Positions 1-42,249 of a stretch of DNA of 42,249 bases are shown one piece after another. How positions within the stretch are numbered: the first letter of the stretch is position 1; every line of letters begins with the position of its first letter. The notes under the pieces are model-generated. The model did no database searches and was not told where the DNA came from. It saw nothing but the letters and a program-made list of their open reading frames with translations. The position numbers and the translations under genes are program-made. Location: NCBI RefSeq assembly GCF_900109175.1, contig NZ_FNZE01000026.1:1-42249 (forward strand), given 5' to 3'. The DNA is from Pseudomonas linyingensis (GTDB lineage: Bacteria > Pseudomonadota > Gammaproteobacteria > Pseudomonadales > Pseudomonadaceae).

Positions 1-1152
1 GCGCGCAACTACTACTTCAGCCGCGACTTCCGCGACGTTCCCGCGACGGCCCAGTCCAAGCAGGAAGAGTGGGCCCAGGGCTTCATCCTCAACTTCAAGT
101 CCGGCTACACCCCGGGCCCGGTCGGCTTCGGCGTCGACGCCATCGGCCTGCTCGGCATCAAGCTGGACAGCAGCGCGGATCGCGCCGGTACCGGCCTGCT
201 GCCGGGGGCATTCGGTGACGAGGCGCCCGACGACTACAGCCGTGCCGGGGCGGCGCTCAAGGTCAGGGTCTCCAAGACCGAGCTGAAGATCGGCGAGCTG
301 CAGCCCAACCTGCCGGTGCTGACCTTCTCCGACATCCGCCTGCTGCCGCCGACCTACAGTGGCGCCAGCATCGTCTCCCAGGAAATCGCCGGGCTGACCC
401 TGCAGGGCGGCCAGATGCGCGCCACCAGCCTGCGCAACGAGGCGGGCGATGACGACATCCGCGCCCTGATCCCCACCGGCACGCGCTACCGCCCGACAAC
501 CACCAGCGACGGCTTCAACTATCTGGGCGCCGACTACGCCTTCAACCAGAACCGCACCAGCGTCGGCGCCTGGTACGCCCAGCTGGAAGACATCTACAAC
601 CAGCGCTTCTTCAGCCTCAAGCACAGCGAGCCGCTGGGCGCCTGGACCCTGGGCGCCAACCTCGGCTACTTCGACTCCGCCGAGGATGGCGACGAACTGG
701 CCGGCGAGATCGACAACCAGGCGTTCTACACCCAGCTGTCGGCCAAGCGCGGCGGCCACAACTTCCTGATCGGCTACCAGGCCATGTATGGCGAGCACGG
801 TCTGCCGCGGGTGTTCGCCAACGTGACGCCGCTGGGCAACGAAGTGCCGACCTTCGAATTTGCCGCGCCCGACGAGCGTTCCTGGCAGGCGCGCTACGAC
901 TACGACTTCGCCGCCCTCGGCATTCCGGGCCTGATCAGCACCGTGCGCTACATCACCGGCGACAACGTCGATACCGGTGGCGCCGAGGAAGGCAAGGACT
1001 GGGAGCGCGACCTGGACCTCGGCTACACGGTGCAGAGCGGCCCGCTGAAGAACGTCAGCGTACGCGTGCGCAATGTGGTCGCGCGTTCCAACTACCGTCC
1101 CGATATCGACGAGAACCGTCTGATCGTCAGCTACAGCCTGGCGCTGTTCTAG
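1..1152 (+). CDS. OprD-family outer-membrane porin, 3' part (5' end outside window)
   Basis: The frame is open from the first base and ends at the TAG of 1150-1152, giving the last 383 residues of a porin whose signal peptide and first strands lie to the left. The readable part has OprD-family traits: an RNYYFSRDF segment, alternating aromatic/polar beta-strand pattern, an [18 protein letters not shown] stretch, and a C-terminus [10 protein letters not shown] ending in Phe as outer-membrane barrels do. OprD porins are substrate-specific 18-strand channels for small carboxylates or basic amino acids. A TRAP transporter follows on the same strand, so the pair may carry one organic acid across both membranes; this is inferred from position. 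Internal ATG codons such as 316 are not the start, because homology continues upstream. Which OprD subgroup it belongs to cannot be told from here. Confidence 0.9.
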
Positions 1153-1180
1153 TCGTTGGTCAGCGCGCCGATGGGCGCCA

Positions 1181-1214
1181 GCGGACTGGCCGCAGCCTGT
1201 TGCGGCCAGTCCGC
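1181..1214 (+). terminator. 14-bp perfect hairpin after the porin gene
   Basis: Arms at 1181-1194 and 1201-1214 are perfectly complementary (GCGGACTGGCCGCA) around a 6-nt loop. No U-tract follows, so it may be a weak terminator or an mRNA-stabilising hairpin between the porin and the TRAP genes. Confidence 0.5.
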
Positions 1215-1255
1215 CTGCTTCACAACCCATAACAACAACGAGAGAGGTGGACATC

Positions 1256-2239
1256 ATGGCTTTGTTCAACAAGGCACTGACTGCAGCGGCGCTGGCCGTG
1301 GCAGGTATCCTGGGTAGCGCCGCTGTGCAGGCGGAAAACCTGCGCCTGGCCCACATCGTGCCGCCCAGCCATGTCTGGCATCAGATTGCCGAACGCTTTT
1401 CCGCACAGCTGGACAAGGAGAGCGCCGGCCGCTTCGCCACCAGGATCAGCCCCCAGGCCAAGCTCGGCCGCGATCCGCAGCTGATCAAGCTGCTGCAATC
1501 GGGTGGCATCCAGTTCGCCATCCTCACCGCCGGCGACCTGTCCAACCGCAGCGAGTCGATGCAGGCCTGGTTCCTGCCCTACACCTTCACCGATGTGGCC
1601 CACGCCGGTGCGGCCGCCCGCACGCCGGCGGCCCGCGAAATGCTCCAGCAGCTCGATGGTCACGGCATGGTCGGCCTCGGCTACGCCTTCGCCGGCATGC
1701 GCCATGTGCTCTCCACCAAGCCGGTGCGCTCGCCGGCCGACCTGCACAACAAGAAGATCCGCTCCTTCCCCAACGAGATCTACAGCGACTGGTGGCAGGC
1801 CAACGGCGCGGCGCCGACCGCCCTGCCGCTGAGCGAGGTGTCGCCGTCGCTGACCACCAACCTGCTGGATGCGGTGGACGTCGATCTGGATGTGGTGGTG
1901 GGCCTCAAGTTCTACCAGCAGGCCGGCAACCTGGCACTGACCAACCATATGGCCTTCCCCGGCGTGATGGTGGTGTCGAAGAAGTGGTGGGAGCGCCAGA
2001 GCAGCGAGGATCGCGAGCTGATCGGCCGCGTGTTCGCCGAGGCGGAAGCCTGGGGCATCCAGAAGCAGGTCGAGGCCGAGGCCGCCAACCTCAAGACCCT
2101 CAAGGACGCCGGAGTGAATGTGGAGGAGATCGCCCTCGCGCCGTTCCAGAGCGTCGGCAAGGACATCGCGGCCAAGTACACCGCGCGCAACCCGACCATC
2201 AAGGCCTTCGCCGAGCAGGCTGCTGCACTCGCGAACTGA
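1256..2239 (+). CDS. TRAP transporter substrate-binding protein (DctP family)
   Basis: A 327-residue periplasmic binding protein for a tripartite ATP-independent transporter. ATG 1256 is chosen because the purine-rich GAGAGAGG at 1240-1247 sits at good spacing; the GTG three codons upstream overlaps that site. Residues 1-26 form a signal peptide with a hydrophobic core and an AVQA cleavage site before ENLRLAH. The rest has DctP traits: KLGRDPQLIKLLQSGGIQFAI near the N-terminus, a VRSPADLHNKKIR segment, then a long helical C-terminus. It delivers ligand to the DctQ/DctM permeases encoded next. DctP proteins bind carboxylates such as C4-dicarboxylates, keto acids or aromatic acids; the ligand cannot be read from sequence. 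The genes for porin, binding protein and permeases are collinear. Confidence 0.92.
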   Translation: MALFNKALTAAALAVAGILGSAAVQAENLRLAHIVPPSHVWHQIAERFSAQLDKESAGRFATRISPQAKLGRDPQLIKLLQSGGIQFAILTAGDLSNRSESMQAWFLPYTFTDVAHAGAAARTPAAREMLQQLDGHGMVGLGYAFAGMRHVLSTKPVRSPADLHNKKIRSFPNEIYSDWWQANGAAPTALPLSEVSPSLTTNLLDAVDVDLDVVVGLKFYQQAGNLALTNHMAFPGVMVVSKKWWERQSSEDRELIGRVFAEAEAWGIQKQVEAEAANLKTLKDAGVNVEEIALAPFQSVGKDIAAKYTARNPTIKAFAEQAAALAN

Positions 2240-2265
2240 CCCGCTCGCATTGATCTTGCTGCGAT

Positions 2266-2292
2266 GCCCGCTGCGCGCTTGCGCGAGCGGGC
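2266..2292 (+). other. Intercistronic hairpin between dctP- and dctQ-like genes
   Basis: GCCCGCT at 2266-2272 pairs with AGCGGGC at 2286-2292, and inner CGCGC pairs with GCGCG around a TT loop with one bulged G. There is no U-tract. Its place between the binding-protein gene and the permease genes suits a stability hairpin that keeps more binding protein than permease mRNA (inference). Confidence 0.5.
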
Positions 2293-2319
2293 TTGTGCCA
2301 ACCGATAAGGTGATCCGCC

Positions 2320-2820
2320 ATGCTGTCCTTATTCTACAAACTGGATAACGCCGTCGCGTCGCTGGAAAAGTTGTTGATGGTGATCATGTGTGGCGCGCTG
2401 GCGCTGCTGCTGATTGCCCAGGCGACACTGCGTTACGTGTTCAGCGCGCCACTGTTCTGGGCCGAGGAAGTGGCCCTGTTCCTGCTGCTGGGGGTGACCT
2501 TCTTCGGCATGAGCTATCTGCTGCACGAAAACAAGCTGATCAACATCGACTTCGTGCTGGTGGCCCTGAAGGCGCCGCTGCGGGCGCTGGTCGAGTGCGT
2601 CAATGCGCTGCTCGGCGTGGCGCTGCTGGGCTTCCTCTGCTGGCTCAGCTACGCATGGGTGGCGGCGCCGGAAGTCCGTATGGAAATGTCGGCCACTACC
2701 GGCCTGCCGCGCTGGCTGAACTACGGCTTCCTGCTGGCGGCCCTGTGTCTGATGCTGTTCCACCAGGTCGTCGCACTGTTCAAGCGCGTCGAGCTGCTGC
2801 TGGCCGGAGCGGCGAAATGA
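2320..2820 (+). CDS. TRAP transporter small permease (DctQ family)
   Basis: A 166-residue inner-membrane protein with four hydrophobic segments, at roughly residues 15-37, 47-66, 85-110 and 125-148, the usual DctQ layout. The AEEVALFLLLGVTFFGMSYLL segment matches the conserved region of the family. It forms the small subunit of the Na+-coupled TRAP permease together with DctM. Translation starts at ATG 2320, preceded by GATAAGG. Its TGA overlaps the ATG of the large permease (ATGA at 2817-2820), so the two subunits are translationally coupled. No substrate prediction is possible. Confidence 0.9.
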   Translation: MLSLFYKLDNAVASLEKLLMVIMCGALALLLIAQATLRYVFSAPLFWAEEVALFLLLGVTFFGMSYLLHENKLINIDFVLVALKAPLRALVECVNALLGVALLGFLCWLSYAWVAAPEVRMEMSATTGLPRWLNYGFLLAALCLMLFHQVVALFKRVELLLAGAAK

Positions 2821-4109
2821 GCGTGCTGCTGAGTTTCCTCGCCCTGCTGCTGGGCGGCCTGCCGATCCTGTTCACCCTGCTGGCGGCGACCCTGCTGTTC
2901 ATCTATGTCGAGGACGTGTTCGTGCTCGCCGAGAGCTTGCCGACCCAGTTCTACGGCGCGCTGGAGCAGAATGGCCTGCTGGCAATCCCGGTGTTCATGC
3001 TGGTCGGCGAGGTGATGAACAAGGGCGGCCTGACCGAGCGGCTGATCGCCGCCGCCAACGTGCTGGTCGGCCGCTTCAAGGGCGGCCTGGCCTACGTCAA
3101 CCTGCTGACCAACGCCATGGCGGCGTCGATCCTCGGTTCGGCCATCGCGCAGATTGCGGTGATGAGCCGGCTGATGGTGCCGGCCATGGAGAAGCAGGGC
3201 TACGACAAGTCGTTCGCCGCAGCGGTGACCATTTCCGGCGGACTGCTCGGGCCGATCATCCCGCCATCCATGCTGATGATCATCTACGGGGTGATTTCCC
3301 TCCAGCCGGTCGCCACCCTGTTCGTCGCCGGCATCCTGCCGGGCGTGCTGATGGTGATGGGCTTTGCCGCGGTGATCATCATCACCGGGCTGTTCGTCGA
3401 GCTGCCCGCCGGCGGCGCCGCGGCCGCCGCGGACGACGGCGCGCAGGCGAGCGTCTGGAGCCAGCTGGCGCCGGGCCTGTTGCCGGGGCTGGTGCCCTTC
3501 GCGGTGATCGCCGGCATCGTCTCCGGGGCGATGACGCCGACCGAGGCGGGTGCCGTGGCGGCGCTGCTGTCGATCCTCATCGGCGGGGTGATCTACCGCG
3601 ACCTGAAGTTCGCGGACATTCCAGCGATCCTGCTGGAGGTGTCGAAGAGCACCGCGATGATCACCAGCCTGATCGCCGCGGCGACCGTGCTCGGCTGGGC
3701 GCTGTCGTTCCAGGAAGTGCCGGACCTGCTGGCCGGCTGGATCCGCGAGTTCAGCGACTCGCCGCTGATGTTCCTGCTGCTGGTCAACCTGCTGATGATC
3801 GTGCTGGGCATCTTCCTCGAGTCGATCGCGGTGATGATCGTGTTGGTGCCGATCCTGCTGCCAGCAGCCGTCGCCATGGGCGTTGATCCAGTGCACTTCG
3901 GCGTGGTCACCGCGCTGGCCACCCTGGTCGGTCTGGTCACCCCGCCGGTCGGCCCCGGCCTGTTCGTGGTAATGAGCCAGAACCAGATGAAGATGGGCGA
4001 TCTGTTCAAGGCGATGATCCCCTTCCTGGCGATGATGCTGGCCGTGATGGCGGTGATCAACGCCTTGCCGGCGTTGTCGACCTGGCTGCCGAAGGCGCTG
4101 GGCATGTAG
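2817..4109 (+). CDS. TRAP transporter large permease (DctM family)
   Basis: A 430-residue polytopic membrane protein, the transport subunit of the TRAP system. The start ATG 2817 overlaps the DctQ stop by ATGA; the frame is open upstream, but homology begins at MSVLLSFLALLLGGLP. Family landmarks are the GALEQNGLLAIPVFMLVGEVM segment, ASILGSAIAQ, and the SGGLLGPIIPPSMLMIIYG motif around residues 140-158. About a dozen hydrophobic helices run to the C-terminus at LPKALGM. Length is normal for DctM (about 425-430). It completes a DctP-DctQ-DctM operon that ends 26 bp before the convergent metR gene. Confidence 0.93.
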   Translation: MSVLLSFLALLLGGLPILFTLLAATLLFIYVEDVFVLAESLPTQFYGALEQNGLLAIPVFMLVGEVMNKGGLTERLIAAANVLVGRFKGGLAYVNLLTNAMAASILGSAIAQIAVMSRLMVPAMEKQGYDKSFAAAVTISGGLLGPIIPPSMLMIIYGVISLQPVATLFVAGILPGVLMVMGFAAVIIITGLFVELPAGGAAAAADDGAQASVWSQLAPGLLPGLVPFAVIAGIVSGAMTPTEAGAVAALLSILIGGVIYRDLKFADIPAILLEVSKSTAMITSLIAAATVLGWALSFQEVPDLLAGWIREFSDSPLMFLLLVNLLMIVLGIFLESIAVMIVLVPILLPAAVAMGVDPVHFGVVTALATLVGLVTPPVGPGLFVVMSQNQMKMGDLFKAMIPFLAMMLAVMAVINALPALSTWLPKALGM

Positions 4110-4135
4110 CGCTTCGCGGGGACGGCGGAGGACGC

Positions 4136-5056
4136 TCAGCCCCGCGCCGCACTCACCCCCTCGAGGGTGGCGAACGAGGTGTCCTTGGCGGTGAGCAGGA
4201 AGTCGCGCATGAACGGCGCGTCCAGCATGTCGGCGCGGATGCCGGCGTAGAGGGTCGCGTACAGGCCCTTTTCGCCGAGCTTCTTCGCCGTGACGTAGCC
4301 GCGCGAGCTGTATTCGTGCAGCGCCCAGTTGGGCAGGCAGCTCACCCCGCGGCCGCTGGCCACCAGCTGCAGCATCATCACCGTCAGCTCGGCGGTGCGC
4401 ACGCCGGCCGGCTCGACGTCGGCCGGGTCGAGGAAGCGGGTGAAGATGTCCAGGCGGTCGCGTTCCACTGGATAGTGGATCAGCGTCTCGCCGGCCAGGT
4501 CCTCGGCGCTGACATAGGCCTTGCTCGCCAAAGGATGCTGGTTGGCCACCGCCAACTGCGCCTCGTAGGTGAACAGCGGCACGTAGGTGATGCCGGCCAG
4601 CTCGACCGGGTCGGAGGTGACCACCAGGTCGAGGTCGCCGCGCGCCAGCGCCGGCAGCGGGGCGAAGGAGAAGCCCGAGGCCAGGTCCAGCTCCACCTCC
4701 GGCCAGGCGTCGCGGAACTGGTCGATGGTCGGCATCAGCCACTGGAAGCAGCTGTGGCATTCGATGGCCATGTGCAGCCTTCCCGCCGTCCCTCCGGCCA
4801 GGCGCGCCAGGTCGCGCTCGGCGCTGCGCAGCTGCGGCAGAATCGCGTCCGCCAGCTGCAGCAGGCGCAGGCCGGCGCTGGTGAAGCGCACCGGCTTGGT
4901 CTTGCGCACGAACAGCGACAGGCCGAGGCGCTCCTCCAGTTCCTTGAACTGGTGGGAGAGGGCGGACTGGGTTAGGTGCAGGCGCTCGGCGGCCTCGACC
5001 AGACTGTCGGATTCGCGCAGGGCGTGCAGGGTTTTCAGGTGGCGCAGTTCGATCAT
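4136..5056 (-). CDS. metR: LysR-type regulator of methionine biosynthesis MetR
   Basis: A 306-residue LysR-family activator. The N-terminal winged helix-turn-helix spans about residues 1-60 (MIELRHLKTLHALRE, AERLHLTQSALSHQFKELEERLG), followed by a linker helix and a LysR substrate-binding domain (about 90-300) with CLPNWALHEY in the second lobe. In enterobacteria and pseudomonads MetR uses homocysteine as co-inducer to activate metE and other methionine genes. Here it lies divergent from metE with 214 bp between the two starts, the classic arrangement, which supports the assignment. Start 5056 gives the standard MetR N-terminus. Confidence 0.93.
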   Translation of the reverse strand: MIELRHLKTLHALRESDSLVEAAERLHLTQSALSHQFKELEERLGLSLFVRKTKPVRFTSAGLRLLQLADAILPQLRSAERDLARLAGGTAGRLHMAIECHSCFQWLMPTIDQFRDAWPEVELDLASGFSFAPLPALARGDLDLVVTSDPVELAGITYVPLFTYEAQLAVANQHPLASKAYVSAEDLAGETLIHYPVERDRLDIFTRFLDPADVEPAGVRTAELTVMMLQLVASGRGVSCLPNWALHEYSSRGYVTAKKLGEKGLYATLYAGIRADMLDAPFMRDFLLTAKDTSFATLEGVSAARG

Positions 5057-5270
5057 GGCGGAATGTCCGGGGCAGGCTTTGCGCGTGTGGGAGGCGCGCC
5101 CTCGCGGCGATGCGGGCCGCAGGCCTGCCGGAAACCGGGCGTCACCCGGCGGTCGGGCCTCTCACGCTGCAGTGTGAATAAAAATACAGATCATCACGAA
5201 TTTATTGAGTTTGTCTCATGTGGCGCCGACTGTCGAGAATGACGGCCATCACCCACATGGAGACAGACAA
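5057..5270. promoter_or_regulatory. metR/metE divergent control region
   Basis: The 214-bp gap holds an AT-rich patch close to metE in an otherwise GC-rich stretch. Within it, TGAATAAA (5175-5182) and TTTATTGA (5201-5208) form an imperfect inverted repeat 18 bp apart, a possible MetR site or part of the metE promoter. The canonical TGAA-N5-TTCA MetR box is not clearly present. No cobalamin-riboswitch B12 box was recognised. A GGAGA ribosome-binding site lies at 5259-5263. Confidence 0.35.
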
Positions 5271-7574
5271 ATGGCATTGGCGCACACCCTCGGCTTCCCG
5301 CGCATCGGCCGCGACCGCGAGCTGAAGAAGGCCCTCGAAGCCTACTGGAAGGGCGAGCTGGACGAGGCCGGCCTGCGCGCGGTTGGCCGCCAGTTGCGCG
5401 CCGAGCACTGGCAGGTGCAGAAGGGCGCCGGCATCGAGCTGCTGCCGGTGGGCGACTTCGCCTGGTACGACCAGGTGCTCAACCACTCGTTGATGTTCGG
5501 TGTGGTGCCGGATCGCTTCCGCGACGGCGAAGGCCGCGTCACCCTCGACACCCTGTTCGCCATGGCCCGCGGCGTGAGTGGCGGCTGCTGCGGGGGGAGC
5601 GGGGCCCAGGCGCAAGAGATGACCAAGTGGTTCGACACCAACTACCACTACCTGGTCCCCGAGTTCAGCCGCGACCAGCAGTTCCAGCTGAGCTGGGAGC
5701 AGCTGTTCGAGGAGACCGCGGAGGCGCTGGCGCTGGGCCACCGGGTCAAGCCGGTGCTGATCGGTCCGCTGACCTACCTGTGGCTGGGCAAGGTGCGCGG
5801 AGATGAGTTCGACAAGCTGGAACTGCTCGAGCGCCTGCTGCCGGTGTACGGCGAGGTGCTCGGCCGCCTGGCGGCGCTCGGTGTCGAGTGGGTGCAGATC
5901 GACGAGCCGATCCTCGGCCTCGACCTGCCGCAGGAGTGGAAGACCGCCTTCGAGCGCGCCTACAACCTGCTGCAGCAGACGCTGCCGAAGAAGCTGCTGA
6001 CCACCTACTTCGCCGGCCTGGAGGACAACCTCGGCCTGGCCGCCAATCTGCCGGTGGACGGCCTGCACATCGACCTGGTGCGCGCCCCCGAGCAGTACCC
6101 GACCATCCTCGACCGCCTGCCGGCGTACAAGGTGCTCTCCCTGGGCGTGGTCAACGGCCGCAACGTCTGGCGCTGCGACCTGGAACAGACCCTGGACGTG
6201 CTGCGCCATGCTCACGAGCGTCTCGGCGAACGCCTGTGGGTGGCGCCGAGCTGCTCGCTGCTGCACAGCCCGGTGGATCTCGGTCGTGAAGACCAGCTGG
6301 ACGCCGAACTGCAGGGCTGGCTGGCCTTCGCCGTGCAGAAGTGCGCGGAGGTGGCGACGCTCGCCCGCGCCTTGAACGAGCCGGACGCGCCCGAGGTGCA
6401 GGCCGCGTTGGCGCAGAGCCGCGCCGTGCAGCAGGCGCGCGCGCAGTCGCCGCGCATCCACAATCCGGCGGTGGAGCAGCGCCTGGCCGCGGTGACACCG
6501 GCCGACAGCCGCCGCGCTTCGCCGTTCGCCGCGCGCATCGAGCAGCAGCGCGCCCGTCTCGACCTGCCGGCGTTTCCCACCACTACCATCGGCTCCTTCC
6601 CGCAGACCGGGGCGATCCGCCTGGCGCGCCAGGCGTACAAGCTGGGCAAGCTGAGCGAGAGTGACTATATCGAGGCCATGCAGGCCGAGATCCGCCATGC
6701 GGTGAGCGTGCAGGAGAAGCTGGGCCTGGACGTGCTGGTGCACGGCGAGGCCGAGCGCAACGACATGGTCGAGTACTTCGCCGAGCAGCTCGACGGCTAC
6801 GCCTTCACCCGCTTCGGCTGGGTGCAGAGCTACGGCTCACGCTGCGTCAAGCCGGCGGTGATCGTCGGTGATCTGAGCCGCCCGCAGGCGATGACCGTGG
6901 CGTGGATCGCCTACGCGCAGAGCCTCACCGCCAAGCCCATGAAGGGCATGCTGACCGGCCCGGTGACCATGCTGATGTGGTCGTTCCCGCGCGAGGACGT
7001 CAGCCGCGAGGTGCAGGCGCGCCAGCTGGCGCTGGCGATCCGCGACGAGGTGCAGGACCTGGAAGCCGCCGGGATCGGCATCGTGCAGATCGACGAGGCG
7101 GCGTTCCGCGAGGGCTTGCCGCTGCGCCGCGCCGCCTGGCAACACTACCTGGACTGGGCGGTGGACGCTTTCCGCCTGTGTTCCAGCGGGGTGGCCGATG
7201 CCACGCAGATCCACACCCACATGTGCTACAGCGAGTTCAACGACGTGATCGAGGCGATCGCGGCGATGGACGCCGACGTCATCACCATCGAGACCTCGCG
7301 CTCGCAGATGGAGCTGCTGGAAGCCTTCGAGGCGTTCGAGTATCCCAACGAGATCGGCCCGGGTGTCTACGACATCCACTCGCCGCGGGTGCCGACGGTG
7401 GCGGAGATGGTCGCGCTGATCGAGAAAGCGGCGGAGCGTATCCCGGCCGAGCGGCTGTGGGTCAACCCCGACTGCGGCCTGAAGACCCGCGGCTGGGGAG
7501 AAACCTTCGCGGCGCTGGAGCACATGGTCGCCGCGGCGCGTCAGCTGCGTGAGAGGGTGAGGGTGGCGGCGTGA
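5271..7574 (+). CDS. metE: Cobalamin-independent methionine synthase MetE
   Basis: A 767-residue 5-methyltetrahydropteroyltriglutamate-homocysteine S-methyltransferase, the last step of methionine synthesis without B12. ATG 5271 starts the conserved [20 protein letters not shown] with GGAGA upstream; the in-frame start at 5205 would add 22 unconserved residues. The N-terminal barrel covers about residues 1-390 and the C-terminal catalytic barrel about 430-760, opening with [14 protein letters not shown]. Zinc ligands are visible: His650 and Cys652 (HTHMC), Glu674 (IETSRS) and Cys735 ([11 protein letters not shown]), matching His641/Cys643/Glu665/Cys726 of E. coli MetE. A Cys- and Gly-rich insert ([11 protein letters not shown], about residues 102-112) precedes [16 protein letters not shown]. 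It is controlled by the adjacent MetR. Confidence 0.97.
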
Positions 7575-7582
7575 TCTGCAGC

Positions 7583-7614
7583 TCGATCGTTCCCACGCTC
7601 CGGCGTGGGAGTGC
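7583..7614. repeat. Short palindromic repeat of the Pseudomonas REP type; possible metE terminator
   Basis: TCCCACGC at 7591-7598 and GCGTGGGA at 7603-7610 form a perfect 8-bp stem with a TCCG loop, flanked by CGATCGT and GTGC. Sequences of this form are scattered between genes in many Pseudomonas genomes (from memory). It lies 17 bp after the metE stop and could serve as an mRNA end. It also marks the left edge of the patch of foreign-looking genes that follows. Confidence 0.55.
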
Positions 7615-7720
7615 CATGACGGGTGCTCCCGCGCCCTGGTCGGCTGTCCAGGGCAATCGCATGAACGCCGGACAGTCTGAGTGTCCGCATTCCTCGCAGG
7701 CATCCTGAGGGCGGTTGCAC

Positions 7721-8527
7721 TCAGTTTTTGCGGTCGCCCCTGGCTTGTGGCTGATAATGTTCAGCCGCATGTGCTTGTCGAATGTCCGACATCAGCCCTT
7801 GACGCGCACCATCCAGCGCATCCCAGCGCTCGGCAACATGAAGCGGCGGGATCGTGACCAACTCGCGACGGTCGAAACCGACCAGTGCCGCATCGACCAG
7901 TTCACCCACTTCCATCACCTCGGGGAGGGTGTTGACGTCAATGCCGGCACGCTCCCAAATCTCGGTGCGGGTCGATGCCGGCAGCACTGCTTGCACGTAA
8001 ACCCCCTTGGGTGACAGCTCCAAGTTCAGACCCTGTGACAAAAATAGAACGAAGGCTTTGGTGGCTCCGTAGATCGACATACCGAACTCGGGCGCGAAAC
8101 CCACCACCGAGCCAATGTTGACGATCGCGCCAGTACCGGACTGTGCGAAGCGCGGAGCGATCGCCGCAGCGAGCCGCGTCAGCGCTGTGGTGTTGAGTGT
8201 GATCAGGCGTTCGATGGTCTCAGCGGATTGCTCCAGGAAGCCCCCCGATTGAGGCGTGCCCGCGTTGTTGATCAAGACGCCGATACGGGCGTCATCGCGC
8301 AGTCGAGTTTCCAGCGCGGACAGGTCGGCGGGGCTTGTCAGGTCGGCCTGCAGCACTTCAACGGCCACATCGCTTGCCTCGCGCAAGCGCGCGGCCAGGT
8401 TATCCAGGCGCGACTTGTCGCGCGCTACAAGGACGAGGTCGTGGCCCCGGCGGGCGAAGCGCTCGGCGTAGGTGGCGCCGATGCCGCTGGAGGCACCGGT
8501 GATGAAGACAGTCGGAAGCGTGGTCAT
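7721..8527 (-). CDS. Short-chain dehydrogenase/reductase (SDR)
   Basis: A 268-residue classical SDR. ATG 8527 is chosen because AAAGGAA lies just upstream and the NAD(P)-binding motif follows at once (TGASSGIG, residues 10-17); the longer frame to 8584 would overlap the neighbouring gene. Further family marks are NNAG (87-90), catalytic Ser140 (NIGS), Tyr153 and Lys157 (YGATK). The substrate is unknown. It is the last gene of a minus-strand group with an MDR reductase (53 bp upstream) and a broken alpha/beta-hydrolase, a combination usually governed by a nearby HxlR-type repressor, as here. Base composition looks lower in GC than metE or mhp. Confidence 0.9.
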   Translation of the reverse strand: MTTLPTVFITGASSGIGATYAERFARRGHDLVLVARDKSRLDNLAARLREASDVAVEVLQADLTSPADLSALETRLRDDARIGVLINNAGTPQSGGFLEQSAETIERLITLNTTALTRLAAAIAPRFAQSGTGAIVNIGSVVGFAPEFGMSIYGATKAFVLFLSQGLNLELSPKGVYVQAVLPASTRTEIWERAGIDVNTLPEVMEVGELVDAALVGFDRRELVTIPPLHVAERWDALDGARQGLMSDIRQAHAAEHYQPQARGDRKN

Positions 8528-8580
8528 GGATTTTTCCTTTGTATCAGTCGTTCTGGTGGGGGGGGCAAACACGGTTGCCA

Positions 8581-9579
8581 TCACATCTTGACCACGACCT
8601 TGCCCTTGGATCGTCCCTGGGCAAGGTACTCAAGCGCATCCTTTGCTTCCTCGAACGGAAACACCTTGTCGATCACTGGCTTGATGCGCTGGGCTTCGAG
8701 AAGTTTGCCGATTTCGGCGAGTTGAGCGCCATCGGGATGGACGAAGAGAAATGAGTAGGTGACTTCCCGCTTTCTGGCGAGCCGCATGACCTTGCGGCTC
8801 ATCAGGCCGAATACGAACGTCAGGAACAAGTTCAGCCGTCGAGCGCGAGCGAACGCTGCGTCCAGCGGCCCGACGAGGGAGACGATCTTGCTTCCCGGCT
8901 TGAGGATGCCGATGGATTTTTCAATCGCGTCACCCCTGACGGTACCAAGCACAGCATCGTAGCCGCTCAGCACGTTCTCGAATGCTTGCTTCTTGTAGTC
9001 GACTACCTCGTCTGCACCCAGACTACGCACCAGTTCGACGTTGCCCGTGCTGGTGGTCGTTCCCACCTTGGCGCCAAGGTGCTTTGCCAGCTGGATGGCA
9101 AACGTGCCAATACCGCCGGACCCCGCAGGGATGAACACCTTCTGGCCGGCCCGAAGATTGGCGCGCTCCTTCAACGCTTGCCACGAGGTGAGTCCGACCA
9201 TCGGGATCGAGGCCGCCTGCACGAAGTCCAGATTGGCCGGCTTCAGCGCGGCAGCGTTCTCCGGTACCACCGCGAGTTCGGCAATCGACCCCGTACCAAG
9301 GCCGAAGATGCTGGCGAAGACGGCATCACCTACCTTGAAGCGAGTCACGTCGCTGCCGACCTCCGTCACCACACCGGCCAGATCGCTGCCCAGCGTGGCC
9401 GGCAGTTGGAAATGCAGGACCGGTTTGAAGGTCCCGGTCGGAATCATGTTGTCGATCGGGTTCAGGCCGGCAGCGTGGACCTTTACCAGCAACTCGTTGG
9501 GCTTCAGCGTCGGGCGGGGAACATTGGCGAGCCCGATCTCGGGCGACTTGCCATAACGTTTGAAGATGAGTGCTTTCAT
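8581..9579 (-). CDS. NADPH-dependent MDR oxidoreductase (quinone reductase-like)
   Basis: A 332-residue medium-chain dehydrogenase/reductase of the zinc-free quinone oxidoreductase type. The N-terminal GroES-like domain (about residues 1-120) includes HAAGLNPIDN and LPATLGSDLAGVV; the Rossmann part has AGSGGIGTFAIQLAKHLGA (about 145-165). The catalytic zinc ligands of alcohol dehydrogenases are not seen. It probably reduces quinones or enones with NADPH; the exact substrate is unknown. The conserved MKALIFKRYG sets the start at 9579; ATG 9594 and 9615 are in-frame alternatives and none has a clear ribosome-binding site at good spacing. It is co-directional with the SDR gene and preceded by the hydrolase remnant. 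Confidence 0.88.
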   Translation of the reverse strand: MKALIFKRYGKSPEIGLANVPRPTLKPNELLVKVHAAGLNPIDNMIPTGTFKPVLHFQLPATLGSDLAGVVTEVGSDVTRFKVGDAVFASIFGLGTGSIAELAVVPENAAALKPANLDFVQAASIPMVGLTSWQALKERANLRAGQKVFIPAGSGGIGTFAIQLAKHLGAKVGTTTSTGNVELVRSLGADEVVDYKKQAFENVLSGYDAVLGTVRGDAIEKSIGILKPGSKIVSLVGPLDAAFARARRLNLFLTFVFGLMSRKVMRLARKREVTYSFLFVHPDGAQLAEIGKLLEAQRIKPVIDKVFPFEEAKDALEYLAQGRSKGKVVVKM

Positions 9580-9624
9580 GATTTGATTTTTCATCTCTTG
9601 GTCTTTCGTTTTCATCTGGTCGGT

Positions 9625-9843
9625 TCAGTCAGCGAGGAAGTCCAGAACCTCGGACACAAAGTCCTGGTGGTGCTGGAAAACGCCGCCGTGCCCGGAGTCC
9701 GGGTAGATCGTCAGCTGGGCATGACGAGCCTGGAGCGAGATGGCCTCGTCGCAGTCCTTGGTGCGTTCCTTCAACCCGGCGAAGTAGTCTTTCGCAACGC
9801 GCTTGCCTTGCGGCGTGCGGGTGGATTGCCTGTTGTCGAGGTG
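9625..9843 (-). pseudogene. Alpha/beta-hydrolase remnant (C-terminal end with an internal deletion)
   Basis: Reading the minus strand from 9843 to the TGA at 9625-9627 gives a 72-residue piece starting HLDNRQSTRTPQGKR and ending VFQHHQDFVSEVLDFLAD. The tail, including TIYPDSGHGG with the catalytic-type His, is characteristic of alpha/beta-hydrolases; the front matches a region that normally lies 40-60 residues earlier. The join falls at ARHAQL/TIYPD, where full-length relatives carry an AQL-like sequence at both places, so a deletion between short repeats is likely (from memory of the family). A stop codon (TAA, 9844-9846) closes the frame directly upstream, and the N-terminal half with the nucleophile is absent. 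It cannot encode a working hydrolase. Confidence 0.75.
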
Positions 9844-9845
9844 TT

Positions 9846-9902
9846 ACTATCAAATTGAAACTAACGGTACTATCGATTTGAGAGTGAGTCACTATCAAAA
9901 AC
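9846..9902 (+). promoter_or_regulatory. Three phased ACTATC repeats before the HxlR gene (probable operator)
   Basis: ACTATC occurs at 9846-9851, 9869-9874 and 9891-9896, spaced 23 and 22 bp, about two helical turns, so all three face the same side of the DNA. The first two continue similarly (AAATTG and GATTTG). They lie between the hydrolase remnant and the HxlR gene, where an autoregulatory operator is expected. Binding by the adjacent HxlR protein is inferred. Confidence 0.55.
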
Positions 9903-9904
9903 GT

Positions 9905-10348
9905 ATGAACGGCGAAAATAATTGCAATGAGCCCTGCCCGATCGCGCGCAGCCTGGCTTTCGCTGGTGACGCGTGGAGCCTGCTGATCCTGCGGGACGCC
10001 CATGCCGGCCTCACGCGCTTCGACCAATTCCGGAAAAGCCTGGGCATCGCACCGACGATGCTGACCCGGCGGCTGGCGACGTTGACTGAGGAGGGATTGC
10101 TGGAGAAAAGGCGCTACTCGGAGCATCCGCCGCGAGAGGAGTATCTTCTGACCGCTGCCGGTCGCGATTTTCTGCCGGTGCTCTTCATGATTGGCGAGTG
10201 GGGACGCCAATACCGGGGGGGCGGCAAGCTGGTTCGTTTCTTCGACGCTGAAACAGGAACAGAAATCAAGGCGGTGGCAGTGGATGAAGTGACCGGGGCA
10301 AGGATCGGGACTCGTCCGATACGTATAGTCACGCCAGAGGAAAGCTGA
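9905..10348 (+). CDS. HxlR-family winged-helix transcriptional regulator
   Basis: A 147-residue DNA-binding protein with the HxlR (DUF24) domain at about residues 10-105. It has CPIARSLAFAGDAWSLLILRD, then FDQFRKSLGIAPTMLTRRL as the recognition helix region, then EGLLEKRRYSEHPPREEYLLTAAG as the wing. ATG 9905 is chosen because the domain starts shortly after; the frame is open to 9803, but that would run through the ACTATC repeats. Cys7 and Cys11 lie in front of the helix-turn-helix; in some HxlR relatives such as YodB and QorR an N-terminal Cys senses quinones or electrophiles. Divergence from quinone-reductase-like genes fits that role, but it is not proven here. Confidence 0.9.
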   Translation: MNGENNCNEPCPIARSLAFAGDAWSLLILRDAHAGLTRFDQFRKSLGIAPTMLTRRLATLTEEGLLEKRRYSEHPPREEYLLTAAGRDFLPVLFMIGEWGRQYRGGGKLVRFFDAETGTEIKAVAVDEVTGARIGTRPIRIVTPEES

Positions 10349-10430
10349 CAGGAGACTTGATCGACCGGATGGCTGCCCTACGTATCAGACGGTGGTGGAC
10401 GCAGCCCTTTGAGCACCAAACTTCACCACA

Positions 10431-10564
10431 GTCAGCCTTTGTCGGCCACGATCACCTCAGTTGCGGGGAGCTGCTCGATCAGCTCAGGTGCCGCGGCTCA
10501 GATCATTGATCTGCCCACCAGCGATTTCGAACCCCACCGACAAATCATGCGCATCCATCGACAG
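10431..10564 (-). mobile_element. IS5-type transposase fragment, frameshifted
   Basis: The minus strand reads DAHDLSVGFEIAGGQINDLS and then, after a one-base insertion in the run AGCCGCGG, continues in another frame as APELIEQLPATEVIVADKG, where a stop follows. This is the conserved middle of an IS5-family DDE transposase (DAHG..V.FE...GQ.ND....PELIE..P....VIADKGYD). Only about 45 residues survive, with no start, no terminal repeats and no target duplication found. The rest of the 10349-10586 gap holds nothing else I recognise. The scrap sits at the border between the HxlR patch and the mhp cluster and records past transposition here. Confidence 0.75.
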
Positions 10565-10586
10565 ACCCTAGGCTTTGCGCGGGGGG

Positions 10587-11402
10587 TCACGACAGCACCG
10601 GCCCGGCCTGCTCGCGCTCGCGGATGCCCTGCTCGATGGTGGCGGCGAAGCGCTGCAGCGCCGGCAGGTAGCGCTGGGCGGCCTGCTCGATGGTCATCGC
10701 CTTGAGCACGTAGACCAGGTTGACGCAGCCGTACACGCGCTGTTCGCCGCGGATCGGCACGGCGATGGAGGCGATGCGTTCCTCGGTGTTCCAGCTGCCG
10801 TAGTTCTCGCCGTAGCCGCGGTGGCGGGTGCGGCGCAGCAGGTTGTCCAGCGCCACCGGGTTGCGCGCCAGGCGACTCTCCTCGTCGTCGCGCTTGGCCA
10901 GCAGCTCGACGATCCGTTCGCGCTCGGCGTCCGGGCAGAACGCCAGGTAGGCCAGGCCGGTGGCGGTGATCAGCATTGGCAGGCGGCGGCCGACCATCGA
11001 GCGGTGGAACGACAGGCGGCTAAAGCGGTGGGTGGTCTCGCGCACCACCATGGCGTCCACGTCCAGGGTGCACAGGTCGGTCGGCCAGTGCACCTCCTGC
11101 AGCAGCTCGGCCAGCAGCGGTGCGCCGAGTTCGGAAATCCACTGCTCGTCGCGGAAGCCCTCGCTCAGTTCGCGCACCTTGAGGTTGAGGCGAAAGCTGT
11201 CGTCCGACTCGCTGCGCCGCACGTAGCCCTCGTCCTGCAGGGTTTCCAGCAGGCGGCGCACCGTGGTGCGGTGCAGCCCGGTCAGCTCGGCCAGCTGCGC
11301 CGGACTGGCGCCGCCGTCCACGCGGTTGAGGGCGTTGAGGATCTGCAGGCCACGGGTCAGGCCGCGCACGGTCTTGTATTCGGTCTCGCGCGTGCTGCTC
11401 AT
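10587..11402 (-). CDS. mhpR: IclR-family activator MhpR
   Basis: A 271-residue IclR-family regulator. The N-terminal winged helix-turn-helix (about residues 10-75) contains TEYKTVRGLTRGLQILN-like sequence and LTGLHRTTVRRLLETLQDEG; the C-terminal effector domain contains RETTHRFSRLSFHRSMVGRR and AMTIEQAAQRYLPALQR. From memory these stretches match E. coli MhpR almost word for word; that protein activates the mhp catabolic genes with 3-hydroxyphenylpropionate-type inducers. ATG 11402 (MSSTRETEYK) is chosen because the family starts there; the longer frame to 11615 would run over the operator. It is transcribed away from mhpB. The palindromes at 11600 and 15703 are its probable targets. Confidence 0.93.
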   Translation of the reverse strand: MSSTRETEYKTVRGLTRGLQILNALNRVDGGASPAQLAELTGLHRTTVRRLLETLQDEGYVRRSESDDSFRLNLKVRELSEGFRDEQWISELGAPLLAELLQEVHWPTDLCTLDVDAMVVRETTHRFSRLSFHRSMVGRRLPMLITATGLAYLAFCPDAERERIVELLAKRDDEESRLARNPVALDNLLRRTRHRGYGENYGSWNTEERIASIAVPIRGEQRVYGCVNLVYVLKAMTIEQAAQRYLPALQRFAATIEQGIREREQAGPVLS

Positions 11403-11599
11403 CTTGCGGTTACCAAGGGAAGGTCCGGTTTCCCAATATTCAAACACGCCGGCCGCTTGCCGGCCCAGAGCCGAGGCGCGTCGCGCGGCCGGTTTTCCAC
11501 AGGCAAAAAAGGGTCTTTGCGCCGGCGGCAGACGCCGCGCTGGGGCTGCACACCTCCAAAACGCCCCGCGCTTCATGAAAAATCTTTTTAAAACAATGG

Positions 11600-11661
11600 C
11601 GTGCACATAGTGCACGGAAGGGCAGATAGTTTTTTTCCTTCCCGAGTCACGCCCCTAGAAT
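11600..11661 (+). promoter_or_regulatory. MhpR operator and activator-dependent promoter of mhpB
   Basis: CGTGCAC-ATA-GTGCACG at 11600-11616 is a perfect 17-bp palindrome. A -10-like TAGAAT lies at 11656-11661 with no convincing -35, as in activator-dependent promoters; the palindrome centre falls near -60. The AT-rich sequence to its left (about 11578-11599) is nearly identical to that before the second copy at 15703. As I recall, the E. coli MhpR operator has the same GTGCAC-N3-GTGCAC half-sites near -58. The leader to mhpB is then about 160 nt. Confidence 0.8.
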
Positions 11662-11828
11662 GGCCAGCGTACGTTCTGAACAAAAAACAACCAGGGAATA
11701 GACCGGCCTGAGGACGAATGGATGGCGGGCTCGCATGCGCGGTGCTACCGGTAGTCCACGGCAAATTTCCTGACACGTTGCGCTTTGGTCGGCGGAGGCG
11801 GGTGGTCTCCAACGATCACGGAGGTTTC

Positions 11829-12767
11829 ATGACTGTAAAACTCAAATGCCTGTCGCATACCCCCTTGCGTGGCTTGAATGACCCGGGCGCCGCTGTCGTC
11901 GCCGAAGTCGATGCGGCGCTGGCCAAGGCCCGTGCCGAGGTCGAGGCCTTCGATCCCGAGCTGATCGTGATCTTCGCGCCGGACCATTACAACGGCCTGT
12001 TCTACGACCTGATGCCTCCGTTCGTGATCGCCACCGCCGCCGACTCGGTGGGCGACTACCTGACCCAGCCCGGCCCGCTGTCGGTGGACCGGAGTCTGGC
12101 CCTGGAGCTGACTCGCCACGTGCTCGACAGCGACGTCGATATCGCCCTGTCGCACCGCCTGCAGGTTGACCACGGCTGCACCCAGACCCTGGAAGAGCTG
12201 ACCGGCAGCATCGACCGCTACCCGGTGATCCCGATCATCATCAACTCGGTGGCCCCGCCGTTCGCCCCCTATCGCCGGGTGCGCAAGCTGGGCGAGGCGG
12301 TCGGTCGCTTCATCGCCAAGCTCGACAAGCGCGTGCTGATCCTCGGTACCGGCGGTCTGTCCCACGAGCCGCCCGTGCCGCTGCTGGCCGATGCTCCCGA
12401 GGCCATCGCCGAGTTCCTGATCGCCGGACGCAACCCGACTCCGGAAGCCCGTGCCGCCCGCCAGGCGCGCACCATCGCCGCCGGCAAGATCTACGGCACC
12501 TCGGAGTCGCTGCAGACCCCGCTCAACGCCGACTGGGACCTGGCCTTCATCGACCTGCTGGTGCAGGGCCGCCTCGACGAGATCGACGAGTTCAAGATCG
12601 ACGAGATCTCCAAGGCCGCCGGCCGCTCGGCCCATGAAGTGCGCACCTGGGTCGCCGCCTTCGCGGCGCTGGCTGCCACCGGCGCCTACACCGCCCGCCA
12701 GGACTACTACCGGGCGATCAACGAATGGATTGCCGGCTATGGCGTGGTAAGCGCCGAGCAGAACTGA
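11829..12767 (+). CDS. mhpB: 2,3-dihydroxyphenylpropionate 1,2-dioxygenase (extradiol, LigB class) MhpB
   Basis: A 312-residue Fe(II) extradiol dioxygenase that opens the catechol ring of 2,3-dihydroxyphenylpropionate (and the cinnamate analogue) by meta cleavage. It opens MTVKLKCLSHTPL like E. coli MhpB and has FAPDHYNGLFYDLMPPF (49-65), His115 in QVDHG and His179 in GGLSHEPPVP, the two catalytic histidines known from MhpB, and ends with EWIAGYG. ATG 11829 follows the strong ribosome-binding site ACGGAGG (11818-11824). It is the first gene of the hydroxylation/cleavage unit, downstream of the MhpR operator. The replaced hydroxylase downstream leaves open that the natural catechol carries a different side chain. 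Confidence 0.92.
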   Translation: MTVKLKCLSHTPLRGLNDPGAAVVAEVDAALAKARAEVEAFDPELIVIFAPDHYNGLFYDLMPPFVIATAADSVGDYLTQPGPLSVDRSLALELTRHVLDSDVDIALSHRLQVDHGCTQTLEELTGSIDRYPVIPIIINSVAPPFAPYRRVRKLGEAVGRFIAKLDKRVLILGTGGLSHEPPVPLLADAPEAIAEFLIAGRNPTPEARAARQARTIAAGKIYGTSESLQTPLNADWDLAFIDLLVQGRLDEIDEFKIDEISKAAGRSAHEVRTWVAAFAALAATGAYTARQDYYRAINEWIAGYGVVSAEQN

Positions 12768-12846
12768 GCCCCTGCGCGGGTTGCAGCCGTCCACCACAAG
12801 AATGCGTCACCCGCCGCGTGTGCAGCGGAGAGAGAGGACTAGAAAC

Positions 12847-14043
12847 ATGAGCAACATCGACACCCAGATCCCCAGCGAAGCCGAAATCGTCGCCCGTGCC
12901 GAGGCGATGATCCCCTGGCTGCGCGAGAAGGCCGAGTCCTGCGAGAAGGCGCGCATGGTTTCCCGCGAGACCATCCAGGCCTTCCAGGAAGCCGGCTTCT
13001 TCAAAATCCTGCAGCCCAAGCGCTGGGGCGGCTACGAGATGCACCCCAACGTGCTCAACAAGGTGCTGATGGAACTGGCCCGCGGCTGCCCGTCCAGCGC
13101 CTGGAACGTGATGGTGCTCGGTGTGCATCCCTTCGAGATCGGCCTGCTCGACCCGCGCTGCGGCGACGAGCTGTGGGGCGAGGACAACACCCGTCTGGTG
13201 TCCTCTTCCTACGCGCCCTTCGGCACCGTCACCCGCGTTGACGGCGGCTACCAGCTCAACGGCGAGTGGCTGACCTCCAGCGGTTGCGACCACGCCGCCG
13301 GCGGCGCCTTCCTCGGCGGCCGCGTGGTCAACGATGCCGGTCAGATGGAGTTCCGCTCGTTCTGGGTGCAGGCCAGCGACTTCGAGATCGTTGACGACTG
13401 GCATGTGGTCGGCCTGGCCGGCACCGGCAGCAAGAAGCTGATCATCAAGGAAGTGTTCGTACCGACCTATCGCAGCCACGTGATCGGCGACTACGACGAG
13501 CACTCTCACGGCCACGTCAACAACCTGTTCAAGATGCCGTTCTTCTACGTGTTCTACGCCGCGGTGTCCTCGGTGATCATCGGCATGGCGCGTGGCATGG
13601 TCGACCTCTATGTTGACCACATGAAGCCGCGTCAGAACCTCAACCAGGCCGTCGGTGCCGCGGTCAACGACCCGTTCATCAAGAGCCGCCTGGGCGAGGC
13701 CTACGCCAAGATCCTCGGCGCCACCACCCGCGTGCTGCACAACACCGAGGAAGCCTGGAGCTATGCTTCCCAGGGCCAGCTGGTGCCGCTGGAGGTGCGC
13801 GTGCGCCACTTCGCCACCAACCAGTTCACCGGCGGCGAGTGCTTCGATGCGGCGCACATGATCTTCAAGAAGACCGCCACCCGTGGCGTGTGGCTGAGCA
13901 GCCCGATGCAGCGCCAGATGCGCGACATCCTGGTCGGTGCCAACCACATCACCCAGAACCAGGACAACATCGGCGACCTGCTCGGCGGCCAGCTGCTTGG
14001 CAACCCGATGCCGGCGGCTAACCCGTTCGGCGTCAAGGCCTGA
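12847..14043 (+). CDS. Flavin-dependent aromatic monooxygenase, HsaA/acyl-CoA dehydrogenase-like
   Basis: A 398-residue protein with the acyl-CoA dehydrogenase fold used by group D two-component monooxygenases (HsaA, HpaH-type C2, and others). Landmarks: FQEAGFFKILQPKRWGG (about 40-57), WGEDNTRLVSSSYAPFG, NGEWLTSSGCDHA (about 140-152), VVGLAGTGSKKL, and NQDNIGDLLGG near the C-terminus. Such enzymes take FMNH2/FADH2 from a partner reductase, encoded next, and ortho-hydroxylate phenols to catechols. It lies between mhpB and mhpC and probably does the work of MhpA, making the MhpB substrate. ATG 12847 has a GGAGAGAGAGG site upstream. HsaA itself acts on a secosteroid phenol, so a substrate other than hydroxyphenylpropionate remains possible. 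Confidence 0.85.
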   Translation: MSNIDTQIPSEAEIVARAEAMIPWLREKAESCEKARMVSRETIQAFQEAGFFKILQPKRWGGYEMHPNVLNKVLMELARGCPSSAWNVMVLGVHPFEIGLLDPRCGDELWGEDNTRLVSSSYAPFGTVTRVDGGYQLNGEWLTSSGCDHAAGGAFLGGRVVNDAGQMEFRSFWVQASDFEIVDDWHVVGLAGTGSKKLIIKEVFVPTYRSHVIGDYDEHSHGHVNNLFKMPFFYVFYAAVSSVIIGMARGMVDLYVDHMKPRQNLNQAVGAAVNDPFIKSRLGEAYAKILGATTRVLHNTEEAWSYASQGQLVPLEVRVRHFATNQFTGGECFDAAHMIFKKTATRGVWLSSPMQRQMRDILVGANHITQNQDNIGDLLGGQLLGNPMPAANPFGVKA

Positions 14044-14055
14044 GTCGCCATCGAT

Positions 14056-14077
14056 GGGCGGACCATGTAGTCCGCCC
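14056..14077 (+). other. Intra-operon hairpin between monooxygenase and reductase genes
   Basis: GGGCGGAC (14056-14063) and GTCCGCCC (14070-14077) form a perfect 8-bp stem with a CATGTA loop. No U-tract follows and the operon continues, so a 3' mRNA stabiliser that raises oxygenase over reductase is plausible (inference). Confidence 0.5.
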
Positions 14078-14107
14078 GCACCTGCCTGCTGCGTGAGAGA
14101 TAAAGCC

Positions 14108-14665
14108 GTGAGCAAAGAGATCAACCAGCTGCTGGACTGGATTCCCAACGCCGACCTGGCCGCCCTGCCGGTGGTGAGCGCCGACGACCACCGCGTCGGC
14201 ATGCGCAACCTGGCCGCCGCCGTCACCATCATCACTGCGCGCGACGGCGATACCCATCTCGGCCTGACCGCCACCGCGGTGTGCTCGGTGACCGCCGAGC
14301 CGCCGCGCCTGGTGGTGTTCGTCAACAAGAAGGTCGCCGCCAGCGAGGCCATCCTCAAGAGCGGCGCCCTGTGCGTCAACGTGCTGTCCGGCGACCAGGA
14401 GCATGAAGCCAAGGTGTTCGCCGGCATGGTCGAGGGCGTGCATGGCGAGGCGCGCTTCCAGCATGGCCAGTGGCATGACCTGGCCAGCGGTGTGCCGGTG
14501 CTCGACGGCGCCGTGGCCAATTTCGATTGCCGCGTGGTCAAGGTCTTCGATGAAAGCACCCACCACGCCTTCCTCTGCGAGGTCCTGGCCACCCGTGGCC
14601 AGCCGGGCGGCGAGCCGCTCCTGTACCTGAACGGCGCCTTCCGCCGCCTCGCCCCCCAAGCCTGA
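14108..14665 (+). CDS. Flavin reductase partner of the monooxygenase (HsaB/HpaC-like)
   Basis: A 185-residue NAD(P)H:flavin oxidoreductase of the FMN-binding split-barrel family. Motifs: [17 protein letters not shown] near residue 36, [21 protein letters not shown] (about 58-78), [17 protein letters not shown], and [15 protein letters not shown]. It supplies reduced flavin to the monooxygenase encoded 65 bp upstream. The start is taken as GTG 14108, 7 nt after GAGAGA at 14095-14100; the frame is open further upstream but overlaps the previous gene. There is an N-terminal stretch of about 35 residues before the conserved domain. The pairing with an HsaA-like enzyme supports a two-component hydroxylase in place of MhpA. 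Confidence 0.87.
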
Positions 14666-14682
14666 TTTCGAGGAACACGTTG

Positions 14683-15546
14683 ATGACCAGTATCACCCTG
14701 AGCGAAGCCTCCACCAGCAAGTTCGTCCGCATCCAGGACGGCGAGCTCGACCTCAACATCCACTACAACGACTGCGGGGAAGGTGCGGAAACCGTGGTCA
14801 TGCTGCACGGCTCCGGTCCCGGCGCCAGCGGCTGGGCCAACTTCAACCGCAACATCGAGCCGCTGGTAGCCGCCGGCTTCCGGGTGATCCTCATGGACTG
14901 CCCGGGCTGGAGCAAGAGCGACAGCATCGTCTGCACCGGCTCGCGTTCCGACCTCAACGCCCGCGTGCTCAAGGGCCTGGTCGACGCGCTGGAGCTGGAT
15001 CGCGTGCACATCCTCGGCAACTCCATGGGTGGCCACAGCGCCGTCGCCTTCGCCCTGGCCAACCCCGAGCGCGTCGGCAAGCTGGTGCTGATGGGCGGTG
15101 GCACCGGCGGCATGAGCCCCTTCGTGCCGATGCCGAGCGAAGGCATCAAGCTGCTGCAGGGCCTGTACCGCGAGCCGACCATCGAAAACTTGAAGAAGAT
15201 GATGAACATCTTCGTCTACGACACCAGCGACCTCACCGAGGAGCTGTTCCAGGCTCGTCTCGATAACATGCTCAACCGTCGCGATCACCTGGAGAACTTC
15301 GTCAAGAGCCTGGCGGCCAACCCCAAGCAGTTCCCCGACTTCAGCCCGCGTCTCGCCGAGATCAAGGCGCAGACCCTGGTCATCTGGGGCAGCAACGACC
15401 GCTTCGTGCCGATGGACACCGGCCTGCGCCTGCTCGCCGGCCTGCCCAACGCCGAGCTGCACGTATTCAACCGTTGCGGCCACTGGGCGCAGTGGGAGCA
15501 CGCCGACAAGTTCAACCGCATGGTGCTGGACTTCCTGAGCCACTGA
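14683..15546 (+). CDS. mhpC: 2-hydroxy-6-oxonona-2,4-diene-1,9-dioate hydrolase MhpC
   Basis: A 287-residue alpha/beta-hydrolase that splits the carbon-carbon bond of the meta-cleavage product, giving 2-hydroxypenta-2,4-dienoate and succinate (for phenylpropionate substrates). The catalytic triad is visible: Ser114 in GNSMGG, Asp239 in GSNDRF, His267 in CGHWAQWEH; the oxyanion region is [10 protein letters not shown] (42-51). Length and sequence are very close to E. coli MhpC (288 aa). ATG 14683 follows GAGGAAC at 14670-14676. It is the last gene of the first mhp transcription unit; a terminator follows at 15622-15677. The close match to MhpC, not to steroid-pathway HsaD, argues for a phenylpropionate-like substrate. 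Confidence 0.93.
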
Positions 15547-15621
15547 TCCGCTTGCGGCCGGCGCCTCGCTGCCGGCTCCGTTTATCGGTCTACCCGGCCT
15601 CTGGCCGAAGCCGGGTCTCCT

Positions 15622-15677
15622 GCCTGTACCACCCGTCCGCCGGCACACCGGAGCGCGGGCCAGTACAGGCTTTTTAT
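15622..15677 (+). terminator. Intrinsic terminator between mhpC and mhpD
   Basis: GCCTGTAC (15622-15629) pairs with GTACAGGC (15663-15670) around a GC-rich inner region, followed directly by TTTTTATTG. A second stem, ACCCGGC/GCCGGGT (15592-15616), lies just before it. Together they should end most transcripts from the first mhp unit ahead of the second promoter. Confidence 0.65.
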
Positions 15678-15702
15678 TGTTAAAAATCCTTTAAAAACAA
15701 TA

Positions 15703-15766
15703 GCGTGCACTAAGTGCACGCTTGGCTTGTTTTTCATTGTCGGGGTTTTCCGGCCGTTCCTATACT
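15703..15766 (+). promoter_or_regulatory. Second MhpR operator and promoter, upstream of mhpD
   Basis: GCGTGCAC-TAA-GTGCACGC at 15703-15721 is a perfect 19-bp palindrome with the same core as the copy at 11600. The 21 bases before it match the first copy at all but three positions. A -10 TATACT lies at 15761-15766, 49 bp from the palindrome centre (48 bp in the first copy), with a weak TTGTCG 18 bp upstream of the -10. It should give the mhpD-F-E-T unit its own inducible start, with a leader of about 140 nt. The rest of the 15547-15914 gap holds only this and the terminator. Confidence 0.8.
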
Positions 15767-15914
15767 CGCGGCGACAACAAAGGCCCCACGGCAGGTGCGG
15801 CCAAGCCTGCGGGCTTCGCCCCGTCGCTCCCTGCCCGGCCACCGACAGCCACCGGTCCACGATCCGCTCACGGTTCGACGGCGGCACCCGAATTGCGCGC
15901 ACCCGAGGTAAGCC

Positions 15915-16709
15915 ATGAGCGTGACCCAACAGACCCTGGAACAACTGGCCGCCGCCCTGCGCGGCGCCGAGGCGAGCGGGGTGGCCGTCGAGCCGCTGCG
16001 CGAGCTGATCGGCGTGGATAACGGCGCGGCGGCCTACGCCATCCAGCGCCTCAACATCGCCCACGGCGTCGCCAACGGCCGCCGCGTGGTCGGCCGCAAG
16101 ATCGGCCTGACCAACCCCAAGGTGCAGGCCCAGCTCGGCGTCGACCAGCCGGACTTCGGCACCCTGTTCGCCGACATGGGCTACGGCGACAACGAGGTGG
16201 TGCCGTTCAACCGCGTGCTGCAGCCGAAGATCGAGGCCGAGATCGCCCTGATCCTCGAGCGCGACCTGCCGCGCGCCGACACCACCTTCGCCGAACTGGT
16301 AGCGGCCACCGGCTGGGTGCTGCCGGCGCTGGAAATCGTCGGTTCGCGCGTGCAGGCCTGGAACATCCGCTTCGTCGACACCGTGGCCGACAACGCCTCC
16401 AGCGGCTGCTACGTGCTCGGCGGTCCGGCGCGGCGCATCGCCGATGTCGACCTGCGTCTGGCCGCCATGCGCATGACCCGCAATGGCGAGGAGGTCTCCA
16501 GCGGCAGCGGCGCCGAGTGCCTCGGCCATCCGCTGAATGCCGCCGTGTGGCTGGCGCGCACCATGGCCAGTCTGGGCGAGCCGCTCAAGGCCGGCGACGT
16601 CATCCTCACCGGCGCCCTCGGGCCGATGGTGGGCGTGGCCGCGGGCGACCGCTTCGAGGCCGAAATCGAAGGCATCGGCCAGGTCGGCGTCAGTTTCAGC
16701 GCCGAGTGA
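15915..16709 (+). CDS. mhpD: 2-keto-4-pentenoate hydratase MhpD
   Basis: A 264-residue hydratase of the fumarylacetoacetate-hydrolase superfamily that adds water to 2-hydroxypenta-2,4-dienoate to give 4-hydroxy-2-oxovalerate. Landmarks: [21 protein letters not shown] (about 55-75), the metal-binding [14 protein letters not shown] (about 100-113), [10 protein letters not shown], and [15 protein letters not shown] near the C-terminus. ATG 15915 follows GAGGTAA. It opens the second mhp unit behind its own MhpR operator and is followed by the dehydrogenase (38 bp) and aldolase, the standard downstream trio. Length is normal for the family (about 260-270). Confidence 0.93.
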
Positions 16710-16747
16710 TTTCCTCGCCCCACCTGGGTGCAGTAGAGAGAACCAGA

Positions 16748-17683
16748 ATGAAAAAACTCAAAGTCGCCATCGTCGGCTCCGGCAACATCGGCACCGACCT
16801 GATGATCAAGATCCTGCGTAACGGCAAGAACCTGGAAATGGGCGCCATGGTCGGCATCGACCCGGCCTCCGACGGTCTGGCCCGCGCCGCGCGCATGGGC
16901 GTGGCCACCACCCACGAGGGCGTCGAAGGCCTGACCCGCATGGACGTGTTCAAGGACATCGACTTCGTCTTCGACGCCACCAGCGCCGGCGCGCACGTCA
17001 AGAACGACGCCTTCCTGCGCTCGCTCAAGCCAAACATCCGCCTGATCGACCTGACCCCGGCGGCCATCGGCCCGTACTGCGTACCGGTGGTCAACCTGGA
17101 AGAGCACCTGGATGCGCTGAACGTCAACATGGTCACCTGCGGCGGCCAGGCCACCATCCCGATGGTCGCCGCGGTATCGCGCGTGGCCAAGGTGCACTAC
17201 GCCGAGATTGTCGCCTCGATCGCTTCCAAGTCGGCAGGACCGGGCACCCGTGCCAACATCGACGAGTTCACCGAAACCACCACCCAAGCCATCGAAGTGA
17301 TCGGTGGCGCCGCCAAGGGCAAGGCGATCATCGTCATGAACCCGGCCGAGCCGCCGCTGATCATGCGCGACACCGTGTTCGTGCTGTCCGAGCTGGTCGA
17401 CCAGGCCAAGGTCGAAGCCTCGGTCGAGGAAATGGCTGCCGCCGTGCAGGCCTACGTGCCGGGCTACCGCCTCAAGCAGAAGGTGCAGTTCGACGTGATC
17501 CCGGAGGACGCGCCGCTGACCATCCCCGGCCACGGCCAGTTCTCCGGCCTCAAGACTTCCGTGTTCCTCGAAGTCGAAGGCGCCGCCCACTACCTGCCGG
17601 CCTACGCCGGCAACCTCGACATCATGACCTCCGCCGCGCTGGCTACCGCCGAGCGCATGGCGCTGTCCATCATCAACGCCTGA
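16748..17683 (+). CDS. mhpF: Acetaldehyde dehydrogenase (acylating) MhpF
   Basis: A 311-residue CoA-dependent dehydrogenase that turns acetaldehyde, channelled from the aldolase, into acetyl-CoA with NAD+. The N-terminal Rossmann motif is [10 protein letters not shown] (9-18); the catalytic thiol is Cys131 in [26 protein letters not shown] and [19 protein letters not shown] follow in the dimerisation/aldolase-contact part. ATG 16748 follows AGAGAGAA. It forms a tight heterotetramer with the aldolase encoded 11 bp downstream in all known cases. Closely related enzymes occur in several meta-cleavage pathways (DmpF, BphJ, HsaG); the symbol rests on the operon context. Confidence 0.93.
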
Positions 17684-17694
17684 GGAGACCCGCC

Positions 17695-18714
17695 ATGACC
17701 TTCGACCCGAGCAAGAAGCTGTACATCTCCGACGTGACCCTGCGCGACGGCAGCCATGCCGTGCGCCACCAGTACTCGATCCAGAACGTGCAGGACATCG
17801 CCCGCGCCCTGGACGAGGCCAAGGTCGACGCCATCGAAGTCACCCACGGCGACGGCCTGCAGGGCTCCAGCTTCAACTACGGCTTTGGCGCGCACACCGA
17901 CCTGGAGTGGATCGAGGCCGCCGCCGACGTGATCAAGCACGCGCGGATCACCGTGCTGCTGCTGCCCGGCATCGGCACCGTCCACGACCTCAAGGCTGCC
18001 TACGACGCCGGCGCCCGTTCGGTGCGCATCGCCACCCACTGCACCGAAGCGGACGTGTCGAAGCAGCACATCGAGTACGCGCGCAGCCTGGGCATGGACA
18101 CCGTCGGCTTCCTGATGATGAGCCACATGATCCCCGCCGAGCAGCTCGCCGCCCAAGGCAAGCTGATGGAAAGCTACGGCGCGCAGTGCATCTACATGGC
18201 CGACTCGGGCGGCGCGATGAACATGCAGGACATCCGCGACCGCATGCGCGCGTTCAAGGCCGTGCTCGATCCACAGACCCAGACCGGCATGCACGCCCAC
18301 CACAACCTCAGCCTCGGCGTGGCCAACTCGATCACCGCGGTGGAAGAGGGCTGCGACCGTATCGACGCCTCGCTGGCCGGCATGGGCGCCGGCGCCGGCA
18401 ACGCGCCGCTGGAGGTATTCATCGCCGCCGCCGAGCGCATGGGCTGGAACCACGGCACCGACCTGTACCGGCTGATGGACGCCGCCGACGACCTGGTGCG
18501 TCCGCTGCAGGACCGTCCGGTGCGCGTCGACCGCGAGACCCTCGGCCTGGGCTACGCCGGCGTCTACTCGAGCTTCCTGCGCCACGCCGAAGTGGCCGCC
18601 GAGAAGTACGGTCTGAAGACCCTGGACATCCTCGTCGAACTGGGCAAGCGCCGCATGGTCGGCGGCCAGGAAGACATGATCGTCGACGTCGCCCTGGATC
18701 TGCTCAAGCGCTGA
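17695..18714 (+). CDS. mhpE: 4-hydroxy-2-oxovalerate aldolase MhpE
   Basis: A 339-residue class II aldolase of the HMG-CoA lyase-like family that splits 4-hydroxy-2-oxovalerate into pyruvate and acetaldehyde. Visible active-site elements: Arg17-Asp18 in [10 protein letters not shown], and the metal-binding histidines of HAHHNLSLG (His200, His202). The C-terminal DmpG-type communication domain (about residues 270-335) contains [19 protein letters not shown] 17695 lies 11 bp after mhpF with GAGGAG in front, so the two subunits of the channelling complex are made together. It completes the C5 branch to central metabolites. Confidence 0.94.
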
Positions 18715-18792
18715 GTCTGCGGAAAAGAACCATCTCGGCTGCCGCAAGGCAGCCGGTTGTCGTCGTCCCCCCAAATGAGAGGCACAACAATA

Positions 18793-20040
18793 ATGACGAC
18801 CTACACTGCGCAACACACCGAGGTCACTGCCGTGAATCAAGACAGTCGCCGTACCTGGCTGACCATCGCCCTGTGCTTTGCTGTCGCCGTGCTGGAAGGC
18901 ATCGACTTCCAGGCGCCGGGCATCGCCGCGCGCGGCATGGCCGCCGCCTTCGAGCTGGACAAGCTACAGATGGGCTGGGTATTCAGCGCCGGCATTCTCG
19001 GCCTGCTGCCCGGCGCGCTGGTCGGTGGCTGGATGGCCGACCGCATCGGCCGTAAGCGGGTGTTGATCGCTTCGGTGGCGCTGTTCGGCATCTTCTCCAT
19101 CGCCACCGCCCATGCCTGGGAGCTGTACAGTCTGATGGGCGCGCGTCTGTTGACCGGCGTTGGCCTCGGTGCGGCGCTACCCAACCTGATTGCCCTGTGC
19201 TCGGAGGCTGCCGGCGAGCGCCTGCGCGGTACTGCGGTGAGTCTGATGTACTGCGGCGTGCCGCTGGGCGCGGCCTCGGCGGCGATGATCGGCATCGTCG
19301 GCTTCTTCGACGACTGGACCGTGCCGTTCTATGTCGGCGGCGTATTGCCGCTGCTGGTGTTGCCGCTGCTGGTACTGTGGCTGCCAGAATCCGCCGCCTT
19401 CCGTGCCAAACAAGCGTCGTCCTCCCAGCAGGTACGTGTGCCGGTGGTTCAGGGACTGTTCCACAACGGCGCGGCGCTGCCGACCGTGCTGCTGTGGGTG
19501 GCCTACTTCTTCACCCTGATGGTGGTGTACATGCTGATCAGCTGGCTGCCGAGCCTGCTGGTCGGCCAGGGTTTCAGCGGCGTGCAGGCCAGTTGGGTGA
19601 TCTTCTCCCTGCAGATCGGCGCCACGCTCGGCACCCTGATGCTCGGCGTGCTGATGAACACCCTGCGTCCGCTGGCGATCGCCGGGCTGATCTATATCGG
19701 CCTGCTCGCCGCGCTGGCTGCCCTCGGCATCGCCGAGAGCTTCGCCAGCATGCTGGTGGCCGGATTCGCCGCCGGGGTGTTCGCCACCGGCGGGCAGGGC
19801 GTGCTCTATGCCTTGGCACCTCTGTTCTACCGCACCGAAGTGCGCGCCACCGGCGTCGGCAGCGCGGTAGCGGTTGGGCGGCTGGGCGCCATGAGCGGCC
19901 CGCTGGTAGCCGGCAAGATGCTGGCGCTGGGCACCGGCACCGCCGGGGTGATGATTGCCTCGGCTCCGGGCCTGGTGGTCGCCGGCATCGCGGTGTTCTA
20001 CCTGTTCGTGCGTTCGCGCAAGAACCCGTTGGCGAACTGA
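18793..20040 (+). CDS. mhpT: MFS transporter for hydroxyphenylpropionate-type acids (MhpT-like)
   Basis: A 415-residue 12-helix major facilitator of the aromatic acid:H+ symporter group. Features: GIDFQAPGIAARGM in the first helix, GGWMADRIGRKRVL between helices 2 and 3 (MFS motif A), PLGAASAAMIG, and ATGVGSAVAVGRLGAM in the late helices. ATG 18793 follows GAGAGGC at 18776-18782. It is the last gene of the second mhp unit, as mhpT is in E. coli, and probably imports the growth substrate. The charged pair typical of benzoate/4-hydroxybenzoate carriers is partly recognisable in helix 1 (Glu-Gly-Ile-Asp). Exact substrate unproven. Confidence 0.85.
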   Translation: MTTYTAQHTEVTAVNQDSRRTWLTIALCFAVAVLEGIDFQAPGIAARGMAAAFELDKLQMGWVFSAGILGLLPGALVGGWMADRIGRKRVLIASVALFGIFSIATAHAWELYSLMGARLLTGVGLGAALPNLIALCSEAAGERLRGTAVSLMYCGVPLGAASAAMIGIVGFFDDWTVPFYVGGVLPLLVLPLLVLWLPESAAFRAKQASSSQQVRVPVVQGLFHNGAALPTVLLWVAYFFTLMVVYMLISWLPSLLVGQGFSGVQASWVIFSLQIGATLGTLMLGVLMNTLRPLAIAGLIYIGLLAALAALGIAESFASMLVAGFAAGVFATGGQGVLYALAPLFYRTEVRATGVGSAVAVGRLGAMSGPLVAGKMLALGTGTAGVMIASAPGLVVAGIAVFYLFVRSRKNPLAN

Positions 20041-20090
20041 TCGTCGGCCCAGCGGCGGTACCCGGTCAGGGACCGTCGCGGGCAGGCAAG

Positions 20091-21710
20091 TTAGCGCTGC
20101 AGCGGTCGGGGCGAGGTGCCTTCGTCCCCGGCCTGCGGCAGCAGGGCACGCGGCGCCAGCCGTTCGTGCACGACAACCGGGGCAGCCTCGCTGCCGCCGG
20201 TTTTCTGCGTTTGCAGGTAGCGCGCCAGTTTCTGCTGCTGCATCGGGCCGAGCAGCAGGCCGAGTTTGCTGCGCCGCCAGAGGATGTCCTCCAAGGTGAC
20301 GGCCCACTCCTCCTCGCACAGATAGTCCACCTCGCGGGCGTACAGGCCGGCGCCGAAGTTCTCGCCCAGATCCATCAGGCAGTGCACGTCCTCCAGCAGT
20401 TGCCAGGCGCGGGTGCCATAGCTGTTTGCCCAGCGCCGCGCCAGGTCGCTGGCCAGCCAGCCGTGGGCATCGCACAGCGCCTCGGCCAGGGTGCTCACTG
20501 AGTCCAACTCCTCGGCGCCGGGTAGCTTGCTGCTCGCCGTCCAGGTCGGTCCCATCGGCGGCAGGAACGGCGCCAGTTGCTCCAAAACCGCCTCGGCCAG
20601 CTTGCGGTAGGTGGTCAGCTTGCCGCCGAACACCGACAGCAGCGGCGTGCCGTCGTGCTCGCTGCTCAGCTTCAGGTGGTAGTCGCGGGTGACCGCCGAG
20701 GGGTTGTCCTCGGCATCGTCGTACAGCGGGCGCACGCCGGAGAAGTGGCTGACGATGTCGCGGCGCTCGATCTGCTTGCGGAAGTGGGCGTTGGTCACCT
20801 CTAGCAGATAGTCGATCTCCTCGTCGCTAATGCGCACGTCGGCCGGATCGCCCTGGTACTCGCGGTCGGTGGTGCCGATCAGGCTGAAGCGCTGCAGATA
20901 GGGAATGACGAAGACGATGCGGCCATCGCGGTTCTGCAGGATGTAGGCCTGCTCGCCGTCGTGCAGGCGCGGCACCACGATGTGGCTGCCCTGCACCAGG
21001 CGCAGTTGCTGCTTGCCCGGCTGGTGCAGGGTGTCGCGCAGGACCTGCGCGACCCAGGGCCCGGCAGCGTTGACCAGCGCCCTGGCGCGCAGGGAAAAGC
21101 GGCTGCCATCCGCGCGCTCCAGTTGCAGGTGCCACAGGCCCTTGCTGCGTCGCGCGCCGATGCAGCGGGTGCGGGTGTGGATGTGCGCGCCGTGCTCGCG
21201 GGCGCTCATGGCGTTGAGCACCACCAGGCGTGCGTCGTCGACCCAGCAGTCGGAGTATTCGAAGCCTTCGCTGATCTCGGCCTTGAGCGGGCAGCCGGCG
21301 CCGAAGGTCAGGTGGCGCGAGCCGGGCAGGCTGTGGCGGGCGCCCAGGTGGTCGTAGAGGAACAGGCCGGCGCGGATCATCCACGCCGGGCGCAGGTGTG
21401 GGCGGTGCGGCAGGATGAAGCGCATCGGCCGCACCAGGTGCGGCGCCATGCCGAGCAGTATCTCGCGTTCGCCGAGGGCCTCGCGCACCAGGCGGAACTC
21501 GTGGTGCTCCAGATAGCGCAGGCCGCCGTGGATCAGCTTGCTGCTCGCCGAGGAGGTGTGCGCGGCGAGGTCATGCTGCTCGCAGAGAAATACCGACAGG
21601 CCGCGTCCGGCGGCGTCGGCGGCAATGCCGCAACCGTTGATGCCGCCGCCGATCACCGCCAGGTCGTAGACCTCGGCCAGCGGGGCGGTGCCGTACAGGG
21701 ATGCTGTCAT
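20091..21710 (-). CDS. glpD: Aerobic glycerol-3-phosphate dehydrogenase GlpD
   Basis: A 539-residue FAD enzyme that oxidises glycerol-3-phosphate to dihydroxyacetone phosphate at the inner membrane and passes electrons to ubiquinone. The FAD dinucleotide motif is VIGGGINGCGIAADAAGRG (19-37); SSKLIHGGLRYLEH (56-69) and ALVNAAGPW are further GlpD signatures; FGGKLTTYRKLAE lies in the cap region. ATG 21710 (MTASLYG) is chosen at the conserved N-terminus with AAAGG upstream. Most GlpD proteins are 500-512 residues; here about 30 extra residues follow the expected end (after LARYLQTQK), ending SPRPLQR. It lies apart from glpK, separated by ybaK, and no glpF or glpR is in the window. Confidence 0.95.
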   Translation of the reverse strand: MTASLYGTAPLAEVYDLAVIGGGINGCGIAADAAGRGLSVFLCEQHDLAAHTSSASSKLIHGGLRYLEHHEFRLVREALGEREILLGMAPHLVRPMRFILPHRPHLRPAWMIRAGLFLYDHLGARHSLPGSRHLTFGAGCPLKAEISEGFEYSDCWVDDARLVVLNAMSAREHGAHIHTRTRCIGARRSKGLWHLQLERADGSRFSLRARALVNAAGPWVAQVLRDTLHQPGKQQLRLVQGSHIVVPRLHDGEQAYILQNRDGRIVFVIPYLQRFSLIGTTDREYQGDPADVRISDEEIDYLLEVTNAHFRKQIERRDIVSHFSGVRPLYDDAEDNPSAVTRDYHLKLSSEHDGTPLLSVFGGKLTTYRKLAEAVLEQLAPFLPPMGPTWTASSKLPGAEELDSVSTLAEALCDAHGWLASDLARRWANSYGTRAWQLLEDVHCLMDLGENFGAGLYAREVDYLCEEEWAVTLEDILWRRSKLGLLLGPMQQQKLARYLQTQKTGGSEAAPVVVHERLAPRALLPQAGDEGTSPRPLQR

Positions 21711-21830
21711 GATGGCTGCGCCTTTTCTTGTGTGTCTGGAGTCCATTGCCCGTTCTCTGGGCCTGACTGCCCGACTGTTGGCTTTTGCGTTACCTTTGAC
21801 TTCATTCTCGACCCTTTTCATGAAGCCAGC

Positions 21831-22301
21831 ATAACCCCTGCCATAGATCTGTTGAAGAAAGTTCGCGCACCTCACATGGTTCACAGTTACAGCCACGATC
21901 CCAAGGCGCCGTCCTACGGTCTGGAGGCGGCGGAGAAGCTCGGCCTCGCGCCGGAGCGGGTGTTCAAGACCCTGCTCGCCGCCAGCGAGAAGGGCGAGCT
22001 GCTGGTCGCGGTGGTGCCGGTGGCCGGCAGCCTCGACCTCAAGGCGCTGGCCCAGGCCGCGGGCGTGAAGAAGGCCGAGATGGCCGACCCGGCGGCGGCG
22101 CAGCGCGCCACCGGCTACCTGCTCGGCGGCATCAGCCCGCTGGGCCAGAAGAAACGCCTGCGCACCTTCATCGACGAATCGGCGCGGGCGTTCCCGACCG
22201 TTTTCGTCAGTGCCGGTCGTCGTGGCCTGGAGGTGGAGCTGGCCGCCGAGGTGCTGGCGCAGCACACCCAGGCCGGCTTTGCGCCCATCGGCCGCGGCTG
22301 A
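21831..22301 (+). CDS. ybaK: Cys-tRNA(Pro)/Cys-tRNA(Cys) deacylase YbaK; start codon unclear (ATA at the conserved position)
   Basis: A trans-editing enzyme of the YbaK/EbsC family that removes Cys from mischarged tRNA(Pro). The homologous sequence runs from [10 protein letters not shown] (21831) to FAPIGRG (22299), including [18 protein letters not shown], the Lys of [10 protein letters not shown], and [16 protein letters not shown]. The family normally begins MTPA; here that first codon is ATA, and no ATG, GTG or TTG lies in frame for many codons upstream. Candidates are ATA 21831 itself, TTG 21852, or ATG 21876 (MVHSYSHDP), the last losing 15 conserved residues. The domain is otherwise complete (156 residues from ATA). 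It is divergent from glpD and precedes glpK. Confidence 0.88.
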
Positions 22302-22423
22302 CAACTAGCCGCACAGGCACTGGCGCGGGATTTATCTGCGATGCTGTAAGGACACATCGTGAATGCAGGTGCCCCGGCTGGTTGTGCGGACCGTGGGGCC
22401 TGCCGCCACACGGAGGTTCCGCC

Positions 22424-23917
<1,494 letters not shown>

Positions 23918-23938
23918 GCGCGTCGCCGCTGCCGGGGA

Positions 23939-24721
23939 TTACGACTCGCGCTGCATCTGCGCGGTATAGGCGACCGTCAGCTCCTGCATCTGCGTCAGCA
24001 GGCTTTCGGTGGTGATGGCGATCACCGTCGGTACGTAGCGGCCTTCCGCGGACAGCTCGAAGCCGACCCGCGAGTACTGCCACTGGGCGTCGGCCTTGCT
24101 CAGCGCCGCGCTGATCTCGCGGGTGTTCTGCTTGGCGTTCTGCAGCTCGCCCAGCGCCTGGCCGAACTCGTTCACCGCCTGCTTGAACTGCTCGTCCAGG
24201 CTGTTGACCGGCAGGTGCCAGCTGCGCGCCAGGTACAGCTTGGCGATGCGCTGGCTGAGCATGCGCTGGCGACCGCTACGGTTGACCAGCCAGGCGCTGC
24301 TGCTGCCGGTGTGACGCTCGATCAGCTGCACCACCTTCTCGCACTGCGCCAGCAGCTCGTCGCTCAGCCCCAGCAGCTCGACGGCGCGCTGCTTGTCCGG
24401 GCTGCTCAGGGCCAGCTCGCGATAGCGCTGCCACAGGCCGCCGGCCTTGCCCAGTTCGCTGCGGATGGTGTCGTTGGGCGCGTATTCGACCAGCGCCAGG
24501 TGGTTCTTCTCGAAGGTGGCCATGCTCTGGTCGAGTTGGACGTTGGCCTCGTCGGCGCGCACCTCGGTGCCGATCATCAGGTAGCTCTTGGCGATGCGCT
24601 GGCTGAGCATGCGCTGCATGCCGGACAGGTTGACCGCTTCGGCGTTGCCGATGGCGGCCTGGGTCACCGGGCTGCACAGGCCGAGTACGAGTAGCAGGGG
24701 GAGGGCAAGGCGTTTGATCAT
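23939..24721 (-). CDS. Exported protein with two PilJ-type (methyl-accepting N-terminal) repeats
   Basis: A 260-residue protein with a signal peptide (residues 1-23, CSPVTQA/A) and no later membrane segment, so probably periplasmic. It contains the type IV pili methyl-accepting (PilJ) module twice: GMQRMLSQRIAKSYLM (about 34-49) and GRQRMLSQRIAKLYLA (about 150-165). In PilJ and in NarX-type sensors this module lies between two membrane helices of a receptor; here no signalling domain follows, so it stands alone as a soluble helical-bundle protein. ATG 24721 has AAAGGAAA upstream. It is 77 bp after a porin gene on the same strand, behind the same putative sigma-54 promoter. The ligand is unknown; nitrate-like anions are only a guess. 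Confidence 0.85.
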   Translation of the reverse strand: MIKRLALPLLLVLGLCSPVTQAAIGNAEAVNLSGMQRMLSQRIAKSYLMIGTEVRADEANVQLDQSMATFEKNHLALVEYAPNDTIRSELGKAGGLWQRYRELALSSPDKQRAVELLGLSDELLAQCEKVVQLIERHTGSSSAWLVNRSGRQRMLSQRIAKLYLARSWHLPVNSLDEQFKQAVNEFGQALGELQNAKQNTREISAALSKADAQWQYSRVGFELSAEGRYVPTVIAITTESLLTQMQELTVAYTAQMQRES

Positions 24722-24798
24722 GATGGTTTTCCTTTGGTGGAACGTGGCGGCGGAGACCGCCGCCCACAAGGTGACGGGCTCCTCCGGAGCCCGCTGGA

Positions 24799-26046
24799 TC
24801 AGTAGCTGTACTGCAGTTGCACCCAGAACTTGTCGGTATCGACGGCGAACTCGTCGGCAGCGTAGCGGGCGTACTTGACCAGGCCGGTTAGTCCCTTGAT
24901 CCCGGGGATCGCGCGGCCATAGGAGAGGTCGAGTTCCTCGCCGTACTGGCTGGAGCCTTCCTCGGCGCGGAAATCGTGGTACCAAGCCTGCAGGGTGCCG
25001 CCGAGCAGCGCGGTGCTGGCGCCGAGGTAGGCATCCTTGATGCCGTCGGCCGGGGTGGTGAGGAACACGTCGGCCCAGCCCTGGAAGGCGTGCTTGGTCG
25101 CCAGCGGGGTCTGGAAGGCGCGGTTGCCGGGGCCGTCGTCGCCGCCGAGCACCTCGTAGCCGGCCTTGAGCTGCACACCCGCGAAGGTATAGCCCAGCTC
25201 GGCCAGGTAGTAGTCGCTGTCCAGCTCGAGGGGGTTGTCGGCGTAGTCCTGCTGCTGGGCGTACTCGAGGACGTAGCTGATGCCCTGCACGGCGCCGTTC
25301 AGGCGCACGCCGCTGGTCTTGCTGGACAGCGTGCCGTAGGCGCCGGCGGCGCTCAGGGCGAGGTTGTCGAGGCCGAGCAGGTAGTGGTAGGCGGTGACGG
25401 TCAGCTCCGGGCGCACGATGTACTGGGCGTTGAGCAGGTGGCTGTGGCCCTCGATGTTGGCCGGGTTGCTGCGATTGTCGAAGCGGCCGTTGTCCGGGCC
25501 GAAGATGCTGTTGATGTTGTCGAGATAGGCGTAGGTGAGGGTCAGGCCGTCGAGCGGCTTGAGCTGACCGAGCAACGCGTCGTAGGTCTGCTCGTTCTGC
25601 CGCCAGGCGACGCCGCCGACGAAGCGCTGGTTGTCGAGGTTGATGCGCTGGCGGCCGACCACCGCGCTGCCGCGGCTGTGGTCGTAGCGCAGCAGCGCTT
25701 GGTTGATCTCGCTGCCGTCCGGATCGGCGACCACCGAGTAGTCGGTCTGGCCGTTGCGGGTGTCGTTGTAGGCGGCATCGCCGAGGCGGGCGACGTTGTC
25801 GGCCTCGACCAGGGCGGACAGACCGTACCACTTGCCGCTCTGCAGGCTCAGGCGGGTGCGCAGGGTCTGGGCGTTGGCGTGGCCGAGGGGGTTGTCCTGA
25901 TCGACGTGTTCGTAGCGGTAACGGGCGTCGATGCCGACCTTGCCCTCGGTGAACAGGTTGCCGAAGTCTTCGGCGGCGAAGGTGGCGTGGCTGAATGTGC
26001 TGGCGGCGATGGCAAGCGACAGCAGCGAGGGTTTCATCATGCGCAT
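24799..26046 (-). CDS. Outer-membrane porin, alginate-export (AlgE-like) type
   Basis: A 415-residue barrel protein with a signal peptide (residues 1-24, THATFA-type end before AEDFGNL). The mature part alternates polar and hydrophobic residues in short strands, with YRYEHVDQDN near the start, VGRQRINLDNQRFVGGVAWR in the middle, GWADVFLTTPADGIKD, and a C-terminal KFWVQLQYSY ending in an aromatic residue. The pattern suits the alginate_exp family of channels, many of which are not involved in alginate. ATG 26046 is favoured by AAGGA eight bases upstream; ATG 26040 and 26037 are alternatives. It is first in a two-gene unit with the PilJ-domain protein. Confidence 0.82.
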   Translation of the reverse strand: MRMMKPSLLSLAIAASTFSHATFAAEDFGNLFTEGKVGIDARYRYEHVDQDNPLGHANAQTLRTRLSLQSGKWYGLSALVEADNVARLGDAAYNDTRNGQTDYSVVADPDGSEINQALLRYDHSRGSAVVGRQRINLDNQRFVGGVAWRQNEQTYDALLGQLKPLDGLTLTYAYLDNINSIFGPDNGRFDNRSNPANIEGHSHLLNAQYIVRPELTVTAYHYLLGLDNLALSAAGAYGTLSSKTSGVRLNGAVQGISYVLEYAQQQDYADNPLELDSDYYLAELGYTFAGVQLKAGYEVLGGDDGPGNRAFQTPLATKHAFQGWADVFLTTPADGIKDAYLGASTALLGGTLQAWYHDFRAEEGSSQYGEELDLSYGRAIPGIKGLTGLVKYARYAADEFAVDTDKFWVQLQYSY

Positions 26047-26171
26047 TCCAAGCGTTCCTTATGACCCAAAACGAAAAAACGCCACAGCCTCCCGCTCTGG
26101 ATGAGGGGGATGCGGTGACGTCGTTGTCGGAAGTTGGCAGACACGCCGTTGTGCTGACCGGGGCTTGGTCA

Positions 26172-26187
26172 AGCAAGGGGCATGCCA
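26172..26187 (-). promoter_or_regulatory. Sigma-54-type promoter upstream of the porin gene
   Basis: On the minus strand the sequence TGGCATGCCCCTTGCT matches the sigma-54 consensus TGGCACG-N4-TTGCW at 11 of the 12 specified positions with the required GG/GC spacing. It would start transcription near 26160 and leave a leader of about 115 nt before the porin ATG. An activator-binding site was not identified. Apart from this and the hairpin at 26299, the 26047-26334 gap shows nothing I recognise. Confidence 0.65.
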
Positions 26188-26298
26188 GTCGGCCGGAGGC
26201 GCTGGGTTCGCGGGATGCAGGGTGCTGGAATGAGGGCGGTGCCGGCGGGGGTGCACCGATTTGACCACGCCCGCCTTGTCCGGGGGCAGGGCTGCAGG

Positions 26299-26322
26299 GC
26301 GGAGCCTGCGGCGTGGCTCCGC
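26299..26322 (-). terminator. Hairpin after the ABC ATPase gene
   Basis: GCGGAGCC (26299-26306) and GGCTCCGC (26315-26322) form a perfect 8-bp stem with an 8-nt loop, 12 bp beyond the ATPase stop codon. There is no U-tract, so it is a weak terminator candidate. Confidence 0.4.
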
Positions 26323-26334
26323 TGGGGTTCAGGG

Positions 26335-27429
26335 TCAGGCGTGAGCGTGGGGTTCAGCGCGCGCCTGCTGGGCGGCGACGCTGCCCTGAGCGGCGAAGGC
26401 GACCAGATGGTCGGCGGCGACCTGGATGCCGATTTCCTCGCCGACCAGATGGTCGTCATGGCTGGCGAACAGCGATTCGAGGCGGGTTCCGGTGGGCAGC
26501 TGCAGGCGGTAGAGGGTGGAGGCGCCGAGGAACGACTTGCCGACGATGCGCGCCTTCAGCGCGCTGCCCGGCGCGTGGACGATGTCGTCCGGGCGCAGCA
26601 GCATGTCCACTGCGGTGCCGGGAGCCCACTGGTAGGCGCGGTTGCCGCGGATCACCCCGAGCTCGGTCTGTACCGTGTCGGGGCTGAGCATCTGGCCGCG
26701 GACGAAGTAGCCCTGGCCGATGAAGCTGGCGACGAAGGGGGTCAGCGGCTCGTGGTAGAGGTTGAACGGGGTGTCCCACTGCTCGAGGCGGCCATCGTTG
26801 AACACGCCGACCTGGTCGCTGACGGCGAAGGCTTCCTCCTGGTCGTGGGTGACCAGGATGGCGCTGGTGCCGCGCGACTTGAGGATCTCGCGGACCTCCT
26901 GGCTGAGGCTGCGGCGCAGTTCGACGTCGAGGTTGGAGAACGGCTCGTCGAGCAGCAGCAGGCGCGGTTCGGGAGCCAGTGCGCGGGCCAGGGCGACGCG
27001 CTGCTGCTGGCCGCCGGACAGCTCGTGCGGATAGCGCTTGCCCAATGCGCCGAGCTTGACCAGCTCGAGCATCTCTTCGGCGATGCGCTCGCGCTGGGGA
27101 TGCTGGCGGATGCCGAAGGCGATGTTCTCGGCCACGGTCAGGTGCGGAAACAGCGCATAGTCCTGGAACACCATGCCGATGCGGCGTTTTTCCGGGGCCA
27201 GGGTGAAGCCGGGGCGGGAGATGGTCTCGCCGGCCAGCTCGATGCTGCCCTCATGGACTGGCTCGAAACCGGCGATGGCGCGCAGGGTGGTGGTCTTGCC
27301 GCAGCCGGAGGGGCCGAGCAGGCAACCGATGTCGCCTGCGTTGAGGTGCAGATTGAGATTCTGCACCACCCGCTGTTCACGGTAGCCGCAGGCGAGGTCG
27401 CGGAGTTTGAGCAGCAGGGTGTGGTTCAT
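26335..27429 (-). CDS. ABC transporter ATP-binding protein (FbpC/PotA class), no permease nearby
   Basis: A 364-residue ATPase of an importer. Walker A is GPSGCGKTT (39-47), the Q-loop FQDYALFPHLT (88-98), the signature LSGGQQQR (137-144), Walker B LLLLDEP (157-163), and the switch His is in LVTHDQEEA. A TOBE-type regulatory domain (about residues 240-350) contains LLRPDDIVHAPGS. The organisation matches ATPases for ferric iron, polyamines or sulfate. ATG 27429 lies 14 bp after the argF stop, so it is probably co-transcribed with argF. The open frame continues further upstream but there lies antisense of argF codons. No permease or binding protein is in the window, so the ATPase must work with subunits encoded elsewhere. 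P. aeruginosa has an ATPase gene at the same place (from memory). Confidence 0.88.
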   Translation of the reverse strand: MNHTLLLKLRDLACGYREQRVVQNLNLHLNAGDIGCLLGPSGCGKTTTLRAIAGFEPVHEGSIELAGETISRPGFTLAPEKRRIGMVFQDYALFPHLTVAENIAFGIRQHPQRERIAEEMLELVKLGALGKRYPHELSGGQQQRVALARALAPEPRLLLLDEPFSNLDVELRRSLSQEVREILKSRGTSAILVTHDQEEAFAVSDQVGVFNDGRLEQWDTPFNLYHEPLTPFVASFIGQGYFVRGQMLSPDTVQTELGVIRGNRAYQWAPGTAVDMLLRPDDIVHAPGSALKARIVGKSFLGASTLYRLQLPTGTRLESLFASHDDHLVGEEIGIQVAADHLVAFAAQGSVAAQQARAEPHAHA

Positions 27430-27443
27430 GGCAGCGGCGCGTC

Positions 27444-28361
<918 letters not shown>

Positions 28362-28431
28362 TATTCACTACCTGTAAGACAGGCCGCAGAAATGTCCGGT
28401 TTTATTAAGAACGGGCGAAAACTGCGGCGGG

Positions 28432-28494
28432 ACCGCACTGTGCGGTACTCGAAAAAGAAACCGATCTTATAAGGAAATAATGCGACTGCGCAAA
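28432..28494 (-). promoter_or_regulatory. argF promoter region with a 15-bp palindrome
   Basis: On the minus strand a -10-like TATAAG (28466-28471) follows a weak TTTGCG (28489-28494) at 17-bp spacing. Just downstream, in the predicted leader, ACCGCAC-T-GTGCGGT (28432-28446) is a perfect palindrome. A TTTCGC-N8-AA sequence resembling an ArgR half-site as I recall it for Pseudomonas lies further downstream, about 28404-28419. Whether the palindrome is an operator or a leader hairpin is open. Confidence 0.4.
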
Positions 28495-28585
28495 CCGGCA
28501 GCGGGGCGGTGCTGCCCATCAGCCGGGCACCAGAATGGCCTCGCCACGATCCTCGAGAGACCGAGCGCAGTGCTTGGCTTTCCGT

Positions 28586-28591
28586 TACAAT
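28586..28591 (+). promoter_or_regulatory. Possible -10 box of grxD
   Basis: TACAAT at 28586-28591 matches the sigma-70 -10 consensus at five of six positions and lies 50 bp before the grxD start; no good -35 box is present. Confidence 0.35.
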
Positions 28592-28641
28592 CGGCGCATC
28601 CCGCCGGTCAGGGACCGGAAAACCTTCAGTTGAGGTAGACC

Positions 28642-28965
28642 ATGGACATCATCGAAACCATCAAAGACCAGATCGCCAGCAACCCCGTGCTGCTGTACAT
28701 GAAGGGCTCGCCCAACGCGCCGCAGTGCGGCTTTTCCGCCCGCGCTTCGCAGGCGGTAATGGCCTGTGGCGAGAAGTTCGCCTATGTCGACATCCTGCAG
28801 CACCCGGAAATCCGCGCCAGCCTGCCGAAGTACGCCAACTGGCCGACCTTCCCGCAGCTGTGGGTCGACGGCGAGCTGGTTGGTGGCAGCGACATCATTC
28901 TCGAAATGCACGAGAAGGGCGAGCTGCAGCCGCTGATCAAGGCGGCGGTAAGCAAGGGCGAGTGA
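28642..28965 (+). CDS. grxD: Monothiol glutaredoxin Grx4 (CGFS type)
   Basis: A 107-residue monothiol glutaredoxin. The CGFS active site is at residues 29-32, preceded by the glutathione-contact Lys of YMKGSP and followed by WPTFPQLWVDGELVGGSDI, which holds the cis-Pro and the GG-D glutathione contacts. Such proteins bind a [2Fe-2S] cluster between two subunits with glutathione and act in iron-sulfur cluster delivery and iron sensing. ATG 28642 opens MDIIETIKDQI as in other Grx4 proteins; GAGGTAG lies upstream. The gene is followed by a strong bidirectional terminator shared with bfr, so it is monocistronic. Neighbouring bfr and bfd also serve iron handling. Confidence 0.95.
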   Translation: MDIIETIKDQIASNPVLLYMKGSPNAPQCGFSARASQAVMACGEKFAYVDILQHPEIRASLPKYANWPTFPQLWVDGELVGGSDIILEMHEKGELQPLIKAAVSKGE

Positions 28966-28991
28966 TCGCGCACGCTACATATGCCGTAATG

Positions 28992-29020
28992 AAAAAGCCC
29001 CTCGCAATGAGGGGCTTTTT
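28992..29020. terminator. Bidirectional intrinsic terminator between grxD and bfr
   Basis: AAAAAGCCCCTC (28992-29003) and GAGGGGCTTTTT (29009-29020) form a perfect 12-bp stem with a GCAAT loop, with T-runs in both directions. It should end grxD transcripts on the plus strand and bfr transcripts on the minus strand. Confidence 0.9.
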
Positions 29021-29032
29021 CGTTGTTGGCGC

Positions 29033-29503
29033 TTATTCGCTCATCTGCGACTGCAGGTAGTTCTCCAGACCGACCTTGCCGATCAGGTCGAGCTGGGTTT
29101 CCAGCCAGTCGATGTCGTCTTCCTCGGCCTCGAGGATCTCCTCCAGCATGTCACGGCTGCCGTAGTCGCCGATGCCCTCGCAGTAGGCGATGGCTTCCTT
29201 GAGGTCGACCATGGCCCTCTGCTCGATTTTCAGGTCGCACTCGAGCATTTCCTTGGTGTTCTCGCCGATCAGCAGCTTGCCGAGATCCTGCAGGTTGGGA
29301 ATGCCCTCGAGAAACAGGATGCGCTTGATCAGCTTGTCGGCATGCTTCATCTCGTCGATGGATTCTTTGTACTCGTGCTTGCCGAGCTTCTCCAGGCCCC
29401 AGTCATCGTACATGCGCGCGTGCAGGAAGTACTGGTTGATCGCGACCAGTTCGTTGCCAAGGATCTTGTTCAGGTGCTGGATGACTTTCTTGTCGCCTTT
29501 CAT
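29033..29503 (-). CDS. bfr: Bacterioferritin (heme-containing iron store) with Asp130
   Basis: A 156-residue bacterioferritin subunit that should assemble into the 24-mer iron store. The heme ligand Met52 lies in [10 protein letters not shown], and ferroxidase ligands Glu18, Glu51, His54, Glu94 and Glu127 are all present. The sixth ligand, His130 in E. coli Bfr, Azotobacter Bfr and P. aeruginosa BfrB (EEEH or EEDH before IDW/IDY, from memory), is Asp here ([11 protein letters not shown]), a one-base change from CAC to GAC. His46 of close relatives is Lys (HEYKES). The C-terminus [10 protein letters not shown] is normal. ATG 29503 gives [18 protein letters not shown]. The Bfd gene for iron release lies 192 bp upstream on the same strand. 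Confidence 0.95.
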
Positions 29504-29560
29504 GCCTTAGCCCGCCTCGCCAGTGGTTGCCAGATATGAAGTCTGGCTGGCTCTGGGTGG

Positions 29561-29582
29561 CTGTCAAATGCAACTTGTTGCA
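29561..29582 (-). promoter_or_regulatory. bfr promoter candidate with adjacent palindrome
   Basis: On the minus strand TTGACA (29561-29566 complement) is a perfect -35; an AT-richer stretch near 29533-29545 may hold the -10. Directly upstream lies TGCAAC-TT-GTTGCA (29569-29582), a perfect 14-bp palindrome in the position of an activator or repressor site. No known regulator is assigned. Confidence 0.4.
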
Positions 29583-29695
29583 AGCGGGGCTGGCTGCGTG
29601 AAAAGGGCGGGGATGGCTTCGCGCGAGCGGGGTAGGGCAGCCCCGCCGTGCTGAGGAGTGCAGCGCAGCGCGGCGAACAGCGGCTGTGGCCGGTC

Positions 29696-29914
29696 TCAGG
29701 CGGCGGCGAAGGCGGCCGGATGGGCGAGGGCGAGTTGGGACTGGTGCACGTCGTGGATGGTGTGGCGCACCAGGTTCTTGGCCTCGCAGGCGCACTTGCC
29801 GCACTGGGTGCCGACACCGGTGGCTTCACGTACCTGGCGATAGCTGCAGCAGCCCTCGTAGATGGCATCGCGAATCTGGTGGTCGGTTACACCGAGGCAA
29901 AGACAGACGTACAT
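29696..29914 (-). CDS. bfd: Bacterioferritin-associated ferredoxin Bfd
   Basis: A 72-residue [2Fe-2S] protein that binds bacterioferritin and passes electrons to its heme so stored iron can leave as Fe2+. The four cluster cysteines have the Bfd spacing: Cys4, Cys6 (MYVCLCLGVTDHQI), Cys38 and Cys41 (GTQCGKC). ATG 29914 opens the conserved MYVCLC. A Fur-like box lies 43-61 bp upstream, as expected of a gene switched on in iron shortage. It is transcribed toward bfr; the 192-bp gap contains a separate bfr promoter candidate, so the two are probably regulated differently. Confidence 0.95.
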   Translation of the reverse strand: MYVCLCLGVTDHQIRDAIYEGCCSYRQVREATGVGTQCGKCACEAKNLVRHTIHDVHQSQLALAHPAAFAAA

Positions 29915-29956
29915 GGCGCTACCCGCAAGCAGTCAGTTGATGCTGTCGATCCTAGT

Positions 29957-29975
29957 TTTAATGAGAAGTATTGTC
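29957..29975 (-). promoter_or_regulatory. Fur-box-like site upstream of bfd
   Basis: TTTAATGAGAAGTATTGTC at 29957-29975 agrees with the 19-bp Fur consensus GATAATGATAATCATTATC at 13 of 19 positions. It lies 43 bp before the bfd start codon in an AT-rich patch. Fur repression of bfd in iron-replete cells is the expected logic. Confidence 0.6.
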
Positions 29976-30035
29976 AAACACGAGCAATGACCATTTGTCG
30001 TGTGGCTGCAGCGGTTGGCGTCGGGGTTGCAGGCA

Positions 30036-30060
30036 TTAAAAACCCGGCCGGGGCCGGGTT
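30036..30060 (-). terminator. Intrinsic terminator of pyrC-rnt
   Basis: AACCCGGCC (30041-30049) and GGCCGGGTT (30052-30060) form a 9-bp stem with a 2-nt loop; read on the minus strand it is followed by a T-run (the AAAAA at 30038-30042). It lies 26 bp after the rnt stop. Confidence 0.8.
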
Positions 30061-30085
30061 CGTCGGGCGGCGCGGGCGCCGGGGA

Positions 30086-30763
30086 TCACTCGTCGAAGTC
30101 GATCCAGCCGCCCATTTCCTTCCAGCGGTTGACGATGCCGCAGAACAGCTCGGCAGTCTTCTCGGTATCGTAGCGGGCGTTGTGTGCCTCGCGGTTGTCG
30201 AACGGAATGTCCGCTGCCTGGCAGGCCTTGGCCAGCACCGTCTGCCCGTAGGCCAGGCCGGCGAGGGTGGCGGTGTCGAAGCTGGAGAACGGATGGAACG
30301 GGTTGCGCTTGATGCCGGTGCGGGCGACCGCGGCATTCAGGAAGCCGAGGTCGAAGCTGCTGTTGTGGCCGACCAGCACCGCGCGCTTGCAGCCGCTGGA
30401 TTTCAGCGACTTGCGCACGCTCTTGAAGATCTCGCCGAGCGCCTGCTCCTCGCCCACCGCCATGCGCAGCGGATGGCCGAGCTTGATGCCGGTGAAGTCC
30501 AGGGCCGCCTGTTCGATGTTGGCGCCCTCGAACGGCTCGATGCGGAAGAACGAGGTGTGCTCGGGGTAGAGCAGGCCGTCGTCGTCCATGGCGATGGTGG
30601 TCGCGGCGATCTCCAGCAGGGCGTCGGTGGCGCAGTTGAAGCCGCCGGTCTCGACGTCCACCACCACCGGCAGGAAGCCGCGGAAGCGGCGCGCCATCGG
30701 CGGCTTGAAGCCGCTGCTGCTGGGTTCCAGTTCGTACTCTTCGTAATCGATCTGCTCGCTCAT
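30086..30763 (-). CDS. rnt: Ribonuclease T
   Basis: A 225-residue DEDD-family 3'-5' exoribonuclease that trims tRNA and other stable RNA 3' ends. The catalytic residues are visible: Asp36 and Glu38 in [10 protein letters not shown], Asp138 in [11 protein letters not shown], His194 and Asp199 in [10 protein letters not shown]. An acidic N-terminal extension ([10 protein letters not shown]) precedes the domain. ATG 30763 overlaps the pyrC stop (ATGA at 30760-30763), so rnt is translationally coupled to pyrC. Length is normal for pseudomonad RNase T. A terminator follows. Confidence 0.95.
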
Positions 30764-31806
30764 GCCTTGCTCTCCTGTACGCGCCAGCGCAGTTTCTCGC
30801 CGGCGCGCAGCGGCACCAGCTGGTGGTCGCCGAAATGCAGTTCGGTCGGGGCGACCCAGTCCTCGCGGATCAGGGTGATGGTGTCGGTGTTGCGCGGCAG
30901 GCCGTAGAAGTCCGGGCCGAACTGGCTGGCGAAGCCTTCCAGCTTATCCAGCGCGCCGCGGCGGTCGAAGGCCTCGGCGTACAGCTCGATGGCGGCGAAC
31001 GCGGTGTAGCAGCCGGCGCAGCCGCAGGCGGCTTCCTTGACGTGACGGGCGTGCGGCGCCGAGTCGGTGCCGAGGAAGAACTTCGGATTGCCGCTGGTGG
31101 CGGCGTCCAGCAGGGCTTCCTGGTGGGTGTTGCGCTTGAGGATCGGCAGGCAATAGAAGTGCGGACGGATACCGCCGACCAGCATGTGGTTGCGGTTGTA
31201 CAGCAGGTGGTGGGCGGTGATGGTGGCGCCGACGTTGGCCGACGCTTCCCGGACGAACTGCGCGGCATCGCCGGTGGTGATGTGCTCGAAGACCACCTTG
31301 AGGGTCGGGAAACGCTCGACCACCCGGCGCAGGTTCTCGTCGATGAAGCGCTTCTCGCGGTCGAACACGTCGATGTCGGCGTGGGTCACCTCGCCGTGCA
31401 CCAGCAGCGGCAGACCGACCTCGGCCATCGCTTCCAGTACCGCGAAGATGTTGTCGACGGAGGTGACGCCCGAGTCCGAGTTGGTGGTGGCGCCGGCCGG
31501 GTACAGCTTGGCGGCATGCACCAGACCGCCGGCCTTGGCCGCGCGGATCTCCTCGGCAGTGGTCTTGTCGGTGAGATAGATCACCATCAGCGGCTCGAAG
31601 CGGCTGCCGGCCGGCCGAGCGGCGAGGATGCGCTCGCGGTAGGCCGCGGCCTGCTCTGCGTTGCGTACCGGCGGCACCAGGTTGGGCATGATGATGGCGC
31701 GGCCGAAGGTGCGTGCGGCATCGGGCACGGTGTGCGCCAGGGCGGCGCCGTCGCGCAGGTGGATGTGCCAGTCGTCGGGACGCAGCAGGGTCAGGCGGTC
31801 GGACAT
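30760..31806 (-). CDS. pyrC: Dihydroorotase PyrC
   Basis: A 348-residue zinc amidohydrolase that closes carbamoyl aspartate to dihydroorotate in pyrimidine synthesis. Metal ligands lie in [10 protein letters not shown] (His14, His16); the bridging carboxylated Lys is in [10 protein letters not shown] (about residue 100); later histidines are in LLVHGEVT and VFEHITT; the catalytic Asp is in FLGTDSAPH. The class II E. coli-type enzyme has this length. ATG 31806 ([14 protein letters not shown]) is chosen over the upstream in-frame start 31872 because conservation begins here. It forms an operon with rnt by a 4-bp overlap. Confidence 0.95.
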
Positions 31807-31914
31807 GCGGGGAATTTCCAGGCGGGGTGACTCGTGGGGTGTGATGCTACCGAAAAGCCGCCGGACGGTCACGCTGCAGCGCCGGCCGGCCGCCGTGCGG
31901 GGCAGCGCGCCCCC

Positions 31915-31943
31915 TGTAAATTCGCGGTAGGGGCGGCTAGAAT
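31915..31943 (+). promoter_or_regulatory. Possible argG promoter
   Basis: TAGAAT at 31938-31943 is a fair -10 box; TGTAAA at 31915-31920 lies at 17-bp spacing as a weak -35. Transcription would start about 30 bp before the argG start codon. Confidence 0.4.
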
Positions 31944-31978
31944 GCTTTTTTTCGTAGCAACCCCCCGTGGAGTAACGA

Positions 31979-33196
<1,218 letters not shown>

Positions 33197-33220
33197 TAAG
33201 CTGGTTGTACCAAGCCTGAC

Positions 33221-33255
33221 CATGACCCCGGCCGCGTGCCGGGGTCATGCTTTTT
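33221..33255 (+). terminator. Intrinsic terminator of argG
   Basis: CATGACCCCGG (33221-33231) and CCGGGGTCATG (33239-33249) form a perfect 11-bp stem with a 7-nt loop, then CTTTTT. It lies 25 bp after the argG stop and 28 bp before gloA. Confidence 0.92.
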
Positions 33256-33283
33256 GCACCGTGAAAAGCCAAGGAGATCCCTG

Positions 33284-33676
33284 ATGAGACTGCTGCACAC
33301 CATGCTGCGCGTCGGCGATATGGACAAGTCGATCGCCTTCTACACCGAAGTGCTGGGCATGACCCTGCTGCGCCGCAAGGACTACCCGGATGGCCAGTTC
33401 ACCCTGGCTTTCGTCGGCTACGGTGACGAGGCGCACAACAGCGTGATCGAGCTGACCTACAACTGGGGCGTGGACAGCTACGAGCTGGGCACCGGCTACG
33501 GCCACATCGCCCTGGAAGTCGAGGACGTCTACAAGGCCTGCGAGGACATCCGCGCCCGCGGTGGCAAGATCACCCGCGAGCCGGGGCCGATGAAGCACGG
33601 CTCGAGCATCCTTGCCTTCGTCGAGGATCCGGACGGCTACAAGATCGAGCTGCTGTCGCCGCATCGCAAGGACTGA
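33284..33676 (+). CDS. gloA: Glyoxalase I (lactoylglutathione lyase) GloA
   Basis: A 130-residue metalloenzyme that turns the methylglyoxal-glutathione hemithioacetal into S-lactoylglutathione. All four metal ligands are at the standard positions: His5, Glu56, His74 and Glu122. The short loop layout matches the Ni2+/Co2+-activated bacterial type. ATG 33284 ([17 protein letters not shown]) follows AAGGAG at 33271-33276 with a 7-bp spacer; the in-frame start at 33236 lies within the argG terminator. The gene is flanked by terminators on both sides. No promoter could be picked in the 28 bp from the argG terminator, so read-through may contribute. Confidence 0.95.
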
Positions 33677-33733
33677 CCGCCCCGAAACGACGAAGCCCCG
33701 CCAGATGTGCGGGGCTTCGTTGTTTCGGGGCGG
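33677..33733. terminator. 25-bp hairpin, bidirectional terminator after gloA
   Basis: Arms at 33677-33701 and 33709-33733 pair over 25 bp with a single G-U wobble and a CAGATGT loop. It begins at the gloA stop codon and reaches within 4 bp of the convergent DUF2790 stop codon, so it can serve both genes. The stem is unusually long and perfect for a terminator. Confidence 0.85.
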
Positions 33734-33737
33734 CCGC

Positions 33738-33983
33738 TCAGTTCTGCCGCGTGCAGGCCTCGGAGGTGGTGAGGTAGGACAGCTTGCGCAGGCTGTCGTT
33801 GGAGTCGCGGTAGGTCATTACCGCGGTGACGAGTTCGCAGCGAAGGCTGGCTGGGGTGTCGATCCGCAGCACCCGCTCGACATCCAGTTGGTTGCCGTAG
33901 CGGTAGGGCTGCACGTCGTTGTCGCTGGCCTGGGCAAGGCCGGCCGCCAGCAGCAGGGGAAGGGCGATGAGGCGCATATTCAT
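33738..33983 (-). CDS. Small exported DUF2790-family protein
   Basis: An 81-residue protein of unknown function. A signal peptide covers residues 1-19 (MNMRLIALPLLLAAGLAQA before SDND). The mature part, PYRYGNQLDVERVLRI then LRCELVTAVMTYRDSNDSLRKLSYLT and a final Cys in SEACTRQN, matches the pattern of DUF2790, a family of small periplasmic proteins common in Pseudomonas, with two cysteines that may form a disulfide. ATG 33983 is used; Met3 is an alternative. The hydrolase gene ends 69 bp upstream on the same strand, so it may belong to the same unit as the redox-linked genes. Confidence 0.8.
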   Translation of the reverse strand: MNMRLIALPLLLAAGLAQASDNDVQPYRYGNQLDVERVLRIDTPASLRCELVTAVMTYRDSNDSLRKLSYLTTSEACTRQN

Positions 33984-34052
33984 GGTCGAACCTGTGGAAT
34001 ACAGGGCGCCTGCCGCCGTCGCGGACGGGGCAGGGCACCGTGGTGAAAGGGA

Positions 34053-34463
34053 TCAGTTGCCGCGGTAGGTCGAGTAGCCGTAGGGGCTGAGCAGCAGCGG
34101 GATGTGGTAGTGCGGCACGCTGCCGTCGGCGCTGAAGATCACCGGCACCTCGGGGAAGAAGGTCGAGGCTTTGTGTTCGGCGAACCACTCACCGGTCTTG
34201 AAGGTCACCCGGTAGTTGCCCTTCTCCAGTGTCTTGCCTTCCGGGAACAGCGCGGTTATGCGGCCCTGCTCGTTGGTGGTGGCGCTGTTCAGTGCCTGCC
34301 AGGCGCCGCCGGCCTGCTTCTCCAGGGTCACCTCGACGCCCGGCGAGGGCAGACCGTCCTCGAGGTTGAGTACATGCACGCTGAGCGGGTTGCCGGCGGC
34401 CAGAGCCAGGGACGACAGGCCGCTGAGCAGTGCGCCGACGAAGAGGGACTTGAGTGTGTTCAT
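34053..34463 (-). CDS. hiuH: Exported 5-hydroxyisourate hydrolase (transthyretin-like)
   Basis: A 136-residue transthyretin-related protein that hydrolyses 5-hydroxyisourate, the product of urate oxidation. Residues 1-23 form a signal peptide (LSSLALA before AGNP), so it acts in the periplasm, as E. coli HiuH does. Family motifs: SVHVLNLEDGLPSPGVEV (about 28-45) with the active His, NEQGRI, and a C-terminal SPYGYSTYRGN. The family almost always ends YRGS; here the last residue is Asn. ATG 34463. It follows the HbpS-like gene by 13 bp, divergent from a two-component pair; in E. coli hiuH is likewise next to HprRS. No other urate-pathway gene is in the window. Confidence 0.9.
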   Translation of the reverse strand: MNTLKSLFVGALLSGLSSLALAAGNPLSVHVLNLEDGLPSPGVEVTLEKQAGGAWQALNSATTNEQGRITALFPEGKTLEKGNYRVTFKTGEWFAEHKASTFFPEVPVIFSADGSVPHYHIPLLLSPYGYSTYRGN

Positions 34464-34476
34464 GGGATTCTCCGGA

Positions 34477-34977
34477 TCAGTGGGTTTGCGGTAGCAGTTG
34501 GGAGATGGCCTTGAGGGCGCAGCCTTCGTCGATGGCCGCGCCGCCGGCGCCGGCCACGCCGATGGCGCCGATCACTTCGCCGCCGACCTGCAGCGGCACA
34601 CCGCCGCCGAGCAACAGCAGTTCGTCGAGGGTGTTGAGGTTTTCCGCCTCCGGGTTGCTGCGCGCCCGTTCGGCCAGCAGGCGGGTGGCGGTCTTGGTCG
34701 ACAGCGCGGTGTAGGCCTTGCGCTGGGCGGCGAGGGTGTTGTGCGGGCCGACGTTGTCGTCGCGCTGCACCGCCACCAGGTTGCCGCCGCGGTCGACCAC
34801 CGCCGCCACGGCGCTGCGGCCGTCGGCATGGCAGGCGGCCAGGGTGGCATCGAGCAGCTGGTTGGCAAGTGCCAGCGAAACATCGCTGCGTTGTTCGATC
34901 TGGGCCGGGGCGGCGAAGGCGTTCGCGGCGCACAGGGCCAGGCCAAGCAGCGACAGCCGGGCGGTACGGATGGACAT
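34477..34977 (-). CDS. Exported HbpS/GlcG-family protein
   Basis: A 166-residue protein with a signal peptide (residues 1-22, AANAFA before APAQ) and one HbpS/GlcG domain (about 35-160): SLALANQLLDATLAACHADG, VVDRGGNLVAVQRDD, ALSTKTATRLLAERARS, LLLLGGGVPLQVGGEVIGAIGVAGAGG. ATG 34977 follows AAGGAGA at 6-bp spacing; an upstream in-frame start at 34992 overlaps that site. In Streptomyces the secreted HbpS binds heme and iron and works as an accessory sensor of the SenS-SenR two-component system. Here the gene lies directly across from a two-component system, which invites the same idea, though the domain also occurs in unrelated settings. Confidence 0.85.
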   Translation of the reverse strand: MSIRTARLSLLGLALCAANAFAAPAQIEQRSDVSLALANQLLDATLAACHADGRSAVAAVVDRGGNLVAVQRDDNVGPHNTLAAQRKAYTALSTKTATRLLAERARSNPEAENLNTLDELLLLGGGVPLQVGGEVIGAIGVAGAGGAAIDEGCALKAISQLLPQTH

Positions 34978-35057
34978 GGGCTTCTCCTTCAAAGGGCTCC
35001 GGGGAGCGAGTGGCGGCCATGGTGCCTGCGCCCGCCCGTCAAACCGATTGCCGGCGG

Positions 35058-35073
35058 ATTACCAATTTGTAAT
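35058..35073. promoter_or_regulatory. ATTAC-N6-GTAAT box between the divergent operons
   Basis: ATTACCAATTTGTAAT is an inverted repeat with 5-bp arms and a 6-bp centre, in the 149-bp gap between the HbpS-like gene and the response regulator. As I recall, E. coli HprR and CusR bind boxes of this form (CATTAC-N6-GTAATG for HprR), and Pseudomonas CopR-type regulators use similar ones. It is the probable target of the adjacent response regulator. A weak TAGCCT (35096-35101) could be a -10 for the regulator gene. Confidence 0.7.
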
Positions 35074-35126
35074 GGGAGAAAGCCTGGGATCGGCCTAGCC
35101 TATGCGGGACTTTGGGGGAGGCAGCG

Positions 35127-35798
35127 ATGCGCATTCTGGTGGTGGAAGACGAGCTGAAGACCGCGGACTACCTGCGCAAGGGGCTGGGCGAGTCCGGCTA
35201 TCTGGTGGAGGTGGCGCTGAATGGCCTGGACGGGCTGCACCTGATCCAGGAAAGCGAGTTCGACCTGATCATCCTCGACGTGATGCTGCCGGGGCTGGAT
35301 GGCTGGCAGCTGCTGCAGGTAATCCGCCGCAAATTGCAGACGCCGGTACTGTTCCTCACCGCCCGCGACGCGGTGGAGGATCGGGTCAAGGGCCTGGAGC
35401 TGGGTGCCGACGACTACCTGGTCAAGCCGTTCTCCTATGCCGAACTCCTGGCGCGGGTGCGCACCCTGCTGCGCCGCGGGCCGCCGCGCGAGGTCGAGCA
35501 GTTCCGCGTGGCGGACCTCGAGCTGGATCTGCTGCGCCGCCGGGTCACCCGTGCGGGCGAGCGCGTCAACCTGACCAACAAGGAGTTCGCCCTGCTGCAC
35601 CTGCTGCTCAGCCGCGAGGGCGAGGTGCTGTCGCGCGCCTACATTGCCTCGCAGGTCTGGCAGATGAACTTCGACAGCGACACCAACGTGGTCGACGTGG
35701 CCATCCGCCGCCTGCGCGCCAAGATCGACGATCCCTATCCGTGCAAGCTGATCCATACCGTGCGCGGCATGGGCTATGTGCTGGAAGTGCAGCCGTGA
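35127..35798 (+). CDS. OmpR-type response regulator (HprR/CusR/CopR group)
   Basis: A 223-residue response regulator. The receiver (about residues 1-115) has the acidic pair Glu7-Asp8, phospho-acceptor Asp51 in [13 protein letters not shown], Thr78 and Lys100 in DYLVKPF. The winged-helix output domain (about 125-222) contains [31 protein letters not shown] and [18 protein letters not shown] 35127 follows GGGGGAGG. The kinase start overlaps its stop (GTGA), so both are coupled. Sequence style is that of regulators for copper, heavy metals or oxidant stress. It should bind the ATTAC-N6-GTAAT box and control the divergent exported proteins. Confidence 0.92.
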
Positions 35799-37165
35799 GC
35801 CTGTGGCCGCGCGCGCTGAGCCTGCGTCTGGCGCTGCTGTTCGCCCTGGTCGGCGTGCTGCTGCTCGGCGCCATCGGCTTCTACCTGTACCAGTCGCTGG
35901 AGCGGGAAATCGCCTGGCGCGACGACCAGGCCCTGCTCGGGCGCCTGGAACGCATGCGCACGCTGCTCGATGACAGCGCGAGCATCGAGGCGCTGCGCCA
36001 GCGGCCGCAGCTGTACGCCAACATGCTGGGCAATCGCGACAGTCTGCTGTGGATCGTCAGCGACAGCGGGCAGGTGCTGATCGAGATCAACCCCGCCGCA
36101 CTGGCCGTGCCGCAGCTGCCGCGCGGGCCGGCGGTGCAGCTGCGCGACGCCTTGGCGGCCGAGCCGGCGCGGCTGGCCTGGCTGCACGTCGAGCACGAGG
36201 GCCGCGGCCTGACCCTGATCGCCGGCAAGCTGCTCGCCGAGCGCAGCCAGATGCTCGCCGCCTACCGGCTGAAACTCTGGCTGGCGCTGGCCGCCGGGGC
36301 CGTGCTGGCCTTCCTGCTCGGCTGGCTGGTCAGCCTGCGCGGCCTGCGTCCGGTGCGCGAGCTGGCGGCGCGGGCGCAGGCCATCGACGTGCAGCACCTG
36401 CACCTGCGTCTCGACGAGGTCCAGCAGGTAAGCGAGCTGCGCCGCCTGAGCGCGGCGCTGAACCAGATGCTCACCCGCCTGGAGGAGGGCTTCGCCCAGC
36501 TGTCGCGCTTCTCCGAGGATCTCGCCCACGAGATGCGCACGCCGCTGAGCAACCTGATGGGTCACACCCAGCAGACCCTGCGCCACCCCCGCTCGGTCGA
36601 GGACTACCAGAACCTGCTGGCCTCCAACCAGGAGGAGTACGAGCGTCTGGCGCGGATGATCGACAGCATGCTGTTCCTCGCCCGCACCGAGCAGCCACAA
36701 GCCTCGGTGAACCGCGAGGCGGTCGACCTGCACGGGCTGGTCGAGCAGCTGTGCGAGTACTTCGAGGGCATGGCCGAGGAGCGCGAACTGCAGCTGGTCA
36801 ACCGGGCCGAGGGCACCCTGCAGGCCGACCCGGGCCTGCTGCGCCGCGCCCTGGCCAACCTGCTGGCCAATGCCCTGCGCCATGCCGCGCCGGGCAGCCC
36901 GGTGAGCATTGCCAGCCAGCTGTGCGACGGGCGGCTCGAAGTCGGCGTGCACAATCTGGGCGAGCCGATCGCCGCCGAGCATCTGCCGCGGCTGTTCGAG
37001 CGTTTCTATCGCTGCGACCCTTCGCGCGCCCAGCCCGGCGATTCCGGCGGTCTGGGTCTGGCGATCGTGCGCTCGATCATGCAGCTGCATGGCGGCAGCG
37101 TGCGGGTCGAAAGCGACGCGCACGGCACGCGCCTTATGCTGCTTTTCCCGTTGGGACGGCCGTGA
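35795..37165 (+). CDS. Sensor histidine kinase (HprS/CusS-like, heavy metal sensor group)
   Basis: A 456-residue inner-membrane kinase. GTG 35795 overlaps the regulator stop; the upstream frame is only antisense-like read-through of the regulator gene. Membrane helices lie at about residues 10-33 and 158-182, enclosing a periplasmic domain of about 125 residues ([18 protein letters not shown]). HAMP follows (183-236), then the H-box [18 protein letters not shown] with phospho-acceptor His245, the N-box around [10 protein letters not shown], and the G-box [15 protein letters not shown]. The periplasmic part is the place where an HbpS-like partner, copper or oxidised residues could be sensed; no metal-binding cluster stands out. 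Confidence 0.92.
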
Positions 37166-37509
37166 TTTCGTGAGCTTAATTGTGCACTCGCGGCTGTCGC
37201 AGCCATTTCGGGGCACCGAGATCGGTCGTGCGCTGGCGCTGGCGGCACGGCAGATGCTGGTGGTGATCGACGGCTTGGGTCCGCAGGCCAGCGGGCAGCT
37301 CCATGCCTGGAGCGGCGAACGGTTGCCCAGGTAGGCGTTCGGACGCTTTGCGCGCCTGCCGGGCTGCGGGGCAAATGAGTTTTTGTTCATCGATGGGAGT
37401 AGTTGGAGGACTATCGGCGACAAGGTCGAGCTGTCGTAACCATACCGCGCCGACTGAGTCGCTCCTGCACAAAGGCCGCATGTCTGTCGGCATGGCGGCC
37501 TTTGTCGAT
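37166..37509. other. 344-bp gap without a recognised gene
   Basis: Short open frames exist on both strands (for example minus 37176-37334), but none resembles a protein I know or has a convincing start. At its right end CAAAGGCCGC (37470-37479) and GCGGCCTTTG (37495-37504) form a 10-bp stem, a terminator candidate for the minus-strand gene that stops at 37510. Nothing else stands out. Confidence 0.5.
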
Positions 37510-39621
37510 TCAGAAGCTGGCCTCGCGCACCACGATCGCCAGCGCATTGCGCAGGTAATGCCATGCCGGTGCCTCCCAGCGTGCATGCACCACCACGTGG
37601 CCGCGCCAGGACTGTCCGTCGAGACTGCCCAGTGGCGAATCGACGGCCAGCGTGACGCGATAGACGGCATGCTCAGGCACCAACTGGTCGTTACGCGGAC
37701 GGGTCAGAATGTGTCCGCCAGCGTCGGCCGCGAGCATGCCTGTGTTCAGCACCCGCGAAGCATCCGTATCGATGTTGGTGACCCGCAGGGTAAGGAGTGG
37801 GCCGTCTCCGGCATCGGCCATGAACAGCCCGCGATCGCCGTCCCGGATACGCTTGACGGCCGACTCGTCCAGATAGGTTTCCACCAGATTGCCTTGCTGG
37901 CCGACCAGCAGGGCAATCGGCTCCTTGGCAGCTAGCCACTGCCCATCATGCAGGTCGGGGTCCACGTCACGCAGGCGCCCGGCGAAGGGAGCCTTGGGCG
38001 CGTAGCGACTCAGCTCCTCGTCGAGGCTGGCCAGTTCTGCCGTGGCGGTGGCCAGTTCTTCCTGGCTGCTTTGCAGGCGTGCGCGCGACTCGGCGCCGAA
38101 GCCGGCCGAGGCGGCCTGCCAGCGCAGCGCCTCGATGCGAGCCAGCAGACCCTCGCGGCGCAGTTGCAGTTCTGGGGTGGCCAGGCGGATCAGCTCCGCG
38201 CCGGCCGTCACCGCTTGGCCTTCGCTCAAGGCAAAGCGTGCAACCTGAGCGGGGCCGGGAGCGAACAATGGCCAGATCTCGACCGGCCGCAGCACGCCGC
38301 TGGAATGCACCCGCCCGGGCCAGGGCACCAGCAACAGGGCGATCAGGCCGAGCAGCAGCACGAAGCTGAGCCGGCCGCGTCGGTGGGTGCGGATGAGGGG
38401 CCAGCGCTGGTGCCAGGCCTGCAGTTCATGGCGGATGGGCATGGCGATGAACCAGACGATTTCCACGATAAAGAGAAAGATCCCGACAATTTTGATGAAG
38501 AAGTGGTAGACCAGTACGGCGATGCCGAGGAACACTACCAGTCGGTAAATCCAGGTCGCCCAGGCAAAGGCGATCAGCCCGATTTCGCGCGGCCGGGAGA
38601 AATGTTCGGGACGCTCCTCGCCGAGTGCGAACAGCCACTCGCGCAGCTTCCAGCGTGCCAGGGCGAAGCTGCGCTCATGCAGGTTGGGCATGTCCAGCCA
38701 GTCGGCGATGATGAAGTAGCCGTCGAAGCGCATGAACGGACTGGCGTTGATTGCCAGGGTGGCGACCCAACTGGTGGTGGCCAGCACGAAGGCTGCCGAG
38801 CGCAACTCGCCGTCGGGCAGCAGCGCCCAGGCGAGGGTGGCCCAAGCGGCGATCACCAGCTCAGTTAGGATGCCGGCTGCGGCGACCTGCAGGCGCTGCC
38901 AGCGACTGGTGAGCCGCCAGGTTTCGTTGGTGTCGGTATAGGCCATCGGCCACAGCACTAAAAAGGCCACGCCCATGGTCGGCACGCGACAACCGAAGCG
39001 CTTGGCGGTAAAGGCATGGCCCAGCTCATGCAACAGCTTGACCAGCACCAGCGCCACGCCATAGGCCGCGAGGCCTTCCCAACTGAAGGTATCGACCAGC
39101 GAGGCGAAGAAGCCGTCCCACTGGCGCACGATTTGGGACAGACCCAGGGTCAGGGCCAGCAGCGTCAGCAGAGCGAAGCTGCGGGTATAGAGCAGGCCGG
39201 CCAGGTGCTGCCAGCGACCGAGCCAGGCATCCGGGCGCCACAGCGGCACGCGGAAGAACAGATAGTGGTGCAGCAGCCACTTCAGGCGGCTGCCCTCCTG
39301 GCGTGCCCGCCGCTCGGCCAGGTGGCGCGCGCTGTCCCGGCCGGCGGGCTTGAGCAGTTGGTTATCGAGCAGGAAGCGTGCGACTTGCTGCACGTCCTCG
39401 CCGCTCAGCTGCAGAGTGGTACTCACCCCGATCGCCTCGGCAATCGCCGCGGGGTCATCGAACGACCAGCGCTGCAGGATCTCGAAGGTGGGCCAGTCGA
39501 TGCTGAAGAAACGATTGCGCACCGGGTCGTGCAGCGTCCAGCTCGGCTGGCCATCGGCCATGATGGGACCAGGCAGCAGGTCCAGCTCCTCGCGCAGTTG
39601 CGGCAGGCCCACGGTTACCAC
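37510..39621 (-). CDS. Site-2-protease (M50) / HlyD membrane-fusion hybrid protein
   Basis: A 703-residue membrane protein with three parts. Residues about 25-95 ([22 protein letters not shown] and following) look like a small winged-helix, PqqD-like domain. Residues about 140-440 form a polytopic peptidase M50 core with zinc motif HELGH (198-202) in a membrane helix and a second motif [12 protein letters not shown] (292-303) whose Asp300 would be the third ligand. After a last helix (about 418-434), residues 440-700 are a HlyD-type adaptor: a lipoyl-like half around [20 protein letters not shown], a coiled coil (490-540), then [23 protein letters not shown] 39621 overlaps the preceding stop by 7 bp, so the gene is coupled to the HlyD-like gene. 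A role in processing or exporting the VCBS protein is inferred. Confidence 0.85.
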
Positions 39622-40979
39622 CCGATCGTCGTGCGAATGCTAGCCAGCGGTCGGCGTAGCATCCAGTAGGCCAGCGGCACCCAGCGGCCACGCAACTTGG
39701 CGCTGCCCTTGAGGCCGACGCGGTGCCCGGTCGGCTCGGCGAGACGGGCACGCAGGCGGTAGGCGTAGCTTCCGTCCGGGCGTTGCACGGCGTCATGGGC
39801 CAGATAGCGCAGGTTCGCCTGCACCGGATCGAGCGGGCTGGCGTTCAGGTACAGGCTGAGCGCTGCGGCCTCCTCCAGGGGAATGGCGTCGGCCAGCGGC
39901 ACCCAGGCTTCCACTTCGACATCTCCGGGCGTGGCGATGCGCATGATGCGCTCGCCCACGGTGACTGGCCGGCCGATCCACTCGGAGGGGTCGTCGAACA
40001 ACGCAATGCCGTCGCGTGGCGCCAGTACCCGTGCACGACTCAATTGATCGGTGATGAACACCACTTCCGTGCGTTTCTCCTCGATCTTGCCGGTGAGCAC
40101 GGCGAGTTGAGCCTTGGACTTGGGATCGAGCAGCGCCTGCTGCATGGTCTGCCGGTACTCGGTTTCGGCCGTCGCCAGCGCCTGGCGGGCGACCTCCAGG
40201 CGCGACTGGATCAGTGCCTCGTCAAAACCGAACAGCGGCTGACCCTGGTTGACCTCCTGGTTGGGTTGGACATGGAAGGTGTCGATCACGCCCTCCAGGG
40301 GCGCGCGGATCACCGCCGGATGCGCCGGAACCAGCTCGCCGGGGGCGAGCACGCTCAGGCGCACGGGCAACATAGCGATAAGCACGCCCGCTAAGGTCCA
40401 GCGCAACGGCGTCGACCGCCACCAGCGCCGCCTGGCTTCGGCAACCTGCGCTTTGTGACGGCCCCATGGCCAGCGTGCCGGTACCTGGCGCGACTGCCAG
40501 GCATGCCGCCAAATATCCGCCCATTCGGCCAGCAGGGCCTGCTCCCGATCCGTCCACGGCAGGTCGCGGGCCAGCAGCAATCCGCCGTCGGCAGGTGCCC
40601 GCCCGCCCTCGTCACTGTCGTCGGCCAGCCCCAGCCACAGAGCGTGGCGCGGCAGCCATTCGGCCCACTCCGTGCCGAGCGGCTCGGGCAGCGAGGCGGC
40701 ATCGACCCGGGCAACCGCCGGTGCGTTGTCGGCCAAGTGCCGGCAGGCCTTGGCCAGCCACTGTGCGTAGGGCACGTTGGCCTCGACCTGGATCACCCCG
40801 GACAGACTGGCGATGCCTTGCCTGGACGACCACAGCGCCGCCTGGCGATAGGGCACCAGCTGGTGGCTGTCGTTCACCGCGATGAACTCAAGCTCGCGTA
40901 CGGATGCGGCATGCCGCACCCGGCGTCCCAGCTCGAGCAGTACCGCCAACGGGTTGGTTTCCTGCACGACGTGCTCCAT
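39615..40979 (-). CDS. HlyD-family adaptor with an N-terminal GAF-like domain
   Basis: A 454-residue protein. Residues about 8-165 are cytoplasmic and resemble a GAF domain ([57 protein letters not shown]). A single membrane helix follows (about 193-215, [21 protein letters not shown]). The periplasmic part is a HlyD/membrane-fusion adaptor: [28 protein letters not shown], a coiled coil (about 265-330), then [25 protein letters not shown] 40979 overlaps the stop of the VCBS protein (TGATG), so the three genes form one coupled unit. No ABC ATPase or TolC-like gene is in the window; they may lie beyond the right edge. An adaptor of a dedicated export system is likely. Confidence 0.85.
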
Positions 40980-42249
40980 CAAAGTGCCTGCACCTTGGCC
41001 GCGGTCTTGGCGGCCGGCAGGTCGGCGAGAGCGAATGCCGGTCGCTTGGCGGCCATGCGCAGTTGCTCGCTGAGCCCCGCGCGACCATTGCCGGTGGTTG
41101 CGCTCGGTTTCTCGCCGACGCTGATGCGGAACAACGCGCTCACTTCGCGGCCCTGACTGTCGCGGGCGATCACCTTGACGGTCAGATCACCATGGAAGCC
41201 ATCAGGTGCCATTACCTCGAACTTTCCGGTCATCGGGTTGAAGATCACCCAGGGTGGCAATTGCTCGCCATTGGCCTGCATGGCTGCCAGCACCACGCGT
41301 GCTTGAGGATCGGTATGCACGAAGGCGTCGTAGGGGATCGAGAAGCTGCTCGCCGCCCCCGCATCAGCGTACTGGTCGCCCATGCCGCGGTAGATCGTCA
41401 GTGTCGGCTCGGGCGCATCCATCACAACCACGCGGAAGCCGGTAGTGCTGGTGTAGACGTCGCTGAAGGCGGCGCTCTGCATCGAGCCGAGGTCCAGCGC
41501 TCCGAGGCCGGTGACCATCGGCTTGGCATCCGCCAGCGCCGCCTGCAGTGCCGGGCTGTTGACGATGGCCGGAGCCGGAATGGGAGCCGGATTCGGGCTG
41601 CTGGGCGCGGCAGGCGGTTCGCTAGCCTGCGGCGGCGTGATCGGCGCCGGCGCCTGAGGCTGAGCGGGCGGCACGTCATCCAGGCCGCGGACGCTGACCT
41701 CGACCACTCGCGAGGTGCCGTCGAGAGTCTGGACGGTGAAGCGCTCGCTCATCGTCTCGCTGCTGGTCAGGCGCTGCACATGGCGGGCGTCGTTATCCAG
41801 GAGGTAGGTCCAGTTGCCGTCGACATCGATGGCGAAGGTGCCATAGCTGCCTGCGACGGCCTGCTGGGCGACGAAGGCAGCCTGGCCACTGTCGGCATCG
41901 TTGACCTGCAACCGGCCTGCGGTCGCCAGGGTGGTGTCCTCTTGCACGCTGCCGCTGCCGCTGCCGCCGATCACGGCGGCGTCGTTGACGCCGGTGATGG
42001 TGACCACCACCTCGTGCCCGGTGCCGTCGAGGGCCTTGACGGTGAAGGTCTCGACCTTGGTCTGGCCGGCCTGGAGGTACTGCACGGCGGCGTTGGCGAC
42101 GCTGTAGGTCCAGGCGCCGCTCTCGTCGATGCTCAGGCTGCCGAGGGCGCCCTGGCTGGCGACGATGCCGGAGGTCTGGAACGTGGCTTCGCCCGTGTCG
42201 GCGTCCGTGATGGACAGGGAGCCGGAGTCGGTGAGGTTCGGGTTGCTGG
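40979..42249 (-). CDS. Giant VCBS-repeat surface protein, C-terminal part (N-terminus outside window)
   Basis: The minus-strand frame is open from the right edge to the TGA at 40979-40981, giving the last 422 residues. It starts inside a VCBS repeat, followed by another (ITGVNDAAVIGGSGSGSVQED, then VDGNWTYLLDNDARHVQ and SERFTVQTLDGTSRVVEVSV). A Pro/Ala-rich linker follows (PPAQPQAPAPITPPQA), then a cadherin-like Ig domain (SIPYDAFVHTDPQARVVLAAM, PPWVIFNPMTGKFEV) and a basic tail (LSEQLRMAAKRPAFALADL) ending KVQAL. Repeats of this kind build long adhesins. No glycine-rich RTX nonapeptides are present in the visible C-terminus, unlike LapA-type substrates of type I secretion. Coupled downstream to two HlyD-type genes. 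Confidence 0.88.
   Translation of the reverse strand, partial: SNPNLTDSGSLSITDADTGEATFQTSGIVASQGALGSLSIDESGAWTYSVANAAVQYLQAGQTKVETFTVKALDGTGHEVVVTITGVNDAAVIGGSGSGSVQEDTTLATAGRLQVNDADSGQAAFVAQQAVAGSYGTFAIDVDGNWTYLLDNDARHVQRLTSSETMSERFTVQTLDGTSRVVEVSVRGLDDVPPAQPQAPAPITPPQASEPPAAPSSPNPAPIPAPAIVNSPALQAALADAKPMVTGLGALDLGSMQSAAFSDVYTSTTGFRVVVMDAPEPTLTIYRGMGDQYADAGAASSFSIPYDAFVHTDPQARVVLAAMQANGEQLPPWVIFNPMTGKFEVMAPDGFHGDLTVKVIARDSQGREVSALFRISVGEKPSATTGNGRAGLSEQLRMAAKRPAFALADLPAAKTAAKVQAL

Follow-up and report, generated by a model that had tools for sequence, protein, structure and literature searches.

How is a giant surface adhesin exported when the genes beside it encode periplasmic adaptors and a membrane protease in place of an ABC ATPase? 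The question is raised by one end of a Pseudomonas linyingensis contig analysed at its full length of 42,249 nucleotides (the window). A sequence-only reading had described three overlapping genes there, encoding a giant adhesin lacking visible C-terminal RTX repeats and two HlyD-type adaptors, one with a GAF domain (GAF-HlyD) and one fused to a site-2 protease (M50-HlyD), with no ABC gene beside them.

Gene content of the cassette

The three overlapping genes are real and lie on the minus strand (Table 1). The adhesin stop codon overlaps the start of GAF-HlyD by 1 nt (ATG start) or 4 nt (TTG start), and the GTG start of M50-HlyD overlaps the end of GAF-HlyD by 7 nt. Since the window is a complete contig (C23) of a genome of 4.72 Mb, the adhesin frame is broken off at its right end by an assembly gap. 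The sequence-only reading had advised looking beyond this end for the adhesin N-terminus and for ABC or TolC genes. The N-terminus and a TolC-like gene were found on contig C12 of the same genome, while no ABC gene is present in the cassette on either contig. C12 ends with a TolC-family gene (OEP, 7.1e-29; lipoprotein-like start judged by eye), a short HlyD gene (261 residues, 4-nt overlap with the TolC-like gene) and at least 1,999 residues of the adhesin from its N-terminus, the frame running off the contig. In a closed, single-contig genome of the same genus (G002), all five genes are contiguous, again with no ABC gene among them, and the adhesin frame has 5,837 codons from stop to stop; we thus infer that C12 and C23 adjoin in the P. 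linyingensis genome. The order of the cassette is TolC-like lipoprotein, short HlyD, giant adhesin, GAF-HlyD and M50-HlyD, and HlyD_3 was found in the last two proteins and in the short HlyD. An OmpR-type response regulator and histidine kinase pair (35112-37162, plus strand) is convergent with the cassette.

The C-terminal piece of the adhesin carries VCBS (TIGR01965, 2.6e-55), Cadherin_4 and He_PIG repeats. In agreement with the earlier description, neither this piece nor the N-terminal one of 1,999 residues (best score there, 13.7 bits versus 21.4) attained the cut-off of any RTX repeat family, these two ends being the parts covered by the search and the middle being missing from the assembly. 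Close to the C-terminus lies a box, GLSEQLRMAAKR, found in relaxed form at the ends of other cassette adhesins. A strict pattern of this box matched 43 of 80 cassette ends versus 92 of 1,507 other open reading frames (ORFs), and a relaxed one, written after the strict misses had been seen, matched 68 of 80 versus 118 of 1,507.

Table 1. Features of the cassette in the window
Feature	Position	Strand	Remarks
Giant adhesin, C-terminal 422 residues, stop included	40979..42247	-	Open frame at contig end
Adhesin stop codon	40981-40979	-	
Adhesin C-terminal box GLSEQLRMAAKR	41042..41077	-	Also at the ends of other cassette adhesins, in relaxed form
GAF-HlyD adaptor gene	39615..40982	-	ATG 40979 or TTG 40982; 454 residues counted from ATG
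GAF domain of GAF-HlyD, residues 6-168	40476..40964	-	Predicted structure
Periplasmic adaptor part of GAF-HlyD, residues 205-435	39675..40367	-	Predicted structure
M50-HlyD gene	37510..39621	-	GTG start; 703 residues; stop included
RRE/PqqD-like N-terminal domain of M50-HlyD, residues 5-92	39346..39609	-	Predicted fold
Site-2 protease (M50) membrane core, residues 179-375	38497..39087	-	
HELGH zinc motif, residues 198-202	39016..39030	-	
NxxPxxxxDG motif, residues 292-301	38719..38748	-	
Periplasmic adaptor part of M50-HlyD, residues 433-690	37552..38325	-	Predicted fold

The protease-adaptor fusion, its GAF partner and their relatives

M50-HlyD combines Peptidase_M50 (PF02163, 42.4 bits; cut-off, 27.2), including the HELGH motif, with HlyD_3 in the same protein, as had been read from the sequence. 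A homologue search yielded 563 relatives, of which the best 80 were kept as loci. HExxH is present in 79 of these 80 (the 80th sequence is cut) and the NxxPxxxxDG pattern in all 80. Residues H198, E199, H202, N292, P295 and D300 are invariant in two alignments, A1 (23 sequences) and A2 (47 sequences: the window and 46 of the best 80 loci, picked by eye). The predicted fold of the protease part is RseP-like, with a Z score at a level that helical proteins can reach without kinship; the Pfam match and the motifs, beside this fold, support its assignment as a putative M50 protease. The closest curated families by score are the maturation proteases of daptide (NF041824) and LiaK (NF058609) RiPPs. 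They share the M50-type protease, but the window protein scores below both cut-offs (157.5 bits versus 300 for NF041824), is fused to an adaptor and has a partner of thousands of residues.

The N-terminal domain of M50-HlyD has a predicted fold closest to the leader-bound RREs of lasso peptides (6jx3, 5v1v), in a structure comparison for which VIA-align warned that the model outside residues 433-690 was barely tested. Unlike in those domains, leader binding would here be deduced from the fold. Pfam PqqD gave no match in the window protein and a weak one, at E 0.2, in 1 of 47 clade members, and a profile of the domain searched against the PDB retrieved no RRE. In the window clade the RRE-like assignment is therefore a structural prediction, for which sequence proof failed; in the M50-HlyD of a sister-clade locus (L081), the same region passes the Pfam PqqD cut-off.

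The other adaptor, GAF-HlyD, gave no GAF match with Pfam, and PF01590 was matched by 6 of 40 homologues (alignment A3 comprised 39 of 75, picked by eye). Its predicted structure shows a GAF domain, so the earlier description of two HlyD-type adaptors, one of them with a GAF domain, stands for a pair that both carry HlyD_3. The two genes belong together: a GAF-HlyD homologue accompanies M50-HlyD in 75 of the best 80 loci, and the arrangement is thus not due to chance. The short HlyD was found in 50 of these loci, the TolC-like gene in 46 and all four machine genes in 46, within flanks of 10 kb that often end inside a long frame. The position of the adhesin varies, as it lies between the short HlyD and GAF-HlyD (L091), before TolC (L119) or after M50-HlyD (L113 and L164). 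The loci are mostly from Pseudomonadota, with a few from Thermodesulfobacteriota and Nitrospirota. Among 56 genomes, M50-HlyD matched 28 (own included) at E 0.001, the weakest matches being parts of other adaptors. The nearest relative among the matches listed, where very near records may have been left out, is Pseudomonas songnenensis (69% identity in M50-HlyD). One locus (L100), from a metagenome-assembled genome titled Akkermansia muciniphila, encodes an M50-HlyD 57% identical to that of the window and is probably a mis-binned contig.

The gene pair had been taken as undescribed, which does not hold: proteins of the GAF/HlyD, M50/HlyD and HlyD kinds were reported beside a secondary SecA by Kamneva, Poudel and Ward in 2015 (PMC4452313), in the parts of that paper available to us. 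Its authors suggested that SecA may be the ATPase and that the M50 protein may form the pore, and left the role and substrate open; no mention of an adhesin, LEPR or PqqD/RRE was found in those parts (PMC4452313). That locus shares with ours GAF-HlyD, M50-HlyD, HlyD, sometimes TolC/OEP, and the lack of an ABC gene (PMC4452313); it differs in that the window cassette has no second SecA, belongs to a separate M50-HlyD clade and has a giant adhesin with an LExRxxFDGA leader as partner. The cassette is a SecA-free sister of this described but uncharacterised locus. What we propose in addition is the leader signal, the RRE-like domain and the adhesin as partner, all of them new within the literature searched: in the portions of the open-licence literature that were seen, we found no account of M50-HlyD with adhesins and none of LEPR-XLL paired with a secretion machine, in keyword searches of a kind that can miss such papers. 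A multi-repeat adhesin system of Pectobacterium was considered as the same cassette and judged unlikely, its cluster being described with LapG in the part of the source consulted (PMC6963963).

Leader motifs and the two clades of M50-HlyD

The readable starts of cassette adhesins show a short basic-rich stretch followed by LExRxxFDGA or a close form of it (FDAA in some, LDGA in G048). A Sec signal was rejected by eye, since E, R and D occur in the first segments, which have no hydrophobic core. A loose form of the motif, looked for in the first 150 residues, occurred in 36 of the 1,802 locus ORFs of at least 300 aa; 35 of these have at least 900 codons and the other, with 550 codons, represents the beginning of the G016 adhesin. 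One long cassette frame, in L157, has no leader motif. We then used a leader profile of 34 positions, built from 23 rows picked by pattern; the rows of alignment A4 were likewise pattern-picked, so that part of its invariance is by construction.

Among the 56 relatives, this profile matched 18 genomes, all of them among the 20 with a close M50-HlyD (5.1e-95 or better, a cut set after seeing the table); the two others were G042 and G044. Three genomes (G010, G015 and G026) have two leader matches and two close M50-HlyD copies each. Of 299 Pseudomonadota genomes, 68 were matched: 67 of the 73 with a close M50-HlyD versus 1 of the 226 others (Fisher test, kinship ignored; P = 1.7e-58), the latter comprising 0 of 12 with a divergent M50-HlyD only and 1 of 214 with neither. 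The sole match in the group with neither type came from a 57%-complete genome. The split between close (73 genomes, 5.6e-193 or lower) and divergent (12 genomes, 1.3e-105 to 3.4e-37) was also set after the tables had been seen, and the survey scored up to 3 M50-HlyD and up to 26 leader candidates per genome, which makes copy numbers and misses uncertain. Six close-type genomes gave no leader match (G057, G110, G111, G138, G178 and G252), two of which (G057 and G138) match the LEPR-XLL family (NF012209). Up to six leader matches were seen in a single genome in G080, G095 and G151, with at most 3 M50-HlyD candidates scored in each.

The divergent proteins form a sister clade. In a quick tree of 65 M50-HlyD proteins, 16 divergent rows stand apart from 47 others and two copies from G052 (SH-aLRT, 99), G049 and both G052 rows being long branches of unsure placement. 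The two G052 copies join the window clade and come with no match to the leader profile or to NF012209. A second SecA was present in 9 of the 12 divergent-only genomes, all 9 inside the M50-HlyD locus; among the 18 close-type genomes searched alongside, G057 alone has one, next to its divergent copy. Similarly, with the SecA profile a second SecA was absent from the best 80 loci and turned up twice in 29 further loci (G010c and G037), adjoining divergent M50-HlyD genes; G010 and G037 were also the only ones of the 56 genomes with a strong second SecA. The P. linyingensis genome gave a single SecA match (443.8 bits, a 942-aa frame) on a different contig from the window.

The sister clade also has its own signal. 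NF012209 matched 11 of the 12 divergent-only genomes (18 of the 28 searched in all; control, 1 of 14), with protein starts, where printable, of the form LExRxLLSAD, LExRxLFSAD or near, and with several frames of 4,000-12,000 codons. Both kinds occur in G010. Frames of ~5,600 to 12,400 codons were noted at L299-L310 (G010, G074, G208, G336, G216 and G346), in genomes with the SecA-linked locus. LEPR-XLL proteins thus resemble the cassette adhesins in carrying an N-terminal LExR motif on giant proteins, and differ in its core, LLSAD instead of FDGA. Membership of the P. linyingensis adhesin in this family was rejected, as its residues 1-500 gave no NF012209 match (cut-off, 17 bits); two relatives scored below the cut-off and three just above. 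Signal type and machine type therefore divide along the same line, which is the best argument that the motif is read by the machine. LEPR-XLL has also been described on a giant Vibrio protein with C-terminal RTX, according to the part of the source that we saw, so LEPR-XLL proteins may use other routes too.

Candidate export routes

With a probability that we put at about one half, the five genes make up an exporter dedicated to a single giant surface adhesin, in which an RRE-read leader, a cut by the site-2 protease and an adaptor-TolC duct would follow one another. The adhesin, which starts with the basic stretch and LExRxxFDGA rather than with a Sec-like signal, would be bound by its leader in the cytoplasm by the RRE-like domain of M50-HlyD, as RREs bind the leaders of small modified peptides. 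This domain would pass the leader on to the site-2 protease, which may cut at or near the motif as export starts or ends; intramembrane processing of the adhesin is a prediction of this model. The predicted adaptor parts of M50-HlyD, GAF-HlyD and the short HlyD would form a periplasmic ring docking on the TolC-like lipoprotein, and the GAF domain may gate the complex from the cytoplasmic side. The motor would come from outside the cassette, either the general Sec ATPase or the proton-motive force, aided by the folding of the repeats outside, and we think these likelier than a borrowed ABC ATPase.

More tentatively, and at somewhat less than an even chance, RRE-guided intramembrane-protease exporters could represent a separate kind of secretion system for giant proteins, with an LExR leader that is read, a site-2 protease that gates or cuts and a three-adaptor TolC duct, divided into a branch with a dedicated SecA and LEPRxLLSAD leaders and an LExRxxFDGA branch that has no motor of its own. 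This would link two loose ends, the secretion-like locus of Kamneva 2015, which had no known substrate, and the LEPR-XLL motif of giant proteins, and would explain the purpose of the LEPR-XLL signal. In that case, giant proteins can be exported by means of RiPP-style recognition of a leader together with an intramembrane protease, the window branch having no motor of its own. The short leader and the active site offer testable targets.

Other readings of the same genes were weighed against the dedicated exporter. LapG does the releasing job for LapA, whose retention module lies at its N-terminus, and M50-HlyD may have a LapG-like job: the adhesin would be exported by a different route, remain anchored through its N-terminus and be freed when M50-HlyD cuts under GAF control. 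The invariant protease residues, the recurrent GAF partner and the motif in the same place as the LapA retention module are all in line with such a switch. However, M50-HlyD joins its protease to an adaptor and to an RRE-like domain that would face the cytoplasm, which suits recognition before export, and no alternative route was found in the cassette, so that we consider a release switch unlikely. We think it very improbable that M50-HlyD and GAF-HlyD act together on a small RiPP-like peptide, maturing and exporting it, with the adhesin as a mere neighbour. The likeness of the protease part to daptide and LiaK maturation proteases and the RRE-like predicted fold would fit this idea, but what recurs as partner across orders and phyla is a long ORF carrying the motif at its N-terminal end.

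The cassette resembles the type I secretion of giant adhesins (of the LapA and BapA kind) in its giant repeat adhesin, HlyD adaptors and TolC-like protein, and differs in having no ABC ATPase, no RTX found (RTX repeats near the cargo C-terminus being usual, not universal, in type I secretion) and three adaptors, one of them fused to a protease. The absence of an ABC gene beside the adhesin and adaptors, already remarked on from the sequence, was confirmed in the P. linyingensis and G002 cassettes. A type I exporter encoded elsewhere could nevertheless provide the ATPase and inner-membrane channel, with M50-HlyD, GAF-HlyD, the short HlyD and TolC as accessories. In its favor, LssB-type ABC exporters over the cut-off are commoner in genomes with a close M50-HlyD (38/73) than in others (56/226; Fisher test, kinship ignored, P = 2e-5; 3 candidates scored per genome), an enrichment that may instead reflect lifestyle. 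Against it, no such exporter passes the cut-off in 35 of the 73, and even at E 1e-90 no match was obtained in 7 (deduced for G115, G138, G225 and G252 from their absence in the match list); such an ABC exporter is therefore not needed in all. Genomes without a match numbered 65 in total, 20 of which were listed. An ABC-motif scan of 109 loci likewise gave 14 scattered ORFs, none placed as a cassette gene. We regard this remote motor as improbable, and retain the dedicated exporter with a general energy source as the preferred reading.

Two cases of ABC exporters would be compatible with a remote motor. A 704-codon ABC exporter gene, one of the 14 ORFs from the motif scan, adjoins a Serratia cassette (L145:12895-16334), where it lies with a HlyD-like ORF on the opposite strand. 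The P. linyingensis genome itself has two LssB-type exporters (G000:C25:84891-90234 and G000:C10:2860-6402), each adjoining TolC-family matches. The one on C25 is also close to a repeat-protein match, so that this genome probably has ordinary type I adhesin systems as well.
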